NCBI GenBank assembly: GCA_030613505.1
Contig: JAUWLW010000009.1
Span: 1 to 64,000 of the forward strand
Length of the DNA: 64,000 nucleotides
Reading direction: 5' to 3'
From: Candidatus Zixiibacteriota bacterium
Lineage (GTDB): Bacteria > RBG-13-66-14 > B26-G2 > WVWN01
A program made the translations under genes and the position numbers. Under the pieces are notes generated by a model. The model was not told where the DNA came from. It searched no databases and saw only the letters and a list, made by a program, of their open reading frames with translations. The first letter of the stretch is position 1. Every line of letters begins with the position of its first letter. Below are positions 1-64,000 of this stretch, piece after piece.

Positions 1-708
1 GCCGCCGACGGCGTCGTGGCCAACACCGGGGGTATGGCGTGCCAATTCGCTAAGCCCGGCGAGCCGCATCTTAAAATCCTGACGTTGCCCAACGGCTTCG
101 ACCCGGCCGATTTCGGCGAGCCGCTGGCCAAGGCGGATAGCGGCGATTTCGTCGTCGTTCACAACGGCTCATTCCGCGGCGGCCGGCGCGCCCGGCCGCT
201 GTTGGAGGGGTTCGCGCTGGCGCGGGAGCGCGACGGCGACTTCGCGGCCCGGGCGAAATTCTATATGCTCGGCATCAACCGCGCCGACGACCTCCGCGTG
301 GCCGAAGAGTTGGGTTTACGAGGTGTGGTTTATTACGCCGGTTACCTTCGCCACGCCGACGCGATGCGGGCGTGCCGGGGGGCCGATTTGCTCATGCTGG
401 CGATGGTCGCGGAGGAGGGCCCGGCGCTGGTTCCGGGTAAACTTTACGAATACCTGGGTACCGGGCGCCCTATTCTGGCCGCGGTGCCACCCGGCGAGGC
501 GAGGGACGTTTTGGCGCGGGCGACGCGGGGAGCCGTCGTCGTACCGCCGGACGATGCGAAAGCGATAGCGGACGGCTTGGCGGCGGCGTTCGACGGCTGG
601 CGCCGTGGCGGCATAAAATATGAAACGAAATCGACTATAGTGTCCACTTATAATAGGGAAACGCAAATCGAGACGTTGGCCTCGTTTATAGAGGATATAT
701 TGCCGTAA
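1..708 (+). CDS. Glycosyltransferase, GT4-like, 5'-truncated
   Basis: This is the C-terminal part of a glycosyltransferase that probably transfers a sugar from a nucleotide-sugar donor to a surface glycan. The reading frame is open to base 1, so the gene starts outside the window; the internal GTG at 16 is not a likely start. The region LYEYLGTGRPILA near the end, followed by the segment around VVPPDD, matches the donor-binding half of GT-B fold enzymes, where E of the EYLGTG-type motif contacts the donor. No membrane segment is visible. It is followed by the divergent-function protease gene after about 80 bases, so it probably ends its own operon. Family call is fairly safe; substrate is unknown. 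Confidence 0.8.
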   Translation, partial: AADGVVANTGGMACQFAKPGEPHLKILTLPNGFDPADFGEPLAKADSGDFVVVHNGSFRGGRRARPLLEGFALARERDGDFAARAKFYMLGINRADDLRVAEELGLRGVVYYAGYLRHADAMRACRGADLLMLAMVAEEGPALVPGKLYEYLGTGRPILAAVPPGEARDVLARATRGAVVVPPDDAKAIADGLAAAFDGWRRGGIKYETKSTIVSTYNRETQIETLASFIEDILP

Positions 709-788
709 GTTTATTTGCCTTGCTATTTCGGCCCCGGTATGGTAGTTTTTCGCCGTTTTATTAAACCGGTGTTACGATGAGAGGAAAT

Positions 789-3700
789 ATGCGAAAAGTT
801 CTCCTTGCGGTTTTTACATTTGGAGCCGCTGCTTGGGCGGCCGCGCCGGGGGCCCCGGCGCCCGCGGCGGGCCCGCTACCGCCGGCGGCGCCTGCGCCGG
901 CCGCGGCCGACGATAACAGGCCGGTGCCGCCGGCCGTCGTGACTTCGGGCGTGCCGGGGGACGCGTCTTCCGCCGGCGCGGGCGAGGTCGTTCTGCTGTC
1001 TTCAACCGAGAGTGGCTGCATCTTCGAGGTAACTATCCCGGAACCCCGCGTTTCTGAGGTGGAAGCCGGCGGTCGCCGCTTCGAGAGATTCTCCTTGCCC
1101 TACTTCTTGGCGACCGGCGACGTAGGCGAGCCGGAGTTGCTAATGCGCCGCGTCCACGTCGCCGCGCCGCCCGAGGCCCACGTTTCGGTCGAAGTCGAGA
1201 GGGTGTCGTTCGACGTGCGGACGGGCGTCGACTTGTACCCGCGGCCTCGACTGAAGGTCGAGGAGCGCCACGGCGAGCAGACGTTGAGCGAAGAGTTTGC
1301 CTACGACGCGGTGGCGTACCGCGAAGGTACGTACCCCGCCAAGTTCGCCGAGCTCGAGGGCGAAGACGTGATGCGCGGCTATCGGTTGATATCGGTCGCG
1401 GTTTACCCCTATCAATACCAACCGGCCGCCGGTACGCTGCGGGTAGTCAAAAGCGTAGTCGTACGGGTATCGTTCCGGGGCGGCGTCCGCCGGCCCAACG
1501 CCCGATATCCGGCCCGCCCGGCCGAGGACGGCATCTTCACCCGGGTCGTTCCGGCGGTGGTCCTCAACCACGAGGTCGCGTCGCGGTGGCCTTTCGCCGG
1601 CGGCATCGCGCCCGCCCGAGACGGCGACGTTTGGCCTACGGACTTCGCCGGCAAGGCGGCGGTGAAGGTAGTAGTGGAGGAGGAGGCGTTGTACCGCCTT
1701 AGTTACGCGGAGTTGAAGGCCACCGGCCTCCCGGTGGACACCCTCAACCCCGCCAACTTGCGCTTTTTCGCCGGCCCCGCCAAGCGCCTGCCCCGCGACT
1801 TCAACTACGAGCCGCCGGGCTTGACCGAGCTCCCGATTTACGTAGCCGGTCAGGGCGACGGCCGCTTCGACGCGAGCGACTACGTCGAGTTCTACGGCCA
1901 CGGCTGCGACTTCTTCGAGCATATCGAGCCCGGTGAAAACGGCGCGCAGAAATTCTCCAAGAATCGGTTCACGAGGTACAACTTCTATTGGCTCGTGGCG
2001 GACGCCGTGCCCGGAAAGAGGATGACGGCGGCGGCCGTCGCGCCTACGGGCGGGACTAAACCCGCCTACTTCTGGGACCGATTACGCCTGGAGGAAGATA
2101 ATCAAGACGTAGCCGAAACCGAGAACGCAATACTGGAAGAGGACGAGTACTGGTATTGGCGCATATTCAACGCGCCCACCGGGCCGTCGCGGATAAAATC
2201 GTTCACCTTTAAGGACCCGGTCAACGGCGCGGGCGCGCCGAAGACGTATTTACAGATAATGGTCCGCGAGCAAGAGGGCTTGGAGGGCAACGGCCCCCAC
2301 CACACCATCGTTTATCTGAATTACCCGGATAAAAACCATATAATTTTCGAAGAAGATAATTACAAAGCGGACGTCGAGACGTACTTCCACCGCCGGTTCC
2401 CGAGCAGGCACCTCATCGACGGCCAAAATCGCCTTTACTTCGAGGAGGTGGGGGACCGGGCGCCCATCGACTTCATAATGCTCGACCACTTCGAGTTCGA
2501 GTACCCGCGGCACTTCCGCGCATACCAGGACTACCTCCATTTCTCCAATCCGCCCGGTACGAACGGCAAGGTCCTCTTCGAAATCCCCGGCTTTACTACC
2601 GATGACCTGGTCGTCTACGACGTTACGCGGGGCCGGCGGCTGGCGGCTTTCGAAGTTAAGGCCGCGGGTAACGAGTACACGCTTCGGTTCACGGACGACA
2701 TACCTTCGGGTCAGCGCTGGTACGTGGCGGCGTCGCCGTCGGCGGCCCGCAAGCCGCGGGACGTTTATCTGGACGCCGGCTCGAAGCTGCGCGACGTGGA
2801 CGAGAACGTCGACTTGGTCGTCGTCGTTTACGACGGTTACTACGACAACGTAATGCCGCTGGTTAACCTGCGCCGGGCCGCGGGCCTCAACGTCCTCGTC
2901 GCCCGCGTTACGGACGTCTACGACGAATACTCGTGGGGGTTGTACGACCCGGGCGCGACGCGGTTATTGGTGAAAGACGTCTACCGTAAGGCGATCTACC
3001 GCCCGGGCGGCGAGCTCCCCGACCACCTCTTCCTGGTGGGCGATGCCTATTTAGACCATCGGGATAACTACGGGAACTTTGCCAACCGCGAGCTTTGGCG
3101 CGAGTTCGGCCGCAACCAGGTCCCCACGTACTACATCAACACGTCGTCCAGCGGCCGTACCTCCTCGGATAACTATTTCGTCGCGATGAGCGCCAGCCTG
3201 GCCCCGGACCTGGCGGTAGGCCGCTTTCCCGCCCCGTTCGACGATAACATCGACGCCATCGTGGAGAAGGTCGTGGCGTACGAGCGCCACGCGGCCAACG
3301 GCCCCTGGAATAACCGCGTAATCCTCGTCGCCGACAACGACGACAAGACCGAGTCGGGCGGCGGCCGGGGCGACTTTACCCGGGATAACGAAAACCTGGA
3401 GGAGGAGTTTACCCCCTTGGGTTTCGAGGTCCGCAAGGAATATATCGAATGGCTGACACGCCGTTTCCCCGTCGACAGAATAGAAGAAACGGGTTTCGAC
3501 TTCATGTCCCGGGGCGAGCGCCAATATTGGGTCGGTAGGATTATGAAGCCCGATTTCTTGAAGGGCTTCAACGGCATAATCATGCACTACGCCGGCCACG
3601 GCGGCCCCCAAGTTTGGTCCCACGAGAACCTCTTCCTCCACCATAAGGACCTGCCGCCGGTAGACGACGTCGACGCCCTCGAGAACGCCCCGTACTTGCC

Positions 3701-5246
3701 CGTCATCATACAATGTTCTTGTTCGACCGCCTATTTCGACCAGTGGTACGGGACGGAAAACGAGCCGCTGGATTTCGGGCAATGTATCAGCGAGTACATC
3801 TTGCAAGTGCCGCGTAAGGGCGGGGTCGCGGCGTTGGGCTCGACCCGCCTCGGGTACGAGGGCGCACAACACGCTTTCCTCCAAAGTTTCTACGGCTACG
3901 TCTTCCCCAAGAAGAAGGCGCGGTGGAGCGGCGTAACGGTGGGCGAAGCCCATCTGGTGGGTAAAATAAAAGTCGGCGAAACCATCCGCGACATGTTCGT
4001 ACTGCTCGGCGACCCGTCGATGACGCTCGCCACGCCGCGGCCGGGGTTGAAGTTAACCCCCAATAAGGCTAAGGTGAAGCGGGGCGAGAAGGTCAAGGTC
4101 GCCGGTACGGTGCCCAACAACTTCAACGGCAAGGCCGTGGTGCAGCTTTTCGACCGGCCTTGGTACTTCTACAGCGGCGACATGGACAGGGACATCTACC
4201 GGGACCGGTTGCTCGCTACGACGGATGTCGAGGTCTTGAACGGCCGCTTCGACGCGACGTTGGTCGTGCCGACGATGCCCGTCAATCCTATCCCGAGCTT
4301 CGACGCCGGGCCTCCCGTTGCCGCGGGAGAAGCGGCTCCGGCGGGGGCGGCGTCCGCGGCGGCCGATAACGCGGCCGCGGCCGCGGAGGGGGCCGGACCG
4401 CCGGCGCCGGCCGCGGCGTCGCCGTACCGCGTCCCGTCGCTCGCGCCCGTCGCCGAGGACGGCGTAGTTCACGTTAAAGCCGTGGCTTACGGGACCGGCT
4501 TCCGCCGGGTATACGTCTGCAACGAGGACGTAACGGTCAACGTGGCAGGGGAGGTTAGCTCCGGCGACAACGTCGGCCCGGATATCGACGTCTACTTGAA
4601 CGATTATTCCTTCCGCAGCGGCGACCCCACCGACCCGACCCCCACGCTTCTGGTCGACGTGCGCGACGAGAGCGGCGTCCTCGTCGCGCGCAACCTCGAG
4701 GCCATAGATAAGGATAAGGGCGAGAGAACCTTCGTGCCCTTCTCCGCCCGCATAACTAAACCCGACCCCAAATCGACGCCGACCGTTCTGGACCTCACTT
4801 ATTATTACAAGGCCAAGGTGGGCGATTACCGCGGCGGCTCGGTGGAGAAAGAGATTTCGCTGGCAGACGGCGTGAGTACAATCGCCGTGACGGCGTACGA
4901 CAGCTTGGGCAATAAGAGCCAGCGGAAGGTCCAATGCGTCGTGAGCGGGGCGTTGGGCATGGCGGAAGTGATGAATTGCCCGAACCCGTTCAAGGACGAT
5001 ACCTACTTCACGTTCGTAGCCTCGAGCGACGTCGACAGCCTGGTCATTAAGATCTACACCGCCACCGGGCGCTTGATCCAGAAATTGGAAACCGGCGGCC
5101 TGCCGGCGGGCTACAACCAGATCCACTGGGACGGCCGCGACGGCGACGGCGACCGCATAGCCAACGGCGTTTACTTCTATAAAATCATCGCCCGGGCCGG
5201 CGGTGAGAAGATCGTCGCCCGGCAGAAGATGTTTAAACTGAGGTAG
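789..5246 (+). CDS. Peptidase C25 (gingipain/PorU-like) with FlgD-like tail
   Basis: A very large exported cysteine peptidase of about 1485 residues. A signal peptide (MRKVLLAVFTFGAAAWA) is followed by a Pro/Ala-rich stretch, a propeptide-like region, then a C25 catalytic domain. The likely catalytic His is in MHYAGHGG (about residue 933) and the Cys in IIQCSCSTAYFD (about 976-978), equivalent to PorU TCxFxRFDD. A second Ala-rich linker lies near 1180-1215. The last 85 residues form a FlgD/type-A sorting-like tail with NCPNPF and GVYFYK. An in-frame ATG at 777 exists, but GAGAGG at 779-784 lies just before the ATG at 789, so I prefer 789. The next gene is PorV-like, the same pairing as porU-porV in Bacteroidetes. 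It could be a substrate protease rather than the PorU sortase. Confidence 0.85.
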   Translation: MRKVLLAVFTFGAAAWAAAPGAPAPAAGPLPPAAPAPAAADDNRPVPPAVVTSGVPGDASSAGAGEVVLLSSTESGCIFEVTIPEPRVSEVEAGGRRFERFSLPYFLATGDVGEPELLMRRVHVAAPPEAHVSVEVERVSFDVRTGVDLYPRPRLKVEERHGEQTLSEEFAYDAVAYREGTYPAKFAELEGEDVMRGYRLISVAVYPYQYQPAAGTLRVVKSVVVRVSFRGGVRRPNARYPARPAEDGIFTRVVPAVVLNHEVASRWPFAGGIAPARDGDVWPTDFAGKAAVKVVVEEEALYRLSYAELKATGLPVDTLNPANLRFFAGPAKRLPRDFNYEPPGLTELPIYVAGQGDGRFDASDYVEFYGHGCDFFEHIEPGENGAQKFSKNRFTRYNFYWLVADAVPGKRMTAAAVAPTGGTKPAYFWDRLRLEEDNQDVAETENAILEEDEYWYWRIFNAPTGPSRIKSFTFKDPVNGAGAPKTYLQIMVREQEGLEGNGPHHTIVYLNYPDKNHIIFEEDNYKADVETYFHRRFPSRHLIDGQNRLYFEEVGDRAPIDFIMLDHFEFEYPRHFRAYQDYLHFSNPPGTNGKVLFEIPGFTTDDLVVYDVTRGRRLAAFEVKAAGNEYTLRFTDDIPSGQRWYVAASPSAARKPRDVYLDAGSKLRDVDENVDLVVVVYDGYYDNVMPLVNLRRAAGLNVLVARVTDVYDEYSWGLYDPGATRLLVKDVYRKAIYRPGGELPDHLFLVGDAYLDHRDNYGNFANRELWREFGRNQVPTYYINTSSSGRTSSDNYFVAMSASLAPDLAVGRFPAPFDDNIDAIVEKVVAYERHAANGPWNNRVILVADNDDKTESGGGRGDFTRDNENLEEEFTPLGFEVRKEYIEWLTRRFPVDRIEETGFDFMSRGERQYWVGRIMKPDFLKGFNGIIMHYAGHGGPQVWSHENLFLHHKDLPPVDDVDALENAPYLPVIIQCSCSTAYFDQWYGTENEPLDFGQCISEYILQVPRKGGVAALGSTRLGYEGAQHAFLQSFYGYVFPKKKARWSGVTVGEAHLVGKIKVGETIRDMFVLLGDPSMTLATPRPGLKLTPNKAKVKRGEKVKVAGTVPNNFNGKAVVQLFDRPWYFYSGDMDRDIYRDRLLATTDVEVLNGRFDATLVVPTMPVNPIPSFDAGPPVAAGEAAPAGAASAAADNAAAAAEGAGPPAPAAASPYRVPSLAPVAEDGVVHVKAVAYGTGFRRVYVCNEDVTVNVAGEVSSGDNVGPDIDVYLNDYSFRSGDPTDPTPTLLVDVRDESGVLVARNLEAIDKDKGERTFVPFSARITKPDPKSTPTVLDLTYYYKAKVGDYRGGSVEKEISLADGVSTIAVTAYDSLGNKSQRKVQCVVSGALGMAEVMNCPNPFKDDTYFTFVASSDVDSLVIKIYTATGRLIQKLETGGLPAGYNQIHWDGRDGDGDRIANGVYFYKIIARAGGEKIVARQKMFKLR

Positions 5247-5259
5247 CGTGGTAAACGAT

Positions 5260-6237
5260 ATGAAACCGTTATTTATTGCCGCGGTCCTTCTCGCGATAGC
5301 GGCGGCGAGCGCAAATGCCGACGAAAATAAATACGCCGCCGATTGGATGACGTACGGCGCCGGCGCCCGGGCGCTGGGGATGGGCGGCGCGTTCGTCGCC
5401 GTGGCCGACGACGCTACGGCCGCCTATTGGAACCCAGCCGGGATGCCCTCGGTGGAGCGGGCCGCCTTCTCCGCCATGCACTCCTACACCTTCAACGGCC
5501 TCGCCGCGTACGACAGCATTTACGGCGCGTATAACCTCGGCAAGTACGGCGCCGTGGGCGGCGGCCTGTTGATGTGCGCCGTCGACGATATTCCCATTAC
5601 GGGCTGGAACGACCCCGAATCGCCGAACAGGAGGCCCGTGTTGAAAGGGTACGCGGATTCGGGGGATTACGCCGTATACGGCTCGTACGGCCGCGAGTTG
5701 TTGCCCAAGTTTAACGTCGGCGCGAGCGGCATCTTTATAATGGGCCGGCACCTGGAAGACTTCGAAGAAGACGCCAACTCCTCCGGCCAGGCGCTCGACG
5801 TCGCGGCCAAGGCGGGCCCGTTCGGGCCGTTCACCGTCGGCGTGAACGTCCAGAATATATATTCCAATCTGAAATGGGATACCGGTAAGAAAGAGACGAT
5901 TCCCACCAACGTCAAGTTGGGCGGAGCGTACCGGCGCGCGGTCTCGAAGTGGGACAGCGAGTTCACGCTGGCCGCGGACTGCAACGTCAAGTTCGCGGGC
6001 TACGACTTCGCCTCTCAGCTCGCCGCGGGCGACGCGAGCTTCGACTTCTGCGGCGGCGGCGAGTGGTGGTACCGGAGGACGGTAGCGGTGCGATTGGGGA
6101 GCGAGCGTTCCGCCTTGACCGGCGGCGTGGGGCTCGCGGTGAGGGCGCTGGGCGCTTCCTTCGGCATCGACTACGCTTTTCTCTCTGACACCGGGCTCGA
6201 GTCCAGCCACCGGGCGTCGGCCTCGGCCGCCTTCTAG
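5260..6237 (+). CDS. PorV/UPF0164-like outer-membrane barrel
   Basis: About 325 residues, with a signal peptide (MKPLFIAAVLLAIAAASANA) followed by the family hallmark GARALGMGGAFVAVADD and AAYWNPAGM. This N-terminal signature is typical of the PorV/PorQ/UPF0164 group of FadL-like 14-strand barrels; in type IX secretion PorV shuttles cargo to the PorU sortase. A GTG at 5248, two bases after the upstream stop, is an alternative start with GAGG four bases before it. Either way it is tightly coupled to the C25 protease gene, so the two are probably one operon. No partner such as Sov/SprA, PorT or PorN is in the window. Membership of the family is well supported; a secretion role is inferred from context. 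Confidence 0.85.
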   Translation: MKPLFIAAVLLAIAAASANADENKYAADWMTYGAGARALGMGGAFVAVADDATAAYWNPAGMPSVERAAFSAMHSYTFNGLAAYDSIYGAYNLGKYGAVGGGLLMCAVDDIPITGWNDPESPNRRPVLKGYADSGDYAVYGSYGRELLPKFNVGASGIFIMGRHLEDFEEDANSSGQALDVAAKAGPFGPFTVGVNVQNIYSNLKWDTGKKETIPTNVKLGGAYRRAVSKWDSEFTLAADCNVKFAGYDFASQLAAGDASFDFCGGGEWWYRRTVAVRLGSERSALTGGVGLAVRALGASFGIDYAFLSDTGLESSHRASASAAF

Positions 6238-6285
6238 CGCAGCGCCAGAGGACCCGCGGCCCGCAACCTACAGGGGTTGATTAAA

Positions 6286-6489
6286 ATGTTCGGTTCGATC
6301 GGCATTCAGGAAGTATTACTTATACTGCTTATCGCGCTGCTTTTATTCGGCGCCAAACGCCTGCCGGAGATAGGCCGCGGCCTGGGCAAGGGCATTCGCG
6401 AATTTAAGAAAGCCTCGCGGGATATTAGCGGTAAAATTACCGAAGAAGCGGAAGACAAGGAGCCGGGGAAGAACGAATCAACGCCGTAA
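6286..6489 (+). CDS. tatA: Twin-arginine translocase subunit TatA/TatE
   Basis: A 67-residue protein with the TatA plan: a short periplasmic end with a membrane helix (about residues 5-21, [15 protein letters not shown]), the FG hinge, the amphipathic helix [18 protein letters not shown], and a charged tail rich in E and K. TatA oligomers form the conducting part of the pathway that exports folded proteins. AGGGG at 6272-6276 sits nine bases before the ATG at 6286; the upstream in-frame TTG at 6277 has no spacing for it. No tatC or tatB gene is in the window. It lies between the PorV-like gene and coaX and may be transcribed with the former. Confidence 0.93.
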
Positions 6490-6546
6490 ACGGGCGGCGC
6501 GGGAAATCCGGCGGGCGCCCCTTCCTCCAATTTAATTCCGTAACTT

Positions 6547-7329
6547 ATGGGCGATAAATTGCTCGCGCTCGACGTGGGCAACACGTCTATCGCCGGCGGA
6601 TACTTCGTCGGCGGTCGACTCGAGTTTCACGTTGACTTCTCAAGCGACGCGTCGCGGACCGCGGACGAATACGGGGCGCAGCTGCGGCACCTGGTGGAGC
6701 TCAACGGCGGCGCCGCGGCCGCCTTGCCGTCCGTAATGTGCTCGGTGGTGCCGCCGCTCACGTCGTGCCTGGCGGCGGCGCTCGAGAAATATTTCGGCGT
6801 AGCGCCGGTGGTAGTGGGCGACGACTACGACGCGTTGGGCATCGAGGTGCGCTATGAGAACGTGGCGGAGGTGGGCCCGGATCGCGTCGTCAACGCCCTG
6901 GCGACGCGCGAGTTGTACGGCGCGCCGGCGGTGGCGGTGGATTTCGGCACGGCCACTAATTTCGACGTCGTGGCCGCCGACGGCGCGTACGTCGGGGGCG
7001 TGATAGCGCCCGGCGTCGTCGTCTCGGCCAAGAGCCTTTTCGCGGAGGCGGCCCGCCTGGGCGCGGTGGGCCTTACGATGCCGCCGCGGGTGGTGGGGCG
7101 AAACACGGACGAGGCTTTGCGCGCGGGCATCATCCTGGGCGCGGCGGGCGCCGCCGACGGGATAGTCGAAGCCATACGGGAGGAGAGGGGGGAGCGCGGC
7201 GCGTTGGTCGCGACCGGCGGCCTGGCGAACGTCGTAGCGCCGGTTATGAAGACGGCGCCGCGCGTCGACGCGGACCTCACGTTGAAAGGGCTCGCGCTGT
7301 CGTTCGAGCGGTTGGGCGGCGCGACGTAA
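6547..7329 (+). CDS. coaX: Type III pantothenate kinase
   Basis: Catalyses ATP-dependent phosphorylation of pantothenate, the first step of coenzyme A synthesis, in the cytoplasm. The 260-residue length is normal for CoaX. The ASKHA phosphate-binding motif DVGNTS is at residues 9-14; GPDRVVNALA and AVDFGTATNFDVV (about 110-145) supply the pantothenate and phosphate-2 contacts, and GGVIAPGV follows. This type is usually K+ or NH4+ dependent and insensitive to CoA feedback. The stop is ten bases before the next lipoprotein gene, so they probably share a transcript. Identification is secure. Confidence 0.95.
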   Translation: MGDKLLALDVGNTSIAGGYFVGGRLEFHVDFSSDASRTADEYGAQLRHLVELNGGAAAALPSVMCSVVPPLTSCLAAALEKYFGVAPVVVGDDYDALGIEVRYENVAEVGPDRVVNALATRELYGAPAVAVDFGTATNFDVVAADGAYVGGVIAPGVVVSAKSLFAEAARLGAVGLTMPPRVVGRNTDEALRAGIILGAAGAADGIVEAIREERGERGALVATGGLANVVAPVMKTAPRVDADLTLKGLALSFERLGGAT

Positions 7330-7339
7330 AACCACGACT

Positions 7340-8122
7340 ATGAGACGTTGCGGGATTTTGTGGCTTGCGGCGGCCGTTTTTATTTTCACGGCCGCGTGCC
7401 GCCGCGGCGAAGAGGGTGCCGAGAGCGCGGCGCCGGGAGAAGGGTACACGCCGCCGCCGGTGGAGTACGTCGTCGGAAAGATGGACGTGGACGACGACGC
7501 CGCGGAACCGTCGGTGCGTATGAACATAGCCGTCGACCCGTCGACGCCGGCCAAGGATATCGAGCGACTGTTGAACTACTTCGACAAGGAGCGGTACGAC
7601 GAGTACGATATCGTTTGGGTTAACGTCTACTTCGACGTTGCCAAAGCGCGTTCGCCCGAGGCGGATACGCTGGCGCTGGTGGCGACGCTGCGCGTAAACC
7701 GCCCCGGGTTCCGTGAGCTCAAGCTCTCGGAAGATTTACTGGACCCGGAAGGAACGTTGGGCGGCCGACCCGAAGTCACTACTCAGACCGAGGAAACCCT
7801 TTACCTCGGCCGCCGCGGTCGGATGTTCGACTCCGGCAAGCAAGCGCAAACCCTCGTCGACATGATGGAAGATAAACCCGGCCACGCCCTCTACAGAGTC
7901 GTGTGGCAGAGCCCCGGTAATGCCCAATTGACGTACAGCGTTGAACAGGAGATGTTGGTGCGCGTCCGGACCGGCGTCTCGCGTGAGACGTGGGCCGAGA
8001 TGTCGTACGAGGGCTTGGAACGCGCCGCGAGGGGCGCCGGCTTCGGCGGCAAGCGGCGCCACGGCGCCAACTACGTTTACGTTCGGGAAACGGCGGACGA
8101 GGCCGAGGGCGGAGGTGAGTGA
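7340..8122 (+). CDS. Lipoprotein of unknown function
   Basis: I do not recognise the family. The 260-residue product begins with a basic n-region and hydrophobic stretch ending in the lipobox FTAAC, so Cys20 should be lipidated. The mature part starts with a Gly/Pro/Ala linker and then a mixed alpha/beta region with alternating beta-like segments (VWVNVYFDVA, LALVATLRVN, YRVVWQSPG) that looks like a small beta-sandwich. The tail is basic and glycine-rich, then acidic. It follows coaX by ten bases and precedes the HgdB-like gene by nine, suggesting a shared operon with no obvious functional link. Confidence 0.6.
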   Translation: MRRCGILWLAAAVFIFTAACRRGEEGAESAAPGEGYTPPPVEYVVGKMDVDDDAAEPSVRMNIAVDPSTPAKDIERLLNYFDKERYDEYDIVWVNVYFDVAKARSPEADTLALVATLRVNRPGFRELKLSEDLLDPEGTLGGRPEVTTQTEETLYLGRRGRMFDSGKQAQTLVDMMEDKPGHALYRVVWQSPGNAQLTYSVEQEMLVRVRTGVSRETWAEMSYEGLERAARGAGFGGKRRHGANYVYVRETADEAEGGGE

Positions 8123-8131
8123 CGCCCTAGC

Positions 8132-9130
8132 TTGCTCGCGCGCGACGTACGCGTCGGCATCACGACTACCCTTCCTATAGAGGTCCTCTGGGCGGCGGGC
8201 TATAGGCCGGTGGACCTCAATAATTTATTCATAGGCCGCGGCGACGCCGAACGCGCGGTGCAAGAGGCCGAAAGCGTAGGTTTCCCGCGTAGCACCTGCG
8301 CTTGGATAAAGGGGATCTACGCCACCGTTAAGGAGGAGGGTTTCGGCCGCGTCGTTGTCGTGACCGGGGGCGACTGTTCCAACGCCGCCGCGCTGGGCGA
8401 GGTCTTGGCGGACGAGGGCGTCGACGTCGTCGCGTTCGCGTTTCCTTCACGGCCGGACCGGGCCGCGACAACCCTCGCCGTAGAGGCGCTCGCCGGCCGA
8501 TTCGAAACGACCGTAAGCGCCGCTGAAGGAGTTTTCGCGCGCCTCTCGCGAAGCCGGGCGCTCCTGGCGGAGGTGGACGAGCTGACGTGGCGCGAGGGCA
8601 TCGTGTCCGGCCGCGAGAACTTCGATTGGCTGCTGAAGGCTTGCGATTTCGGCGTCGGGGTCGAAGAATTTGAAGAAGAAGCGACGCGGTTCTTGGCGGA
8701 AGTGCGCGGCCGGCGCGGGCAAACGAAGCGCGTCCGCCTGGGCGTAGCCGGCGTTCCCCCCATCAACGACGACCTCTTTGAGTTTCTGGAGAGTTTGGGG
8801 GCCGCGGTCGTATTCAACGAGCTGCCGCGGCAATTCGCGCTCTTGGCCGGCGGCGACGACCTGGCCGACGCGTACACTCGTTATACCTACCCTTACGGCG
8901 CCGGGACCCGCATAGCCGATATATTGGAAGAGGTAGAACGCCGCGGCGTGCAGGGCTTGGTGCATTACGTCCAATCCTTCTGTTACCGCGGGATCCAGGA
9001 TATTCTCGTACGCCGCGCCGTGCCGGTCCCGGTCTTGACGCTGGAGGGCGAGCGGCCCGGGCCGCTGTCGGCGCAGCAGCGTCTGCGGCTCGAAACGTTC
9101 GTCGAGATGTTGGCCGGGGGTACTCGTTAG
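8132..9130 (+). CDS. 2-hydroxyacyl-CoA dehydratase D-component (HgdB-like) protein
   Basis: About 332 residues resembling the HgdB/FldC family that binds a [4Fe-4S] cluster through three cysteines. The start region VGITTTLPIEVLWAAGYRPVDLNN is characteristic, and candidate ligands are Cys56 (STCAWIKG), Cys82 (GGDCSN) and Cys284 (SFCYRG). Classical dehydratases need a second subunit and an ATP-driven activator (HgdC/FldI); neither is nearby, so this may belong to the stand-alone branch of the family whose substrate is unknown. The only in-frame start after the upstream stop is TTG at 8132, with GGAGG at 8111-8115 rather far away, so the exact start is uncertain. Confidence 0.75.
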   Translation: MLARDVRVGITTTLPIEVLWAAGYRPVDLNNLFIGRGDAERAVQEAESVGFPRSTCAWIKGIYATVKEEGFGRVVVVTGGDCSNAAALGEVLADEGVDVVAFAFPSRPDRAATTLAVEALAGRFETTVSAAEGVFARLSRSRALLAEVDELTWREGIVSGRENFDWLLKACDFGVGVEEFEEEATRFLAEVRGRRGQTKRVRLGVAGVPPINDDLFEFLESLGAAVVFNELPRQFALLAGGDDLADAYTRYTYPYGAGTRIADILEEVERRGVQGLVHYVQSFCYRGIQDILVRRAVPVPVLTLEGERPGPLSAQQRLRLETFVEMLAGGTR

Positions 9131-9201
9131 AGCGGCGGTGCGACGTCGTTAGCTTGAGCCGCGCCGCAATTATGAAAATGAGGGGGTTTCGACATTTTAA
9201 T

Positions 9202-9230
9202 TTGACAACGGCGGCGATTTAAGTTATAAT
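9202..9230 (+). promoter_or_regulatory. Consensus sigma70 promoter
   Basis: TTGACA at 9202-9207 and TATAAT at 9225-9230, separated by exactly 17 bases: a perfect match to both hexamers. It drives the small secreted protein gene at 9264 and, by context, the metzincin gene behind it. Confidence 0.88.
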
Positions 9231-9249
9231 GATATTAATAATCATTATC
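9231..9249 (+). promoter_or_regulatory. Fur-type operator overlapping the transcription start
   Basis: GATATTAATAATCATTATC matches the 19-base Escherichia coli Fur box at 17 of 19 positions. It starts directly after the -10 hexamer, where a bound repressor would block RNA polymerase. A PerR-like reading (TTATAAT-G-ATATTAA, 9224-9238) also exists, so the regulator could be any Fur-family protein. Confidence 0.7.
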
Positions 9250-9263
9250 AATAGGAGGTTTCG

Positions 9264-9728
9264 ATGCGGAAAGCGTTTGTTGGGCTAGCGGCTTTACTCG
9301 CGACGTGGGTCGCGGCTGCGTCGGCGGCGATGCTGCCAATTACGACCGCTGAGCTGGCGGACCACGCGACGTTGGTCGTCGCGGGGACGGTGGAAGACGT
9401 GACGTCGTACGCGCCCGACGCCGCCGGGATAATTTTCTCCGAGGCGAAGGTTAGGGTCGGCGATACGGCGGTAGGGTCGAACGCGGACGAGTACGTTACG
9501 GTGCGGTACATGGGCGGCGAATACGGCGGCCTGGCGCTCGTAATTATGGAAGAGGCGACGTTCGAGGTCGGCGAAGAGGTAGTTCTGTTCCTCGCCCCCG
9601 TAGACGGCGGCGCGTACAAGTGCCCGGACGGCGCTCAGGGTAAAATGTCGGTGGTTGACGGAACCGTTCTACCGGCCGGAAAAACGTTAAACCAATTCTT
9701 GGCCGAGGTAGCGGCCGCGGGCCGTTAG
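9264..9728 (+). CDS. Small secreted protein, unknown function
   Basis: A 154-residue exported protein I cannot place with confidence. A clear signal peptide (MRKAFVGLAALLATWVAAASA) is followed by a compact beta-rich domain: TLVVAGTVEDV, YVTVRYMGGEY, EATFEVGEEVVLFLAP, then QGKMSVVDGTVLP. The pattern of a short conduit domain with VGEEVVLFL resembles small proteins found beside secreted metalloproteases. AGGAGG at 9253-9258 is five bases before the ATG. The upstream region carries a consensus promoter and a Fur-type box, so expression probably responds to iron or another metal. The metzincin gene begins 22 bases after its stop. A role as inhibitor, chaperone or propeptide-like partner is only a guess. 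Confidence 0.65.
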   Translation: MRKAFVGLAALLATWVAAASAAMLPITTAELADHATLVVAGTVEDVTSYAPDAAGIIFSEAKVRVGDTAVGSNADEYVTVRYMGGEYGGLALVIMEEATFEVGEEVVLFLAPVDGGAYKCPDGAQGKMSVVDGTVLPAGKTLNQFLAEVAAAGR

Positions 9729-9750
9729 ACTTGACCGGAAGGGTGCGCAA

Positions 9751-10962
9751 ATGAAGAAGGTATTTTTAATCGCTTTGATTATAGCCATAGCGGCGCCGGC
9801 GTTCGGCTTTAAGGTCTTCTATTACGGCGGCAAGATAGTAAAGCACGGTGAGGAGCAGATCCCCTGGACGATGAGGTTCAACAACCTCGGCACGCCGGAC
9901 TGCGCGAAAGAGTTCGCCGCGCTGGCTTCGTCGCTTAATACCTGGTCCAACGTTACCAAGCAGTGGTACCGCAACAAACGCGGCGTTAATACGAGCACTA
10001 TCAATTACGGCTACGACGGCGTTAACCTCTGCGTTTGGTATGAGCCCGGATACTCGGGTCAGGGAGGCTGGCCGTGGGCGGCGGGCGCCATCGCCGTGAA
10101 CATCTTCTGGATGACGGACGCCGGTACGTTTTATAAGGTAGTCGAAAACGACGTCTGCTTCAACGGCCATAACTTCACCTGGTCCGACAAGGGCGAGGTG
10201 TACCGGATGGATGTCCAGAACATAGCGACCCACGAATTCGGTCACAACCTCGTCCTGGCCGATTTGTACGACGCCGCCTCGCGGGATTTTACGATGTACG
10301 GTTACGCGTCTACCGGCGAGACGAAGAAGCGTACGCTGCATCAGGACGATATAAACGGCATCCGATTCTTATATCCCAACGACGAAATTACGCTGGAGTC
10401 GTTCACCGCGACGGCGCGCGAGGGCCGGGTGCTGGTGGCGTGGAAGGTCTCGCGCGAGGAGAACCACGCCGGCTACAACCTCTACCGCTTGGAGGACGTG
10501 GGGGGCGGCGCCGACTACGTGAAATTGAACGAGGCGCTGATCGTAGGGCGCTCGCCGTACGAGTTTGAAGACGGCGGCGTGAAAGCGGGCACGGCGTACA
10601 AGTACCTGCTGGAGTCCGTGGACCTGAGCGGCGGCAAGGAGCGCTTCGGGCCGGCGCGGGTGGAGGTCCCGACGGCGCAGAAGCGGGTATTCGCGCTGGC
10701 GCAGAGCTACCCCAACCCGGCGCGGACGGCGGCGACGATAAAGTTCGCGCTGCCGGAGGCGACGACGGCCGAGCTGGAGGTATACGATTTGAGCGGCCGG
10801 CGGGTGGCTACGCTGTACTCCGGTGCGGCGGAGGCCGGGGAACGCGAGGTGGTGTGGAACCTGGCGGGCGACGACGGCTCCGCGGTGGCGCCCGGGGTGT
10901 ACATATACCGGCTGCGGACGCCGGGCGACGTCGCCGCGCGCCGGCTGGTCGTGGCCCGGTAA
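9751..10962 (+). CDS. Secreted metzincin-type zinc protease with sorting tail
   Basis: A 403-residue exported protease. After a signal peptide (MKKVFLIALIIAIAAPAFG) comes a matrixin-like domain with the zinc site HEFGHNLVLAD at residues 161-171 (ligands His161, His165, and Asp171 instead of the usual third His; the usual Gly is Val) and the Met-turn MYGY, then DDINGIRFLYP. A fibronectin-III-like segment (about 215-305) leads to a C-terminal tail with YPNPAR and GVYIYRLR, the same design as the M14 enzymes in this window. The Asp third ligand recalls snapalysin-type metzincins. It probably shares the Fur-type regulated transcript with the preceding gene and is exported by a type IX-like route. 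Confidence 0.85.
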   Translation: MKKVFLIALIIAIAAPAFGFKVFYYGGKIVKHGEEQIPWTMRFNNLGTPDCAKEFAALASSLNTWSNVTKQWYRNKRGVNTSTINYGYDGVNLCVWYEPGYSGQGGWPWAAGAIAVNIFWMTDAGTFYKVVENDVCFNGHNFTWSDKGEVYRMDVQNIATHEFGHNLVLADLYDAASRDFTMYGYASTGETKKRTLHQDDINGIRFLYPNDEITLESFTATAREGRVLVAWKVSREENHAGYNLYRLEDVGGGADYVKLNEALIVGRSPYEFEDGGVKAGTAYKYLLESVDLSGGKERFGPARVEVPTAQKRVFALAQSYPNPARTAATIKFALPEATTAELEVYDLSGRRVATLYSGAAEAGEREVVWNLAGDDGSAVAPGVYIYRLRTPGDVAARRLVVAR

Positions 10963-10991
10963 ACGGTGGCTTGGTGTGTACGCGTCGGCAT

Positions 10992-11016
10992 GGGCGGGCT
11001 CCGGCCCGCCCTTTTT
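10992..11016 (+). terminator. Rho-independent terminator
   Basis: Perfect eight-base-pair stem GGGCGGGC / GCCCGCCC with a TCCG loop, followed by five T. It ends the metzincin operon. Confidence 0.88.
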
Positions 11017-11079
11017 CCGACTTGGGGCGTTAAACGGCTTTTTCGGCGGCACCGTCTAAAGTCGGCGCGGCGTTTGGCA

Positions 11080-11108
11080 TTGCAAACGCGTGGCGGCGGT
11101 GTTAAAAT
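11080..11108 (+). promoter_or_regulatory. Possible promoter
   Basis: TTGCAA at 11080-11085 and TAAAAT at 11103-11108 with a 17-base spacer (4/6 and 5/6 matches). It sits 42 bases before the next start codon, directly after a terminator, which supports it. Confidence 0.4.
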
Positions 11109-11150
11109 TATCGTGGAAATTGTAATGTTTTCCGGAAGGAATTGGCCCCG

Positions 11151-11600
11151 ATGAGGCTGTTGGTTGGGATTTTAACGGCTTTGGCTTTGGCCGGCGCGGC
11201 ATGGCCCGGCGGCAAAGAAGCTTTTATCGATTACTACGCCACCGCGTCCTCCCTGATCAGTTCGCTTAACAACGCGGCCGCGGACGTGGAACGGTTGAAT
11301 CTACAAAGCGGCGACTTCTCAGACGACGTCGCCGGCGACATCAAGTCCCGGCTCGTAAAAGCCCGCGAGGGTTTCAATTCCATTTTGACGTACGACGACC
11401 ACACGAACGAATTGAACGAAGGGTACGTGCTCTACATAGATAAGATGTTGTTGGCGTTAATGGTAGCCAAAGAATATCGCGAAAAAGGAGAGCCTGAAAA
11501 GCGCGACCGCCTGGTCAAAATTACGGCCGAGGCCGGCGGGCTGCGGACCGAACTAAACGATAAGGTCCAGCGCGATAAAAAGAAATGGGGGCTCGACTAG
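11151..11600 (+). CDS. Small exported helical protein, unknown
   Basis: A 149-residue protein with a short signal peptide (MRLLVGILTALALAGAAWPGG) and an otherwise alpha-helical mature part: helices around FIDYYATASSLISSLNNAAADVE, KARegF and a long C-terminal helix rich in K, E and R. No family recognised. GGAAGGA at 11134-11140 supports the ATG at 11151 over the in-frame TTG at 11142. It heads a run of four envelope or Fe-S genes (11151-15578) that are closely spaced and likely co-transcribed. Confidence 0.6.
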   Translation: MRLLVGILTALALAGAAWPGGKEAFIDYYATASSLISSLNNAAADVERLNLQSGDFSDDVAGDIKSRLVKAREGFNSILTYDDHTNELNEGYVLYIDKMLLALMVAKEYREKGEPEKRDRLVKITAEAGGLRTELNDKVQRDKKKWGLD

Positions 11601-11621
11601 CGCCGGGGGTATTTAAAAGAT

Positions 11622-12347
11622 ATGAGGACAGTAAACGTCATAAAAAGAGTTACGGCGGCCGCCGTTCTGATATCAGTTATGATGCTGGGCTTGGCTTGCT
11701 ACGAACGTTTCATCGTCATTCAGGTGAAGAAGCCGCCCGAAATCGACCCGTCGGTGTACAAGCGGGTCGGCGTGCTGCCGTTCGAGGGCGAGGAGGACGA
11801 GGGCCTTTTGGCCTCGAAGGCGGTGCGCGAGAAGATGGCGGCTGAGGAAAATTTCCTCGTCGAACCCGCCGAGACGGTCGAGGCCGCCCTCGACCGGGTC
11901 GATTTCTTCGATCCGTCGAGTAGGGACCAGGCCGTGGCTTTAGGCGCCGAGTTGGGGGTGGACGCGGTGCTCATCGGCGAAGTCGAATTTATACAGCGGA
12001 CCTATAGCCCGGAGGGCGACGTCCGCAACGAGCTCTACACCGCGGATCGCCGGGCGATAGCTCCGTTCGAGCTCGGGACGTCGTACGCCACGCGGTACAT
12101 GGACGTGAATTTAAGGTATACCTTGCGGCTGACCGTCAAAGCGCTCGACGTCAGGACGGGGCGTTTGATGCGCCGGCGGGAATTCGAAGCGACGACGATG
12201 AATACCTATAAACAACGCGAAGTTACCGAGGCCTCTTTTAAGGAAAAAGAGATCTTCGATGAGCTGCTCGAAGAAGTTGTGGATGACTTCGTATACACGC
12301 TCCAACCCCACGACGTGGCACAGACGCGTGAAGTTGCGAGGTTTTAA
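11622..12347 (+). CDS. Lipoprotein with TolB-N/CsgG-like fold
   Basis: A 241-residue lipoprotein: the lipobox LGLAC places the lipidated residue at Cys26. The mature part opens with KRVGVLPFEGEED, alternates helices and strands, and contains LGAELGVDAVLIGEVEF, a pattern shared by CsgG, GNA1162 and TolB N-terminal domains, which are periplasmic anticodon-binding-like folds that often associate with outer-membrane assemblies. Near the end YTLRLTVKALDVRTGRLMRRREFEA fits the same fold. It overlaps the next gene by about 20 bases, so the two are translationally coupled and probably work together at the outer membrane. The precise family is not certain. Confidence 0.65.
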   Translation: MRTVNVIKRVTAAAVLISVMMLGLACYERFIVIQVKKPPEIDPSVYKRVGVLPFEGEEDEGLLASKAVREKMAAEENFLVEPAETVEAALDRVDFFDPSSRDQAVALGAELGVDAVLIGEVEFIQRTYSPEGDVRNELYTADRRAIAPFELGTSYATRYMDVNLRYTLRLTVKALDVRTGRLMRRREFEATTMNTYKQREVTEASFKEKEIFDELLEEVVDDFVYTLQPHDVAQTREVARF

Positions 12348-15300
12348 ATACAAACTGGCATGGGCCTTGGCTCTCGGGGTCGTTTTTACCGCCGCGCGCG
12401 CGGCGGCTTTCGGTAAGTCCGTCGTCCGCAACGAGAAGTTGTCCTGGCGGATCCTGCCCACCGAACATTTCGACATCTATTACTACGAGGAGGAAGATTT
12501 TCTCCTCGATTGGGGGGCCGAGATTGCCGAGGACGCCTACATCAAGATGTCGGACGAGCTGGGGTACGATTTGAATAAGCGTATCCCGATAATAATTTTC
12601 ATGTCGGCGCGCCATTTCGAACAAAACAACATAAGTCCGGTATCGGGGGAGGGCGTGGGCGGTTTTTCGGAACCGCTTAAGAGCCGCCTCGTGATGCCGT
12701 ACAACGGCTCCCAGCGCCAGTTCGAGGATACCATGGTCCACGAAATGGTGCATATCTTCCAATTTAACATGCTGTTCCCGACCATGGGCGCGGTATTTAC
12801 GGCCGCGGCGCCGCCGGACTGGTTTATGGAGGGGATGGCTACCTACTACGGTAACGATATCGATCCGGAAGGCGAGATGGTCTTGCGCGACGCCGTCATG
12901 AGCGAGAGCGTCCCCGACCTCGAGCGACTGAACGATTTCCGGTATTTACCCAGCCCGTACCTCGGTTATAAGCTAGGCCAGTCGGTAATGGTGTATTTAG
13001 TCGAGACGTACGGCGACGACGCACCGGCCGAGCTACTGCGGGCGTTCGGCGGCACGACGTTGAGGAGGCCCGATACCGCTCTGGACGACGCGTTCGGCAT
13101 CAAGCTCGCCGACCTCAGCGAGGATTGGAAGGTTTGGCTCCGGCGACGCTATTGGCCTCTTATAGGCGAAAAGGACCAGCTCAAGGATTTCGCGACCGAG
13201 CTGACGCCCAAAGATGACAGGCGCGATTATATTACGTATTTCAAGCCGAAGTGGTCGCCCTCGGGCGATTTGGTGGCGTGCCTAACGGTCAAGGAGCGCT
13301 TCCTGGACATCTTCCTCGTGAACGCCGAGACCGGCGAGAGGTTCGAGAATCTCACCAAGGGTTATTCGCTGTCGAAGTACGAGTACATAATGTATTTGCA
13401 GAACGGCCTCAGCTGGTCCCCGGACGGCAACTTTATCGCTTTCGTCGGCAAAAAGGGAACCTACGACCAGATATTCATATTGAACGTTTTCAACCGCAAG
13501 ATCGCTCGGCGCTATAACCCCGAGTTCGAGGATGTCCTCTCGCCGGCGTACTCGCCCGACGGGACCAAGATCGCTTTCGCCGGCATCAAACGCGCGAAGA
13601 GGGATATCTACGTTCTGGACGTGGCGTCGGGCGCGATTACGCCCGTTACCGACGACTTCTACTCCGACGGCTATCCCAATTGGTCGCCGGACGGCGAGTA
13701 CATTTACTACGCCTCCGAACGGCAGACGTTCCACAACATATTCCGCGTACGGCCCGACGGCACGGGCCGGGAGCAGATCACCTTCGGCGATCACGAGAAC
13801 GTTTCGCCCGCGGTATCCCCCGACGGCTCGCGGTTGATGTTCGTATCGGACCGCGCGGACGGCATCTTCAATATTTTCGCGATGGATTTGGAGACACGGG
13901 ACTTAGGCCGGTATACCGACGTCGTGACCGGCGTTATGGACGCGGCCTGGTCCCCCGACGGCGAGACCATAGCGTTTACGTCTTTCGAGAACATGACGTA
14001 TTCCATCTGGGCCATGCCGTGGCGGAACGAGCCGGTGGCGGAGGTCGCGCTCGAGCGTCCGGAGCCGGGCGACTACGGGTACGCGGAGTGGCTGGCGCGG
14101 CGCGGCGACCGGGGCGAGGGCGGGGATGAAGTCGAACTGTCGGTCGGCGGTGAACCCGCGGGCGTTGCCGTGGCCTTCGCCGGCGAGGAGGAATCGGGGG
14201 CGGGCGCCGGCGGCGAGGAGAGCGAGGCCGGCGAGGAGGAGGAGCTCGAGCCGCCGACGGTCCGGGACCTCGTCGTTTCCGATATCGTGGCCGACTCGCG
14301 GAAGTACGGCATCAAGTTCAGCCCCGATTACCTCTACACGACGTTTTCCTATACCTCGGGCGGCATTTTGGCCAACTATACCGTATTCGGTTTGAGCGAC
14401 ATCCTCGGCAGCCACCGCATCGACATCCTCTTCGATTTGACAACCATCGGCTCTTTTAACGATTTAAGCCTCGCGTTGGATTACTATTACATGACGAGGC
14501 GCACGTCGTACGTCTTCTCGGCGATAACCTGGCGGGATTGGTATGTAGCTAACGAGATCGGCTTCGACGAGCGCCTTTCGGGCGGGTCGGCGGTCGCCTA
14601 TTATCCGTTGAACATGAGGAACCGGGTGGGCGTCGGCCTTTACGGTCACCACCGCCGGCGGATATACTATGACTACGAGCTGGAAAAGGAGATACCGTCC
14701 CGGGACGACAATATGTTGGGCGCGTTGGCCAGTTTCACCCGCGATACGTCGCAGTGGGGGTACTATCACCCCACCGCGGGCACCCGTTTGGCCTATACCG
14801 TCCGCCAGACGGTGCCGGCCACGTCGCAATCGTTGTATTATACCGAACAGATCCTCGACGCCCGGCGGTATATTAGGATATCCCGGCGGATTAGCCTGGC
14901 TTTCCGGGCCGCGGCCGGCCTCGGCTCCGGCCGCGCCCCCGAGAACTTCTTCATAGGCGGCGGCTCGACGCTGCGCGGCTACCGTTACGACGAGATCTAC
15001 GGCACGCGTTTCGGCCTGGGCAGTTGCGAGTTCCGGTTCCCGATCGTCGATTACGTCGTGTGGCCCATAGAGGGTTTCGCCATCGGCGGTTTCCGCGGCC
15101 TTTTCTTCGTAGACCTCGGCTCCGCGTGGGCGGACTACGACAACGAGTCCATCTACCCCGACGACCGCCAGTGGCACACCGACGACGAGGACCTCGAATA
15201 CGACCGCTTCACGTTCGCCACGTCCGAAGGCGGGTGGCACCTGGTCCACGGCAAGATGGCGTTCGGGACCGGTTTCAGGTGGTGGCTGGGGTACTTCGAC

Positions 15301-15387
15301 CTGAAGTTCGATTGGGGTTGGCGCACTAACCTCCGCGACGTGGAGAAGCCGCCGCGCTTCCACTTCACGCTGGGCGCCGATTTCTAA
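12328..15387 (+). CDS. Peptidase_MA / TolB-like propeller / Omp85 barrel fusion
   Basis: About 1019 residues combining three modules. After a signal peptide (LAWALALGVVFTAARAAAFG) comes a gluzincin domain with HEMVH at 138-142 and a probable third ligand Glu168 in WFMEGMATYYG. Next is a beta-propeller of WD40-like PD40 repeats (WSPDGxxIAF, YSPDGTKIAF, WSPDGEYIYY, VSPDGSRLMF, WSPDGETIAF). A Glu/Gly-rich linker (about 615-645) leads to a C-terminal Omp85/BamA-type barrel with GGGSTLRGY near residue 877 and a terminal aromatic residue. The ORF opens further upstream, but GTG 12328 gives a proper signal sequence. No SD is evident; coupling to the lipoprotein gene is likely. Function is inferred as surface proteolysis or export. 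Confidence 0.8.
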   Translation: MKLRGFKYKLAWALALGVVFTAARAAAFGKSVVRNEKLSWRILPTEHFDIYYYEEEDFLLDWGAEIAEDAYIKMSDELGYDLNKRIPIIIFMSARHFEQNNISPVSGEGVGGFSEPLKSRLVMPYNGSQRQFEDTMVHEMVHIFQFNMLFPTMGAVFTAAAPPDWFMEGMATYYGNDIDPEGEMVLRDAVMSESVPDLERLNDFRYLPSPYLGYKLGQSVMVYLVETYGDDAPAELLRAFGGTTLRRPDTALDDAFGIKLADLSEDWKVWLRRRYWPLIGEKDQLKDFATELTPKDDRRDYITYFKPKWSPSGDLVACLTVKERFLDIFLVNAETGERFENLTKGYSLSKYEYIMYLQNGLSWSPDGNFIAFVGKKGTYDQIFILNVFNRKIARRYNPEFEDVLSPAYSPDGTKIAFAGIKRAKRDIYVLDVASGAITPVTDDFYSDGYPNWSPDGEYIYYASERQTFHNIFRVRPDGTGREQITFGDHENVSPAVSPDGSRLMFVSDRADGIFNIFAMDLETRDLGRYTDVVTGVMDAAWSPDGETIAFTSFENMTYSIWAMPWRNEPVAEVALERPEPGDYGYAEWLARRGDRGEGGDEVELSVGGEPAGVAVAFAGEEESGAGAGGEESEAGEEEELEPPTVRDLVVSDIVADSRKYGIKFSPDYLYTTFSYTSGGILANYTVFGLSDILGSHRIDILFDLTTIGSFNDLSLALDYYYMTRRTSYVFSAITWRDWYVANEIGFDERLSGGSAVAYYPLNMRNRVGVGLYGHHRRRIYYDYELEKEIPSRDDNMLGALASFTRDTSQWGYYHPTAGTRLAYTVRQTVPATSQSLYYTEQILDARRYIRISRRISLAFRAAAGLGSGRAPENFFIGGGSTLRGYRYDEIYGTRFGLGSCEFRFPIVDYVVWPIEGFAIGGFRGLFFVDLGSAWADYDNESIYPDDRQWHTDDEDLEYDRFTFATSEGGWHLVHGKMAFGTGFRWWLGYFDLKFDWGWRTNLRDVEKPPRFHFTLGADF

Positions 15388-15578
15388 TGGTCGTGGCCGG
15401 AAGTTACGTCGAAATCGACCGCCGGCGGTGCGACTTGTGCGGCGCGTGCGTCGCGGTATGCGCGCCGCTCGCGCTCCGCATCGAGGGTGAGATGCTCGCG
15501 TACGACGCCGATGCCTGTACGGCCTGCGGCGACTGCCTTATAACCTGCCCGGTGGAGGCGCTTACGGCGGGGGAGTAG
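15387..15578 (+). CDS. 2[4Fe-4S] ferredoxin
   Basis: A 63-residue small electron carrier. Two full CxxCxxCxxxC motifs are visible: C-DL-C-GA-C-VAV-C and C-TA-C-GD-C-LIT-CP, enough for two [4Fe-4S] clusters. Its ATG shares one base with the TAA of the preceding outer-membrane gene, so it is translated from the same message even though it should act in the cytoplasm. A terminator follows. Cognate oxidoreductase is unknown; no partner is adjacent. Confidence 0.92.
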   Translation: MVVAGSYVEIDRRRCDLCGACVAVCAPLALRIEGEMLAYDADACTACGDCLITCPVEALTAGE

Positions 15579-15607
15579 GTAGGCCGCGGAGCTCGGCGAG
15601 ATTATTT

Positions 15608-15632
15608 GGGGTTGCCGCGGCGACCCCTTTTT
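15608..15632 (+). terminator. Rho-independent terminator
   Basis: GGGGTTGCC pairs with GGCGACCCC (one G-T pair) and is followed by five T. It closes the 11151-15578 gene run before the tRNA gene. Confidence 0.75.
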
Positions 15633-15652
15633 AGTAGAATAACGTGCCTTCG

Positions 15653-15738
<86 letters not shown>

Positions 15739-15758
15739 AATTTTTCGCGGGATTCCCG

Positions 15759-16022
15759 ATGGCGTCTCGAGCCGATAAAATACGGTTGTTGGTCGCCGGC
15801 CTGGTGGCCAGGCCTCGTCTCGAGGGTTACCTCTCGAGCCGGCGCGTGCGCCTCGAGCCCCGCCAGGAGCGCTTCTTCGACCGGCCCTTCATGTGCCTGC
15901 TCGAGGAACGCGGCGCGCTGGTGCCGGTTACGGTGGCGTTCGGCGAGGAGGAATGGGACGCGGCGGCGGCCGCCGCCGAGAGGGCCGGCGTCGAGGCCGA
16001 CGCCCTCGGGATAAAAAACTGA
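15759..16022 (+). CDS. Small protein between two tRNA-Ser genes, unknown
   Basis: An 87-residue ORF that starts at the ATG just after the first tRNA and stops 18 bases before the second. The sequence is unlike a random GC-rich shadow: a basic N-terminal half (RADKIRLLVAGLVARPRLEGYLSSRRVRLEPRQ with normal hydrophobic spacing) and an acidic, alanine-rich C-terminal helix. No signal peptide, membrane segment or known motif is seen, and no clear SD precedes the ATG. I do not recognise a family. It may be transcribed with the tRNAs. Confidence 0.45.
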   Translation: MASRADKIRLLVAGLVARPRLEGYLSSRRVRLEPRQERFFDRPFMCLLEERGALVPVTVAFGEEEWDAAAAAAERAGVEADALGIKN

Positions 16023-16040
16023 ATACGACGCAGGTTCCGC

Positions 16041-16129
16041 GGAGAGGTGTCCGAGCGGCTTAAGGAGCACGCCTGGAGAGCGTGTGGGCCCGTTGGGCCT
16101 CGTGGGTTCGAATCCCACCCTCTCCGCCA
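16041..16129 (+). tRNA. tRNA-Ser (anticodon GGA)
   Basis: Acceptor GGAGAGG / CCTCTCC, anticodon GGA in the CCTGGAGAGCG loop, long variable arm and T arm GTGGG-TTCGAAT-CCCAC. Discriminator G at 16126 is followed by an encoded CCA (16127-16129), unlike the CGA gene upstream. Reads UCC and UCU. Confidence 0.96.
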
Positions 16130-16145
16130 TTCTAAAAACTCCGCT

Positions 16146-16319
16146 TTATTTCTCCAACGTTTCTCTTAATTCTTTAGCGTTTATCACCGCGTACGCCTCG
16201 GCGTCGTTGTTGAAGTACTCGTAAACGCTGTGGCTCTTCGGTACGTCTTCGGGATAGAAGCGGCCCTTCCGGTGGTCGTAGTTCCACCCGGAGGTCCCGA
16301 TTAGGTATTCGGCGCTCAC
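16146..16319 (-). pseudogene. Shrunken DUF72 (YecE-like) remnant
   Basis: A 57-residue ORF that joins the first and last parts of a DUF72 protein: YLIGTSGWNYDHRKGRFYPED is the family N-terminus (shown here across a few residues of overlap with its motif IGTSGW), while VYEYFNNDAEAYAVINAKEL is the C-terminus. Full proteins are about 240 residues, so roughly 180 residues are missing in frame. GTG at 16319 overlaps the stop of the phosphoribosyltransferase gene by four bases (GTGA), so it would be translated by coupling. It may be a decayed gene or a retained mini-protein. The N-terminal extension of the longer reading frame is Arg-rich and looks non-coding. Confidence 0.65.
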
Positions 16320-16939
16320 GTCGGCCTCGCCATTATTTCCAGCACTTCTTCGTCGCCGACGTCGTACCAGTTCCGATAGACTTGCGCCACCGCCTGGAAG
16401 AACGGCGGCACCTCCAATACGACCAGCTCGTCGACCATACCCGCGATCTCGTTCGCGACCTCCCTCCCCGCGACCGGCACCGCGACGACGATCTTGGCGG
16501 CGTTCTTGTTTTTGCAGAGCATAATGGCCGCGCGCATTGTGGAGCCCATGGCGAGGCCGTCGTCGACGAGTATGACCGTTCTCCCGGATATCTCGGGTAA
16601 CGGTTTCCCCTTTCGCAAAACGTCGATTCTTCTTATAATCTCGCGGAGCTGTTCTTTCTTGATTTTTTCGATTCTTTTTCGCCCGAGCCACGCGGCGGCC
16701 CGTTCGAATATAAAAGTGCTGCCGTCTTCGGCGACGGCGCCGAACCCGGCCTCGGGATTGTGGGGGTAGGGTAGTTTCCTGGCTACGAGCAACGAGAAAT
16801 CGACGCCCAGGTATTTCGCGACTTCGTACGCCACTTCGACGCCGCCCCGCGGTATGGCCAGGACCAGAACGTCTTCGCCTTTATATTTCTCTAAAGCTCG
16901 GGCCAGTCTTTCGCCGGCGTCTTTTCTGTCCTCGAACAC
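16316..16939 (-). CDS. Phosphoribosyltransferase family protein
   Basis: A 207-residue type I PRTase fold protein of the COG1926 kind. The PRPP-binding loop is VILVDDGLAMGSTMRAA (about residues 121-137), with the two acidic residues and the small-residue turn intact; LAIPRGGVEVAYEVAK near the start supplies the pyrophosphate loop. Substrate for this group is not established. GTG at 16939 has GGAAGG eight bases upstream. It overlaps the DUF72 remnant by four bases. A palindrome at 17039-17056 lies upstream between it and the divergent HAD gene. Confidence 0.82.
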   Translation of the reverse strand: MFEDRKDAGERLARALEKYKGEDVLVLAIPRGGVEVAYEVAKYLGVDFSLLVARKLPYPHNPEAGFGAVAEDGSTFIFERAAAWLGRKRIEKIKKEQLREIIRRIDVLRKGKPLPEISGRTVILVDDGLAMGSTMRAAIMLCKNKNAAKIVVAVPVAGREVANEIAGMVDELVVLEVPPFFQAVAQVYRNWYDVGDEEVLEIMARPT

Positions 16940-17038
16940 GGCGGCCTTCCGTTTGTTAATCGGGGTTACTACGCCTTTTCTCGTACGGCCTGGACCTATT
17001 GAATTATTGCGGCCTTAGGGCTTGCGCCGTCGGCTTTT

Positions 17039-17056
17039 TAACGTAATAATACGTTA
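17039..17056. promoter_or_regulatory. Operator-like palindrome between divergent genes
   Basis: TAACGTA-ATAA-TACGTTA is a perfect seven-base inverted repeat with a four-base centre. It lies in the 224-base gap between the phosphoribosyltransferase and HAD genes. No clear promoter hexamers were found beside it. Confidence 0.45.
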
Positions 17057-17163
17057 CGACGTACGATAGCATTTCGGCCCCGTTCTTACAAGGCCGGCGC
17101 CGTTTAACCCAGCACGGCGGTACGCGCCGCCGACGGTTGTTCTTTGGGCCGCCCCTATTCGAT

Positions 17164-17994
17164 ATGAGAGAGCGAAATCCCTTTGACGATCACGAATCGC
17201 CCATCAAGCTCGTCGTCGCGGACTTGGACGGGACGATAACGGCGGACGAGGTCAAGCCGCTCGACTGCCAGGGGCTGAGCGTCCTCAGGCGGTACAACGA
17301 CCTCTCCCGACGCGAAGAGGACCGGACGTTTCCGCCCATTTCCCTTGCCACCGGTAGGCCGCACTCGTACCTGGAGGCGTTCGCGCGTTTTATCGCGACG
17401 CCGCTGCCGTCGCTCTTCGAGTCCGGCTGCGGGATGCACTTGCCGACGGCGCCGCTCGGTCACGAGTACCTCTTCCACCCGGCGTTGGCGAGCCCGCGCG
17501 TTTCGGAGGCGCTCGAGCGGTTCCGCGCCTGGGCCGACGACGAGCTGGTGGCGAAGCGCGGCGCGGGCGTCATAATCGGGAAGGAGTATTCCGTCAGCCT
17601 GGCGGCGGGCGATCGTTGTTCGGTGGAGGAGCTGCTCGAGGCGACGCGGGCCATGCCCGCCGATTTAGCGCCGCTCTTCGTCGTAACGCGGTCCGTCGGC
17701 GTCGTCGACGTCACGCCGCGGCCGGTAGACAAAGGGTCCGGGTTCGATTGGCTTATAGGGTATTTGCGGGACGAGCTCGGCCTCGACGTCGCCGCGGCCA
17801 ACGTCGTGGCCGTCGGCGACTCCTATAACGATCTGCCTTTGCTGGGGAAGGTCGGGATATCCTGCGCCGTACCGGACGCCGCCCCGGCGGTGCGCGACGC
17901 CGCCGACTACGTCGCCGCGGGGCGTACCGCCAGCGGCGTCGTGGAGATAATCGAGCTCGCCGCGGCGTTGAACCGGGGACTCGGGTACCGCTAG
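17164..17994 (+). CDS. HAD-superfamily phosphatase (Cof/phosphoglycolate type)
   Basis: A 276-residue hydrolase. Motif I DLDGTITADE (about residue 19) carries the nucleophile Asp and the acid-base Asp replaced in context by DGT; SLATGRP is motif II, Lys of DKGSGFDWL is motif III, and VGDSYNDLPLL is motif IV, the type IIB cap arrangement. It probably removes phosphate from a sugar phosphate or phosphoglycolate-like compound. An in-frame TTG lies at 17137, but ATG 17164 gives the normal N-terminus; neither has a good SD. mutL follows six bases after its stop. Confidence 0.85.
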   Translation: MRERNPFDDHESPIKLVVADLDGTITADEVKPLDCQGLSVLRRYNDLSRREEDRTFPPISLATGRPHSYLEAFARFIATPLPSLFESGCGMHLPTAPLGHEYLFHPALASPRVSEALERFRAWADDELVAKRGAGVIIGKEYSVSLAAGDRCSVEELLEATRAMPADLAPLFVVTRSVGVVDVTPRPVDKGSGFDWLIGYLRDELGLDVAAANVVAVGDSYNDLPLLGKVGISCAVPDAAPAVRDAADYVAAGRTASGVVEIIELAAALNRGLGYR

Positions 17995-18000
17995 GGAAAT

Positions 18001-19773
18001 ATGGCCAAAGTCCGGAAGCTCGACGAAGCAACGATAGCGCTCATCGCCGCGGGCGAAGTGGTGGAGGGCCCGTGGTCGGTCGTCAAGGAGCTTACCGAGA
18101 ACAGCCTCGACGCCGGCGCGGGGCGCGTCGACGTATCCGTCGACGGCGGCGGCTTCAAAGAGATAAAGGTGACGGACGACGGCTGCGGCATGGGCGAGGA
18201 GGACCTGGCGTTAGCGTTCGAGCGTTACGCGACCAGCAAAGTCGCGGGTCCCGAGGACCTCGACGCCGTCGCGACGTTGGGGTTTCGGGGCGAAGCGCTG
18301 CCGGCCATAGCCGCGGTCTCGCGGGTGACGGTCTATACGCGGGCCGAGGACGAACCGACGGGGTTGAAGGCGGAGGTCGCGGCCGGGACGGTGGCCGTTT
18401 CGCGGGAGGGCGCGCCGCCGGGGACGACGGTAATAGTCCGCGACCTTTTTTACAACGTCCCGGTGCGTCGTAAGTTCGCGGGCCGGCCGGCCAGCGAGTG
18501 GCGCCGCGCCGCGGAAGCGTTCAAGCGCCTAGCGCTCGCCCGGCTGGCGCCGGCGTTCTCGCTCACCAAGGACCGCCGCCTGCAATACACTACCTCGGCC
18601 GACGCCACCGCGCGGCAGCGCGTCGGCGAGGTCCTGGGGTGGGAGCTGTTGGACCAATTGATCCCCGTCGCCGCCCAAAGGGGCGATTTTTCTCTGGAGG
18701 CCTACCTGTCGCCGGCGTCGGCCTCGTACGGGACTACCGGCAATATTTACACCGTCGTGAACGGCAGGCCGGCTCGCGCCAAGCCGGTATTCAAGGGCGT
18801 TATGTCGGCCTACGACGGTAGGCTGGAGCGCGGCCGGTACCCCCTGGTTGTGCTCTACCTCGACGTCCCGGCGGAAGCCGTCGACGTCAACGTACACCCC
18901 CGCAAGGAGGAGGTCCGGTTCGCAGACGGGGCCGCGGCGTTCGAATTCGTAAGTCGCGCGCTACGGGAGGAGCTGGCGCGCGTGGGCGTCGTGGTGCCGT
19001 CGACTACTTTCGAGATGCCGTCGCGAAAGGCTCCATCCGGCTCGCCGGAGGTGACGGCGGCGATTCGGGAAAGCGTCCAGGGCTACCTGAAAAGACACGG
19101 CCTGTGGCCGGAAGGTATGTTCGGCGGCGTCGGAAGCGGTGAAGTGAAGGCAGAGGCCGCGGCCGCGCCGGCGGGCGTCGCCGTCGCCGAGCGCTCGCCG
19201 GATGGCGGCTCGGTGGAAGTGTTGGGCCAGCTCGATAATACGTACGTTATCGTACGCCGGGGAGGCGACCTGGTCGTCGTAGACCAGCACACCGCCCACG
19301 AGCGGGTCATCTACGACCGCCTGGCCCGGGCCGCGGGCGACGCCGGCCGCCAGGAGCTCCTTATGCCGGTTACGGTGTCGTTGGGGGCGGCCGCGGCGGC
19401 GGATTTGCGGCCGTGTCTTCAAGCGCTCAACGACTTGGGGTTCGGGGTCGAAGAGTTCGGCGGCGACGCCTTCGTACTGCGCGGCCATCCCAACGACGTA
19501 CGCGTCGGCGACGTCGAAAAGTTTTTAGCGCGCGTGGTAACAGATTTCGTTGAGGAGGGACGACCCGCGGAGCTGGAGAGACGCCGAGAGTCCGTGCTCA
19601 AGGGTGTGGCTTGCCACGGCGCCGTGAAGGCCGGCGAGCGTTTGGAGCACGCGGAGATGGCGGCGCTGGTACGCGACCTCTTCGCTTCGCCCTCGCCGGA
19701 CGTCTGCCCCCACGGCCGGCCGACCATGGTCAACCTCGCGGCGCGGGATTTGGCGCGTCTATTCCGGCGTTAA
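18001..19773 (+). CDS. mutL: DNA mismatch repair protein MutL
   Basis: A 590-residue GHKL ATPase that couples mismatch recognition by MutS to strand incision. N-terminal motifs are present: ENSLDAGA, DDGCGM, YATSK and GFRGEAL, with FYNVPVRRKF. The C-terminal domain keeps endonuclease signatures: DQHTAHERVIYD (the final metal-binding Glu of DQHA(X)2E(X)4E is Asp), ACHGAVKAGE, and CPHGRPT. So it is probably an incising MutL, as in bacteria without MutH, although the Glu-to-Asp change is worth noting. No mutS is nearby. It follows the HAD gene by six bases and ends at a terminator shared with the convergent parA-like gene. Confidence 0.96.
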   Translation: MAKVRKLDEATIALIAAGEVVEGPWSVVKELTENSLDAGAGRVDVSVDGGGFKEIKVTDDGCGMGEEDLALAFERYATSKVAGPEDLDAVATLGFRGEALPAIAAVSRVTVYTRAEDEPTGLKAEVAAGTVAVSREGAPPGTTVIVRDLFYNVPVRRKFAGRPASEWRRAAEAFKRLALARLAPAFSLTKDRRLQYTTSADATARQRVGEVLGWELLDQLIPVAAQRGDFSLEAYLSPASASYGTTGNIYTVVNGRPARAKPVFKGVMSAYDGRLERGRYPLVVLYLDVPAEAVDVNVHPRKEEVRFADGAAAFEFVSRALREELARVGVVVPSTTFEMPSRKAPSGSPEVTAAIRESVQGYLKRHGLWPEGMFGGVGSGEVKAEAAAAPAGVAVAERSPDGGSVEVLGQLDNTYVIVRRGGDLVVVDQHTAHERVIYDRLARAAGDAGRQELLMPVTVSLGAAAAADLRPCLQALNDLGFGVEEFGGDAFVLRGHPNDVRVGDVEKFLARVVTDFVEEGRPAELERRRESVLKGVACHGAVKAGERLEHAEMAALVRDLFASPSPDVCPHGRPTMVNLAARDLARLFRR

Positions 19774-19797
19774 GGGTGGGGACGCCGGTATGAGAAA

Positions 19798-19823
19798 GCC
19801 GCGGCTCGGCCGCGGCGTTTTTT
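19798..19823. terminator. Bidirectional rho-independent terminator
   Basis: GCCGCGGC-TCG-GCCGCGGC, an eight-base-pair stem, followed by G and six T on the + strand. It lies between the convergent mutL and parA-like genes. Confidence 0.82.
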
Positions 19824-19826
19824 AAT

Positions 19827-20612
19827 CTAGACGCGCGATTTGACGCGGCTTCGTCGGCGTCGGACGATTTCGCCGGCGAGGCGCATGTACGCTTGCGCAC
19901 CCGCCGACCGGCCGTCGAAGGTGATGGCCGGTTTTCCGCTGGCGGGCGCTTCGGCCAAAGCTACGCTCCGGGGTATTACGGTTTTGAATACGAGCCTGCC
20001 GAAGCGGCGGCGAAGGTCGCTCTCGACTTCGTGGGCGAGTTTCGTCCGCTCGTCATACATCGTCAACAAAAACCCCTCGATTTCGAGGTCGGGATTTACG
20101 CTGAGGCGGACTGTTTTGACGAGGCGGATAAATTGATCGAAGGCGTGGTAGGAATAAAATTCCGCTTGCACGGGGATTAGGACGGAATCGGCTGCGACGA
20201 GCGCCGATACCATCAAATGCCCCATACTCGGCGGCGAATCCATTATTATGTATTCGTAGTCGTCGTCGAGTTCTTCCACCGAGCGGGCGAGCATAGTGCG
20301 GTTGAGGGAGGTCCGCATTATCTCGTCTTCGGCGTTGTTCGACCAGATGTTGTTGGGTATGACGTAGAGGTTGGGTATTTCGGTCTCGTGTATGCTGCCG
20401 GAGGCGGGGAAGTTGCGCATGAATATCTCGTACACGCCGCGGTAGAGCAAATCCTGGTTGAAGTCCAACGCCACGCTGGCACAGGCTTGGGGGTCGAGGT
20501 CGACGAGAAGCGTATTTTTCTCCGCGACCGCGAGCGAGGCGCTCAAGTTCACCGCGGTGGTAGTCTTCCCGACGCCGCCTTTTTGGCTGGCTACGGCGAT
20601 TTTACGTGCCAT
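19827..20612 (-). CDS. ParA/Soj-family ATPase
   Basis: A 261-residue deviant Walker ATPase: ASQKGGVGKTTTAVN (residues 8-22, with signature Lys), DLDPQACAS, and IIMDSPPSMG for Walker B. ParA proteins dimerise on ATP and bind DNA non-specifically, positioning chromosomes, plasmids or protein clusters. No parB or rRNA/oriC-linked gyr genes are adjacent. Instead a 1181-residue coiled-coil protein lies 31 bases upstream in the same direction, so this may be an orphan ParA that positions a cytoskeletal or polar structure. It could still be the chromosomal Soj. Confidence 0.88.
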   Translation of the reverse strand: MARKIAVASQKGGVGKTTTAVNLSASLAVAEKNTLLVDLDPQACASVALDFNQDLLYRGVYEIFMRNFPASGSIHETEIPNLYVIPNNIWSNNAEDEIMRTSLNRTMLARSVEELDDDYEYIIMDSPPSMGHLMVSALVAADSVLIPVQAEFYSYHAFDQFIRLVKTVRLSVNPDLEIEGFLLTMYDERTKLAHEVESDLRRRFGRLVFKTVIPRSVALAEAPASGKPAITFDGRSAGAQAYMRLAGEIVRRRRSRVKSRV

Positions 20613-20643
20613 TAAGGTATAAGCTCCCGGCTCGCTGGTTGGG

Positions 20644-23600
20644 TTAGGCCGGCGGTTTGGTTTCGCTTGTGCGCTTCAGCGCTTCGTTTAAGATGACGTC
20701 GGAGCGCGCGAGTTTTTTCTGCAGGTCGTCGAGGCGGTCGCTGGTCGATTTTAAATTCGCCATTTTGGCGTCGATGTCTTTGGCGAGAAAGCTCACTTGG
20801 GCGAGCTTTTCGGCGACGGCGTCCACCCGTTTTTCTTCGTTCCGCAGCTGGCCCATTTTCTCTTCCAGGGCCGCCGCGGCGCGATTTATCTGTTCGAACC
20901 TGGCCTCGACTTTCTTGAGGTCGGCGCGTTTGGCGTTCACGTCGCGAACGGCCGCGGCGACGTCTTTGCGCGTCTCCGAAAGTTCGCTTAGCTGGCCCCG
21001 GATCTGGTTTATGGCCTCCGCCTCGCCCTTGAGGTCCGTCATACCGTCTTGGACCAGGTCGTAATAGGCTTTGAGGTCGCGGACTTCGCGTTCGACCGCC
21101 GCCACTTCGTCCCGCCGTTGGCCCAGGACGCGCAGGCGTTCGTCGAGGTCTTCGGCCAACATGGTGAGGGCGTTCACGCGTTCGTCGACGGCGACGATGT
21201 CCTGGCTCCGCCGCTCGACGAGGGTGGCTTTGCGGGTCGCTTCCTGGGAGGCATCCAGGATCTTCTCGAGGACGCGATTGACTTCTTTCTCCGTATCAGC
21301 GGCTTGCGCGGCGTGGGAGGAGACGCGGTCGTTGACGTCCGTTACCTCGGCGCGGAGCTCTTCGATCTTTTCCACTTCGCCGGCCAGCTCGTGCCTCAAC
21401 TTGCCCTGGGCCGCCAGGGCTTTTTCGACCGCGGCGGCGCTCTCCTCGAGGGTGACGACTTTTTCGGCCAGGCGGTCGATCTCCTTCTCGGATTTGAACG
21501 TTGCCCGACGTTTGTCATCGAGAAGGGAGAGGTCTCGGTTGAGGTCGTCGAGGCGGGAGCTCAGCGCGTCGAGTTTGGCGTCCTCGCGGAGTACCGTCAT
21601 CATGCGCCCGTCGATGTCTTTGAGGAGAGTGTCGATTTTTACGGTCTTGTCGTGGACGCTGGTAACCAGCTCCTCGCGGAGCCGGATCTCCTCCTGGCGT
21701 CGTTCGACTTGCTCGAGCGCTCCCTGCACGGATTTGTTCATACGGGCGAAATCTTCTTGCGTTCGGCCGCGTTCCGTCCGATATTCGCCGAGTTCGCGCG
21801 ACGCGGCCTCGGATACGCGGCCAAGCTCCTCCTGCGCCTTTTGAATATTCTTGATCTCCTGCGCCGCGGCCTCGACCCTGCCTGCGTCGGCCGTTATCTC
21901 GCGGATTTTATTTTCGACCTCGTCGAGGCGAGAGGCTCGAGCGGTGAAGGCCGCTTCGCGCGCTTTGTTCTCCGAGATTTGGTCGGCGACGGCGCGGGAC
22001 ATCGCGTCCGCCTCGGCCAGCCGCGTCTCGAGCATGCCGATTTTATCGTGTAATTTCTCCATCGCAGGCGCTTGGGCTTGGACTTCGGCCAGGTCCGCCT
22101 TGACGGCCCGGAGCACCTCAGCTCGGTTATCTATGGCTTCCAGGGACGCTTCGGCTTCGTCCAGTTTGCTTTCGGCGAAGCCTAGTTTGCCGACGAGGTC
22201 TTCGGCGGTGCGCGATACCTTGTCGAAGTCGGCCCGGACGGTGCGGAACTCGGCCATCTGGCGTTCGAACGTCGCCACTTCGCGTGCGAAATCCTCTTGG
22301 CGGCCTTCGACATCGGCCAGCTTTTCCCGGATGCCTTGAACTTCGCGGAAGCGGTCGCGCGTTTCGGCCAGCGTCTCCTCCAGGTCGGCGACGCGCTTTT
22401 CGCCGTCGCGCACCATCTTCTGTTCTTCGGCCAGCTTCTTGATCCGAACGTCCATTTCCCACAGCAGGACGTCGAGCTTACCCGACTCCTCGTTGGCCTT
22501 GGTGATAAGTTCGCGTTGGTCTTCCAGCACGTGGATCTTGGTATTGATATGTTCGATAAGCGCGTTTAAGCGGTCGACGTTTTGCGACGCTTCGGTGTAG
22601 CGTTCGCGCTCGAGGCGGAGGGCGCCGAAATCCTCTTGGATTTTAGCGAGCGATTTATCGAGGGTTTGAGCTCGGTCGGCCGCGTTGTTAAGCTCCTTCT
22701 GAGCCGCTCCGAAGCGAGTGTTGAAGTCGCCGAGTTTTTCGTCGATGCCGTTCATTTTCCCGAGTACGGCGTCGGCGCGTTTTTCGGCGCCGGCGAGCTC
22801 GGCGACGCGCTTTTCGAAGCCCTCGACTTTCTGGTCGATCTTAGTCGTACGGCCGGCCAGCGCGCCCACGCGACGTGAAGCGTCACTTACGCCGGCGTCG
22901 GCGTCTTTGAGCTCTTTGTGGATGTTATCTAGCGAACTTTTTACGCCGGCTACGTCTTCGCGGTACTTTTGGGCTTCGCCGCGGACGCGATTGAGCTCGC
23001 TCTGGGCAGCTTTACCCTCGGCGGCAGCTTCTTTCGCCGCTTGGGTCGTGGTTTCGATCCGGGTTTTTATGGCGTCGATATTTTTCGCGGCCCTGGCTGC
23101 CTCGCTTAGTTTGCTCTCCAGGGGGGCGATTTTCGTGGCGACCTCTTCGGCCCGTTCGCGCAGCGTTTCCGTTTTGTTAGATAACGTCGTGATGGTTTTG
23201 GCGCGCTTCTCGAGTTGACCCAAGCCGCCCTCGATGTCCTTTAGGCGGTGTTCGATTCCGTCGCTCGAGATTTTGAGGGTACCCTTAAGGTTGGACAACG
23301 CGGTGGTTTGTTGGTCGGCAGTTTTTTTAGTATCGGCCAGCGACGATTTGATTTCGGCAAGGGTTTGTTTATTGGCTTCGTTAACCTTGGCGGTCTTTTC
23401 GGCGGCGGCACCTGCGGCGCGGAGCTCGGCGCGGAATTCGGTCATTCGGCCGGCGGCTTTTTCAACGTTGTCCAGTTTGGCCCGGGCGGCGGCGATATCC
23501 TTTTCGACCGCTTTTAACTTCTTGGCCTGGTCGCCCACGCCTGCTACGTCTTTTTTGACGGATTTCAGCTCGGCATCGGCCCGGCCTATGCCCTGCACCG

Positions 23601-24189
23601 CGGTTTTGACCGCTTTGTCCAGATCGACGATTTGCGTCGCCAACGACGACACGCGGTCGGCCGACTCGCGAACGCGGGCCGTAATTTTGTCCTCGGTACC
23701 TGCCAGCCTTTGGGTTATTTTAGCTATCTCCGCGTCCGTTCTCCGCAATTCGCCGAGTTTGGCCTCGAGTTTCGAAACGTCGCCGGCGGCGCGGCTTACG
23801 CTCTCGTTTAACGTACGCGCTTTTTTCTCGAGGGTAAGGAGGTCGGCCTGCTTTTCAGCCAGCGCGTTAAGTTGTTTCTCGACTTCTCCGGTTTTCGCGG
23901 CGGCCGCCGCGGTTTTTTCGGCGGTGGCGTCAACCTGCGCCGGCAGGCCTTTCGAGCTCTTGACCGCTCCGGCCAACGACGCGGCAGCAGCCTCGAACTC
24001 CTTGATTTTATTGTCGAGTTCGTCCGCTTTTTTGAGGTCGCGTTCGACTTTGGCCGCCCGAGCCGTTAGCTTCTTTTCCTGGTCCGAGGCTTTGTCGATT
24101 AGCTTTTTAAATTCGGCCGCCCGCTTATCGAAATACTCGCCGACCAGTTCCGGCGTTAACTCCTTCTTTTTTCCAAACAAGGGGGCCAT
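20644..24189 (-). CDS. Giant coiled-coil protein next to ParA
   Basis: A 1181-residue almost purely helical protein with very few prolines and no signal peptide, membrane helix or Walker motifs, so it is not an SMC or Rad50. A short basic head (MAPLFGKKKELTPELVGEYFDKR) is followed by heptad-rich segments. A recurrent unit of the form hLxxhDxRhxxL appears near residues 545 (LIEHINTKI), 575 (LLWEMDVRI), 858 (LLKDIDGRM), 1014 (LAEDLDERL) and 1138 (LAKDIDAKM), suggesting an internal repeat. GGAGG precedes the ATG. It is probably a filament or scaffold and, with the ParA-like ATPase 31 bases behind, may form a positioning system. Long coiled-coil proteins near ParA occur in some spirochaetes; homology is not established. 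Confidence 0.7.
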   Translation of the reverse strand: MAPLFGKKKELTPELVGEYFDKRAAEFKKLIDKASDQEKKLTARAAKVERDLKKADELDNKIKEFEAAAASLAGAVKSSKGLPAQVDATAEKTAAAAAKTGEVEKQLNALAEKQADLLTLEKKARTLNESVSRAAGDVSKLEAKLGELRRTDAEIAKITQRLAGTEDKITARVRESADRVSSLATQIVDLDKAVKTAVQGIGRADAELKSVKKDVAGVGDQAKKLKAVEKDIAAARAKLDNVEKAAGRMTEFRAELRAAGAAAEKTAKVNEANKQTLAEIKSSLADTKKTADQQTTALSNLKGTLKISSDGIEHRLKDIEGGLGQLEKRAKTITTLSNKTETLRERAEEVATKIAPLESKLSEAARAAKNIDAIKTRIETTTQAAKEAAAEGKAAQSELNRVRGEAQKYREDVAGVKSSLDNIHKELKDADAGVSDASRRVGALAGRTTKIDQKVEGFEKRVAELAGAEKRADAVLGKMNGIDEKLGDFNTRFGAAQKELNNAADRAQTLDKSLAKIQEDFGALRLERERYTEASQNVDRLNALIEHINTKIHVLEDQRELITKANEESGKLDVLLWEMDVRIKKLAEEQKMVRDGEKRVADLEETLAETRDRFREVQGIREKLADVEGRQEDFAREVATFERQMAEFRTVRADFDKVSRTAEDLVGKLGFAESKLDEAEASLEAIDNRAEVLRAVKADLAEVQAQAPAMEKLHDKIGMLETRLAEADAMSRAVADQISENKAREAAFTARASRLDEVENKIREITADAGRVEAAAQEIKNIQKAQEELGRVSEAASRELGEYRTERGRTQEDFARMNKSVQGALEQVERRQEEIRLREELVTSVHDKTVKIDTLLKDIDGRMMTVLREDAKLDALSSRLDDLNRDLSLLDDKRRATFKSEKEIDRLAEKVVTLEESAAAVEKALAAQGKLRHELAGEVEKIEELRAEVTDVNDRVSSHAAQAADTEKEVNRVLEKILDASQEATRKATLVERRSQDIVAVDERVNALTMLAEDLDERLRVLGQRRDEVAAVEREVRDLKAYYDLVQDGMTDLKGEAEAINQIRGQLSELSETRKDVAAAVRDVNAKRADLKKVEARFEQINRAAAALEEKMGQLRNEEKRVDAVAEKLAQVSFLAKDIDAKMANLKSTSDRLDDLQKKLARSDVILNEALKRTSETKPPA

Positions 24190-24392
24190 AACAGGACCTC
24201 CCGGCGGGCGCGACGTAACGCTCGACCGCCTACGCGCCGGCCAGACGTACGGAAGTTGAGTTTATATTATGATTTATAAAAATCCCTTAGAACTAAGAAT
24301 ATAGAATAATTAGCCAATAGCGTCAACCGAAAAATATTATCTTTCGTCTATCGCCCCGCGGATAGACCGATGTAAGACGTTTAGCTCGGTTT

Positions 24393-24971
24393 TTAGAAGA
24401 ACCAGTTTGTTACGCGCGACCGCACAAACGCCGCTGCCGCGACGGCGACGATTTGAATCAGTACCGCCGTTTCGCCTGCGAGAGCGACGCCGAACCGCCA
24501 CCGGCTTTGGGTTCCCGCGGGGCGGCTCGTAAAGCGGGGAAGCCATATGGGAACCGTACCGCGATAGGCGCGGTATTCCCAGCTGAAGCGTCGCCCCAGG
24601 TCGCGGTCACGCGCGCCCTGTATAAGCGAGTATAGCGCGATGAAGACTAACGCCGTCGCCAGCGGCAGCCACGGTAGAAGGCCCCCCGCCCATAGCGAGA
24701 GGCCGACGGCCACGGCGACGTTGCCGATATGCTTCGGGTTCCGCACCCAGCGGTACGGCCCGGCCGCCGAAAGATCGGCGATCGCTTCCGCCGCGTCTAC
24801 ACGGGCCCACGTGCCGCCGTAACCCGAGGCCCACAGCCTCAACGCCTCGCCTGCTAAGGCAACCGCGGCGCCGAGCCACAACCAGGGGGTACGGCCTTCG
24901 GCGAAAAACATCACAACCGCCGTCCAAAGGACGACCGTGACGAATCGCGTCACTAAGAGAGTACGGGTCAC
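24393..24971 (-). CDS. ICMT/PEMT-like membrane methyltransferase
   Basis: A 192-residue integral membrane protein with about five hydrophobic segments. The family signature GPYRWVRNPKHIGN (compare GPYxxxRHPxYxG) is at about 91-104, and DRDLGRRFSWEYRAYRGTVP is the C-terminal SAM-site motif. Members methylate isoprenylcysteine or phospholipid head groups; the substrate here is unknown. The His of the signature's HPxY is replaced by Asn. GTG at 24971 is the start; no strong SD is seen. It runs toward the coiled-coil gene with about 200 bases of AT-rich sequence between. Confidence 0.8.
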   Translation of the reverse strand: MTRTLLVTRFVTVVLWTAVVMFFAEGRTPWLWLGAAVALAGEALRLWASGYGGTWARVDAAEAIADLSAAGPYRWVRNPKHIGNVAVAVGLSLWAGGLLPWLPLATALVFIALYSLIQGARDRDLGRRFSWEYRAYRGTVPIWLPRFTSRPAGTQSRWRFGVALAGETAVLIQIVAVAAAAFVRSRVTNWFF

Positions 24972-25039
24972 GTTATTCGGTATAGCCCAAAGCGGCGGCG
25001 ACCGAGCCGGCGCGGGTTAACGCCGGTTGCCTTTGCGCG

Positions 25040-25960
25040 TTACTTCCCCGCGAGGCGGCGCTGGAGGCGGTCCAGCATTTCGACCAGGCCGTCGATTACG
25101 GCGCCCGAATCGACGACCTTCTCGGCTTCGGCCAGGGCATCCTCGTACCGGCCTTGCGCTTCCAGCGCCGCGGCGAGGTAGTAGCGCGCTTCGCCGTCGC
25201 CGGGTTTGCGCTCGAGCACTACGCGGTAGTGTTTCTCGGCGCCGGCGTAATCGCCCTGCATGAAGAGGATGCCGGCGAGGTTATAATTGGCCGTTAAGTT
25301 GGCCGGTTCGAATGCCAGCGCGTTCTCCAAGTGTGCTCGAGCCACGTCGTATTTGCGTTCGTTCATCTCCAGCAAGCCCAGGTACGACATGGCGAGCGCG
25401 TTCTCGGCGTCGGCCGTCAGCGCCCGCTCGAGCTTGGCGCGGGCTTCGCCGGCGTTACCGGCCATGAGTTCTAAATACGCGAGGCCGGTAAGGGCTCTCG
25501 ATTCTCCGGGTATTTGGGCGAGGACCTGTTCGAACGTCGCCCGGGCGTCGTTGTCGCGGCCCGCGTCGAGATAAGCTTGGCCCAGCGCCAGGAGTATCGT
25601 CGCGTCGCCGGGGCGTTCTTTTAACGCCGCCCGGTAATTTACGATCGCGGCGTCGTACCGGCCAAGCGTATCCAACGCGAAGCCTTTGTAATAGAGTACC
25701 TCGACGGTAAAGGTCCCGGCGACGTCGCGGGCCATTGCGTCGTCCAACGCCTCGAGCGCTTCTTCGGCTTTGCCGCCCAGGATCAGCGCCCGAACGAATT
25801 GCAGCTTGCTCGCGAGCTCGGCTTCGCCGGGCGGGAGCTCTTCGCGCGGGACGCGCAAAAGTTCCAAATCGGCCAGCGACGGGCCGTCGCCTGTAGCGGC
25901 GGCGGCGAGCGTCGCGGCCGCAAACGCGGCCAACGCGGCGGCGAGCAGTCTTCTTCTCAC
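25040..25960 (-). CDS. Exported TPR protein
   Basis: A 306-residue protein with a signal peptide (MRRRLLAAALAAFAAATLAAAATG) and about six to seven tandem 34-residue TPR units, recognisable by repeated A-L-x-x-x-P and YLGL/YYKG spacing (for example LGRYDAAIVNYRAALKERPG, NLAGILFMQGDYAGAEKHY). TPR arrays bind partner proteins; in the periplasm they often support outer-membrane complex assembly. No enzymatic motif is seen. It starts at GTG 25960 without an SD; TTGACT at a short distance upstream suggests a possible leaderless promoter, but the -10 is poor. Confidence 0.8.
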   Translation of the reverse strand: MRRRLLAAALAAFAAATLAAAATGDGPSLADLELLRVPREELPPGEAELASKLQFVRALILGGKAEEALEALDDAMARDVAGTFTVEVLYYKGFALDTLGRYDAAIVNYRAALKERPGDATILLALGQAYLDAGRDNDARATFEQVLAQIPGESRALTGLAYLELMAGNAGEARAKLERALTADAENALAMSYLGLLEMNERKYDVARAHLENALAFEPANLTANYNLAGILFMQGDYAGAEKHYRVVLERKPGDGEARYYLAAALEAQGRYEDALAEAEKVVDSGAVIDGLVEMLDRLQRRLAGK

Positions 25961-26117
25961 GGTATTAATTCAAACACCCCGGGGCGGCCAAGTCAAGGTC
26001 AAAGACGGGAAAAACGGGAGAAAACCGGCGTTCGGGTGGGATTTCGAAGGGGCCGGCCTAAGGGTATTCCGTTTAAGCCGTAAGCGGTGGGTGTAATAAG
26101 AGGAGGCCAGAAAAGGT

Positions 26118-26147
26118 TTGATATGGGACGCTTAAATGTTTTATAAT
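26118..26147 (+). promoter_or_regulatory. Promoter close to the queH start codon
   Basis: TTGATA (26118-26123) and TATAAT (26142-26147), 18-base spacer. Transcription would begin around 26154, six bases before the ATG at 26160, so the message is nearly leaderless. This also argues against the in-frame ATG at 26136 as the start. Confidence 0.65.
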
Positions 26148-26159
26148 AGATCTTTTAGT

Positions 26160-26726
26160 ATGAAGATACTCGTACATGCCTGCTGCGGGCCTTGTTTAGT
26201 GGCGCCGGCACGCGCGTTAGCGGCGGAAGGGCACGAAATACTGGCATATTGGTACAACCCGAACGTCCAGCCGTACCGCGAGAACCGCAAAAGGCTCGCC
26301 GCCTTCAGGGAAGCCGCTAACCGCGACGGTTGGCCCGCCGACGTCGACGACCGCTACGACGTGGATTTTTTCCTGAAGGAGGTTGCCGTTCGCCGGGAAG
26401 GCCGTTGCCCGCGTTGCTACTACGAGCGGCTCTCGCGGGCCGCGGCGCGGGCGGCGGCGAACGGCTGCGACGCCTTCACGACGACGTTACTGATATCACG
26501 TCACCAAGACCGTGAGGCCCTGCTGGAGGCGGGAGCGCGGGCGGGCGCAGCAGCCGGCGTCGCGTTTATGGGGAGCGACTTCAGGCCTTTGGACGGCGAG
26601 AGCCACCGCCTCGCCCGCGAGATGGGCCTTTACATCCAGGGTTACTGCGGCTGCATATATAGCGAGGAGGAACGTTACCGAAAGCGGGAGGACGTTGACT
26701 CGAGCGAAGTTCGATCTGGCGGTTAA
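26160..26726 (+). CDS. queH: Epoxyqueuosine reductase QueH
   Basis: A 188-residue DUF208/QueH protein that performs the last step of queuosine synthesis, reducing epoxyqueuosine in tRNA, using Fe-S chemistry instead of cobalamin. The cysteine framework is present: HACCGPC (residues 6-12), RCPRCYY, and YCGCIYS at the C-terminus, plus YNPNVQPY. The ATG at 26160 is favoured because the promoter's predicted start site is just upstream. The next gene overlaps its end by about 32 bases, giving a queH-metH-type operon. A QueG-like protein is encoded elsewhere in the window (61399-62070). Confidence 0.92.
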   Translation: MKILVHACCGPCLVAPARALAAEGHEILAYWYNPNVQPYRENRKRLAAFREAANRDGWPADVDDRYDVDFFLKEVAVRREGRCPRCYYERLSRAAARAAANGCDAFTTTLLISRHQDREALLEAGARAGAAAGVAFMGSDFRPLDGESHRLAREMGLYIQGYCGCIYSEEERYRKREDVDSSEVRSGG

Positions 26727-27294
26727 TGTCCCGCTGGTGTGGAAGCATCTGAGGATGCCGGCGCAGGAGGCGGCGGGCGAACTCCGCCGCGAATTTGACG
26801 ACGTTTACCGGCGAGCCCGGGCCGTGCTCGAGCCGAGGTATTCGTACGCTCGCGCGGCCGTCGTCGCGGCCCGCGGCCGGACGTTGGAATTGGAGGGCGT
26901 CGTCTTCGAAAGCGCGGACCTCGTAGAGATGGCGGCCGGCGCTTCCGCCGTCGTGGCCATGGCGGCGACGGTGGGCGACGGCATCGACGGGTTGGCGCGC
27001 GAGTACGACGGCCGGGGCGAAACGTTCGCGATGACGGTGGCCGACGCCGTCGGCTCAGTGGCGGCGGAGGAGCTTATGTCGCGGCTGCACGCCTTCGTCG
27101 GCGCCGAAGCCGAGCGCGCGGGCGAGCTGGTAACGCGGCGCGTTAGTCCCGGCTACGGCGACTTTGAGCTCGCGGCCCAGGAGCGCCTGCTCCGGCTGGC
27201 CGGCGGCTTCGAGTTGGGAATCAGCTTGACCGAGAATTATATGATGGTTCCGCGCAAGAGCGTGACCGCGGTCGCGGCGGTTAAGGCGAGATGA
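26695..27294 (+). CDS. Methionine synthase activation-domain protein (free-standing)
   Basis: About 199 residues equivalent to the C-terminal reactivation domain of MetH, which binds S-adenosylmethionine and re-methylates inactive cob(II)alamin. Recognisable segments are YARAAV, AATVGDGID, VADAVGSVAAEEL, RRVSPGYGDF and ENYMMVPRKSVTAVAAV. In most MetH proteins this is fused; here it is a separate gene and the next gene lacks it. The ORF is open further upstream, but TTG 26695 is the first plausible start (GGGAGG only three bases before it). The stop codon overlaps the metH ATG by four bases (ATGA). A similar split occurs in Thermotoga. Confidence 0.85.
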   Translation: MTRAKFDLAVNVPLVWKHLRMPAQEAAGELRREFDDVYRRARAVLEPRYSYARAAVVAARGRTLELEGVVFESADLVEMAAGASAVVAMAATVGDGIDGLAREYDGRGETFAMTVADAVGSVAAEELMSRLHAFVGAEAERAGELVTRRVSPGYGDFELAAQERLLRLAGGFELGISLTENYMMVPRKSVTAVAAVKAR

Positions 27295-29684
27295 AACTTA
27301 GGCGCGAACAATTCAAGACTTTGGCCCGGAAGCGCGTTTTACTTCTAGACGGCGCGATGGGCACGCTGCTTCAGCGCGAAGGGTTGCCGGCCGGCGAGCC
27401 GCCGGACGGGTTCAATATACACCGCCCGGACGCGGTGCGCGCGTCGTACGCGGCCTACGTCGCGGCCGGCGCCGATATAATTTTAACCAATACCTTCGGC
27501 GCGACGAGGCGACGGCTCGCGCTCTATCGCCTCGCCTCCCGCGCCGACGAGATAAACCGCGCCGGGGTCGTGCTGGCGCGGGAGGCCGCGGCCGATAAAA
27601 CCTGGGTGGCCGGCGACGTGGGCCCGTTGGGCGAGTATCCCGAGCCGTTGGGCGCGCTATCTTTCGACGAGGCGTACCGCGAATTCTACCGCCAGGCGCG
27701 GGTGCTGGCCGACGCCGGCGTGGACCTCGTCGTCGTCGAAACGATGTCGGACCTGCGCGAGGCCAAGGCCGCGGTGGTAGCGGCGCGCGCGGCTTTCGAC
27801 GGCCCCGTCGTCGCCTTTATGACGTTCGACGACGGCGGCCGCGCCGTTACCGGGACGCCGCCCGAGGTGGCCGCCGTAACGCTCGTCGCCGCGGGCGCGG
27901 ATGCGGTAGGGGCCAACTGTTCGGTGGGGGCGCGGGAGCTCGTGCCGGTTATTCGGGCGATGGCGGCCGCGGTGGACGTTCCGGTGTGTGCCAAGCCGAA
28001 CGCCGGCCTGCCCAGACTCGTGGCGGGCAAGACGGTGTTCCGGCAGACGCCGGCCCAATTCGCGTCGTGGGTGCCGAAGCTCGTGGCTGCCGGCGCCGCG
28101 GTGGTGGGCGGTTGCTGCGGCACGACCCCCGAACACGTGCGCTTGGCGGCGAAAGCGGCCAGGGGTTTGAAGCCGCCGAGACGACGCCGGGGAGAGCGTA
28201 GGTCCACGCTTGCCAGCCGCACGCGGTTGGTTGTCGCGGGCGCGGGCGCGCCCGTCGTCGTGGGCGAACGTATTAACCCGACGGGCCGGCGCGAGCTTAC
28301 GCGGGAGCTTGCGAAAGGCTCTTTCGATTTGGTAGCGAGCGAGGCCGAGGCGCAGGTGGCCGCGGGCGCGGCCGTCGTCGACGTAAACGTGGGCGACGGG
28401 GACGGCGCCGCGGGCACGATGGCGGCCGCGGTACGCGCGATTCAGGACGCCGTGGACGTGCCGGTTTCGGTAGACTCCGCCAGGCCGGAGGTGCTGGAGG
28501 CGGGCTTGAAGGCGGCGGTGGGGAAGCCGTTGTTGAACTCCTGCCCGGCGTCGGGGCGGGCGATGGCTAAGCTTCTGCCGTTGGCGCGCCGCTGGGGGGC
28601 GGCGGTCGTGGGTTTGGCGATGGACGCCCGCGGCATCCCGGCGACCTCGGCCGAACGGTTCAAATTGGCCGAAAAGTTTGTAGGCCGGGCGCTGGACGAG
28701 GGTATCGCGCTCGACGACATATACGTCGACCCGTTGATGTTGACCGCGGCGCAGGGCCGTGCGGCCCAAGCCTTCGAGACCCTGCGTGAGATAAAGAAGA
28801 CCCTCGGCGTGCGGACGATTATGGGTGTGAGCAACGTGTCCCACGGCCTTCCGAGGCGAGACTTGTTGAACGCCGCGGCGTTTCTGTACGCCGCGGGCGC
28901 GGGCCTCGACCTCGCCATCGTCGATCCCCTCGACGAGCGGATACGGGAAGCGATGGGTACGGCGTCGGCTTTGGCGGGCGGCGAGCGCGAAGTGGCTGCG
29001 TACGTCGAAGCGTTTTTGGAAAAACCTTCACGGAAAAAGGTAAGGAAGAGGAAGGTTCCGACGCCGGGCAACGAGCTGTACGAGGCGGTCGTCGACGGCC
29101 GGCGCGAGCGGGCGGCGGCCGCGGCCGCTCGAGCCGTTAAAAATTCCCCCAAGCCGTTTGCCATAAATAATAAATTTATCGTGCCGGCGCTGGAGGAAGT
29201 GGGTCGCCTTTTCGAGAGGAAAGAGTATTATCTTCCGCAGGTAATAAGGGCGGCTGAAGCGGGGCAAGCGGCGTTTAGCGTTATTGAGAAAGCAACCGAT
29301 AAAGAGTCGCGCCGTCCGGCGGGCCGCGTCGTCTTCGCGACCGTGGCGGGCGACGTCCACGACATCGGAAAGAACGTCGTCGCCGCGGTGCTGCGCAGTC
29401 ACGGCTTCGACGTTTACGATTTGGGGAAGAACGTTTCCACGCCGCGCGTGGTCGAGAGCGCCAAGGCGCGGCGGGCGGACGTCGTGGCGTTGTCGGCGCT
29501 GATGACGACGACGATGCCCGAGATGGGCAAAGTCGCGGAGGCGCTGCGGGAGCGCGGCGTCAAGGCGCGCTTGCTGGTTGGTGGCGCCGTCGTTACGGAA
29601 AAGTACGCCAAGGAGATAGGTGCCGCGTACGCGCGCGACGCCGTCGCGGCGGCGCGCGTCGCCAAACGTCTGGTTCGACGATAA
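27291..29684 (+). CDS. metH: Cobalamin-dependent methionine synthase without activation domain
   Basis: 797 residues that transfer a methyl group from 5-methyl-tetrahydrofolate to homocysteine via methylcobalamin. Modules in order: homocysteine domain with LLLDGAMGTLLQREG and Zn site GGCCGT (about 265-270); pterin-binding domain with GERINPTGRR and DVNVGD; B12 cap; cobalamin domain with DIGKNV (the axial-His motif DxHxxG region is VHDIGKNV) and the STPRVVESA segment. It stops where the activation domain would begin; that domain is the preceding gene. It is a truncated-but-complemented MetH. A dimethylbenzimidazole-B12 riboswitch was not seen upstream. Confidence 0.95.
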   Translation: MKLRREQFKTLARKRVLLLDGAMGTLLQREGLPAGEPPDGFNIHRPDAVRASYAAYVAAGADIILTNTFGATRRRLALYRLASRADEINRAGVVLAREAAADKTWVAGDVGPLGEYPEPLGALSFDEAYREFYRQARVLADAGVDLVVVETMSDLREAKAAVVAARAAFDGPVVAFMTFDDGGRAVTGTPPEVAAVTLVAAGADAVGANCSVGARELVPVIRAMAAAVDVPVCAKPNAGLPRLVAGKTVFRQTPAQFASWVPKLVAAGAAVVGGCCGTTPEHVRLAAKAARGLKPPRRRRGERRSTLASRTRLVVAGAGAPVVVGERINPTGRRELTRELAKGSFDLVASEAEAQVAAGAAVVDVNVGDGDGAAGTMAAAVRAIQDAVDVPVSVDSARPEVLEAGLKAAVGKPLLNSCPASGRAMAKLLPLARRWGAAVVGLAMDARGIPATSAERFKLAEKFVGRALDEGIALDDIYVDPLMLTAAQGRAAQAFETLREIKKTLGVRTIMGVSNVSHGLPRRDLLNAAAFLYAAGAGLDLAIVDPLDERIREAMGTASALAGGEREVAAYVEAFLEKPSRKKVRKRKVPTPGNELYEAVVDGRRERAAAAAARAVKNSPKPFAINNKFIVPALEEVGRLFERKEYYLPQVIRAAEAGQAAFSVIEKATDKESRRPAGRVVFATVAGDVHDIGKNVVAAVLRSHGFDVYDLGKNVSTPRVVESAKARRADVVALSALMTTTMPEMGKVAEALRERGVKARLLVGGAVVTEKYAKEIGAAYARDAVAAARVAKRLVRR

Positions 29685-29699
29685 GGGAAGGGACTGCCG

Positions 29700-30650
29700 A
29701 TGAAGATACTGATCACGGGCGTTACCGGCTTCGCGGGCAGCCACCTGGCCGATTTCGCGCTGGCCCAGGAGGGCGTCGACGTCTACGGCACGGCGCGCTG
29801 GCGCAGCCCCAGCCAAAATATTGAACATATCGCGGATAAGATAACGGTCATAGACGCGGACTTGAGGGACGCGTCGTCGATCGAGTCCCTGGTAGCGGAT
29901 ATAAAGCCGGCGCGGATATTCCATTTGGCGGCTCAATCGTACGTGGTCTCGAGTTGGAAGCTGCCGTCGGAGACGATAACCACCAATATCGTGGGAACCG
30001 TCAACATATTCGAGGCGGTCCGCCGGGCGAAGTATTCCCCCCGCATCCTGGTCGCCTGCTCCTCCGAGGAATACGGTTACGTCGAGCCCGACGAGGTCCC
30101 CATCACGGAGGAGAACCCGCTGCGGCCGTTGAGCCCGTACGGCGTGAGCAAAGTGGGCCAGGACCTGTTGTCGTACCAGTACTTTAAGTCGTACGACCTG
30201 GACGTGATCCGCACCAGGGCGTTCAACCATACCGGCCCGCGGCGAGGCAGGGTCTTCGTATGCTCCAACTTCGCGATCCAAATCGTCGAGGCGCAGAAGG
30301 GGCTCCGGCCGCACGTCAGCGTGGGCAACCTCGACGCCGTGCGCGACTTCACCGACGTACGCGACACGGTGCGCGCGTACTGGCTCGCGCTCGAGGCCGC
30401 GGAAGCGGGCGACGTCTACAATATATGCAGCGGCACGGGGTTCAGCATCCGGGAAATTTTAGAGAGGTTGATCGCGATAAGCGGCGCCGACGTCAAAGTC
30501 GAGGTCGAGCCGGATCGGCTCCGGCCCTCCGACGTGCCGCTGCTCGTGGGCGACAACGCCAAGTTCGTAAAACAAACCGGTTGGCGTCCCCAAATACCGT
30601 TCGACCAAACCCTTTCAGACGTATTGGCTTACTGGAGAGAGAGGATATGA
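29700..30650 (+). CDS. GDP-mannose 4,6-dehydratase/reductase-family epimerase
   Basis: 316-residue short-chain dehydrogenase of the extended type. It has the N-terminal NAD motif GVTGFAGSHL, the catalytic YGVSK (Tyr and Lys), SSEEYG in place of the usual serine-loop, and RAFNHTGPRR. Overall it resembles GDP-mannose 4,6-dehydratase and GDP-6-deoxy-mannose reductase (Rmd), giving 6-deoxysugar nucleotides. The gene is coupled to the next: its stop overlaps the UDP-glucose dehydrogenase ATG by four bases, so the enzymes probably supply a common surface glycan. Confidence 0.82.
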   Translation: MKILITGVTGFAGSHLADFALAQEGVDVYGTARWRSPSQNIEHIADKITVIDADLRDASSIESLVADIKPARIFHLAAQSYVVSSWKLPSETITTNIVGTVNIFEAVRRAKYSPRILVACSSEEYGYVEPDEVPITEENPLRPLSPYGVSKVGQDLLSYQYFKSYDLDVIRTRAFNHTGPRRGRVFVCSNFAIQIVEAQKGLRPHVSVGNLDAVRDFTDVRDTVRAYWLALEAAEAGDVYNICSGTGFSIREILERLIAISGADVKVEVEPDRLRPSDVPLLVGDNAKFVKQTGWRPQIPFDQTLSDVLAYWRERI

Positions 30651-31975
30651 GGATAGCCGTCGTAGGAACGGGATACGTGGGCCTGGTTACCGGCGCGTGC
30701 TTCGCCGATTTGGGGAACGCCGTTATTTGCGCCGACATAGACAGCCGTAAGATAGAGATGCTCACGCGCGGCGAAACGCCCATATTCGAGCCGGGCCTGG
30801 TGGAGAAGGTCCGCATTAACTCGCGGGTCGGGCGGCTGTCGTTTACCGACGACGTCGCCGACGCGGTAAAGAAGTCGAAGATTATTTTCGTAGCCGTCGG
30901 GACGCCGCCGGGGCCCAACGGCGAGGCGGACCTGAGCCAGGTGCGGGCCGTGGCCGAGACGGTCGGCGAGGCTATGGACGGCTACCGCTCGGTGGTCAAT
31001 AAATCGACGGTCCCGGTGGGTACCGGCGACATCGTGAGCCAGATCATCGCGGAGAAGTCGGGGGGCGCTTATACCTACGACGTCGTTTCCAACCCCGAGT
31101 TCTTGCGGGAAGGTTCCGCCATCCACGACTTCATGGAGCCGGACCGCATCGTCATCGGGTGTTCGAACGCCGCCGCGGGGGAGATGGTGGCCGAGCTTTA
31201 CGCGCCGCTCAACGCCCCTATTATCATTACCGACCTGCTATCGGCCGAAATGATTAAATATACCTCCAACGCTTTCCTGTCCCTTAAGATCTCGTTCATA
31301 AACGAGATTGCGAACATCTGCGAGCGGGTGGGCGCGGACGTGCGCGAGGTGGTTGAGGGCGTCACCAAAGACAGCCGCATCAACCCGGCGTTTTTCGGCG
31401 CCGGCGTCGGCTACGGCGGCTCTTGCTTCCCCAAGGATACCCTCGCGCTGGTAGATATCGCGGCAAAGGCCGGTTACGATTTCAAAGTACTCAAGGCCGT
31501 TATAGATGTCAACGATGGCCAGCGCGACCTCTTCGTGAAGAAGATTGCCGCGCGCTTAGGTAAACTAAAGGGGAAAAAGGTCGCTGTGTGGGGGTTGTCG
31601 TTTAAACCCAACACCGACGACATTCGCGAATCGCCGGCGCTGGACATTATCCAAAAACTGCTCGACGGCGGCGCCGCCGTAACGGCTTACGACCCGGTCG
31701 CGATGGACGCGGCTAAGGAAGTGCTCCCCGGCGTGGGTTACGCCGACGACCCCTACGCTGCAGCGGAAGGCGCCGACGCCTTGGCCGTAGTTACGGATTG
31801 GAACGAGTTCAAGGAAGCGGACTTCAAAGGCCTGGCCAAGGCGATGCGGCGGCCGTTGATCTTCGACGGCCGGAACATATACGACCCGGCCAAGGTCGAG
31901 GCCGCGGGCCTGGAGTACGTCGGCGTGGGCCGGCGGCCCGGCGCCGCGGCGCCGGAAGCGGATATAAAACCTTAG
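30647..31975 (+). CDS. UDP-glucose 6-dehydrogenase
   Basis: 442 residues, converting UDP-glucose to UDP-glucuronate with two NAD+. N-terminal Rossmann motif GTGYVGLVTG (residues 7-16), the catalytic cysteine in YGGSCFPKD, and the C-terminal NAD-like half with GLSFKPNTDDIRESP are all present. The ORF extends upstream but the real start is ATG 30647, overlapping the previous stop (ATGA). The next gene is a UDP-glucuronate-decarboxylase-type enzyme, so the pair probably makes UDP-xylose. Confidence 0.93.
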   Translation: MRIAVVGTGYVGLVTGACFADLGNAVICADIDSRKIEMLTRGETPIFEPGLVEKVRINSRVGRLSFTDDVADAVKKSKIIFVAVGTPPGPNGEADLSQVRAVAETVGEAMDGYRSVVNKSTVPVGTGDIVSQIIAEKSGGAYTYDVVSNPEFLREGSAIHDFMEPDRIVIGCSNAAAGEMVAELYAPLNAPIIITDLLSAEMIKYTSNAFLSLKISFINEIANICERVGADVREVVEGVTKDSRINPAFFGAGVGYGGSCFPKDTLALVDIAAKAGYDFKVLKAVIDVNDGQRDLFVKKIAARLGKLKGKKVAVWGLSFKPNTDDIRESPALDIIQKLLDGGAAVTAYDPVAMDAAKEVLPGVGYADDPYAAAEGADALAVVTDWNEFKEADFKGLAKAMRRPLIFDGRNIYDPAKVEAAGLEYVGVGRRPGAAAPEADIKP

Positions 31976-31991
31976 CCTGAAAGGTCTGACG

Positions 31992-32933
31992 ATGACGCGT
32001 TACGTTATAACCGGCGGCGCGGGGTTCATAGGCTCCCACCTCGCCGAACGCTTGCTGCAAGAGGGGAACGACGTCGTCGTTCTCGACAACCTCGTCACGG
32101 GCGATCCCGATAACGTAGAAATCCTAAGCCGGTACGAGGGCTTCGAGTTCCTGGACGTCGACGTCGCCCGGCCGTACGAGCTGGACGGCCCGGCCGATTA
32201 CGTTTTACACGTCGCGAGCCCGGCCAGCCCCGACGACTTCGGGCGGCTGCCGTTCGAGATCATGGCCGTTAACTCGGAGGGGACGCGCCTCGCCGCGGAG
32301 TTGGCGCTCGAGCGCGGGGCGCGGTTTCTGTTCGCGTCGACGAGCGAGGTCTACGGCGACCCGGAGGTCCACCCCCAGGGCGAAGATTATTGGGGCCACG
32401 TCAACGCCTTCGGCCCCCGCGCCGTATACGACGAGTCGAAGCGTTTCGGCGAGGCTTTGGTCGCGGCCTTTAAACGCCACCGCGACCTGGACGTGAGGGT
32501 AGTGCGGATCTTCAACACCTACGGCCCCCGCATGCGTCCCTCCGACGGCCGCCTGGTACCCAATTTGATATCGCAGGCGCTGGCCGGGAGGCCGCTGACG
32601 ATTTACGGCGACGGTTCGCAGACGCGCTCGTTCTGCTACGTGAGCGATATGGTGGATGGGATTCTGGCTCTCCTCTATTCCGACGTAGCGGAGCCGGTCA
32701 ACGTCGGCATGCCGGAGGAGATAACCATTCTCGAGATGGCGGAGATGATACGGGACGCCGTCGACGGCGATTTGGAAATCGTATATCGGCCGCTTCCCGT
32801 TGACGACCCCCGCCGCCGCCGGCCCGATATCACCCGTGCTACCGAGCTGTTGGGTTGGCGGCCCCAAGTGCCCGTCTCGGAGGGTTTGCCCAAGGCGATC
32901 GAGTGGTTTCGCGAAAAATTGGGTAAAGCTTAA
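31992..32933 (+). CDS. UDP-glucuronate decarboxylase-like (UDP-xylose synthase type) epimerase
   Basis: A 313-residue extended SDR. NAD site GGAGFIGSHL; Ser of STSEVYGDP; catalytic YDESKRFGE; then RIFNTYGPRM and GSQTRSFCYVSDMVDG, the combination typical of UDP-xylose synthase (UXS). It would decarboxylate UDP-glucuronate made by the preceding enzyme. Operon position supports this. Another UDP-sugar epimerase function cannot be excluded. It ends by overlapping the convergent ruvX gene by four bases. Confidence 0.85.
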   Translation: MTRYVITGGAGFIGSHLAERLLQEGNDVVVLDNLVTGDPDNVEILSRYEGFEFLDVDVARPYELDGPADYVLHVASPASPDDFGRLPFEIMAVNSEGTRLAAELALERGARFLFASTSEVYGDPEVHPQGEDYWGHVNAFGPRAVYDESKRFGEALVAAFKRHRDLDVRVVRIFNTYGPRMRPSDGRLVPNLISQALAGRPLTIYGDGSQTRSFCYVSDMVDGILALLYSDVAEPVNVGMPEEITILEMAEMIRDAVDGDLEIVYRPLPVDDPRRRRPDITRATELLGWRPQVPVSEGLPKAIEWFREKLGKA

Positions 32934-33361
32934 TCGGGATAATCTTCGGGGAGAGCTTTTTTGCTGACGTCGAGATAGGTTTGGAGGATTAGGGCCGCCG
33001 CGGCCGCGTCGGCCGTTTTTTTTATTTTTTTAGCGGAGGCGCCGGCGGCGCGCAGTTTTTCTTCCGCGCGTTTGGTGGTGAACCGTTCGTCTATCAACTT
33101 CACCGGGACCGAGACCCGGCGCTGTACGTCGCGGGCGAATTCCTGGACCCGCTCCGTTGCGGGCCCCTCTTGGCCGGTGAGCGTCAGCGGGTAGCCGACG
33201 ACGATCTCCACGGCGCCGGTTATCGAGGCGGCGTTGACGATGTTCGCCGCGGCTTTATCGTCGTTTTTTATAACCTTATAAGGCGAAGCGATGGTCCCGG
33301 TTTCGTCGGATACGGCCAGGCCGATGCGCTCCTCGCCCCAGTCTACGCCTAAAGCTCGCAT
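32930..33361 (-). CDS. ruvX: Holliday junction resolvase-like RuvX/YqgF
   Basis: 143-residue RNase-H-fold protein. DWGEERIGLAVSD at the start carries the first catalytic Asp; GYPLTLTGQEGPATERV and LIDERFTTKRAEE carry the next acidic motifs; LILQTYLD is near the end. The family processes the 5' end of 16S rRNA precursor and has been linked to Holliday junction resolution. The upstream sequence carries TATAAT eight bases before the ATG (33370-33375), so it should be nearly leaderless and has no SD. Confidence 0.93.
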   Translation of the reverse strand: MRALGVDWGEERIGLAVSDETGTIASPYKVIKNDDKAAANIVNAASITGAVEIVVGYPLTLTGQEGPATERVQEFARDVQRRVSVPVKLIDERFTTKRAEEKLRAAGASAKKIKKTADAAAAALILQTYLDVSKKALPEDYPD

Positions 33362-33369
33362 TAAAGTGT

Positions 33370-33398
33370 ATTATACATAAAAAGAGCAGCCGGTTCAA
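33370..33398 (-). promoter_or_regulatory. Promoter of ruvX, nearly leaderless
   Basis: On the minus strand TTGAAC (33393-33398) and TATAAT (33370-33375), spacer 17. The -10 box lies eight bases before the ruvX ATG, so transcription would begin at or one or two bases before the start codon. Confidence 0.65.
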
Positions 33399-33420
33399 CG
33401 TCGTGCTGCGGCCATTTCGC

Positions 33421-33449
33421 TTGATTGTGGCATCGTCTTACTTTATAAT
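33421..33449 (+). promoter_or_regulatory. Promoter of MTA phosphorylase gene
   Basis: TTGATT (33421-33426) and TATAAT (33444-33449) with a 17-base spacer. The predicted leader of about 114 bases runs to TTG 33570. It is divergent from the ruvX promoter; the two -35 hexamers lie 22 bases apart. Confidence 0.65.
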
Positions 33450-33569
33450 ATGCGGACGCCGGGCCGAGGAGTATCGGCTATCGGTATTGGCGGCGGCTTA
33501 CTATTCCGGCGTCGCAATGTTGTCTTCCCCGGATGGTAATCTTCGTTCTCGTCCAAGGAGGTTCGAAAC

Positions 33570-34427
33570 TTGAGTAAGGCGGCGACGGCCGTTATCGGCG
33601 GCTCCGGCCTTTACGAAATTGAGGGCTTCGACGTCGACGAGCGGCGCCGGCTCGAGACGCCGTACGGCCCTCCCTCGGACGACTTGATAATCGGCACGTT
33701 CGCCGGCGGGCCGGCGGTCTTCCTTCCGCGCCACGGCGCGGGCCACCGCCTCCCCCCGGGCGGCGTTAACTTCCGCGCCAATATTTGGGCGCTCAAGTCG
33801 TTAGGCGTGGAGCGTATCTTGAGCGTGTCCGCGGTGGGCAGCCTGAAGACGGAGGTCAAGCCCCGCGACTTCGTCATACCCGACCAGCTGTACGATAACA
33901 CGAAGCATCGCGCGTCGACCTTCTTCGATGCCGGGTTGGCGGTCCACGTGTCGCTGGCGGACCCGTACTGCCCCCGGGTGCGGGAACTGGCGACGGCGGC
34001 CTGCGAGCGCCGGGGCGTGGCGGTGCACGGCCGGGGTACGTACGTTTGTATGGAGGGGCCGCAATTTTCGACCCGCGCCGAATCCAACGTCTACCGCCAT
34101 CTCGGCTTCGACGTCATCGGCATGACCAGCGCCACGGAAGCCAAGTTGGCGCGCGAGGCCGAAATGTGTTACGCCACGGTAGCGCTCGTAACCGACTACG
34201 ACGTGTGGTTCGAGGCCGAGGACGTTACCATAGGTATGATTTTGGATAATATGAGGGCCAACGTCGCCAACGTCAAGGCCGTAGTCGAAGAGGTCCTGCC
34301 GGAGCTCGCCGCGGCCGGCGCGTGCGACTGCCAGCGGGCGCTCGAGGGTGCGATCGTGACGGACCTCGAGCTCGTGCCGGACGAGGTCAAGGAGCGGTTG
34401 CGGCCTATCCTGGCGAAGTACTTATGA
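33570..34427 (+). CDS. mtnP: S-methyl-5'-thioadenosine phosphorylase
   Basis: 285 residues; phosphorolysis of methylthioadenosine in the methionine salvage and polyamine pathways. GGSGLYEI at the N-terminus and phosphate-site motif RHGAGH, CMEGPQFSTRAES and GMTSATEAKLAREAEMCYA are the MTAP pattern; VTDYDVW is the specificity loop. The family's usual PEA is replaced here by TEA. The start is TTG 33570 with a strong AAGGAGG just upstream. A promoter lies at 33421-33449. It is followed 13 bases later by the M50 protease. Confidence 0.92.
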   Translation: MSKAATAVIGGSGLYEIEGFDVDERRRLETPYGPPSDDLIIGTFAGGPAVFLPRHGAGHRLPPGGVNFRANIWALKSLGVERILSVSAVGSLKTEVKPRDFVIPDQLYDNTKHRASTFFDAGLAVHVSLADPYCPRVRELATAACERRGVAVHGRGTYVCMEGPQFSTRAESNVYRHLGFDVIGMTSATEAKLAREAEMCYATVALVTDYDVWFEAEDVTIGMILDNMRANVANVKAVVEEVLPELAAAGACDCQRALEGAIVTDLELVPDEVKERLRPILAKYL

Positions 34428-34440
34428 GGTTCCGCCCCTA

Positions 34441-35514
34441 ATGACGCCGCGTCCTGTCGAAGTAATCCTACGTAACGTCTTGGAGGAAGTCGAGCCCTTC
34501 TTCGAGGTGGAGAAGTTTTACGGCCGGCCGCCGGGCGTGGTTCTGGTGGGGAAATTCAAGGCCGGCGGTCACGACGCCGTCGCCCGGCACTTCGAACCGC
34601 TCGGTTATTATACGAAGGCGACGCCGCTCGCGGGAGAGCGGTGGTTGGTGGAGGTCAGCCCGCGGCGATTAGAGCGGCCGCGCCGGCGGATACTCGTCAA
34701 CGTGCTTCTGTTCGTCGCGACCATAGGGACGACGCTCGGCGCCGGGACGTGGCAACGAGGCGGCAACCTGCTCCGGCCGGAGGATTGGCTTTTGGGGGTC
34801 CCTTTCTCGGCCTCGATTATGGCCATCCTGTTGTGCCACGAGATGGCGCATTTCTTCGCCTCGATGAGACATCGGGTGCGCGCGACGTTGCCCTATTTTC
34901 TGCCTGTACCGCACCCGTTATTGGGGACCTTCGGCGCGGTGATTAAGATAGAGTCGCCCATCCCGGACCGTCGGGCGCTATTGGACATCGGCGCTGCCGG
35001 GCCGCTGGCGGGCTTCCTGGTCGCGGTTCCGTTGACGGTCATAGGCCTCCATTATTCGGCGGTGGTCTCGCCGGGGGCGGCCGGCGCCGGCACCGTTATC
35101 TTCGGCGACTCATTGATATTCAAGTTTTTAACGTACGTCGTAAAAGGGCCGCTCGGCAGCATGGACGTATCGCTTCACCCGCTGGCGCTCGCCGGGTGGA
35201 TCGGCCTGTGGGTCACGTCCGTCAACCTGCTTCCCATAGGCCAGCTCGACGGCGGCCACGTATCGTACGCGTTGTTCGGCAAGTATAGCGTCTGGGTGGC
35301 GCGCGCGGCGTTCCTGGCGCTAATCCCGCTCGGCTTCGTCTGGACGGGGTGGTTCTTCTGGGCTTTTTTAATTATACTATTCGTCCGGCTGAGGCACCCG
35401 CCCCCCATAGACGACGCCGTCCCGCTCACGCCGCTGAGGCGGCTCGTGGCGTGGGTCGTCTTCGCGATCGCGGTCCTGACGTTCATCCCGGCGCCGATAA
35501 ATATATTATCTTAG
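34441..35514 (+). CDS. Site-2 protease family (M50) membrane metalloprotease
   Basis: 357 residues with about six membrane segments. HEMAH at 133-137 is the zinc motif and GQLDGGH with Asp270 the third ligand region. The N-terminal 90 residues are soluble and contain no PDZ domain. S2P enzymes cleave transmembrane segments, releasing sigma factors or regulators; no RseA-like partner is nearby. Starts at ATG 34441, coupled closely to mtnP. The family call is firm; the substrate is not visible. Confidence 0.88.
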   Translation: MTPRPVEVILRNVLEEVEPFFEVEKFYGRPPGVVLVGKFKAGGHDAVARHFEPLGYYTKATPLAGERWLVEVSPRRLERPRRRILVNVLLFVATIGTTLGAGTWQRGGNLLRPEDWLLGVPFSASIMAILLCHEMAHFFASMRHRVRATLPYFLPVPHPLLGTFGAVIKIESPIPDRRALLDIGAAGPLAGFLVAVPLTVIGLHYSAVVSPGAAGAGTVIFGDSLIFKFLTYVVKGPLGSMDVSLHPLALAGWIGLWVTSVNLLPIGQLDGGHVSYALFGKYSVWVARAAFLALIPLGFVWTGWFFWAFLIILFVRLRHPPPIDDAVPLTPLRRLVAWVVFAIAVLTFIPAPINILS

Positions 35515-35529
35515 TAATTAGGAGATACT

Positions 35530-36423
35530 ATGCCCAACGACGACGGACCCGAAAAGGAACCTCCGGCTGAGGAGGCGGCGAAGCTCGAGCGCTTCAAGCA
35601 GCGCCTCGAGCTCGAAAAGCGCATCGCCGAGCGGATGAAGCTCATCCGCCACAAGATCTTAGTGGCGTCCGGCAAGGGCGGCGTCGGTAAGACGACGGCG
35701 GCCGTAAACCTGGCGCTCGCGTTGGTCCAAGCGGGGGACAGCGTGGCGCTGCTGGACGCGGATATCCACGGCCCGGGCGTACCGCTGATGCTCGGCATGG
35801 CGGACGTCAAACCCATCGGCGGTAAGGGCGGCATAAACCCGACGGCGTACGATGAGAAGCTGGTCGTGATGAGCATGGCTTTCCTCGTCGCGGGCGAGGC
35901 CGACGCCGTCATATGGCGCGGGCCGCTCAAGATGGCGATGATAGACAACTTCCTGGCCGACATTAATTGGGGCGAGCGCGATTGGCTCGTGGTGGATACG
36001 CCGCCCGGAACCGGCGACGAGATTTTATCACTGGCGCAGCGGATTAAGGATGCCGACGGCCTGATAATGGTGACGACGCCCCAGGTGGCCGCGGTGGCGT
36101 CGGCGCGCAAGAGCCTGACGTTCGCCGTAAAAACAAAAATGCCGGTTTTGGGCGTGATCGAGAACATGGGCCCTTTTCCCTGTCCGGCGTGCGGGCATAA
36201 AATCGAATTGTTCGGCGGCGGCGGCGGCGAGCGCGTCGCGGCCGACTTCGGCGCCCGTTTCCTGGGGGCTGTTCCCTTCGACCCCGACGTCGTCCCGGAG
36301 TCGGACCGCGGCCAACCTGTTATGGTGGCCCGTCCCGAGAGCGCGACCGCGCGGGCTTGGAGAGAGATCGCCGTGAAGGTTCGGGAAGCGGTCGCGGGGT
36401 CGGCTAAGGAAACGCAGAAATAA
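35530..36423 (+). CDS. Mrp/NBP35-family Fe-S carrier ATPase
   Basis: 297 residues. P-loop SGKGGVGKTT at about 47-56 with signature Lys, DADIHGPGVP, and DTPPGTGDEILSLAQ. The conserved CPAC pair at Cys218 and Cys221 bridges a transient [4Fe-4S] cluster between two subunits. Mrp/ApbC proteins carry clusters to apo-enzymes; the window has several Fe-S enzymes to serve. TTAGGAGATACT precedes the ATG. There is a long charged N-terminal helix. Commonly this family is fused to or lies beside MIP18; not here. Confidence 0.9.
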   Translation: MPNDDGPEKEPPAEEAAKLERFKQRLELEKRIAERMKLIRHKILVASGKGGVGKTTAAVNLALALVQAGDSVALLDADIHGPGVPLMLGMADVKPIGGKGGINPTAYDEKLVVMSMAFLVAGEADAVIWRGPLKMAMIDNFLADINWGERDWLVVDTPPGTGDEILSLAQRIKDADGLIMVTTPQVAAVASARKSLTFAVKTKMPVLGVIENMGPFPCPACGHKIELFGGGGGERVAADFGARFLGAVPFDPDVVPESDRGQPVMVARPESATARAWREIAVKVREAVAGSAKETQK

Positions 36424-36479
36424 CGTGCAAGCTTGGTCAGAGGTCATACGGCGTAAACGTTACGCGCGAGGTGAACGTC

Positions 36480-37595
36480 TTGGCGGCGAAAGATAAAGAA
36501 AAAACGAAACTAGCCGTCCTGTTCGGCGGGCGGTCCGGCGAGCACGAGGTATCCATTATTTCGGCGCGCTCAATGATGGCCGCGGTGGACGGCAAGAGGT
36601 TTGAGGTACTGCCGATTTACATATCGCCCGAGGGTAGTTGGTACTTCTGGGCCGGCTTCATGCAGGGCGTCGCGCGCCCGGACGCGAGCGAGCCGTCGTA
36701 CACGCCCGTCGCGGACCCGCAGCGGCGCGCTTTTCTGGTACGCCTCGACGGCGGCGGCGAGTTGGAGGCCGACGTCGTCTTCCCGCTGTTGCACGGCCCG
36801 TACGGCGAGGACGGGACGATTCAGGGCTTGCTAGAGTTAGCGGCGATGCCGCACGTAGGGTCCGGGCCGCTGGCCGCGGCCCTCGCCATGGACAAGGAAA
36901 TGTCCAAGGACGTCTTACGGGCGAAAGGCATATCGACGGTGGACTACTTCGCGGTCGCGCGGCGGCGCTTCGAGGAGGAGCCGGACCGGGTTACGCTGGA
37001 GGTCGAGCAGAGGTTGCGGTATCCTTTATTCGTGAAGCCCGCGAACCTCGGCTCGAGCATCGGTATATATAAGGTCAAGGACCGCGACTCCTTGAAGAAG
37101 GCGCTGGCCGACGCGGCGCGTTACGACGCCAAGATCCTTTGCGAGCAGGCGGCCAAAGGCCGCGAGTTCGAATGCGCGGTCTTGGGCAACTACGCGCCGG
37201 AGGCGTCGCCGGTGGGCGAGATCGTGCCGGCGGGGGAGTTCTACGACTACGAGGCCAAGTACGTCCGCGACGACGCCGAGCTCCACGCCCCGGCGGCCGT
37301 GGACCAAGAGCTCGCGCGACGGGTGCAGGACTTGGCGCTGCGCGCGTTCCACAGCCATGGCTGCGCCGGCCTCGCGCGCGTCGACTTCTTCTACTTGCCG
37401 GACCGCGACCTCTTGTTGGTCAACGAGTTAAACACCATGCCCGGCTTTACGCCCATAAGTATGTACCCCAAGTTGTGGGAAGTGGGCGGCCTTAAGTACG
37501 CCAAGCTCATCGAGCGCCTGGTGGATTTGGCGTTCGAGCGCCACGCCGAACTTATGCGTAATCTCATAAAGTACGAAGACGCGGTAGAAATTTAA
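36480..37595 (+). CDS. ddl: D-alanine--D-alanine ligase
   Basis: About 371 residues, ATP-grasp ligase making the D-Ala-D-Ala dipeptide for peptidoglycan. GGRSGEHEVSIISA at the start, LLHGPYGEDGTIQGLLE, GSSIGIYKV, and the C-terminal ELNTMPGFTPISMYPKLW match the family. TTG 36480 is preceded by GAGGTGA five bases upstream, a better start than the GTG at 36471. Presence confirms a peptidoglycan wall. YajC follows 24 bases later. Confidence 0.94.
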   Translation: MAAKDKEKTKLAVLFGGRSGEHEVSIISARSMMAAVDGKRFEVLPIYISPEGSWYFWAGFMQGVARPDASEPSYTPVADPQRRAFLVRLDGGGELEADVVFPLLHGPYGEDGTIQGLLELAAMPHVGSGPLAAALAMDKEMSKDVLRAKGISTVDYFAVARRRFEEEPDRVTLEVEQRLRYPLFVKPANLGSSIGIYKVKDRDSLKKALADAARYDAKILCEQAAKGREFECAVLGNYAPEASPVGEIVPAGEFYDYEAKYVRDDAELHAPAAVDQELARRVQDLALRAFHSHGCAGLARVDFFYLPDRDLLLVNELNTMPGFTPISMYPKLWEVGGLKYAKLIERLVDLAFERHAELMRNLIKYEDAVEI

Positions 37596-37619
37596 AGACG
37601 AAACGGAAGAGGTGGCGAA

Positions 37620-38045
37620 TTGTTATTCTTATTAACTTCGACGGCTCACGCGATGGGCGGGGCCGGCGGCGGCGAAGGACAGGGCGGCGGCTTCTCCATC
37701 ATCCTGCCGCTCCTCCTGATCATGGTCATCTTTTACTTCCTGCTGATCCGGCCTCAACAGCGCTCCGAGAAACGCAAAAAGGAAATGATCTCCTCGGTTA
37801 AGAAAGGCTATCGCGTGATAACCGCGGGCGGCATCCGCGGCACGGTGGCGAAGGTCTACGAGAAAGACAAGATCGTGGTGGTGACCGTCGCGAAAGGCGT
37901 CGACATCGAAGTAGCGTTGGCGAAGATCGAAGCCGCGGCACCGCCTGGGGAAGACATCGCCGTCGGCGGAGCCGAGCGCAGAGAGGATAAGTCGGCCGCC
38001 AGGCCCAAGGAGCGCAAGGGGCTTCGGCGCCCTCGCCGTAGGTAG
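37620..38045 (+). CDS. yajC: Preprotein translocase subunit YajC
   Basis: 141 residues. A Gly/Ala-rich start, one membrane helix (IILPLLLIMVIFYFLLI at about residues 28-44), RPQQRSEKRKKE, and then the cytoplasmic SH3-like domain KKGYRVITAGGIRGTVAKV. YajC is the SecDF-associated subunit. The TTG start at 37620 has AGAGGTGG before it. No secD or secF follows, so the yajC-secDF order common in bacteria is broken. Confidence 0.92.
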   Translation: MLFLLTSTAHAMGGAGGGEGQGGGFSIILPLLLIMVIFYFLLIRPQQRSEKRKKEMISSVKKGYRVITAGGIRGTVAKVYEKDKIVVVTVAKGVDIEVALAKIEAAAPPGEDIAVGGAERREDKSAARPKERKGLRRPRRR

Positions 38046-38047
38046 AA

Positions 38048-38758
38048 GTGGTTGAGCACCGGAAAGAAGCGGGCGCCGGCGCCGGTGGCGCGCGGCGGCT
38101 GGTCACGGTCGGCACTTTGAAGGCCGACGCCGAGGTCGCGGCGTACCTCGCCGAGGCGGACCGGGTCCTCGCGGTGTTGGGCTTTACGGAGCACGGCGAA
38201 AGACACGCCGCCATGGTGGCCGATCGCGCGCGCTCTATAATATCAGCGTTCGGTTACAAGGAACGGCGGGCCGAACTCGCGGCCGTCGCCGGCCACCTTC
38301 ACGATATCGGAAACGTCGTCAACCGCCACAACCACGAGGCGCTGTCGGCGCTGTTGGCCCACGATATCCTGGGGCGGCTCGGTATGGACATCGCCGAGAC
38401 GCTGCAGGTTATGACGGCCATCGGCAATCACGACGAGGGCTCGGGGGTCCCGGCTAGCGTTATAAGCGCGGCGCTAATCATTGCCGACAAGTCGGACGTG
38501 CGACGGGACCGCGTTCGGAACCCGTCTATGATATCCTTCGACATCCACGACCGCGTGAACTACGCCGTGAAGCGCAGCGAACTGGAGGTAGACGGCGAGG
38601 CCAAGGTAATTACGCTCAGGCTCGATATCGATACGTCGATATCGCAAGTCATGGAGTACTTCGAGACTTTCCTCTCGCGGATGATAATGTGCCGGCGGGC
38701 GGCGAGGCGGCTGGGGTGCAACTTCGGCCTTATCATTAACGACGTTCAAATGTTGTAG
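38048..38758 (+). CDS. HD-domain phosphohydrolase
   Basis: 236 residues. HGERHAAMV supplies the first metal His, HLHDIGN (His-Asp doublet) the second, and IGNHDEG the third, an HD-domain pattern for nucleotide or phosphate-ester hydrolysis. The rest is alpha-helical and the C-terminus ends in a plain segment. Substrate unknown; could be a (p)ppGpp-like, cyclic-dinucleotide or dNTP hydrolase. Starts at GTG 38048 two bases after yajC stop, so coupled translation is likely. Confidence 0.85.
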   Translation: MVEHRKEAGAGAGGARRLVTVGTLKADAEVAAYLAEADRVLAVLGFTEHGERHAAMVADRARSIISAFGYKERRAELAAVAGHLHDIGNVVNRHNHEALSALLAHDILGRLGMDIAETLQVMTAIGNHDEGSGVPASVISAALIIADKSDVRRDRVRNPSMISFDIHDRVNYAVKRSELEVDGEAKVITLRLDIDTSISQVMEYFETFLSRMIMCRRAARRLGCNFGLIINDVQML

Positions 38759-38781
38759 GAGTAGTCTGACGGGGTGATGTT

Positions 38782-39519
38782 ATGCGACGCGTATTTAGGG
38801 TGCCGTTGCTCGCCTGGGCCTTGTGTTTGGCGGCCGGGTGCGGCGGCGCGGCCGAGAAAGAGGCGCGCGTGAACGACGACGCCGAAATGTGGCGCCGCCT
38901 TAACGCGATGGTGGACAGCCAGATCGAGGGTCGGGGAGTGTCGGACCCCGCGACGCTGGCGGCCATGCGCAAGGTCCCGCGCTGGGAATTCGTCCCGGCG
39001 GGTATCAAAGACCGCGCGTTCGAAGATAACCCGTTAGCCATAGGCGAAGGACAGACGATATCGCAGCCGTACATTGTCGCCTACATGACCGAGGCGTTGA
39101 AACTGGAGGCCGACGATAAAGTGCTGGAGGTCGGGACCGGCTCGGGATACCAGGCGGCGATCCTCGGCGTAATCGCCGCCGAGGTCTATACTATAGAGAT
39201 CGTACCGCCGCTGGCCGAGGACGCCCGGGCGACGCTGGAACGCTTGGGTTACGATAACGTCCACGTCCTTGTCGGCGACGGTTACCGCGGTTGGCCCGAG
39301 GAAGCACCATTCGACGCCATTATCGTAACCTGCGCTCCCGACCACGTCCCGCAGCCGTTGCTGAACCAGCTCGCCGACGGCGGCCGGCTGGTTTTGCCGC
39401 TCGGGGGCCGGTATCCGCAGATGCTCAAGTGCTATACGAGACGTGGCGATACTTTCGAGGAAGAAAACCTCGAGCCGGTACTGTTCGTCCCCATGACGGG
39501 GGAAGCGCAAGAGAAATAA
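38782..39519 (+). CDS. Lipoprotein protein-L-isoaspartate O-methyltransferase
   Basis: 245 residues: a lipobox (LAAGC, Cys20) is followed by a full PCMT fold with the SAM-site motif VLEVGTGSGYQAA, EGQTISQPYIVA and VTCAPDHVPQPLL. PCMT repairs isoaspartyl residues in aged proteins, normally in the cytoplasm; a lipid-anchored periplasmic form would need SAM outside the cell, so either SAM reaches the periplasm or the fold has a different role. GTGATG region gives an ATG at 38782. The next gene is a YbjN-like protein in the psp-like cluster. Confidence 0.88.
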   Translation: MRRVFRVPLLAWALCLAAGCGGAAEKEARVNDDAEMWRRLNAMVDSQIEGRGVSDPATLAAMRKVPRWEFVPAGIKDRAFEDNPLAIGEGQTISQPYIVAYMTEALKLEADDKVLEVGTGSGYQAAILGVIAAEVYTIEIVPPLAEDARATLERLGYDNVHVLVGDGYRGWPEEAPFDAIIVTCAPDHVPQPLLNQLADGGRLVLPLGGRYPQMLKCYTRRGDTFEEENLEPVLFVPMTGEAQEK

Positions 39520-39568
39520 CCGTTCTAACCGCGTTGGGCCGTCGGGCCGGCGCGCGGAGGTGTTCCGC

Positions 39569-39961
39569 ATGGCGAACGAGAGAGACTTGGAAAGGTTTTT
39601 CGAGGACCTGGGGTACGACTTCGAAATGCTGGGCCCGCAGATGTGGGTCGTGGACGCCGGGGCCGAGGGCGGCTTCGGCAAAGTCGTCGTGAGCTATAGC
39701 CCGCCGCTGGTCGTGCTGCGGCTCAAGGTGGTGGAGCTGGCCAAAGGCGGGGAAGACGCCAAGCTCTTCCGGATGCTGCTGGAGGCGAACGCCCGCGACG
39801 TCGTTCACGGCGCTTTCGGCCTGGAAGACAAGGCCATCGTAGTGGTCGATACGTTGGAGGCGGAATACCTGGACGCCGTCGAACTTCAAGCGTCGGTGGA
39901 TGGAATGGCGTTCGCCGCGGCGACGGTTTTACCTCGCCTTAAAGAGTTCGGCCTGAAGTAA
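39569..39961 (+). CDS. YbjN/CesT-like small protein
   Basis: About 130 residues. The mixed alpha/beta arrangement, FFEDLGYDFEMLGPQMWVV, then beta strands and helix with LLEANARDVVHGAFGLEDKAIVVVD, resembles YbjN and type III secretion chaperones. GGAGG at 39556-39560 is eight bases before ATG 39569; an in-frame GTG lies at 39560. Its stop is 13 bases before pspA, so it is likely a partner in envelope-stress response. YbjN-like assignment is structural intuition and not certain. Confidence 0.6.
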   Translation: MANERDLERFFEDLGYDFEMLGPQMWVVDAGAEGGFGKVVVSYSPPLVVLRLKVVELAKGGEDAKLFRMLLEANARDVVHGAFGLEDKAIVVVDTLEAEYLDAVELQASVDGMAFAAATVLPRLKEFGLK

Positions 39962-39974
39962 GGAGGAGGCCGCT

Positions 39975-40724
39975 ATGGGTGTTTTGGAACGGATCGCGAA
40001 GATCATCGAAGCGAATCTAAACGCGATGCTCTCGTCGGCGGAAAACCCCGAGAAGATGCTCGAGCAGTTAATGGTGGACATGCGCGAGCAATACCGCGAG
40101 GCCCAACGGCAGGTTACGGTCGCGATCGCCGACGAAAAGCGTCTCGAGGCGAAGTACCGCAAAGCCAAGGACGGGGCGGACGAGTGGCAGCGGCGCGCCG
40201 TCTTGGCGCTGCAGAAGGGCCGCGAAGATTTAGCGCGCGAGGCGTTGCTCCGCAAGCAGGAAGGAGCGGCGGCCGCGACGGAATACCTAACCCAACTCGA
40301 GCAGCAGAGTATCCTCGTCGAACGCTTGAAACGGGGGCTCGTCGCGCTCGACCGGAAGATAGACGAGGCGACGCGCAAGAAGGACCTCATCATCGCTCGC
40401 CAGAAGCGCGCCGAGGCCGCCCGGACCATCAATCGCGCCGTTTCCTCCATCGACGACCGGAGCGCCTTCGAGGCGTTGGCTCGGGTGGAGGAAAAAGTGG
40501 CCCGCCTCGAGGCGACCACCGAAGCCGAGGCGGAAGTCGCCGCGCTCGAAAGCGTCAAGAACCTGGAGGAAGAGTTTAAAAAACTCGAAACCGGCGACGT
40601 AGACGTCGAGCTCAAGGCGCTGAAGGCGTCGCTGGGCCTGGCGTTGGCGGCGGGCGAGATGCCCCAGGCCCTCCCGGAGGGCGACGAGGACGAAAGTGAG
40701 GAAAAGGCCGACGCCGACGCCTGA
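39975..40724 (+). CDS. pspA: PspA/IM30-family membrane-remodelling protein
   Basis: 249 residues, almost all helical. Signature MGVLERIAKIIEANLNAML, then EKMLEQLMVDMREQY, as in PspA/Vipp1. These form ESCRT-III-like rods and rings that protect membranes under stress. The N-terminal amphipathic helix is present. GAGGAGG precedes the ATG. The following gene encodes a two-segment membrane protein that may anchor it. Confidence 0.93.
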   Translation: MGVLERIAKIIEANLNAMLSSAENPEKMLEQLMVDMREQYREAQRQVTVAIADEKRLEAKYRKAKDGADEWQRRAVLALQKGREDLAREALLRKQEGAAAATEYLTQLEQQSILVERLKRGLVALDRKIDEATRKKDLIIARQKRAEAARTINRAVSSIDDRSAFEALARVEEKVARLEATTEAEAEVAALESVKNLEEEFKKLETGDVDVELKALKASLGLALAAGEMPQALPEGDEDESEEKADADA

Positions 40725-40733
40725 GCCGCGCCT

Positions 40734-41393
40734 ATGAACTGGAAGGTAATACTCCGCCCTATAAGCCTGCCGGTTTTTCTGGCTAGTCTCATCTTCTTGC
40801 CGTTCTTCCCGGTCGTGACGGCGGCGGGCGCCGTTTTCTACGGCGGCGCGTTGTATTGGGCTTACCACCGCGAACGCAACAAAGCGCTCCCGCGGGGGAC
40901 GGTGGACGAGGTCAGCAAGCTGCCGTATCGGCGCCGCAAGCTCGCGAATCACGCCATCGCCGCGGCCCGCGATATCGAGCGTCGCCTGTCGCGCCTCCCC
41001 AAAGATATGGTGGAGCGGATGCCGCTCCGGGCGGAGGATGCCGGCCGCCTCGCGGCCGCGGTCGTCTACTACCTGCGCGAGGAAGGCGAGGCCCGGAAGC
41101 TGGTGAAGGCCGGCGCGGGCGGCGAAGCCGGGGAGCTCGCCAAAAAAGCCGCGGCCGACGCTGAACGGACATTCTCGAAAATGCAGGAATTGCAGAATGC
41201 GCTGACGGCGCTTGCTCTGGCCAGCGCGCACGTCGACCGCGAAATGCTGGCCGCCGAGGCGGACGACGCCGCGGAAGAGATAAAAGGACTGCGGCGAGCC
41301 ATGGAGGAAGCTCGAGCCGAGCTCGGCGCCGCCCCCGAAAGGCCCGCGCTCGAGGGCGGCTCGGGGCGTTGGCAAGGCGGCGAGGGCGATTAG
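40734..41393 (+). CDS. Membrane-anchored helical protein beside pspA
   Basis: 219 residues. Two hydrophobic segments near residues 11-45 (PVFLASLIFLPFFPVV and AAGAVFYGGALYWAYH) form a short hairpin, followed by a long soluble helical, alanine-rich region to the end (HAIAAARDIERRL onward). Not a recognised PspB, PspC or PspD. Position ten bases after pspA argues for a partner, such as a membrane anchor for PspA. Confidence 0.6.
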   Translation: MNWKVILRPISLPVFLASLIFLPFFPVVTAAGAVFYGGALYWAYHRERNKALPRGTVDEVSKLPYRRRKLANHAIAAARDIERRLSRLPKDMVERMPLRAEDAGRLAAAVVYYLREEGEARKLVKAGAGGEAGELAKKAAADAERTFSKMQELQNALTALALASAHVDREMLAAEADDAAEEIKGLRRAMEEARAELGAAPERPALEGGSGRWQGGEGD

Positions 41394-41412
41394 CGCCGCG
41401 GCGCGGCGGGTA

Positions 41413-42453
41413 TTGTTTTGCCTTTGCGCGGCCGCGGCGGCCGCGAACGGCCGGTCCCTCGAGGCCGTAAACTATTGGAACGGCGTCCTCGGCGCGTCGG
41501 GCGAATTCCGCACCGTCTTCGACAATACCGAGTATTCAACCGTCCGTTTGGAGAAGTTGGACGAACGGACGTATTTCTTTTCGGACCTGACGCTGTATGC
41601 CGATTTCCACGTGGCCGAGGGCGTATTGGTGCAGGCGGGGGGAAAAGTCCGCTACGATTTCGGCGACGACGTCGCCGACGGCCCGGGCCCCCGCGCGTAC
41701 CTCCGCTTGCGCGGCACTCTTGACACCGAGCACCACCACTGGACCTTCGGCCACTTCCGCGATTCGACGTCGCCGCTCACTTTCGAACAACGCGACTACG
41801 ACGACGAGCTGGCCGGCATGCGGTACCGCCTTACGTGGGGGCCCAGCGACAGCCGGCTCTTCCTCGCGCGGACGTCGACAGTGGGCGAGGAGAGGTACGA
41901 GACGTTCGCCGGCGGCGGTCGCTTTTCGCTGCGGCCGTGGGAGAAAACCGTCCTGGCGGCCAACCTGGGCGGCATCCACCAGGGCGGCTTCGACGCCGGG
42001 AGGGGTTCGGCCCCGCTCGGCGGCCGTAAGCGTGAGGCGGGCGTGGGTTCGCTCGATTTCGAACAGGGGATAATATGGGGCCTTTTCGCGTCCGGCGAGG
42101 CCGCCCTCTCTATGGACCGGGGCGACAGGGAAGAGGGTTCGCTGCGGGACAACGCCTTTTGGGCCGGCGGCGGATGGCGGCGTGGCCCGTTCGAGGTGAG
42201 CGGCCGCTTCTACCGCGTGGGGTGGGCGTTCGCGACGCCGTGGGGCGTGAGGTTTCTGCGAAACGAGGAGGGGTCGATTATATTGAGCGACTTTTACGCG
42301 TGGACCGCGCGCGGCGCCGCCTCGTTCGACGTCTTCGAAACCGCCAGGCTTACGTTGGCGCTCGAGGGGGGCGTCAAATATAAAGAGGAGAACTTCGCCG
42401 AGCAGGATTACAATTTCAACATCGAGTTAATCAAGTTCGAGGTTTACTTATAG
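41413..42453 (+). CDS. Outer-membrane beta-barrel protein, unknown
   Basis: 346 residues with many alternating beta strands ending in aromatic residues (RTYFFSDLTLYADFHV, LVQAGGKVRYDFG, HWTFGHFRDST), typical of porin-like barrels. No family name is clear. The start is uncertain: TTG 41413 leaves a signal sequence with no basic residues, whereas an in-frame ATT at 41389, preceded by GAGGG, would add SAAARRV and give a normal signal peptide. The frame is open upstream, so the gene runs on from the preceding one. Confidence 0.65.
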   Translation: MFCLCAAAAAANGRSLEAVNYWNGVLGASGEFRTVFDNTEYSTVRLEKLDERTYFFSDLTLYADFHVAEGVLVQAGGKVRYDFGDDVADGPGPRAYLRLRGTLDTEHHHWTFGHFRDSTSPLTFEQRDYDDELAGMRYRLTWGPSDSRLFLARTSTVGEERYETFAGGGRFSLRPWEKTVLAANLGGIHQGGFDAGRGSAPLGGRKREAGVGSLDFEQGIIWGLFASGEAALSMDRGDREEGSLRDNAFWAGGGWRRGPFEVSGRFYRVGWAFATPWGVRFLRNEEGSIILSDFYAWTARGAASFDVFETARLTLALEGGVKYKEENFAEQDYNFNIELIKFEVYL

Positions 42454-42475
42454 AGGTCGTTTCTCCGATAAAAAC

Positions 42476-42499
42476 GCCGCCCGCCCGGGCGGCTTTATT
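42476..42499. terminator. Bidirectional terminator
   Basis: GCCGCCCG with CC centre and CGGGCGGC forms a long GC stem, followed by TTTATT on + and GTTTTTA on -. It lies between the convergent barrel and hisS genes. Confidence 0.75.
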
Positions 42500-42533
42500 C
42501 TTCTCTTGGCGGTTTCTTTAGGCCCGTGTGAAC

Positions 42534-43868
42534 TTAGGTTCGTCCGAGTATGTTAGCGACTACCGCGGCCAGGTCCGCGCGCGGTACCTCCACTTGTTCC
42601 CGTTTCGCCAGGTCCTTCAATTGAACGACGCCCTTTGCGACCTCGTCAGGGCCGACGACGACGACGAAAGGGATCCCTTTGGCATCCGCGTAGCCGAACT
42701 GCTTGGCGAGTTTGGCGGAGGGCTCGAGGTAAACCTCGCAAGTCGCGCCGGCCGCTCTTATCTCCGCGGCGACTTCCAATGCGTCTTGCAGGACGCTCTT
42801 GTCATATACCGCGACGAGTACGTTCGCGGCGTCGCCGCCGGCGGTTTCGCGGTCCGCGAGGAGCGTTATGATGCGCTCCAGACCGAACGACGTTCCGGTC
42901 GCGGGGAGGTCCGGTCCTCCCAGCTGCGCGATTAGCTGGTCGTAGCGGCCTCCCCCCGCCACCGAGCCTACGCCCCCCTCGACGACGAACGCCTCGTAGA
43001 TGGGGCCGGTGTAGTAGTCCAGGCCGCGGGCCATATGGAGGTCGAAGCTCACGACGTCGTCGGGGACGCCGAAGTGATGGACGTATTCGGCCAAATTATG
43101 CATATCGGCGACGCCCTCGCGGCCTTCGTCGTAGTCGCCGGCGAACGCCTGAGCCGCAGTTAGATAATAATTGAAGCGGCCGCTGTTCTTCGGGTCGAAT
43201 AACACATTCATAATTTCGTCGGCTGCGGGTTCCGGTACGTCGCTCGCCGCAAGCTCGGCCTCGACGCCGTCGCGGCCTACTTTGTCGAGTTTGTCCATAG
43301 CTCGGATAGCCGCGAATTTAAGCTCGGCCGGGACGCCGGCATAATCCATGAAGGCCGACAGTATTTTGCGGTGATTTACGCTTATGCGATAATTTTTAAA
43401 ACCCAAAGCCGCGAGCGTTTCGTGCATGACGGCGACCATCTCGGCGTCGGCGAGTACGGACGCCGTCCCGACGCAGTCGACGTCGCATTGGACGAACTCG
43501 CGGAAGCGGCCTTTTTGCGGCCTCTCGGCGCGCCACACGGGCTGGATCTGGTAACGCTTGAACGGTTTGGGAAGGTCTTGGTTCGCGGCCATAACGCGCG
43601 CCAGCGGGACGGTGAGGTCGTAGCGCAGGCCCAGGTCGGCCTCGCCGCGCTCGCCGGCGGCGCCGCGCTTCAGGATGCGGAAGATGAGTTGGTCCGCCTC
43701 GTCGCCGTACTTGCCGGTCAGGACGTCGAGGCGCTCGAGCGCCGGCGTCTCCAGCGGCGCGTAGCCGAAGCTCTCGAAGACGCGCTTGACGGTCTCGATC
43801 ACGCCGGCGCGGGTGCGGATCTGCGCCGGCAGGTAGTCGCGCGTTCCTTTGGGCGGTAGGGGTTTCAT
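42534..43868 (-). CDS. hisS: Histidyl-tRNA synthetase
   Basis: 444 residues. Class II aaRS with motif 2 region RAERPQKGRFREFVQCDVD, the histidine-specific motif YDQLIAQLGG and GTSFGLERI (motif 3), and the C-terminal anticodon domain (VLVAVYDKSV onward). Normal length. GTG 43871 and ATG 43868 are adjacent; ATG is preferred. The aromatic/histidine lyase gene lies 38 bases upstream in the same direction, so the two are probably co-transcribed. Confidence 0.95.
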   Translation of the reverse strand: MKPLPPKGTRDYLPAQIRTRAGVIETVKRVFESFGYAPLETPALERLDVLTGKYGDEADQLIFRILKRGAAGERGEADLGLRYDLTVPLARVMAANQDLPKPFKRYQIQPVWRAERPQKGRFREFVQCDVDCVGTASVLADAEMVAVMHETLAALGFKNYRISVNHRKILSAFMDYAGVPAELKFAAIRAMDKLDKVGRDGVEAELAASDVPEPAADEIMNVLFDPKNSGRFNYYLTAAQAFAGDYDEGREGVADMHNLAEYVHHFGVPDDVVSFDLHMARGLDYYTGPIYEAFVVEGGVGSVAGGGRYDQLIAQLGGPDLPATGTSFGLERIITLLADRETAGGDAANVLVAVYDKSVLQDALEVAAEIRAAGATCEVYLEPSAKLAKQFGYADAKGIPFVVVVGPDEVAKGVVQLKDLAKREQVEVPRADLAAVVANILGRT

Positions 43869-43906
43869 CACCTGTAGTTGTGCGCGGTCCCGTGGAGCGG
43901 TCGGCG

Positions 43907-45439
43907 TTATTCCAACTCCCCCGCGACCTTCTCGGCCGCGGCCAGGACCTCACCCGACTTCACGAGCTCGGCCACGCGGTTGATGTCGTATTGCGTCGGC
44001 CGGTCCTTCTCCATAAAGTCGACGTGCTGGCGGACCAGCTTGTGCACCGCCCCCGCGGCGGCGCCGCCCTTGAGCGGCCGCCGGTGGTCCATCGCCTGGC
44101 ACGCCGCTATAAGCTCAATCGCTATGATGTACCAGGCGTTGCGCAATATCTGCTTCGTCTTGATAGCGGTGTTCATCCCCATGGAGACGAAGTCCTCCTG
44201 GTCCGCGGCGGCGGGTATGGAGCCGGTGGCCGCGGGGTGGCATAGGACGCGGTTCTCGTTGACCAGCATGCCGGCGGTGTACTGCGTGAGCATCAGGCCG
44301 CTGAACATGCCGGCGCCGTGTATCAGGAACGCCGGGAGCCCCTCGCTCAGGTTGGGGTTCATCAGGCGGTTGAGGCGCCGCTCCGAGAGGACGCATACCG
44401 TAGTCGCCGCGGTGCCGACCAGCTCGAGGGCGAAGGCCAGCGGCGTCCCCTGGAAGTTGGCCCCGGTGACCACTTCGTCGTCGTCGGGGAAGAAGAGCGG
44501 GTTGTCGCCGGCGCCGTTGAATTCGATCTCGAACATTTGCCGCGCCCAGTCGAAGGCGTCCTTGGCCGAGCCGACTACCTGGGGCGTGGAGCGGAGGCTA
44601 TACGCGTTCTGGACTTTCTTCTTGCCCATCTTGCCGGGGATGAGCATCTCGGAGCCGTCGACCAGGCGGCGGATGTTGCTCGCGCATTTGACGGCGCCCG
44701 GGTAGCCGCGGGCTTTGTGAAGGCGTTCGTCCAGGCAAAGCGTATTGAGGTTCAGGACCTCGAACGTCATGGCGGCGATGACTTCCTGCGTCTTGGCCCA
44801 ACGGTAGGCGTCGTGGACCTCGAGGGCGCCCATGCCGGCGATGACGTTGGAGCCGTTGATGGTGGCGAGGCCGTCGCGGGCCTCGAAGACGATGGTGGGT
44901 ACGCCGGCGGCATCCATGGCCTTTTTACCTTCCATTCGCTTGCCGCCGAAGAAAGCCTCGCCCTCGCCTATGAGCACGAGCGCCACCTGGCTCATGGGCG
45001 AGAGGTCGCCGGAGGCGCCCACCGAGCCGTACCGGAATACGACCGGCGTAACGCCCTTATTGAGCATGTCGACGAGGGTCTCTACCACTACCGGCCTGAG
45101 CCCCGAAAAGCCGACGCAGTGACAGTTGACGCGGGTGGCCATCGCGGCGCGGATGTCGTCGACGTCGCAGGGCTCACCGCAGCCCGCGGAGTGGGAGTAC
45201 ACGAGGTAGCGTTGGAATTCCTGCGTTTGCTCGGGCGTGAGGACTACTTCCGAAAACTCGCCGATGCCGGTCGTCACGCCGTACATGACCTCGCGCTTCT
45301 CCAATTTGTCGTCCAGCATCGCGCGGCATTTACGAATCCGTTCCCACGCGTCCTCGGTCACCTCGACCGGCTCGCCGCCGCGCGCGATTTTAACTAGACT
45401 CTCGATCGTAAGCGATTTACCGTCGAGTTTAGCCGTCAT
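43907..45439 (-). CDS. Histidine ammonia-lyase-type MIO enzyme
   Basis: 510 residues. The autocatalytic MIO cofactor arises from Ala142-Ser143-Gly144 in GASGDLSPMS; Tyr53 in YGVTTGIG is the catalytic base. The selectivity pair is Ser82-His83 (VYSHSAG), the histidine-type, rather than the HL or FL of tyrosine or phenylalanine enzymes, and QEDFVSMG keeps the HAL-type Glu. Histidine is therefore the best guess, but VTT in place of VNT and GFSGLRP differ from the classic HutH. No other hut genes are near. AGGAGG precedes ATG 45439. Confidence 0.8.
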   Translation of the reverse strand: MTAKLDGKSLTIESLVKIARGGEPVEVTEDAWERIRKCRAMLDDKLEKREVMYGVTTGIGEFSEVVLTPEQTQEFQRYLVYSHSAGCGEPCDVDDIRAAMATRVNCHCVGFSGLRPVVVETLVDMLNKGVTPVVFRYGSVGASGDLSPMSQVALVLIGEGEAFFGGKRMEGKKAMDAAGVPTIVFEARDGLATINGSNVIAGMGALEVHDAYRWAKTQEVIAAMTFEVLNLNTLCLDERLHKARGYPGAVKCASNIRRLVDGSEMLIPGKMGKKKVQNAYSLRSTPQVVGSAKDAFDWARQMFEIEFNGAGDNPLFFPDDDEVVTGANFQGTPLAFALELVGTAATTVCVLSERRLNRLMNPNLSEGLPAFLIHGAGMFSGLMLTQYTAGMLVNENRVLCHPAATGSIPAAADQEDFVSMGMNTAIKTKQILRNAWYIIAIELIAACQAMDHRRPLKGGAAAGAVHKLVRQHVDFMEKDRPTQYDINRVAELVKSGEVLAAAEKVAGELE

Positions 45440-45835
45440 CTAAGGGCCTCCTGTAAAGCAGCCGTCGAGCCGGGCCGCCGGGGCCCGACGTAAAGGGCTC
45501 TCGGCGATTTTTCGTGGTAGATGCTACGGCTTCCGCCGCGGGGTTTATCGATATTTAACTTAAACGGCCAACATTGTGGCTTGGCGGTAAACTAATCGGC
45601 GGTGATTCTATCACTTACGAGCCGGAGTCGCAATATATTATTAAATATCCGGGCGACTTTTTTACGCGTTTTAGAGCTCATAGTTAACCTTTTCAACATT
45701 ATCGTATTTATGTTAATATAAAGGGTGGTAACAGGGCGTCGGCGGCGAGGCCGGGAGGGCTTCGCGTAACTTGTCGTGTAGTAGTAATAGTAAGGAGATA
45801 CCGTACCGGTTTTTAGCAAGCGGTTCGAGCGGCGG
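45440..45835. other. Long intergenic region between divergent genes
   Basis: A 396-base gap between hutH-like (minus) and kamA-like (plus). It is AT-rich around 45640-45725. I see no tRNA, terminator, long repeat or convincing ORF; a 75-residue minus-strand ORF (45592-45819) has no protein-like features. AAGGAGATA at 45792-45800 resembles an SD but is 36 bases from the ATG. Promoters for both genes presumably lie here, but none matched well. Confidence 0.4.
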
Positions 45836-47602
45836 ATGTGGGCCGCGGCTCCCGAAATAAAGGCGCTTTTGAAGGCGGCGCCGACGTTTGAGGAAGCCCG
45901 GCTGGCCGTTTTCGATTACCTCGAGGCGCGGAAGCGCGAAGTCCGGGCCGAGGAAGTCGACCTTCCCAGCTGGGAGTGGGAAGTCGTCGACGATTGTATC
46001 GACGTACTGAAAAACATTTTTTCGGCTTATTACGAAAAGTCGGCGAAATTCAGCGGCCTGCGGACCCTTTGGCAGCTGGCGCGGGGCAAGTATTCGGGGA
46101 GGCGCAAGGAGCTGTCGCCCGGGTTATTTGAGGAATTCCGACACCTTTTCCTGGGGATAGCGGGTAGGTCGCCGATCTACGAAGGCAAGGAGCTGCCGAC
46201 GTATGCCGGACTGCACGGCCGCAAGGCCGCGCTCGCGCGTTCACGGGACCTCGACCTCCTCGCGGGCGAATTGGAGGAGGGCCTGGCGCGGTATCCGTCG
46301 GGCCTCGATGAAGATTTAATTGCAGAACGACGACGCAACGCAACGCGCGTAAGGAAACTCTTCGGCGCCACGGACGACGAGTGGGACGATTGGCATTGGC
46401 AGTTCGGTAACGTCATTCGCGACCGCAAGACGCTACAGAAAATAATTACGCTCTCGCGCGAGGAGGCGAAGGCCGTCGACCTCGCCGCCGAGAAGGGCGT
46501 ACCGTTCGGCATCACGCCGTACTACGCGTCGCTGATGCGGCGCCGTGTATCGCGGTCCCGCGTCCACGCCACCCGGGCGCAGGTGATCCCGCCGCTGGCG
46601 TACGTCCAAAGTATGGTTAAGTTCCGCGGCCGGCTCGAGTTCGAATGCGACTTCATGCTCGAGCGCGATACGTCGCCCGTGGACCTCGTGACGAGGCGTT
46701 ATCCCACCATCGCGATCTTAAAGCCCTACAGCGGTTGCTTTCAAATCTGCGTTTATTGCCAGCGCAACTGGGAGGTCACCGGGACCGACCGCGTCGGGGC
46801 CGCGGCGCCCAAGAGGAAGCTCGACGCCGCCCTCGATTGGCTCGAGGCCACGCCTGCGGTCAACGAGGTCCTGGTTACCGGCGGCGACCCGCTCGCGCTG
46901 AGTGACGACCGCCTGGAGTACATTATGGACCGGCTGGCGGCTATGTCCTCCATAGCAAGGGTGCGCCTCGGGACGCGGGCGCTGGTCGTCGCGCCCATGC
47001 GCGTTACGCAGGACCTGGCCGACCTCATAGCCCGTTATAACGAGCCCGGGCGGCGCGAGGTCGTCGTCGTGACCCATTTCGAACATTCCGCGGAGGTCAC
47101 GCCGGAGGCGATGCGCGCGGTGCGGCGGTTCGGCCGGCGGGGCATCGCGGTTTACAATCAGGCGGTATTCACTTTCGCCAACTGCCGCCGCTTCGAGATG
47201 TGTAAGTTGAGATTCGACCTAAGGCGCATCGGCATCGACCCGTACTACCTCTTCAACGCCAAGGCCAAGGAGGAGCTCGACGTCTACCGCGTGCCGCTAG
47301 CGCGCCTGGAGCAGGAGCGCAAGGAGGAGGCGCGGCTGCAGTCGGGCGTCGTGCGGACCGACGCGCCGGTGTACAACATCCCGCGCCTCGGCAAGCACAA
47401 CGTCATCGCCTGGCAGCATCACCGCGTCATCGCCGTCCTTCCGGACGGTCGCCGCGTGTACGAGTTCCAGCCATGGGAGAAGAATATCTCGCCGGAGGAG
47501 GTTTTCGTCGAGGCCGACGTCTCGATTTACGACTTTTTAGAATACCTCAAAGGCCGTGGCGAAAACGTAGACGAGTACAAGACGATTTGGTATTATTTCT
47601 AG
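45836..47602 (+). CDS. KamA-like radical SAM aminomutase
   Basis: 588 residues. The radical SAM motif CxxxCxxC is at Cys301, Cys305 and Cys308 (GCFQICVYC). Around it lie PLALSDDRLEYIM, GTRALVVAP and the PLP-type region of the KamA family, as in lysine- or glutamate-2,3-aminomutase. A 250-residue N-terminal helical domain makes it longer than typical KamA. C-terminal region VYNIPRLGKHNVIAW is retained. The product would be a beta-amino acid; substrate unknown. ATG 45836 lacks an SD at normal spacing. Confidence 0.82.
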   Translation: MWAAAPEIKALLKAAPTFEEARLAVFDYLEARKREVRAEEVDLPSWEWEVVDDCIDVLKNIFSAYYEKSAKFSGLRTLWQLARGKYSGRRKELSPGLFEEFRHLFLGIAGRSPIYEGKELPTYAGLHGRKAALARSRDLDLLAGELEEGLARYPSGLDEDLIAERRRNATRVRKLFGATDDEWDDWHWQFGNVIRDRKTLQKIITLSREEAKAVDLAAEKGVPFGITPYYASLMRRRVSRSRVHATRAQVIPPLAYVQSMVKFRGRLEFECDFMLERDTSPVDLVTRRYPTIAILKPYSGCFQICVYCQRNWEVTGTDRVGAAAPKRKLDAALDWLEATPAVNEVLVTGGDPLALSDDRLEYIMDRLAAMSSIARVRLGTRALVVAPMRVTQDLADLIARYNEPGRREVVVVTHFEHSAEVTPEAMRAVRRFGRRGIAVYNQAVFTFANCRRFEMCKLRFDLRRIGIDPYYLFNAKAKEELDVYRVPLARLEQERKEEARLQSGVVRTDAPVYNIPRLGKHNVIAWQHHRVIAVLPDGRRVYEFQPWEKNISPEEVFVEADVSIYDFLEYLKGRGENVDEYKTIWYYF

Positions 47603-47664
47603 GGGCTAGCGCGCCCGCGTCGGCCGGCCCGATTAAAGCGTTGTACATAAAGACATTTTAAGAT

Positions 47665-47688
47665 AAAAAAGCCGCCCCGCCGGGCGGC
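47665..47688 (-). terminator. Rho-independent terminator for the porin operon
   Basis: GCCGCCC-CGCC-GGGCGGC stem at 47671-47688; on the minus strand it is followed by six T (47665-47670). The plus-strand side has no T-run, so it mainly ends the minus-strand transcript. Confidence 0.85.
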
Positions 47689-47710
47689 CGTTTGCTTTCC
47701 ATAAAACGTC

Positions 47711-48772
47711 TTAGAACCTGACCTGGAACTGCGCGGAAATTTTGTCGTTGTCTATCTCGTCGCCCTCTTCTGTGAAGTGCTGGTAGTTGGCCATGAGCTT
47801 GCAGTGGTGGCCCGGGTCGAAGTGCAGGTTCACGCCGCCGGTGACGGCGTCCGCGGCGTCGTCCGGTATGTTACGGGCGGCGTCGTAGCGTTCCCAACGC
47901 GCCGCCGGTTCTACGATCTGGAGCCAGGGCCAGGGGAGCGGGTGCTTATAACTCCCATGGAGGTAACACCCGGCGTCCGAAAGGTCTACGGTGCCGCCGC
48001 CGGCGGGCTGCTGGAAGGTTTGCTCGCGGTAGAGGAGTTCTCCCTGGAAGGTGAAGCGCTCGTGGTCGAAGGCGACGCAGCCGCCGTAGCGGGCGCCGTC
48101 GCCGGTCCCGTAGGGGGCCGTGTACGGCTTACCCAGGTAGTAGTATCCCTCAAACGTTAGGCCCTTTGTCGTCGCCCAGGGAAGCGGGTTGCCGGCGACG
48201 CGGACGGCGACGTCCTTGGCGACGTTCTCGTCGACGCGGTTCGGGCCGGAGCCGTTTACGGCCGCGACCGCCAACGATACCCAGTCCGGCCTGTCGTGGG
48301 ATTGGAGTTTGAACTCGAGCTGGGCGCCGACGTCGCGCCCGAGCGGCGGCGCGACGTTTAACGTTACCATGGAGCGGTCGATTAAGAGCAACTTCGACGT
48401 CGACGTGTACGACTCGCGGCTGAACGGCACCAAGAATTGCCCCGCCCGGAATTCTGTATACGGGATAACGTCAAGCGTACCGTACGCGTCCATTAGGGGC
48501 TTGGCACAGGCGACGTCGAAGTATATGGAGTATCCGGCGTACTTGAAGACGTCGCCCCGGAAAATAAGGCTGGCCGACCTGAGGCTGAAGGTGCTCACGG
48601 TCGGCGCGCCGACCGCGAGCTCGTCGCCGTTTTGGTACGCGTACCGGCCTATGGCGTAGCCGGATATTATCAGGTTGCCGTGGGTGGATTTGACTACTTC
48701 GTAATCGGCAGCGGCGCCGGCGACCGATATTAGAAGGATCGATATGAGATAAGGTGCGGACCTTCGAGCCAT
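47711..48772 (-). CDS. Porin, OprO/OprP-like
   Basis: 353 residues with a signal peptide (YLISILLISVAGAAA) and a 16-strand-like beta pattern ending in a terminal Phe (FQVRF). NLIISGYAIGRYAYQ and RGDVFKYAGYSIYFDV fit the phosphate-selective porin O/P group. Its ligand is unknown. It starts 14 bases downstream of the permease stop, so the two form an operon and it may serve the same organic acid uptake. Confidence 0.75.
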   Translation of the reverse strand: MARRSAPYLISILLISVAGAAADYEVVKSTHGNLIISGYAIGRYAYQNGDELAVGAPTVSTFSLRSASLIFRGDVFKYAGYSIYFDVACAKPLMDAYGTLDVIPYTEFRAGQFLVPFSRESYTSTSKLLLIDRSMVTLNVAPPLGRDVGAQLEFKLQSHDRPDWVSLAVAAVNGSGPNRVDENVAKDVAVRVAGNPLPWATTKGLTFEGYYYLGKPYTAPYGTGDGARYGGCVAFDHERFTFQGELLYREQTFQQPAGGGTVDLSDAGCYLHGSYKHPLPWPWLQIVEPAARWERYDAARNIPDDAADAVTGGVNLHFDPGHHCKLMANYQHFTEEGDEIDNDKISAQFQVRF

Positions 48773-48786
48773 AAATTATCATCCCG

Positions 48787-50355
48787 TTATATTGTCCAGA
48801 GCAACGTCAAGAGGGCGCAGAGGGCCGTAATGCTTAGGGAGACGAAGATAGTCTTGCGGAGGACGTTGCTTTCTTCGCCTATGGCGTCAATGATGGCTGC
48901 GGCGTTCTGGAGCTTGGCCGGGCTTATGACGGAGGCGAGGCCGCCGCCGATGCCGGAGGCCGCCGCCCAGACGAGGCCGACTATTTTTATTTTTTCCGCG
49001 AACGTCGCGGTGTCGACGTGCAGTTTGGTGAGCATCGCGATAGACGACGTCTCCGAGCCCGAGATGAAGCCGCCCAGGAGACCCAGGAAGGGGGCGACGA
49101 GGCCGTAGAGGTCGCCGAAGGTCGAGGCCGCGCCGTGGGCCAAGACGAAGACCATATTATGAAAAGGAACGGGCAATTCCCACCCCGTGGGGCCGGCGAC
49201 TTTCCCTGAATGATTGATGACGTAGGCCACGGCGAAGTATACGGCCGCGGCTATCGCCGGGCGCCAGGATCGGCGTACCCATTTCCGCGCCGCCCGGGAG
49301 AACTCTTCCCGCGTCGGCCTGAGGAACGGTAGCGCGAGGAACGTGGTTACCGTGACCCAGAAGTACGCCTGCCAGAAGAAGCGGATTTTGACCGGGGCCC
49401 CCGGTACGACCTCGAGCGGCATGGCGAGCTTTTTGAATACGAGATCGAAGAACGGCAGGCTCGGCGTATTGGTCAGCGCCGCGGCAACGACTAGTATTAT
49501 CCAGGGCGAGACGGCCGCGGCCAGCGACATGCGCGCCCGCGCCGCGCTATCCGCTTCGGTCGGTTCGCCGCGCTCGTAGAACTTTTGCCCCCGCAGAGAT
49601 ACGTACGCCGCCATGACGACGACGACCGCGGCGCCGGCAGCCACGCCGGTAAGCGTCGTCATGCCGACGCGGTTCATCCCTATGGCGACGAAACCCGCGG
49701 TGAGGCCGGCCACGAGCGTCGGTACGGCCCCCTTCAGCATAAGCTTGAATCGGCCCACGAGGTAGAGCATGCCGAACGCGATGCCGGTGGACATGACGGG
49801 CATGAAACGCGCGAAGTACCAGCCCGCCTCGTTGGGTTCCATGCCGGTGAGCGAGGCGAATACTACGACCGGGATGCCGAGCAGCGCGTACGTGCAGAGG
49901 GCGTCGTAACCGAGAGCCGGCAAGGCGATGGCGACGAAGGAGGAATAGCCGAGCGCGATCATAATGGGCGGCAGTATCGACACCGGCGTGGCGCCCAGGG
50001 AGGCGAGCAGGGTCCCGAAGCCGATGTTGATGATGAGGATCTGGACGACGCGGTCGTTGCGCGCGATCCCCTTTAGCGTCGCCACCAGTCGCGTCACCGC
50101 GCCGCACTCCAACATGACGCCCATTTGAAACAACGACGCCACGACCATGAGCGTAATGGGTAGCGACTCGACTACGCCTGCGACGCTCGCGACCAAGCAG
50201 ACGCGGGGAGACGTTTTGAAATAGAAAATGGCGACGGCGAGCGTGAAGAACCAGCCTATAACGCCGGCCGTATCCGCGGCCTTTTTCAGGAACGCGATGA
50301 GGCAGAAGATAACTATTACGGGCGATAACGCAAAAAGGACGGCGAGCCACGACAT
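48787..50355 (-). CDS. L-lactate permease (LctP/LldP-like)
   Basis: 522 residues with about 12-14 membrane helices. Repeated family motifs are present: GATPVSILPP, GFISGSETSSIAML near residue 430, and SVISPAKLQNAAAI near the end. LctP proteins import lactate or glycolate with H+. A longer ORF extends upstream, but ATG 50355 has GGAGG nine bases upstream. A promoter with an internal palindrome is at 50424-50453. Substrate is not certain. Confidence 0.85.
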   Translation of the reverse strand: MSWLAVLFALSPVIVIFCLIAFLKKAADTAGVIGWFFTLAVAIFYFKTSPRVCLVASVAGVVESLPITLMVVASLFQMGVMLECGAVTRLVATLKGIARNDRVVQILIINIGFGTLLASLGATPVSILPPIMIALGYSSFVAIALPALGYDALCTYALLGIPVVVFASLTGMEPNEAGWYFARFMPVMSTGIAFGMLYLVGRFKLMLKGAVPTLVAGLTAGFVAIGMNRVGMTTLTGVAAGAAVVVVMAAYVSLRGQKFYERGEPTEADSAARARMSLAAAVSPWIILVVAAALTNTPSLPFFDLVFKKLAMPLEVVPGAPVKIRFFWQAYFWVTVTTFLALPFLRPTREEFSRAARKWVRRSWRPAIAAAVYFAVAYVINHSGKVAGPTGWELPVPFHNMVFVLAHGAASTFGDLYGLVAPFLGLLGGFISGSETSSIAMLTKLHVDTATFAEKIKIVGLVWAAASGIGGGLASVISPAKLQNAAAIIDAIGEESNVLRKTIFVSLSITALCALLTLLWTI

Positions 50356-50423
50356 CGGCGCGAGACCTCCGGAAAAATAAATTAAATTAAAACTAACACG
50401 GCCGGACGACCTAGGCAAGGCAA

Positions 50424-50453
50424 ATAATATTGCTACGTACGTTGCCAAGTTAA
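50424..50453 (-). promoter_or_regulatory. Promoter of the permease operon, with internal palindrome
   Basis: TTAACT (50448-50453) and TATTAT (50424-50429) on the minus strand, spacer 18. Between them lies the near-palindrome GCTACGTACGTTGC (50432-50445, one mismatched pair), a possible operator. Confidence 0.45.
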
Positions 50454-50489
50454 CCTAATATCGAAGCCGATACCGGCCCAAATGGAAAA

Positions 50490-50507
50490 CCGCCCCCGAG
50501 AGGGCGG
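50490..50507 (-). terminator. Terminator of proline dehydrogenase gene
   Basis: CCGCCC-CCGAGA-GGGCGG hairpin; on the minus strand it is followed by TTTTCC. It lies just after the proline dehydrogenase stop. Confidence 0.68.
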
Positions 50508-50530
50508 CGTTTATAGGGGGCCTTTCCGGG

Positions 50531-51439
50531 TTATGTAAGTTCGTATTTAACGAAGATGTTGCGGAAGATTTGACCGGCGAGGCGGGGATTTTCCTTCAGG
50601 CGACGGGTGGAGTACGCGTACCAGGCGGTCCCGAAGGGGACGTAGATGCGGAGCTTGTGGCCCGCTGCCACGATTGTATCGCGGAGTTTGGCGTCCACGC
50701 CCAGGAGCATCTGGAATTCATATTGATCGCGCTCGAGGCCGTACTCGTAGACCGCGCGCAACCCCTCCCAGACCATCTTCTCGTCGTGGGTAGCGATGCC
50801 GACGTAGCACCCGCCGTCCAGAAGGACGTCGAGCAGGAGGCTGAAGTTGGCGTTTACTACGGCTTTGTCCTTGTAGGCCAGTTCCCGCGGCTCGTTGTAG
50901 ATACCCTTGCACAGGCGAAGGTTGGCCTTGGCCGCGGCGAGCCCCGCGCAATCGGCCAGGCTGCGACGGAGGTACGATTGGATAACGGTGCCGACGTTGT
51001 CGTACCTCTCGCGAAGGGCGTAATATACGTCGAGGGTATCCTGGGTGCAAGAAGAGTCTTCCATGTCGACGCGGACGAAGTTGCCGTAGCGCTTAACCTC
51101 GTCGCAAATGGCGGCGACGTTTTCCCGGCAGAACGCCTTGTCTATTTTTAAGCCTAACATAGTCGGTTTGAGGGAGATATTCGAGTCGAGTTTTTCGGCG
51201 TCTATAGCCGCGAGGACTTTCTTGTAGGCCTCCACCGCGGCCAACGCTTCGTCGCGGTCGTCGATTTCCTCGCCAAGGATGTCTATCGTGGCGCATATTC
51301 CGCGATTGTTTAACGCTTTGACAACGCGGACGGCGTCTTCCAGTTTGTCGCCGGCGATGTAGCGGCCGGCGAAGCGCCGCACCAGCGGCCGTGGAACGAG
51401 CGGCAGCGTCGCGACGATGGCTTTGTTGAACAAGCTCAT
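50531..51439 (-). CDS. Proline dehydrogenase
   Basis: 302 residues; oxidises proline to pyrroline-5-carboxylate with FAD. SLKPTMLGL, RVDMEDSS, VIQSYLRRS, RLCKGIYNEP and the closing YVPFGTAWYAYSTRRLKENP form the TIM-barrel flavin and proline-binding motif set of PutA/PRODH. Stand-alone, as in Bacillus and Thermus. A promoter is at 51521-51549 and AGGAGGAG precedes the ATG. The dehydrogenase partner for P5C is not in the window. Confidence 0.93.
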   Translation of the reverse strand: MSLFNKAIVATLPLVPRPLVRRFAGRYIAGDKLEDAVRVVKALNNRGICATIDILGEEIDDRDEALAAVEAYKKVLAAIDAEKLDSNISLKPTMLGLKIDKAFCRENVAAICDEVKRYGNFVRVDMEDSSCTQDTLDVYYALRERYDNVGTVIQSYLRRSLADCAGLAAAKANLRLCKGIYNEPRELAYKDKAVVNANFSLLLDVLLDGGCYVGIATHDEKMVWEGLRAVYEYGLERDQYEFQMLLGVDAKLRDTIVAAGHKLRIYVPFGTAWYAYSTRRLKENPRLAGQIFRNIFVKYELT

Positions 51440-51520
51440 CCGGTGCTCCTCCTGCGACGGTAGAATGAACGTTAAGTCCGTACTTTACGGCGGCGTTGTA
51501 CCCGCCGACGGCATCCACTT

Positions 51521-51549
51521 AATATATCGTAACGAAGGCCGGCTATCAA
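51521..51549 (-). promoter_or_regulatory. Promoter of proline dehydrogenase
   Basis: TTGATA (51544-51549) and TATATT (51521-51526), 17-base spacer, 5/6 match for each. The predicted leader is about 75 bases. Confidence 0.62.
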
Positions 51550-51611
51550 GCCCCGGTAACGATAGACGGGGCCCGAGCCTTCCGATAGCCGTTAGCGTAC
51601 GTAGGCGAATT

Positions 51612-53363
51612 TTAACGAGTGATTACCAATCGCCGGTTTAGCGTTCCGTTGGCCGTTCGGAGGCGGTAGACGTAAACGCCGGGCGCCAGCGGCCGGCCCG
51701 CCTCGTCGGCTACGTTCCAGGCGATCTCTTTGGCGCCGGCGGCGGCGTGGCCTTCGTAGAGGGTCCGTATTTTGCGGCCGGCGTAGTCGTAGACCTCGAG
51801 CGCGACGGCCCCGGGTTGGGCCAGCTCGAACTTGATGGTCGTGGCGTCTCGGGCCGGGTTAGGCCGGTTCTGATAAAGGGCCGCGCCTTTCGGCAGCGCC
51901 TTGCCCGACGCCCGCCCCTTGACCGGGCCGAAGGTCGACGTTTCCCCCTTCAAGTCCACGCCCTCGAGCAGGTACTCGTAATCGCGGCCCGCTTCGACGC
52001 CCCGGTCGACGTAGTTATATGGCGAGCGGCCGGCGACGAGGTTCTCGTTGAGCTTCGCGTAATCGACCGTCGCCGGTCCTTCCGCGGTCGGCCGGCGGTA
52101 GAGGTTGAAGCCCGCCACGTCGCGTTCGTTCGCGACTTCCCAATGAAGCGTTACGCCGCCGGCGGCGGCCTCGGCCCGGAACGACGTTACGTTTACGGGT
52201 AACTCCGAAAAGCCGAGCTTAAGGAGTTTGAGAAGCACCGGATATTGTTCGGCGCAGGTGATGGGGATTTGGTAGGCCGGCGGTTGTTGGGAGGTATCGA
52301 TCTCGAACGTGAAGCCCCAGCACTTGTCGTGGCCTTTACCGTCGTATTCCCAATCGCACGCCGTCCCGCTCCCCAGGTAGCGCAACGTTTCCCAGAAATT
52401 GCCGTGCCGCCACCCCGATAAAGTTTCTATGAGATATAACGAGACGTTTTTGAAGTACGTATAATCGGGCTCGGGGGGATGGCCGTAATCGTGGTTCCAG
52501 GGATACATGCAATATCGGCCGGACGAGTGATAATTTAGGGCGTAATTAAACTGGTGTTCGTTGCTATTGACGAGGTCGCGGATAGCTTGGGTTTCCGGTT
52601 CCGAAAAGGCGTAGGGGCCGCAATAGGTAGAGGCGTTCGGGTTGTGACTGCACCCCGGTACTTTACCCCACTCGTAGTCGTAATTACGGTTGAGGTCGAC
52701 GCCGTAGCTCCCGCCGCCGTTGTCTCGGCGGTTTTTTCGCCACCTGTTGTAAACCTTGAAGACGTGGTTGTGGCCGTCAGGGTTAAGCATGGGGATTATC
52801 CAGGTCTCGACGTTATCGACTATCAGCTTGACGTCGGGATCGGTCGGGTATTTCTCGCATAATTTCTTGGCGAGGTAAAGCGGCACCTCGACCGTCATGA
52901 TCTCGTTGGCGTGGTGGTTGCCGTCTATGAGGATATCCTTTTCGGCTGCCTCGTGCGTCGCGACGTTGTCTGATATCTTCAGCGCCCAGATTTCGCGTTT
53001 CTCCCACGTATCGCCGACGTCGTAGAGCCTGCAGATATTCGGGTAGGTGCTGGCGAGCCCTTGTAATATGGAAACCATCTCGTCGTACTCGGTATACTCG
53101 GAGGGCGGCGCGTCGGCGGTATCGATTTCGTCCAGAACGTCGTAGGAGATACTTTTAAGGCCAAGGACGGCGAGGTCGTCGGCCGACGCGTATAGGTCAA
53201 AGTGACCGGCGGCGTCCGCCCCGGCGACGTCGAAATCGTAGCGTCGCAGGTCGGCCATAAGGCGAGCCGGGTCGGCGTACGCGCGCGTTAAGTAAACGGT
53301 ATCCGCGGCGGCTCCCGCGGCCAACGCAGCGACCACGGTTACAAATAATACTACGCTTTTCAC
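51612..53363 (-). CDS. Secreted M14 zinc carboxypeptidase with sorting tail (copy 1)
   Basis: 583 residues. Signal peptide (VVLFVTVVAALAAGAAA), then a propeptide-like region, then the M14 domain with HANE at His151-Glu154, the third zinc ligand in NYHSSGR (His279), DLNRNYDY, and the catalytic Glu354 in TFEIDT. A fibronectin-III-like segment (about 395-490) leads to the PNP...GVYVYRLR tail, the same design as copy 2 and the metzincin. GTG 53363 has GAGGAGGTGA upstream. It degrades peptides at the cell surface or medium. Confidence 0.9.
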   Translation of the reverse strand: MKSVVLFVTVVAALAAGAAADTVYLTRAYADPARLMADLRRYDFDVAGADAAGHFDLYASADDLAVLGLKSISYDVLDEIDTADAPPSEYTEYDEMVSILQGLASTYPNICRLYDVGDTWEKREIWALKISDNVATHEAAEKDILIDGNHHANEIMTVEVPLYLAKKLCEKYPTDPDVKLIVDNVETWIIPMLNPDGHNHVFKVYNRWRKNRRDNGGGSYGVDLNRNYDYEWGKVPGCSHNPNASTYCGPYAFSEPETQAIRDLVNSNEHQFNYALNYHSSGRYCMYPWNHDYGHPPEPDYTYFKNVSLYLIETLSGWRHGNFWETLRYLGSGTACDWEYDGKGHDKCWGFTFEIDTSQQPPAYQIPITCAEQYPVLLKLLKLGFSELPVNVTSFRAEAAAGGVTLHWEVANERDVAGFNLYRRPTAEGPATVDYAKLNENLVAGRSPYNYVDRGVEAGRDYEYLLEGVDLKGETSTFGPVKGRASGKALPKGAALYQNRPNPARDATTIKFELAQPGAVALEVYDYAGRKIRTLYEGHAAAGAKEIAWNVADEAGRPLAPGVYVYRLRTANGTLNRRLVITR

Positions 53364-53388
53364 GCCGTCACCTCCTCGGGGTAACCGT

Positions 53389-53425
53389 TAAAAAAGCCCG
53401 GTTCGGCGCGAGCGCCGCCGGGCTT
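53389..53425 (-). terminator. Terminator between the M14 genes
   Basis: A long hairpin, AAGCCCGG with CCGGGCTT and inner CGGCG with CGCCG, followed on the minus strand by a run of T (TTTTTTAACGG). It ends the transcript of copy 2. Confidence 0.82.
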
Positions 53426-53456
53426 TCGTCATTATTATCTGTTAGGTCGTCTCAAG

Positions 53457-55205
53457 TTAACGGGTTACGACCAAGCGCCGACTGAGCGTTTCGGCGCTCG
53501 TCCGCAGCCGGTAGACGTAAACGCCGGGCGCCAGCGGCCGGCCCGCCTCGTCGGCTACGTTCCAGGCGACCTCTGTGGCGCCGGCGTCGGCGTGGCCTTC
53601 AAAAAGCGGCCGTATTTTGCGGCCGGCGTAGTCGTAGACCTCGAGCGCGACGGCCCCGGGTTGGGCCAGCTCGAACTTGATGGTCGTGGCGTCTCGAGCC
53701 GGGTTAGGCCGGTTCTGATAAAGGGCCGCGCCTTTCGGCAGCGCCTTGCCCGACGCCCGTCCCTTGACCGGGCCGAAGGTCGACGTGCCCCCCTTCAAGT
53801 CCACGCCCTCGAGCAGGTATTCGTAGTCGCGGCCCGCCTCGGCGCCGCGGTCGACGTAGTTATACGGCGAGCGGCCGGCGATGAGGTTTTTGTTGAGCTT
53901 CGCGTAATCGACCGGCGCCGGCCCTTCCGCGGTCGGCCGGCGGTAGAGGTTGAAGCCCGCCACGTCGCGTTCGTTGGCGACTTCCCAGTGAAGCGCTACG
54001 CCGCCGGCGGCGGCCTCGGCCCGGAACGACGTTACGTTTACGGGTAACTCCGAAAAGCCGAGCTTAAGGAGTTTGAGGAGCACCGGATATTGTTCGGCGC
54101 AGGTGATGGGGATTTGGTAGGCCGGCGGTTGTTGGGAGGTATCGATCTCGAACGTGAAACCCCAATCTTTGGGGTGGCCTTTACCGTCGTATTCCCAGTC
54201 TACGGCGTTGCCGGAGGCCAAGTAGCGAAGGATTTCCCAGTCGTTGCCGTGCCGCCAGCCTGGCAAGGTCTCGAGCAGGTACGTCGCGACGTTCTTGTAA
54301 TACGTGTAATGGGGCTCCGGCGGGTGGCCGTAGGTATAAGCCCACGGGTAGAGCATGGCCCGGCCGGAGGAGTGGTAGTTTAACGTATACGCGAATTGGT
54401 GGTTAACGTCGTTGATGAGGTCCCGGATCGCCTGGTTCTCCGGTTCGGAAAAAGGGGAGGGGCCGCAGTAAGTCCTATCATTGGGGTTATGGCTCGCGCC
54501 GGATTCGCCCCAGTGATAGTCGTAGTTGCGGTTGAGGTCGACGCCGTAGATGCCGCCGCCGTTGTCGCGGCGGTTCTTACGCCACCTGTTATCCTCCGTG
54601 AAAACCCAGTTGTGGCCGTCCGGGTTGAGCATGGGGATTATCCATGTCTCGACGTTATCGACTATCAGCTTCACGCCGGGGTCGGTCGCGTATTTCTCGC
54701 ACAAGTTCTTGGCGAGGTAAAGCGGCACCTCGACCGTCATGATCTCGTTGGCGTGGTGGCAACCGTTTATAAGGATGTCTTTCTCCGCCGTCTCGTGCGT
54801 CGCGACGTTGTCTGATATCTTCAGCGCCCAGATTTCACGCTTCTCCCAGGTGTCGCCGACGTCGTAAAGTTTACAAATATTGGGGTAGGTATTCGCGAAC
54901 CCTTGCAATATCGGTACCATCTCATGGTACTCAGTGTACTCCGGAGGAGGTGCGTCGGAGGTATCGATTTCGTCCAGAACGTCGTAGGAGATACCTTTAA
55001 GGCCAAGGACGGCGAGGTCGTCGGCCGACGCGTATAGGTCGAAGTGGTCGCCGGGTACGGCGCCGTCTACGTCGAAGTCGTACTCCGCCAGATCGGTCAT
55101 AAGGCGGGACGGGTCCGCGTAGGCGCGCGTCCAATAAAGCGTGTCCGCGGACGCGCCGGCGGCCAGGGCGGTTCCTAAGATTGTGACAACTACTATAGCT
55201 CTCAT
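53457..55205 (-). CDS. Secreted M14 zinc carboxypeptidase with sorting tail (copy 2)
   Basis: 582 residues, the tandem paralogue of the gene at 51612-53363. It keeps HANE, NYHSSGR and TFEIDT. The fibronectin-like and tail region is nearly the same DNA as in copy 1 (roughly 51670-52300 against 53515-54145), while the catalytic region differs more. The final tail is GVYVYRLR. GAGGAGCT precedes ATG 55205. Upstream at 55206-55468 is AT-rich with no clean promoter. Confidence 0.9.
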   Translation of the reverse strand: MRAIVVVTILGTALAAGASADTLYWTRAYADPSRLMTDLAEYDFDVDGAVPGDHFDLYASADDLAVLGLKGISYDVLDEIDTSDAPPPEYTEYHEMVPILQGFANTYPNICKLYDVGDTWEKREIWALKISDNVATHETAEKDILINGCHHANEIMTVEVPLYLAKNLCEKYATDPGVKLIVDNVETWIIPMLNPDGHNWVFTEDNRWRKNRRDNGGGIYGVDLNRNYDYHWGESGASHNPNDRTYCGPSPFSEPENQAIRDLINDVNHQFAYTLNYHSSGRAMLYPWAYTYGHPPEPHYTYYKNVATYLLETLPGWRHGNDWEILRYLASGNAVDWEYDGKGHPKDWGFTFEIDTSQQPPAYQIPITCAEQYPVLLKLLKLGFSELPVNVTSFRAEAAAGGVALHWEVANERDVAGFNLYRRPTAEGPAPVDYAKLNKNLIAGRSPYNYVDRGAEAGRDYEYLLEGVDLKGGTSTFGPVKGRASGKALPKGAALYQNRPNPARDATTIKFELAQPGAVALEVYDYAGRKIRPLFEGHADAGATEVAWNVADEAGRPLAPGVYVYRLRTSAETLSRRLVVTR

Positions 55206-55468
55206 CTGAGCTCCTCGTTCAGGTTTACAGGGCGGGCCTTTATACGTTTACTAAATAACGCCATCGTGGCGCAACGTATCGCTTTACCTATAGCGTTACC
55301 CCAAGCTTATTAATAAATAATCCTCATTGTCAACAATTAATATATTAGGCGCTCGGAAGCCCTAAACCTTTATTATTCAATAAGATACGTGTGTTAAGCA
55401 AGTTTTTTTCCACATACTATTAACATAGTCGTTATTTGGCGGAAGCGCCTTATTTCTTTGGGGTTGCG

Positions 55469-57073
55469 CTAATTATTCGTTAATGATGAAACCTTGTCAG
55501 GACGTAATATCGTATCCTTGGCACACCTTTCGTCGTCGCGGTTCGGGTGGTCCAAATTGAAGTGAAGGCCGCGGCTTTCGGGGCGGGCTTGCGCGGAATG
55601 TACGATTAATTGGGCCACCGTTACTATGTTATGGAGCTCGACCAGGTCGTGGTTCAGGTTGGCGGTGGCGATAAGCTTATCCACGTTGCGACGGATGACC
55701 GCCAGCCGTTCCGCCGCCATCTCGAGACGGCGGTCACTCCGCACGATGCCGACGAAGTCCCTCATCGTTCGCCGCACCAGGTACCAGTCGTGAGAGACCG
55801 CTACCGGCTCGTGGTCGTTGACGCGCTTGCCGTTCCACGCCACGGCCGCTTCCGCCTCCGGAGCGAGGCCTATTTCTTCCGCCGCGGCATCGGCGGCCCG
55901 TTTGGCGAAGACGACCGCCTCCAGGAGAGAGTTCGAGGCCAGGCGGTTGGCGCCGTGAAGGCCGGTGCAGGCGACTTCTCCCACGGCGTAGAGCCCCGGC
56001 AATTCCGTACGGCCGGAGAGGTCCGTCAGTACGCCGCCGCAGCAATAATGGGCCGAAGGGGCTACCGGCGCGGGTTCCACCGCCAGGTCGATGCCGTATT
56101 CGAGGCATTTGGAATAAATATACGGAAATCTTTTCTCCAATTTCTCCTTGCCCATATCCGTGACGTCGAGAAAGACGTGGTCCGTCCCGGCCTTCTTCGT
56201 CTCCTGGTCGATAGCGCGAGCCACGACGTCGCGCGGTCCCAGGTCCGCATCCTGATGATAATTTACCATGAACCGTTCGCCGTTTTTATTGAGTAAAACG
56301 CCCCCCTCGCCGCGAAGCGATTCCGAGAGAAGGAATGACCGTTCGGGAAGCGTTTTGGCGCCCGGGCGGAAGAGGCAGGTGGGGTGGAACTGGAAGAACT
56401 CCATATTGGCTACGGCGACGCCGGCGCGCCAGGCCGCGGCGATGCCGTCGCCGGTGCTCACGTCCGGGTTCGAGGTGATGAGGTAGACTTTACCGGCGCC
56501 GCCGGTCGCGAGGACCGTCGCTCGCGCGGCGAACGACATTACGTTGCCGTCGGCGCTCAGGACGTACGCCCCCCGGCACCGGCGGCCTTCGCCGTCCCCC
56601 CTCACGACTAAGTCGAGCGCGAGGTGGTTTTCGAAAATGTCGACGTTGGCCCGTCGACTCAGCGTGTCTATCAGCGCATCTTCTATCGCTTTACCGGTCA
56701 AGTCCGCGGCGTGCAGGATGCGCCGGCGCGAGTGCCCGCCCTCCATCCCCAGGTCGTAGCCGCCGTCCTGTTCTTTGGTGAACTCGACGCCCAGTTGGGC
56801 GAGTTCCACCACCCGCCGGGGCCCTTCGCGCACTACCGTTTCGACCACGTCTTCGTGGCACAGGCCCGCGCCGGCTCGGATGGTGTCCTGGGCGTGGAGA
56901 TTTACGTCGTCGTCGGGCGACGTGACGGCGGCGATGCCGCCCTGGGCGAGTGCGGTGGAGCTGTCCGTAAGGCCGCGTTTGGTGACCAGGCCCACGCGGC
57001 CGCGGTCGCCGAATTCCAACGCCGTATATAGGCCCGCCAGCCCCGAGCCGATTACGAGAAGGTCGAAATCCAT
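55469..57073 (-). CDS. nadB: L-aspartate oxidase
   Basis: 534 residues. FAD site VIGSGLAGLYTALE, STALAQGGIAAV, the substrate/catalytic region DLTGKAIEDALIDTL, HYCCGGVLTDLSGRTELPG and GANRLASNSLLEAVV match NadB. It makes iminoaspartate for quinolinate and NAD. A longer ORF starts upstream, but ATG 57073 begins the FAD motif properly. TATAAT lies nine bases before it, with no SD, so it should be leaderless. nadA and nadC are not nearby. Confidence 0.93.
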   Translation of the reverse strand: MDFDLLVIGSGLAGLYTALEFGDRGRVGLVTKRGLTDSSTALAQGGIAAVTSPDDDVNLHAQDTIRAGAGLCHEDVVETVVREGPRRVVELAQLGVEFTKEQDGGYDLGMEGGHSRRRILHAADLTGKAIEDALIDTLSRRANVDIFENHLALDLVVRGDGEGRRCRGAYVLSADGNVMSFAARATVLATGGAGKVYLITSNPDVSTGDGIAAAWRAGVAVANMEFFQFHPTCLFRPGAKTLPERSFLLSESLRGEGGVLLNKNGERFMVNYHQDADLGPRDVVARAIDQETKKAGTDHVFLDVTDMGKEKLEKRFPYIYSKCLEYGIDLAVEPAPVAPSAHYCCGGVLTDLSGRTELPGLYAVGEVACTGLHGANRLASNSLLEAVVFAKRAADAAAEEIGLAPEAEAAVAWNGKRVNDHEPVAVSHDWYLVRRTMRDFVGIVRSDRRLEMAAERLAVIRRNVDKLIATANLNHDLVELHNIVTVAQLIVHSAQARPESRGLHFNLDHPNRDDERCAKDTILRPDKVSSLTNN

Positions 57074-57082
57074 AATCCCGTA

Positions 57083-57111
57083 ATTATAACATTCGTTATC
57101 ATAAAACGCAA
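57083..57111 (-). promoter_or_regulatory. nadB promoter with overlapping palindrome
   Basis: On the minus strand, TATAAT at 57083-57088 with a weak TTGCGT -35 at 57106-57111 (17-base spacer). The palindrome ATAAC-ATTC-GTTAT (57086-57099) overlaps the -10, a position suited to a repressor. Confidence 0.5.
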
Positions 57112-57119
57112 AAATAATC

Positions 57120-57144
57120 AAAAAGGGCGGCCGCGAGGCCGCCC
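57120..57144 (-). terminator. Terminator upstream of nadB
   Basis: GGGCGGCC-GCGA-GGCCGCCC, eight base pairs; on the minus strand it is followed by five T. It ends the 57176-57976 transcript, and uses the same stem as the terminator at 59100-59119. Confidence 0.85.
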
Positions 57145-57175
57145 TAGGGAATGCCGGTTTCGCAGCGATTAAACG

Positions 57176-57976
57176 CTACAACGTAATACGTATGCCGCCT
57201 TCGAAGACAAACGCGGTTCTAATTTCCTGATCTTCCTCGATTCCCCGGTACTCCCCGCCGCCGAAGAAGATTAAAGTGGTCCAATCGAAATACGGTACGA
57301 AGCGGCTCTCGGCGATCCTTACGTCGAGACCGCCCCCGGGCCGGACGTACCACCGTTCGATTGTTTCCGAATACCAACGGGTGAGTTCGTAGTCTTCGTA
57401 CGCGTAGCCAAACCCAACGGTAGCGTGCGGTTTTAAGAAATACGACCGCGAGTAGGGTATTATATAAGGCCTTAATTCCAAGCCGACCAAGAAACCCAAA
57501 CCATCCCCGTGGAAAAAACCTGATAGTTCCGGCCCGAATGCGAAATAGTCGCTGACGTTAAAGACAAGGTCCGCGGTTGGGGCCACGCAGGTTCTACTAC
57601 CGAACCAACCGCCTACCCCCAACGATAGCGTAAGTAGGCTGCGTTCCCAACGACTTTCCGCGGGTCGCGTTTCTGCTATTTCGGTTAACCTAAACCGGCA
57701 ATACGCGCAATAGACGTCGCCCTGCTCGGTTTTTTCGCCGCATTTAGGACAGTAGTTATAATCCGTCCTTAACTCCGGTAGTTTTTTACCGCAATTCGCG
57801 CAATAAATCGCGCCCGTCGCGTTTTTCGCGCCGCACGCGGGGCACGTTTGGGTTTCGTCTGCGGCGGCCGTTAATGTAAGCGCTTTGGCTTCAGTACTGG
57901 CGGATCCCGGCGCGAAAGCCCCGAAGCAGGTTAAACAAACTGTTGTTACGAATAGTAATAGCGTCTTCGTATTCAC
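57176..57976 (-). CDS. Exported double zinc-ribbon protein with barrel-like C-terminus
   Basis: 266 residues. After a signal peptide (TLLLFVTTVCLTCFGAFA) come two zinc ribbons: CPACGAKN...YCANCGKK and YCPKCGEK...YCAYCRFR (about residues 42-90). The rest has beta strands such as RPYIIPYSRSYFLKPHATVGFGYAYEDYEL, resembling an outer-membrane barrel that ends in RITL. GTG 57976 has GGAGGG five bases upstream, and the longer ORF upstream is not needed. Zinc ribbons are usually cytoplasmic, so a predicted periplasmic location is odd. Its neighbour also has two ribbons. Confidence 0.65.
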   Translation of the reverse strand: MNTKTLLLFVTTVCLTCFGAFAPGSASTEAKALTLTAAADETQTCPACGAKNATGAIYCANCGKKLPELRTDYNYCPKCGEKTEQGDVYCAYCRFRLTEIAETRPAESRWERSLLTLSLGVGGWFGSRTCVAPTADLVFNVSDYFAFGPELSGFFHGDGLGFLVGLELRPYIIPYSRSYFLKPHATVGFGYAYEDYELTRWYSETIERWYVRPGGGLDVRIAESRFVPYFDWTTLIFFGGGEYRGIEEDQEIRTAFVFEGGIRITL

Positions 57977-58093
57977 GTACACCCTCCGTATCTTTTTGTA
58001 TTGAAGTACCTTGGAGGAGTTACACAACCTCCGACGTTATACGCCGCAGTCCCGGTTGTGGAACCCTTATCCTATCGCCCGCATAAAACCCCT

Positions 58094-58884
58094 TTAGAAG
58101 CTAAATAGCGGGACCTCTATTTTAACGGCGAATCTTTCCCGTTCCAAGGATCTCCGGGCGCATGGCAAACGTATTTGAGTATCGTCGTCATGGCCCGGAC
58201 GCGACGCGTAGACCGGCTCGGTTTTGACCGCGAGGCCGACGATAAACACAACTAAACCCCCAGGCACATAACGCCGCCCGCGATATAAATCGCCTTCGAA
58301 TCTTCGCCGATACCCAAGGCCGTGATGCCGGGGCCGATTACGAGCCACATCACGAGGCCGGCAACCCACAATCCCGTCCTCGCGTGGCCCGGCTCGATCA
58401 TCGTCCCCTTGGGGATATAACCTCTCCCCGGTACGTAAACCAATTCCAGTTCGGCGGTTCGGGCCCCGGCGGCGGAGAAGCCGTACCCGCAATCGCCGCA
58501 GAACCTCGCCCCCTTCTCGTTGACGAAACCGCACGTAGGGCACACCCTTGCGTACGTTAAGCCTGCGTCGGACGCACCCGTTCCTTTATTCGTTCCGCAT
58601 TGCGAACAGTATTTCGCGTCGGCCGGGTTTACGTAGCGGCAGTTAACGCACGTCCAAGTCTCTCCGGCCGCGGCGACGTCGGATATCCCCGCCAATATCT
58701 CGTCGTACGTAATTTGCGCGTACGTCAGCGGATCGTATTCGATTATGGGGAGTTCTTCGGTGACTGTCGCCCCGCGCTCTTCGCTGAGACGGTTCCACGG
58801 TACGGCCCACGCGATATTAGCCCACAAAAGCGCTGACGCAAGGATAAGAACGAACGCGCCGTTAACCTTTAAAATGCGACCCAT
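58094..58884 (-). pseudogene. Exported double zinc-ribbon membrane protein, frameshifted
   Basis: Signal peptide, a linker, two zinc ribbons (TCVNCRYVNPADAKYCSQCG and CPTCGFVNEKGARFCGDCG), then two membrane segments. The first reading frame runs 58252-58884 (210 residues) and stops in the middle of the second membrane helix (AGGVMCLGV). The next frame continues it smoothly as LVVFIVGLAVKTEPVY and ends at 58094. The shift sits in a run of five C (58257-58261, plus strand); one extra base would restore one 263-residue protein. So this is a frameshift, phase-variable run, or sequencing error. GAGAGGAGG precedes ATG 58884. Confidence 0.7.
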
Positions 58885-58928
58885 CCAAGTAGCCTCCTCT
58901 CTAAATAAACTAATTTCGTAATTATTTC

Positions 58929-58957
58929 AAAATACCTAACACTCTTCCGAATGTCAA
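58929..58957 (-). promoter_or_regulatory. Promoter of the frameshifted zinc-ribbon gene
   Basis: TTGACA (58952-58957) and TATTTT (58929-58934), spacer 17. The -35 is perfect. Confidence 0.6.
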
Positions 58958-59089
58958 GAACTTTCCTATATATGATACGTTTTGTTAAGATTGAGGGGGG
59001 TGTTAAGCGGTATTCTCGGTTTAATGGCTGTAGCGTTTCGAAAACTTCGCGTCGAAGACCTCCGGCCGATGTGGCTTCCGTAATATTCC

Positions 59090-59119
59090 ATAAAAGAACG
59101 GGCGGCCTCGCGGCCGCCC
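59090..59119 (-). terminator. Terminator of the 59146 barrel gene
   Basis: GGGCGGCC-TCGC-GGCCGCCC stem at 59100-59119, followed on the minus strand by GTTCTTTTATG. The T-run is interrupted, but the hairpin is strong. Confidence 0.72.
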
Positions 59120-59145
59120 GAAAGAACGATTGCGCGTACGGGGTG

Positions 59146-60132
59146 CTACAAATTAATGAATCCGCCGTACGTGAGCGTGATGTACATACCCTGCGGCGAG
59201 TTGTTGCCCATTACCGGGTACATAAACTTCAAACCGAGGGCGCTGCTTTCGTCGAGCTGATATTTCGGGTAAAGGCCCAGGTATAGGGTCGAGTGGTCTA
59301 CGCCTTCGGGTTTGGGCTCCGTTTCCGGCCAGTTATCCGGGTACGCGAGATCGTCCTTCATCGACATCTCGTAACCGATGGGCACGTAGATCTGGAAAGC
59401 CTGGTCGCGGCTAACGGCAATACCCGGCTCGGCGTGCAGATATATCATCAAGCCCGGCGTGACGTCGTAGTCTCTCCAATCGAGTTCGGGAAAGGGTCCT
59501 GGTTTGACTATTACGTAGTCTGCAACAGTTTTCTTCATGCGGTAGCGGAAGCCGGCCTGGCCGCTCATTACGAACTTCGTCGATTCGCCGTACTTGCCGG
59601 CGACGAGCGCCACGTCGATATCCATTTGGTCGTCGCCCAGGTTGGGTTTTTCGTCCTTGTAGTCTACTTTGCCGACCGGAATCTTAACGGCTAAGCGGGG
59701 CCCGAGGTAGAAGTCGGTGGCCGTTTCCCAAAGGCCGCGGGCTTTGACCCAGATGTCGCCTAGTCCCATGGCGTTTACGGTTTTCTCCTCGGTTGTACCG
59801 GGTTTCCAAGTCTCGCTCGGCCGTAGAATCTGGAGCGTGACGTCCGCCATGATGTGCTCGTTAAACGCGTAGCCGACGTCGAGCGGGACGAGGAGTGCGT
59901 TGGGTTTGCTCTTCCAATCGTCGCTATCGCCGGCGTCGTCGAAGCCTTTACTAGCCGCCCAGTACCCGGCGCCGGCGTTAATGTGGAGCGTTTCGGGTAC
60001 GATGGGCAGGCCGCCCGGGTCAATGGAGATGAGGCCGTCGTACGGTGCGTATTCCGGCATGGTGTAGCCGAAGGCCGCGCCCACGGCTATAAAGGGTACG
60101 GCTGACAGTAGAACTAAGCGCGATAATTTCAT
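59146..60132 (-). CDS. Outer-membrane beta-barrel protein
   Basis: 328 residues. A signal peptide (SRLVLLSAVPFIAVGAAFG) is followed by mostly beta structure: HINAGAGYWAASK, LVPLDVGYAFNEHIMADVTLQI, FYLGPRLAVKIPVGKVDY and a C-terminal strand ending in FINL. It resembles phenol-degradation MetA-type and transporter-like barrels. ATG 60132 has AAGGAGG six bases upstream; longer ORF starts are not favoured. Its substrate is unknown. Confidence 0.72.
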   Translation of the reverse strand: MKLSRLVLLSAVPFIAVGAAFGYTMPEYAPYDGLISIDPGGLPIVPETLHINAGAGYWAASKGFDDAGDSDDWKSKPNALLVPLDVGYAFNEHIMADVTLQILRPSETWKPGTTEEKTVNAMGLGDIWVKARGLWETATDFYLGPRLAVKIPVGKVDYKDEKPNLGDDQMDIDVALVAGKYGESTKFVMSGQAGFRYRMKKTVADYVIVKPGPFPELDWRDYDVTPGLMIYLHAEPGIAVSRDQAFQIYVPIGYEMSMKDDLAYPDNWPETEPKPEGVDHSTLYLGLYPKYQLDESSALGLKFMYPVMGNNSPQGMYITLTYGGFINL

Positions 60133-60250
60133 GCTTTCCTCCTTCTCGTTTGAGGTTAGCTTTCTTACGGACATATTATGAAATCGATTGCTTAAAAGCA
60201 AGTTTTTTTTAGGTTAAAATCCGCGGCGGCGTGCGGCCCGCCGAAAAGCC

Positions 60251-60279
60251 TTGACATGGAAGCTATACGTTATTAGAAT
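60251..60279 (+). promoter_or_regulatory. Promoter of the BMP lipoprotein leader
   Basis: TTGACA (60251-60256) and TAGAAT (60274-60279), spacer 17. It matches 6/6 and 5/6. Predicted start near 60286. Confidence 0.75.
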
Positions 60280-60285
60280 TTAAGG

Positions 60286-60403
60286 CGCTGGCTGGCGTGC
60301 GCGGCTGTTAATAATTAGCGAGTTTCGGTTGTTTCAAGCGAACGCAAACGGTAAAAAACGACCGTCCTACGACGGGTTTTTTTTTCGCGGGTAGTATCCG
60401 AAC
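60286..60403 (+). promoter_or_regulatory. Leader with mutually exclusive antiterminator and terminator
   Basis: ACGGT (60348-60352) can pair with ACCGT (60361-60365) across an A-rich loop AAAAAACG. The second arm is also the 5' part of the terminator CCGTC-CTAC-GACGG (60362-60375), which is followed by nine T (60377-60385). Only one hairpin can form. The GTG start at 60404 lies 18 bases after the T-run. No known riboswitch class was recognised. Confidence 0.65.
60362..60385 (+). terminator. Intrinsic terminator before the BMP gene
   Basis: CCGTC-CTAC-GACGG, then G and nine T. It is upstream of, not after, a gene in the same direction, so it is probably an attenuator. Confidence 0.75.
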
Positions 60404-61387
60404 GTGTCGACAATAACGAAGGTAATTTTCGTCTCGTTCGCGGCTGCGGCCTTGATCGGTTGCGGCCGCGGCGCGCGCGACGCGGAGTGCTTCGACGTAG
60501 CGGTAGTGATGGACGCCGGCGGCTTGGGGGATAAGGGAAAAAACGACATGGTCTGGCGGGGGTGCCAGCGTTTCGCGGAGGAGAGCGGCGTCGCGGCCAG
60601 GGTTGGTAGCTACGAACCCGTTACGGAGGCCGAAGGTCGCGCGTACCTACGCGAAGCGAGCGATGGCGGCGCCGACGTAATAATCGTCGCGGCCCCGATA
60701 TGGGAGGATTACGTCCACGGCTTGGCCCGAGAATACCCCCGTATAGTTTACGTCGTCGTGGACGGCGAGAGAGGCGCGTCCAACGTTAAGTCGTTGAGCT
60801 TTCCGGCCGCCGACGCCGGGTACTTGATGGGGGTGGCCGCCGCGGCCGCGGTCCCGGCGGGGAATTACGCGTTCCTGGGGGGTCGTAAAGACGCCTCCAC
60901 CGAGAAACTTGCCGGCGGGTACCGCAAGGGGATTATGTCCGAGAACCCGTCGTCGGCGGTAGCCGTGGTTTATGCCGGCGACGATTTCGCCGCCCCGGTC
61001 GCACGCGGTCGGGTTCGCGCCCTCGCGGGGGAGCTTTTCGACGACGGCGCCGCGGTGATTTTCGCCGCCGCGGGCGTGGCCAACGCCGACGTCGCCGCTG
61101 TCGCCAAAGAAAGGGATAAACTATTAATCGGTTACGAGTCGAATCAGAATTACCTCGAGCCGGGATACGTCATAACGTCGTTGAATATCAGGTGGGATAA
61201 CGTCGTATTCGAGGAGCTGCGCAAAACCGCGTCCGGCGATTTCAAAGGGGGCGAGCGCGAGATCAGCATCGCGAGCGAGCACATCTCTTATCCCATCGAC
61301 GACAACAACCGCTCGTTAATCCCGGCCGAAGCGGTGCGAAAAATAGAGGCCGCGCGCCAGCGGCTGGCGGCCGGGACGGTTGAGTAG
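60404..61387 (+). CDS. BMP/Med-family substrate-binding lipoprotein
   Basis: 327 residues. Lipobox ALIGC with Cys20; then the BMP family arrangement of a type-I periplasmic-binding fold: DVAVVMDAGGLGDKG (residues 30-44), PRIVYVVVDGE, GNYAFLGGRK, LIGYESNQNY and EHISYPIDDNN. PnrA-type relatives bind purine nucleosides and feed an ABC importer. No permease or ATPase genes are adjacent. An SD is not apparent. The start is GTG 60404. The QueG-like gene follows 11 bases after its stop. Confidence 0.88.
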   Translation: MSTITKVIFVSFAAAALIGCGRGARDAECFDVAVVMDAGGLGDKGKNDMVWRGCQRFAEESGVAARVGSYEPVTEAEGRAYLREASDGGADVIIVAAPIWEDYVHGLAREYPRIVYVVVDGERGASNVKSLSFPAADAGYLMGVAAAAAVPAGNYAFLGGRKDASTEKLAGGYRKGIMSENPSSAVAVVYAGDDFAAPVARGRVRALAGELFDDGAAVIFAAAGVANADVAAVAKERDKLLIGYESNQNYLEPGYVITSLNIRWDNVVFEELRKTASGDFKGGEREISIASEHISYPIDDNNRSLIPAEAVRKIEAARQRLAAGTVE

Positions 61388-61398
61388 AGCGGTTTCCC

Positions 61399-62070
61399 GT
61401 GGCGGCGACGAAAGGCGTGGATATAGCCGGGTCCGAGGTGGAAGGGGTAGCCCGGGACGGCGGCGCGGCTCTCGTCGGCGTCGCTGCGGTAGGCGGCGGC
61501 GTACCCGGCGAGTTCGCCGGTTTCCCGCGGGCCGTTGTGGCGGCGGTGCCTTTATCGCGGGGCGTGGTAGCGACGTGCGTAACGGCGCCGACGCGTATCT
61601 ATGCGTATCATTATCGCGTCGTGAACGCCGTCCTCGACAACGTCGCGTGCCGGCTGGCGTCGTTTTTGGAAAGCAGCGGTTATGCGACGTTGGCCGTTCC
61701 GGCGTCGCAAATTGTCGACAGGGACCGCGTCGTCGGCTCGGTAAGCCATCCCCGCCTGGCGCAGCTCGCCGGGCTTGGATTTATAGGCCGCCACAACTTG
61801 CTCGTTACGCCGCGGTTCGGCGCCGCGGTGCGGCTGGTAAGCGTTTTCACGAACGCGCCGCTCGAAGCGGACGAACCGGCCGCGGGCGGTTGCGGCGATT
61901 GCGACGCGTGCCGGCTCGCGTGCCCGGCGGGCGCCGTAGGCGAGGGGCCGGAGCTTTGGGACCGCGCCCGTTGCCTCGAGAAGTTGCGCGATTTTAAAAA
62001 GCGGATTACGAACCAGTACATATGCGGCGTATGCGTCCGCGTGTGCACCGGCGCCGGGGCCATTTTTTGA
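61399..62070 (+). CDS. QueG-like 4Fe-4S protein
   Basis: 223 residues related to the C-terminal half of epoxyqueuosine reductase QueG (COG1600). GLGFIGRHNLLV resembles QueG GLGWIGKNT; CGDCDACRLACP and YICGVCVRVC supply two [4Fe-4S] clusters. It is shorter than QueG and lacks the N-terminal domain, so activity on queuosine is unproved. It follows the BMP lipoprotein by 11 bases, suggesting a link between nucleoside binding and this redox protein. Start GTG 61399. Confidence 0.8.
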   Translation: MAATKGVDIAGSEVEGVARDGGAALVGVAAVGGGVPGEFAGFPRAVVAAVPLSRGVVATCVTAPTRIYAYHYRVVNAVLDNVACRLASFLESSGYATLAVPASQIVDRDRVVGSVSHPRLAQLAGLGFIGRHNLLVTPRFGAAVRLVSVFTNAPLEADEPAAGGCGDCDACRLACPAGAVGEGPELWDRARCLEKLRDFKKRITNQYICGVCVRVCTGAGAIF

Positions 62071-62073
62071 TGT

Positions 62074-63549
62074 ATGTCTCCTGAGACCGCCATCGCAGGG
62101 CAAAGGATTTACCACCGCGTCGTCGGCATCGTCAAACTGGTGGTGGATTTCCTACTGCTCAATCTCTCGACCTTGGTCGTCCTCTTATTTCAGGAAAGGA
62201 TATTGGGGGTGGCCGATTTCTTGCGCGAGCCGATGTCCGATCCCGCCGTCGGCCAATTCTTCGGCCTGGCCACCTACCTCAAAGTCTCCCTGGTCTATAG
62301 TTTCGTGACCGTCGCGGTTTTTTTCAACCGCGGTTTGTACGTCCGCCAACGTTCGATGGCGCGGCTCGACGAGCTATACCTCGTAATGAAATCGCTGATC
62401 ATCTCGGCCTTTTTGATGATGGCGATTTCGGTTTTATTTCCCCAACTGCCGTATGCCCGCGCTATTATCGTAAGCAATTTTTTCCTGAGCCTCGTCCTCA
62501 TCGACCTATGGCGCATCACTTTGCGTAAAGTCGTAGGTTTTCTCGCGGAACGCGGCGTGGGGTTGATACGCGCCGTAATCTACGGCGCCGGTAAGAGCGG
62601 TCGTATACTCTCCAATCAAATCAAATTGCACTCCGAGTTCGGTTATTCCATTGTGGGCTATATAGACGACGACCCGGCCAAGAAGGGCCAAGTCTACGAA
62701 GACATCGGGGTTCTGGGGGCGTTTGAGAAGCTACCCGAAATTATAGTCTCCCACGACGTCGACGAAGTTTTGGTGGCTATTCCCTCCGCGGCGCACCGCC
62801 ATCTGCTGCACGTCGTCTTCGAGCTTCGCGAGAGGCGGATACCGTTTATGGTTATCGCCGACCTCTTCGAGCTGGTAACGCGCCGCGTCTCCGTAATGCA
62901 AATCGGCTCCATCCCCCTCTTGCGCTTGTGGCGCTCGCCGCTCGAGGGCTGGCAGGGATACATAAAACGGGCCATAGACATCGCGGGGGCCCTCGCCGGC
63001 ATTATTATATTTTTACCTTTTTGGCTTTTGATAATTATACTCATAAAGCTCGACTCCAGAGGCCCCATGTTCTACCGCCAGGAGCGCCTGGGTAAGGGCG
63101 GCCGGCCGTTCAAAATTTTCAAGTTCCGCTCCATGGTCGTCGGCGCCGACGAAATGCTGCCGGAGCTCGCCGAGTTCAACGAGATGGACGGGCCTATATT
63201 CAAGATTAAAAAGGACCCGCGCATCACCCACGTTGGGCGCCTATTGCGCAAGTTTAGCATCGACGAGTTCCCTCAGCTTATCAACGTTTTGAAGGGGGAT
63301 ATGTCGCTTGTGGGGCCGCGGCCCCCTATACCGGATGAGGTCGAGGAATACGAGCGTTGGCAGATGAAGCGCTTGACGGTCCCGCAAGGCGTCACTGGCT
63401 TGTGGCAGGTCAGCGGCCGCAACCTGTTAACGTTCGAGGAGATGGTCCGCCTCGACATTTATTACATCGAGAACTGGTCGCTGTGGCTCGACCTCAAGCT
63501 CCTCCTCAAGACGATCCCGGTGGTGGTTTTGATGCGGGGGGCTTATTAA
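62074..63549 (+). CDS. Undecaprenyl-phosphate sugar phosphotransferase, WbaP-like
   Basis: 491 residues. N-terminal helices form a four-to-five segment membrane region, then a Rossmann-like cytoplasmic module (VIYGAGKSGRILSNQ), then the catalytic C-terminal domain: KRAIDIAGALAGIIIFLPFW, FKFRSM, DEFPQLINVLKGDMSLVGPRP and PQGVTGLWQVSGRN. It transfers a sugar-1-phosphate to undecaprenyl phosphate, beginning a polysaccharide repeat. ATG 62074 follows the upstream stop by four bases. A terminator follows. Confidence 0.93.
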   Translation: MSPETAIAGQRIYHRVVGIVKLVVDFLLLNLSTLVVLLFQERILGVADFLREPMSDPAVGQFFGLATYLKVSLVYSFVTVAVFFNRGLYVRQRSMARLDELYLVMKSLIISAFLMMAISVLFPQLPYARAIIVSNFFLSLVLIDLWRITLRKVVGFLAERGVGLIRAVIYGAGKSGRILSNQIKLHSEFGYSIVGYIDDDPAKKGQVYEDIGVLGAFEKLPEIIVSHDVDEVLVAIPSAAHRHLLHVVFELRERRIPFMVIADLFELVTRRVSVMQIGSIPLLRLWRSPLEGWQGYIKRAIDIAGALAGIIIFLPFWLLIIILIKLDSRGPMFYRQERLGKGGRPFKIFKFRSMVVGADEMLPELAEFNEMDGPIFKIKKDPRITHVGRLLRKFSIDEFPQLINVLKGDMSLVGPRPPIPDEVEEYERWQMKRLTVPQGVTGLWQVSGRNLLTFEEMVRLDIYYIENWSLWLDLKLLLKTIPVVVLMRGAY

Positions 63550-63570
63550 ACCTCTGCTGTTTTTAATTTT

Positions 63571-63594
63571 AACCCGCCTGGCGGCGGGTTTTTT
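63571..63594. terminator. Terminator between convergent genes
   Basis: CCCGCC-TGGC-GGCGGG stem followed by six T on the plus strand and TTTTAATTTT on the minus strand. It separates the WbaP-like gene from the UPF0104-type gene. Confidence 0.82.
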
Positions 63595-64000
63595 ATTGCG
63601 TTTGAATATCTTTAGCGGAGGGCCCGTCCCGTGCCGCGCGGGCCTCCGTTTTCGAGCCGGCGCCCGCGGCCGCCGCCGCCAGGAGGAGTTCCGCCGCCAC
63701 CGCGACTATCCGGCTCGCCACCGCCAGGAACGCCGCGTCGCCCGGCGGCATGTAACGCTGCAGCAGTATTACGAGCAAACCTTCTCGCACACCCAGGCCC
63801 GAGGGCGCGAAGACGGCGACGTACCCTAGGACCGCGGCCGCGACGTACGCCGCCCCCACTTGGGCCGCCGCGGCCGCCCCGAGCGGGACGAAGGCCGCGG
63901 CGAAGAACGCGAAGAAGACGCCGAGCGAGACACAATAGGCCGCGTACGCGAGGGCGAACGCCGCCGACCCGCGCCGGCCTATGAACATCTCCGTCCCTAA
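63593..64000 (-). CDS. UPF0104/lysylphosphatidylglycerol synthase-like membrane protein, 5'-truncated
   Basis: The last 130 or so residues of a multi-pass membrane protein. APSGLGVREGLLVILLQRYMPPG followed by AVASRIVAVAAELLLA is the C-terminal signature of the UPF0104/AglD-like group. The frame is open to the window edge, so the start lies outside; ATG 63988 is unlikely to be it. The end is Ala/Gly-rich and then hydrophilic. The group includes flippase-like proteins near glycan genes, which suits the neighbouring WbaP-like gene. Confidence 0.7.
   Translation of the reverse strand, partial: LGTEMFIGRRGSAAFALAYAAYCVSLGVFFAFFAAAFVPLGAAAAAQVGAAYVAAAVLGYVAVFAPSGLGVREGLLVILLQRYMPPGDAAFLAVASRIVAVAAELLLAAAAAGAGSKTEARAARDGPSAKDIQTQ

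Follow-up and report, generated by a model that had tools for sequence, protein, structure and literature searches.

T-box and leader-peptide attenuators carry a terminator upstream of the operon, and the T-box is included in Rfam. The locus considered here, the leader of an operon that begins with a BMP/PnrA-like lipoprotein gene, has this terminator in common with them, whereas it yields no T-box match, and neither a conserved leader peptide nor repeated codons were seen in the four leaders compared. With the preQ1 and purine riboswitches of Rfam, the likeness lies in a terminator within the leader and in genes that are loosely linked to nucleosides. In contrast to these riboswitches, the BMP leader has no Rfam match, no conserved aptamer and no conserved antiterminator. 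Finally, 3′-end mapping in bacteria has revealed 5′ leaders with premature termination, that is, attenuators using an intrinsic terminator (PMC7815308, PMC8297930). In the cases considered from these two studies, a promoter, an untranslated leader and an intrinsic terminator precede the start codon, as is seen here. However, when set against the leaders considered from these studies, the BMP leader is known from sequence alone, and its body changes fast between stable ends. An attenuator-like leader is a known kind of element, and the present one is ordinary apart from these conserved ends around a fast-changing body.

Promoter and terminator of the BMP operon

The window, which designates the whole stretch of 64,000 nucleotides that was analysed, comes from a 2.86-Mb, 93% complete MAG of the uncultured lineage Candidatus Coatesbacteria. 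This genome (G000) was compared with three others of the same genus (G001 to G003); ranked from highest to lowest, the identities of their BMP proteins to that of the window are 85, 72 and 67%. Completeness of the genomes of the genus ranges from 78 to 97%. Two 86-nt tRNA genes lie close together in the window, at 15653-15738 and 16041-16126 on the + strand. The features around the BMP operon are as follows:

60155..60211, - strand, divergent promoter with an A8 tract and TTGCTT-N17-TAATAT, conserved in the genus by sequence comparison
60251..60279, + strand, sigma-70-type promoter TTGACA-N17-TAGAAT, 11/12 consensus, conserved in 4/4 congeners
60287..60361, + strand, leader body, start estimated, 75 nt in the window, unconserved save for a weak 3′ stretch
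60348..60365, + strand, possible competing hairpin ACGGT (60348-60352)/ACCGT (60361-60365), read from the sequence and folding in the truncated leader
60362..60385, + strand, intrinsic terminator with stem CCGTC/GACGG, loop CTAC, a G and T9, 100% of its pairs kept in 4 species
60404..61387, + strand, BMP/PnrA-like lipoprotein gene (PF02608), single copy in the genome, GTG start
61399..62070, + strand, second gene, short QueG-like double 4Fe-4S protein of 223 aa
62074..63549, + strand, third gene, 3 nt past the second, exopolysaccharide (EPS) polyprenyl glycosylphosphotransferase

The strong promoter pointed out in the earlier note is indeed present. Its -35 box TTGACA (60251-60256) and its -10 box TAGAAT (60274-60279) are separated by a 17-nt spacer, and the site is the top promoter-like site within the 50-64 kb part of the window. 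The sequence TTGACA-N17-TA(G/A)AAT precedes the BMP operon in the four genomes of the genus. More generally, the pattern TTGACA-N16-18-TARAAT has 99 matches in these genomes versus 2 in a reversed control, which indicates that it is real in the genus. From the position of the -10 box, transcription would start at about 60287, 7 nt downstream. Comparison by eye revealed no conserved second promoter between the terminator and the BMP gene.

The terminator with nine T placed 18 nt before the GTG, also described in that note, is likewise found. The hairpin CCGTC-CTAC-GACGG (60362-60375) has a 5-bp stem of -7.1 kcal/mol and is followed by a G and by a perfect U-run (T9, 60377-60385), the last T being 18 nt from the GTG at 60404. 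In all four species, CCGTC-N4-GRCGG with 7-9 T stands directly before the BMP gene, at ~18-20 nt from the operon start in two relatives, and hairpin energies range from -7.1 to -8.5 kcal/mol. On alignment of the stem, 20/20 pair cells are kept, with a single A-to-G change turning U-A into U-G, and the loop and the bases past the stem vary between species. The neighbouring gene on the upstream side is divergent, so that a role as terminator of a preceding gene was ruled out.

Gene order is conserved in the genus, with the divergent outer-membrane-like gene (59146-60132), the BMP gene, the QueG-like gene and the EPS transferase gene. The A8 tract of the divergent promoter that serves the outer-membrane-like gene resembles an UP element and is kept in the four species. 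No clear Shine-Dalgarno sequence was seen before the BMP start. In G002 (C1 near 2084300), the stretch from the terminator to the signal peptide of BMP contains no ATG, GTG or TTG; the nearest in-frame BMP start is then found ahead of the terminator, unless the assembly is in error. The TGT frame of the same genome also contains two TGA.

How unusual this layout is was assessed with the 99 consensus promoters of the four genomes, a few of which are too near contig ends to be judged, and with a separate 669-kb scan. A terminator between promoter and gene occurs only at the four BMP loci among the 99 promoters, and the site of the window is the only such case with a promoter score of at least 10/12 in the scan. 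Two apparent further leader terminators, L084 and L135, were discarded since both fall within coding sequence, that of a 496-aa gene with its ATG 10 nt past the -10 box. Other strong promoters are devoid of leader terminators, which rules out a general habit of the genome. The layout, rare elsewhere and kept at BMP, is therefore a specific, maintained property of the BMP operon. Beyond the genus, the next relative of the same order (L006/L011) carries the genes but not the promoter-terminator layout. As a side observation, many genes of the genus begin only ~6-27 nt past the -10 box (for instance at L057, L084 and L135), suggesting that leaderless or nearly leaderless mRNAs are frequent.

Conservation of both promoter and terminator in 4/4 species, together with the uniqueness of the terminator-before-gene arrangement among the 99 promoters, makes a conserved premature-termination leader before the BMP operon a well-supported prediction. 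The attenuator layout proposed in the earlier note is thereby recovered before the same operon in each of the four species.

Leader body and proposed antiterminator

Between these two conserved ends, the leader bodies measure 75, 169, 192 and 169 nt in the four species. Pairwise similarity reaches z 6-14 for the promoters and z 5-11 for the terminators, and is about 0 for the leader bodies in most pairs. The sole clear exception to these unalignable bodies is a short 3′ stretch resembling GGTTTAAGCGAACG, which the leaders of G000 and G001 have in common; in the window, this weak stretch reads CGGTTGTTTCAAGCGAACG (~60326-60344). In the closest pair, G000 and G003, the leaders of other promoters give z 3-40 versus 1.5 for the BMP leader body, which is thus changeable even at this distance; in more distant pairs, the leaders of other promoters also drop near z 0. 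The total folding energy of the leader of the window is not unusual when compared with shuffled sequences (z +0.7 to +1.1), and whole-leader folding in G003 is weakly stronger than in shuffles (z -1.5). Rfam searches, run with the gathering thresholds and again with relaxed ones, gave no credible match for the leader, in keeping with the earlier remark that no known riboswitch could be recognised.

An antiterminator had also been proposed, with an ACCGT arm overlapping the 5′ arm of the terminator. The overlap is confirmed. However, this 5-bp pairing is located upstream of the terminator and not after it, and it is complete in the window only, being broken in the three relatives. Comparison of homologous leaders, in which a lack of covarying alternative pairs had been named as the outcome opposing the proposal, shows that 15/20 aligned cells (75%) can pair versus 72.5% in shuffles, with one compensatory cell, four sequences giving this comparison low power. 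A local helix of at least 5 bp onto the terminator 5′ arm is found in the window and in 0/3 relatives, and arises in 4% of shuffles of the window leader. When pairing of the terminator arm with the whole leader is considered, the value (0.61) is not in excess of that of shuffled leaders (0.55), and in the full ensemble pairing of the arm (0.49-0.74) is like that with shuffled leaders (0.55-0.67). A conserved, mutually exclusive antiterminator, as in attenuators of the classical form, was consequently rejected, on the grounds that the helix breaks in three species and that pairing stays at the level of shuffles. Each leader could nevertheless use a species-specific alternative pairing.

In 4/4 leaders, an open reading frame that shares the frame of BMP starts ahead of the terminator. 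In G000, it opens with TTG and spans 21 codons, its TAG stop lying 9 nt upstream of the GTG. In G003, G001 and G002, frames starting with GTG, ATG and ATG, respectively, read into BMP.

Possible signals and modes of control

The nature of the first two genes had led to the proposal of a nucleoside or a queuosine-related compound as ligand. The QueG-like protein scores 69.5 bits with the QueG model, far below the cut-off of 200, and shows a resemblance to reductive dehalogenases as well. QueA and TGT occur in the genus with scores above their cut-offs, but QueG does not; the last queuosine step is covered by QueH, so that the QueG-like gene would not be needed for queuosine. The gene of QueH, an alternative epoxyqueuosine reductase, is within the same 64,000-nt window (26136-26726, + strand). 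On the nucleoside side, the PF02653 permeases of G000 are only LivH/LivM-like and stand beside a Liv-type binding protein; a nucleoside-type ABC permease partner for the single BMP protein was not found in these 78-97% complete genomes. This protein, the only BMP-type binding protein of the genus, may be an orphan sensor, or work with another transporter. Taken together, the score of the QueG-like protein, the presence of QueH and the permease results mean that neither gene is a firm indication of a nucleoside or queuosine signal, and the ligand proposal is weakened.

We consider that the conserved layout most plausibly corresponds to an attenuator, i.e. a premature-termination leader of the BMP-QueG-like-EPS transferase operon (probability about 0.6). 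In such a mechanism, RNA polymerase would start at the sigma-70 promoter and make a leader of ~100 nt (~190-215 nt in the relatives). At the short hairpin and U-run, it would either stop or continue into the operon. Termination would be partial, a fraction of the rounds ending at the U-run with release of a 100-215-nt RNA, and read-through in the remaining rounds would set the expression of the operon. The attenuator is probably leaky, and read-through may be regulated.

What would be sensed may be approached through the properties of the leader body. Its mostly unalignable character argues against a riboswitch with a conserved aptamer, and sensing by such an aptamer is probably not at work. 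A riboswitch sensing a nucleoside, preQ1 or queuosine would agree with the layout and with the competing 5-bp helix of the window's own leader, yet neither aptamer nor antiterminator is conserved in the four leaders, Rfam is negative, QueH makes the QueG-like gene dispensable for queuosine and the nucleoside-type permease partner is missing from the search results; this idea, put forward in the earlier note, is now most improbable. Likelier candidates for reading the signal would be a protein, leader translation, or the polymerase itself through its general state. The same lack of conservation speaks against a small-RNA gene, in which the unit would mainly produce a trans-acting RNA of 100-215 nt, the operon being expressed by read-through. 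Such a function would account for a full transcription unit with a strong promoter and a terminator. However, the body varies in length and sequence within the genus, Rfam gives nothing here either, and the unit is always found at the same operon with no second copy in its own genome, which renders this alternative unlikely.

There are left a factor acting on the terminator or on the polymerase, translation of the leader and a passive brake. In the last case, a weak terminator would give a constant low read-through and sense nothing. The short 5-bp stem with its perfect U-run (-7.1 to -8.5 kcal/mol), as well as the absence of a conserved sensing part, would fit, and a constant unregulated leak is compatible with the same sequence data. 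A weaker promoter would, however, be a simpler solution, and selection has kept strong promoter and terminator together in four species, so that a mere brake appears rather improbable. Coupling to translation may also be imagined, a ribosome translating the BMP-frame leader ORF through the terminator and thereby opening the hairpin. The occurrence of such frames before the terminator in 4/4 leaders and a BMP start lacking a clear Shine-Dalgarno would agree with it, but neither peptide nor Shine-Dalgarno is conserved and GC-rich frames are often left open by chance; we regard this mechanism as very unlikely. Tentatively, a regulated attenuator may be proposed, in which both ends are under selection, the body is free to change and the signal is read otherwise than through a conserved fold of the RNA, for instance by a protein targeting the terminator or by leader translation.

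A literature search for Coatesbacteria or for BMP with a riboswitch returned nothing, and no described RNA regulation was found in it for the phylum. A new riboswitch for nucleosides or queuosine finds no support in the comparison within the genus, which corrects that earlier idea. In an uncultured phylum, the BMP leader provides a conserved and concrete candidate for regulated termination of transcription.
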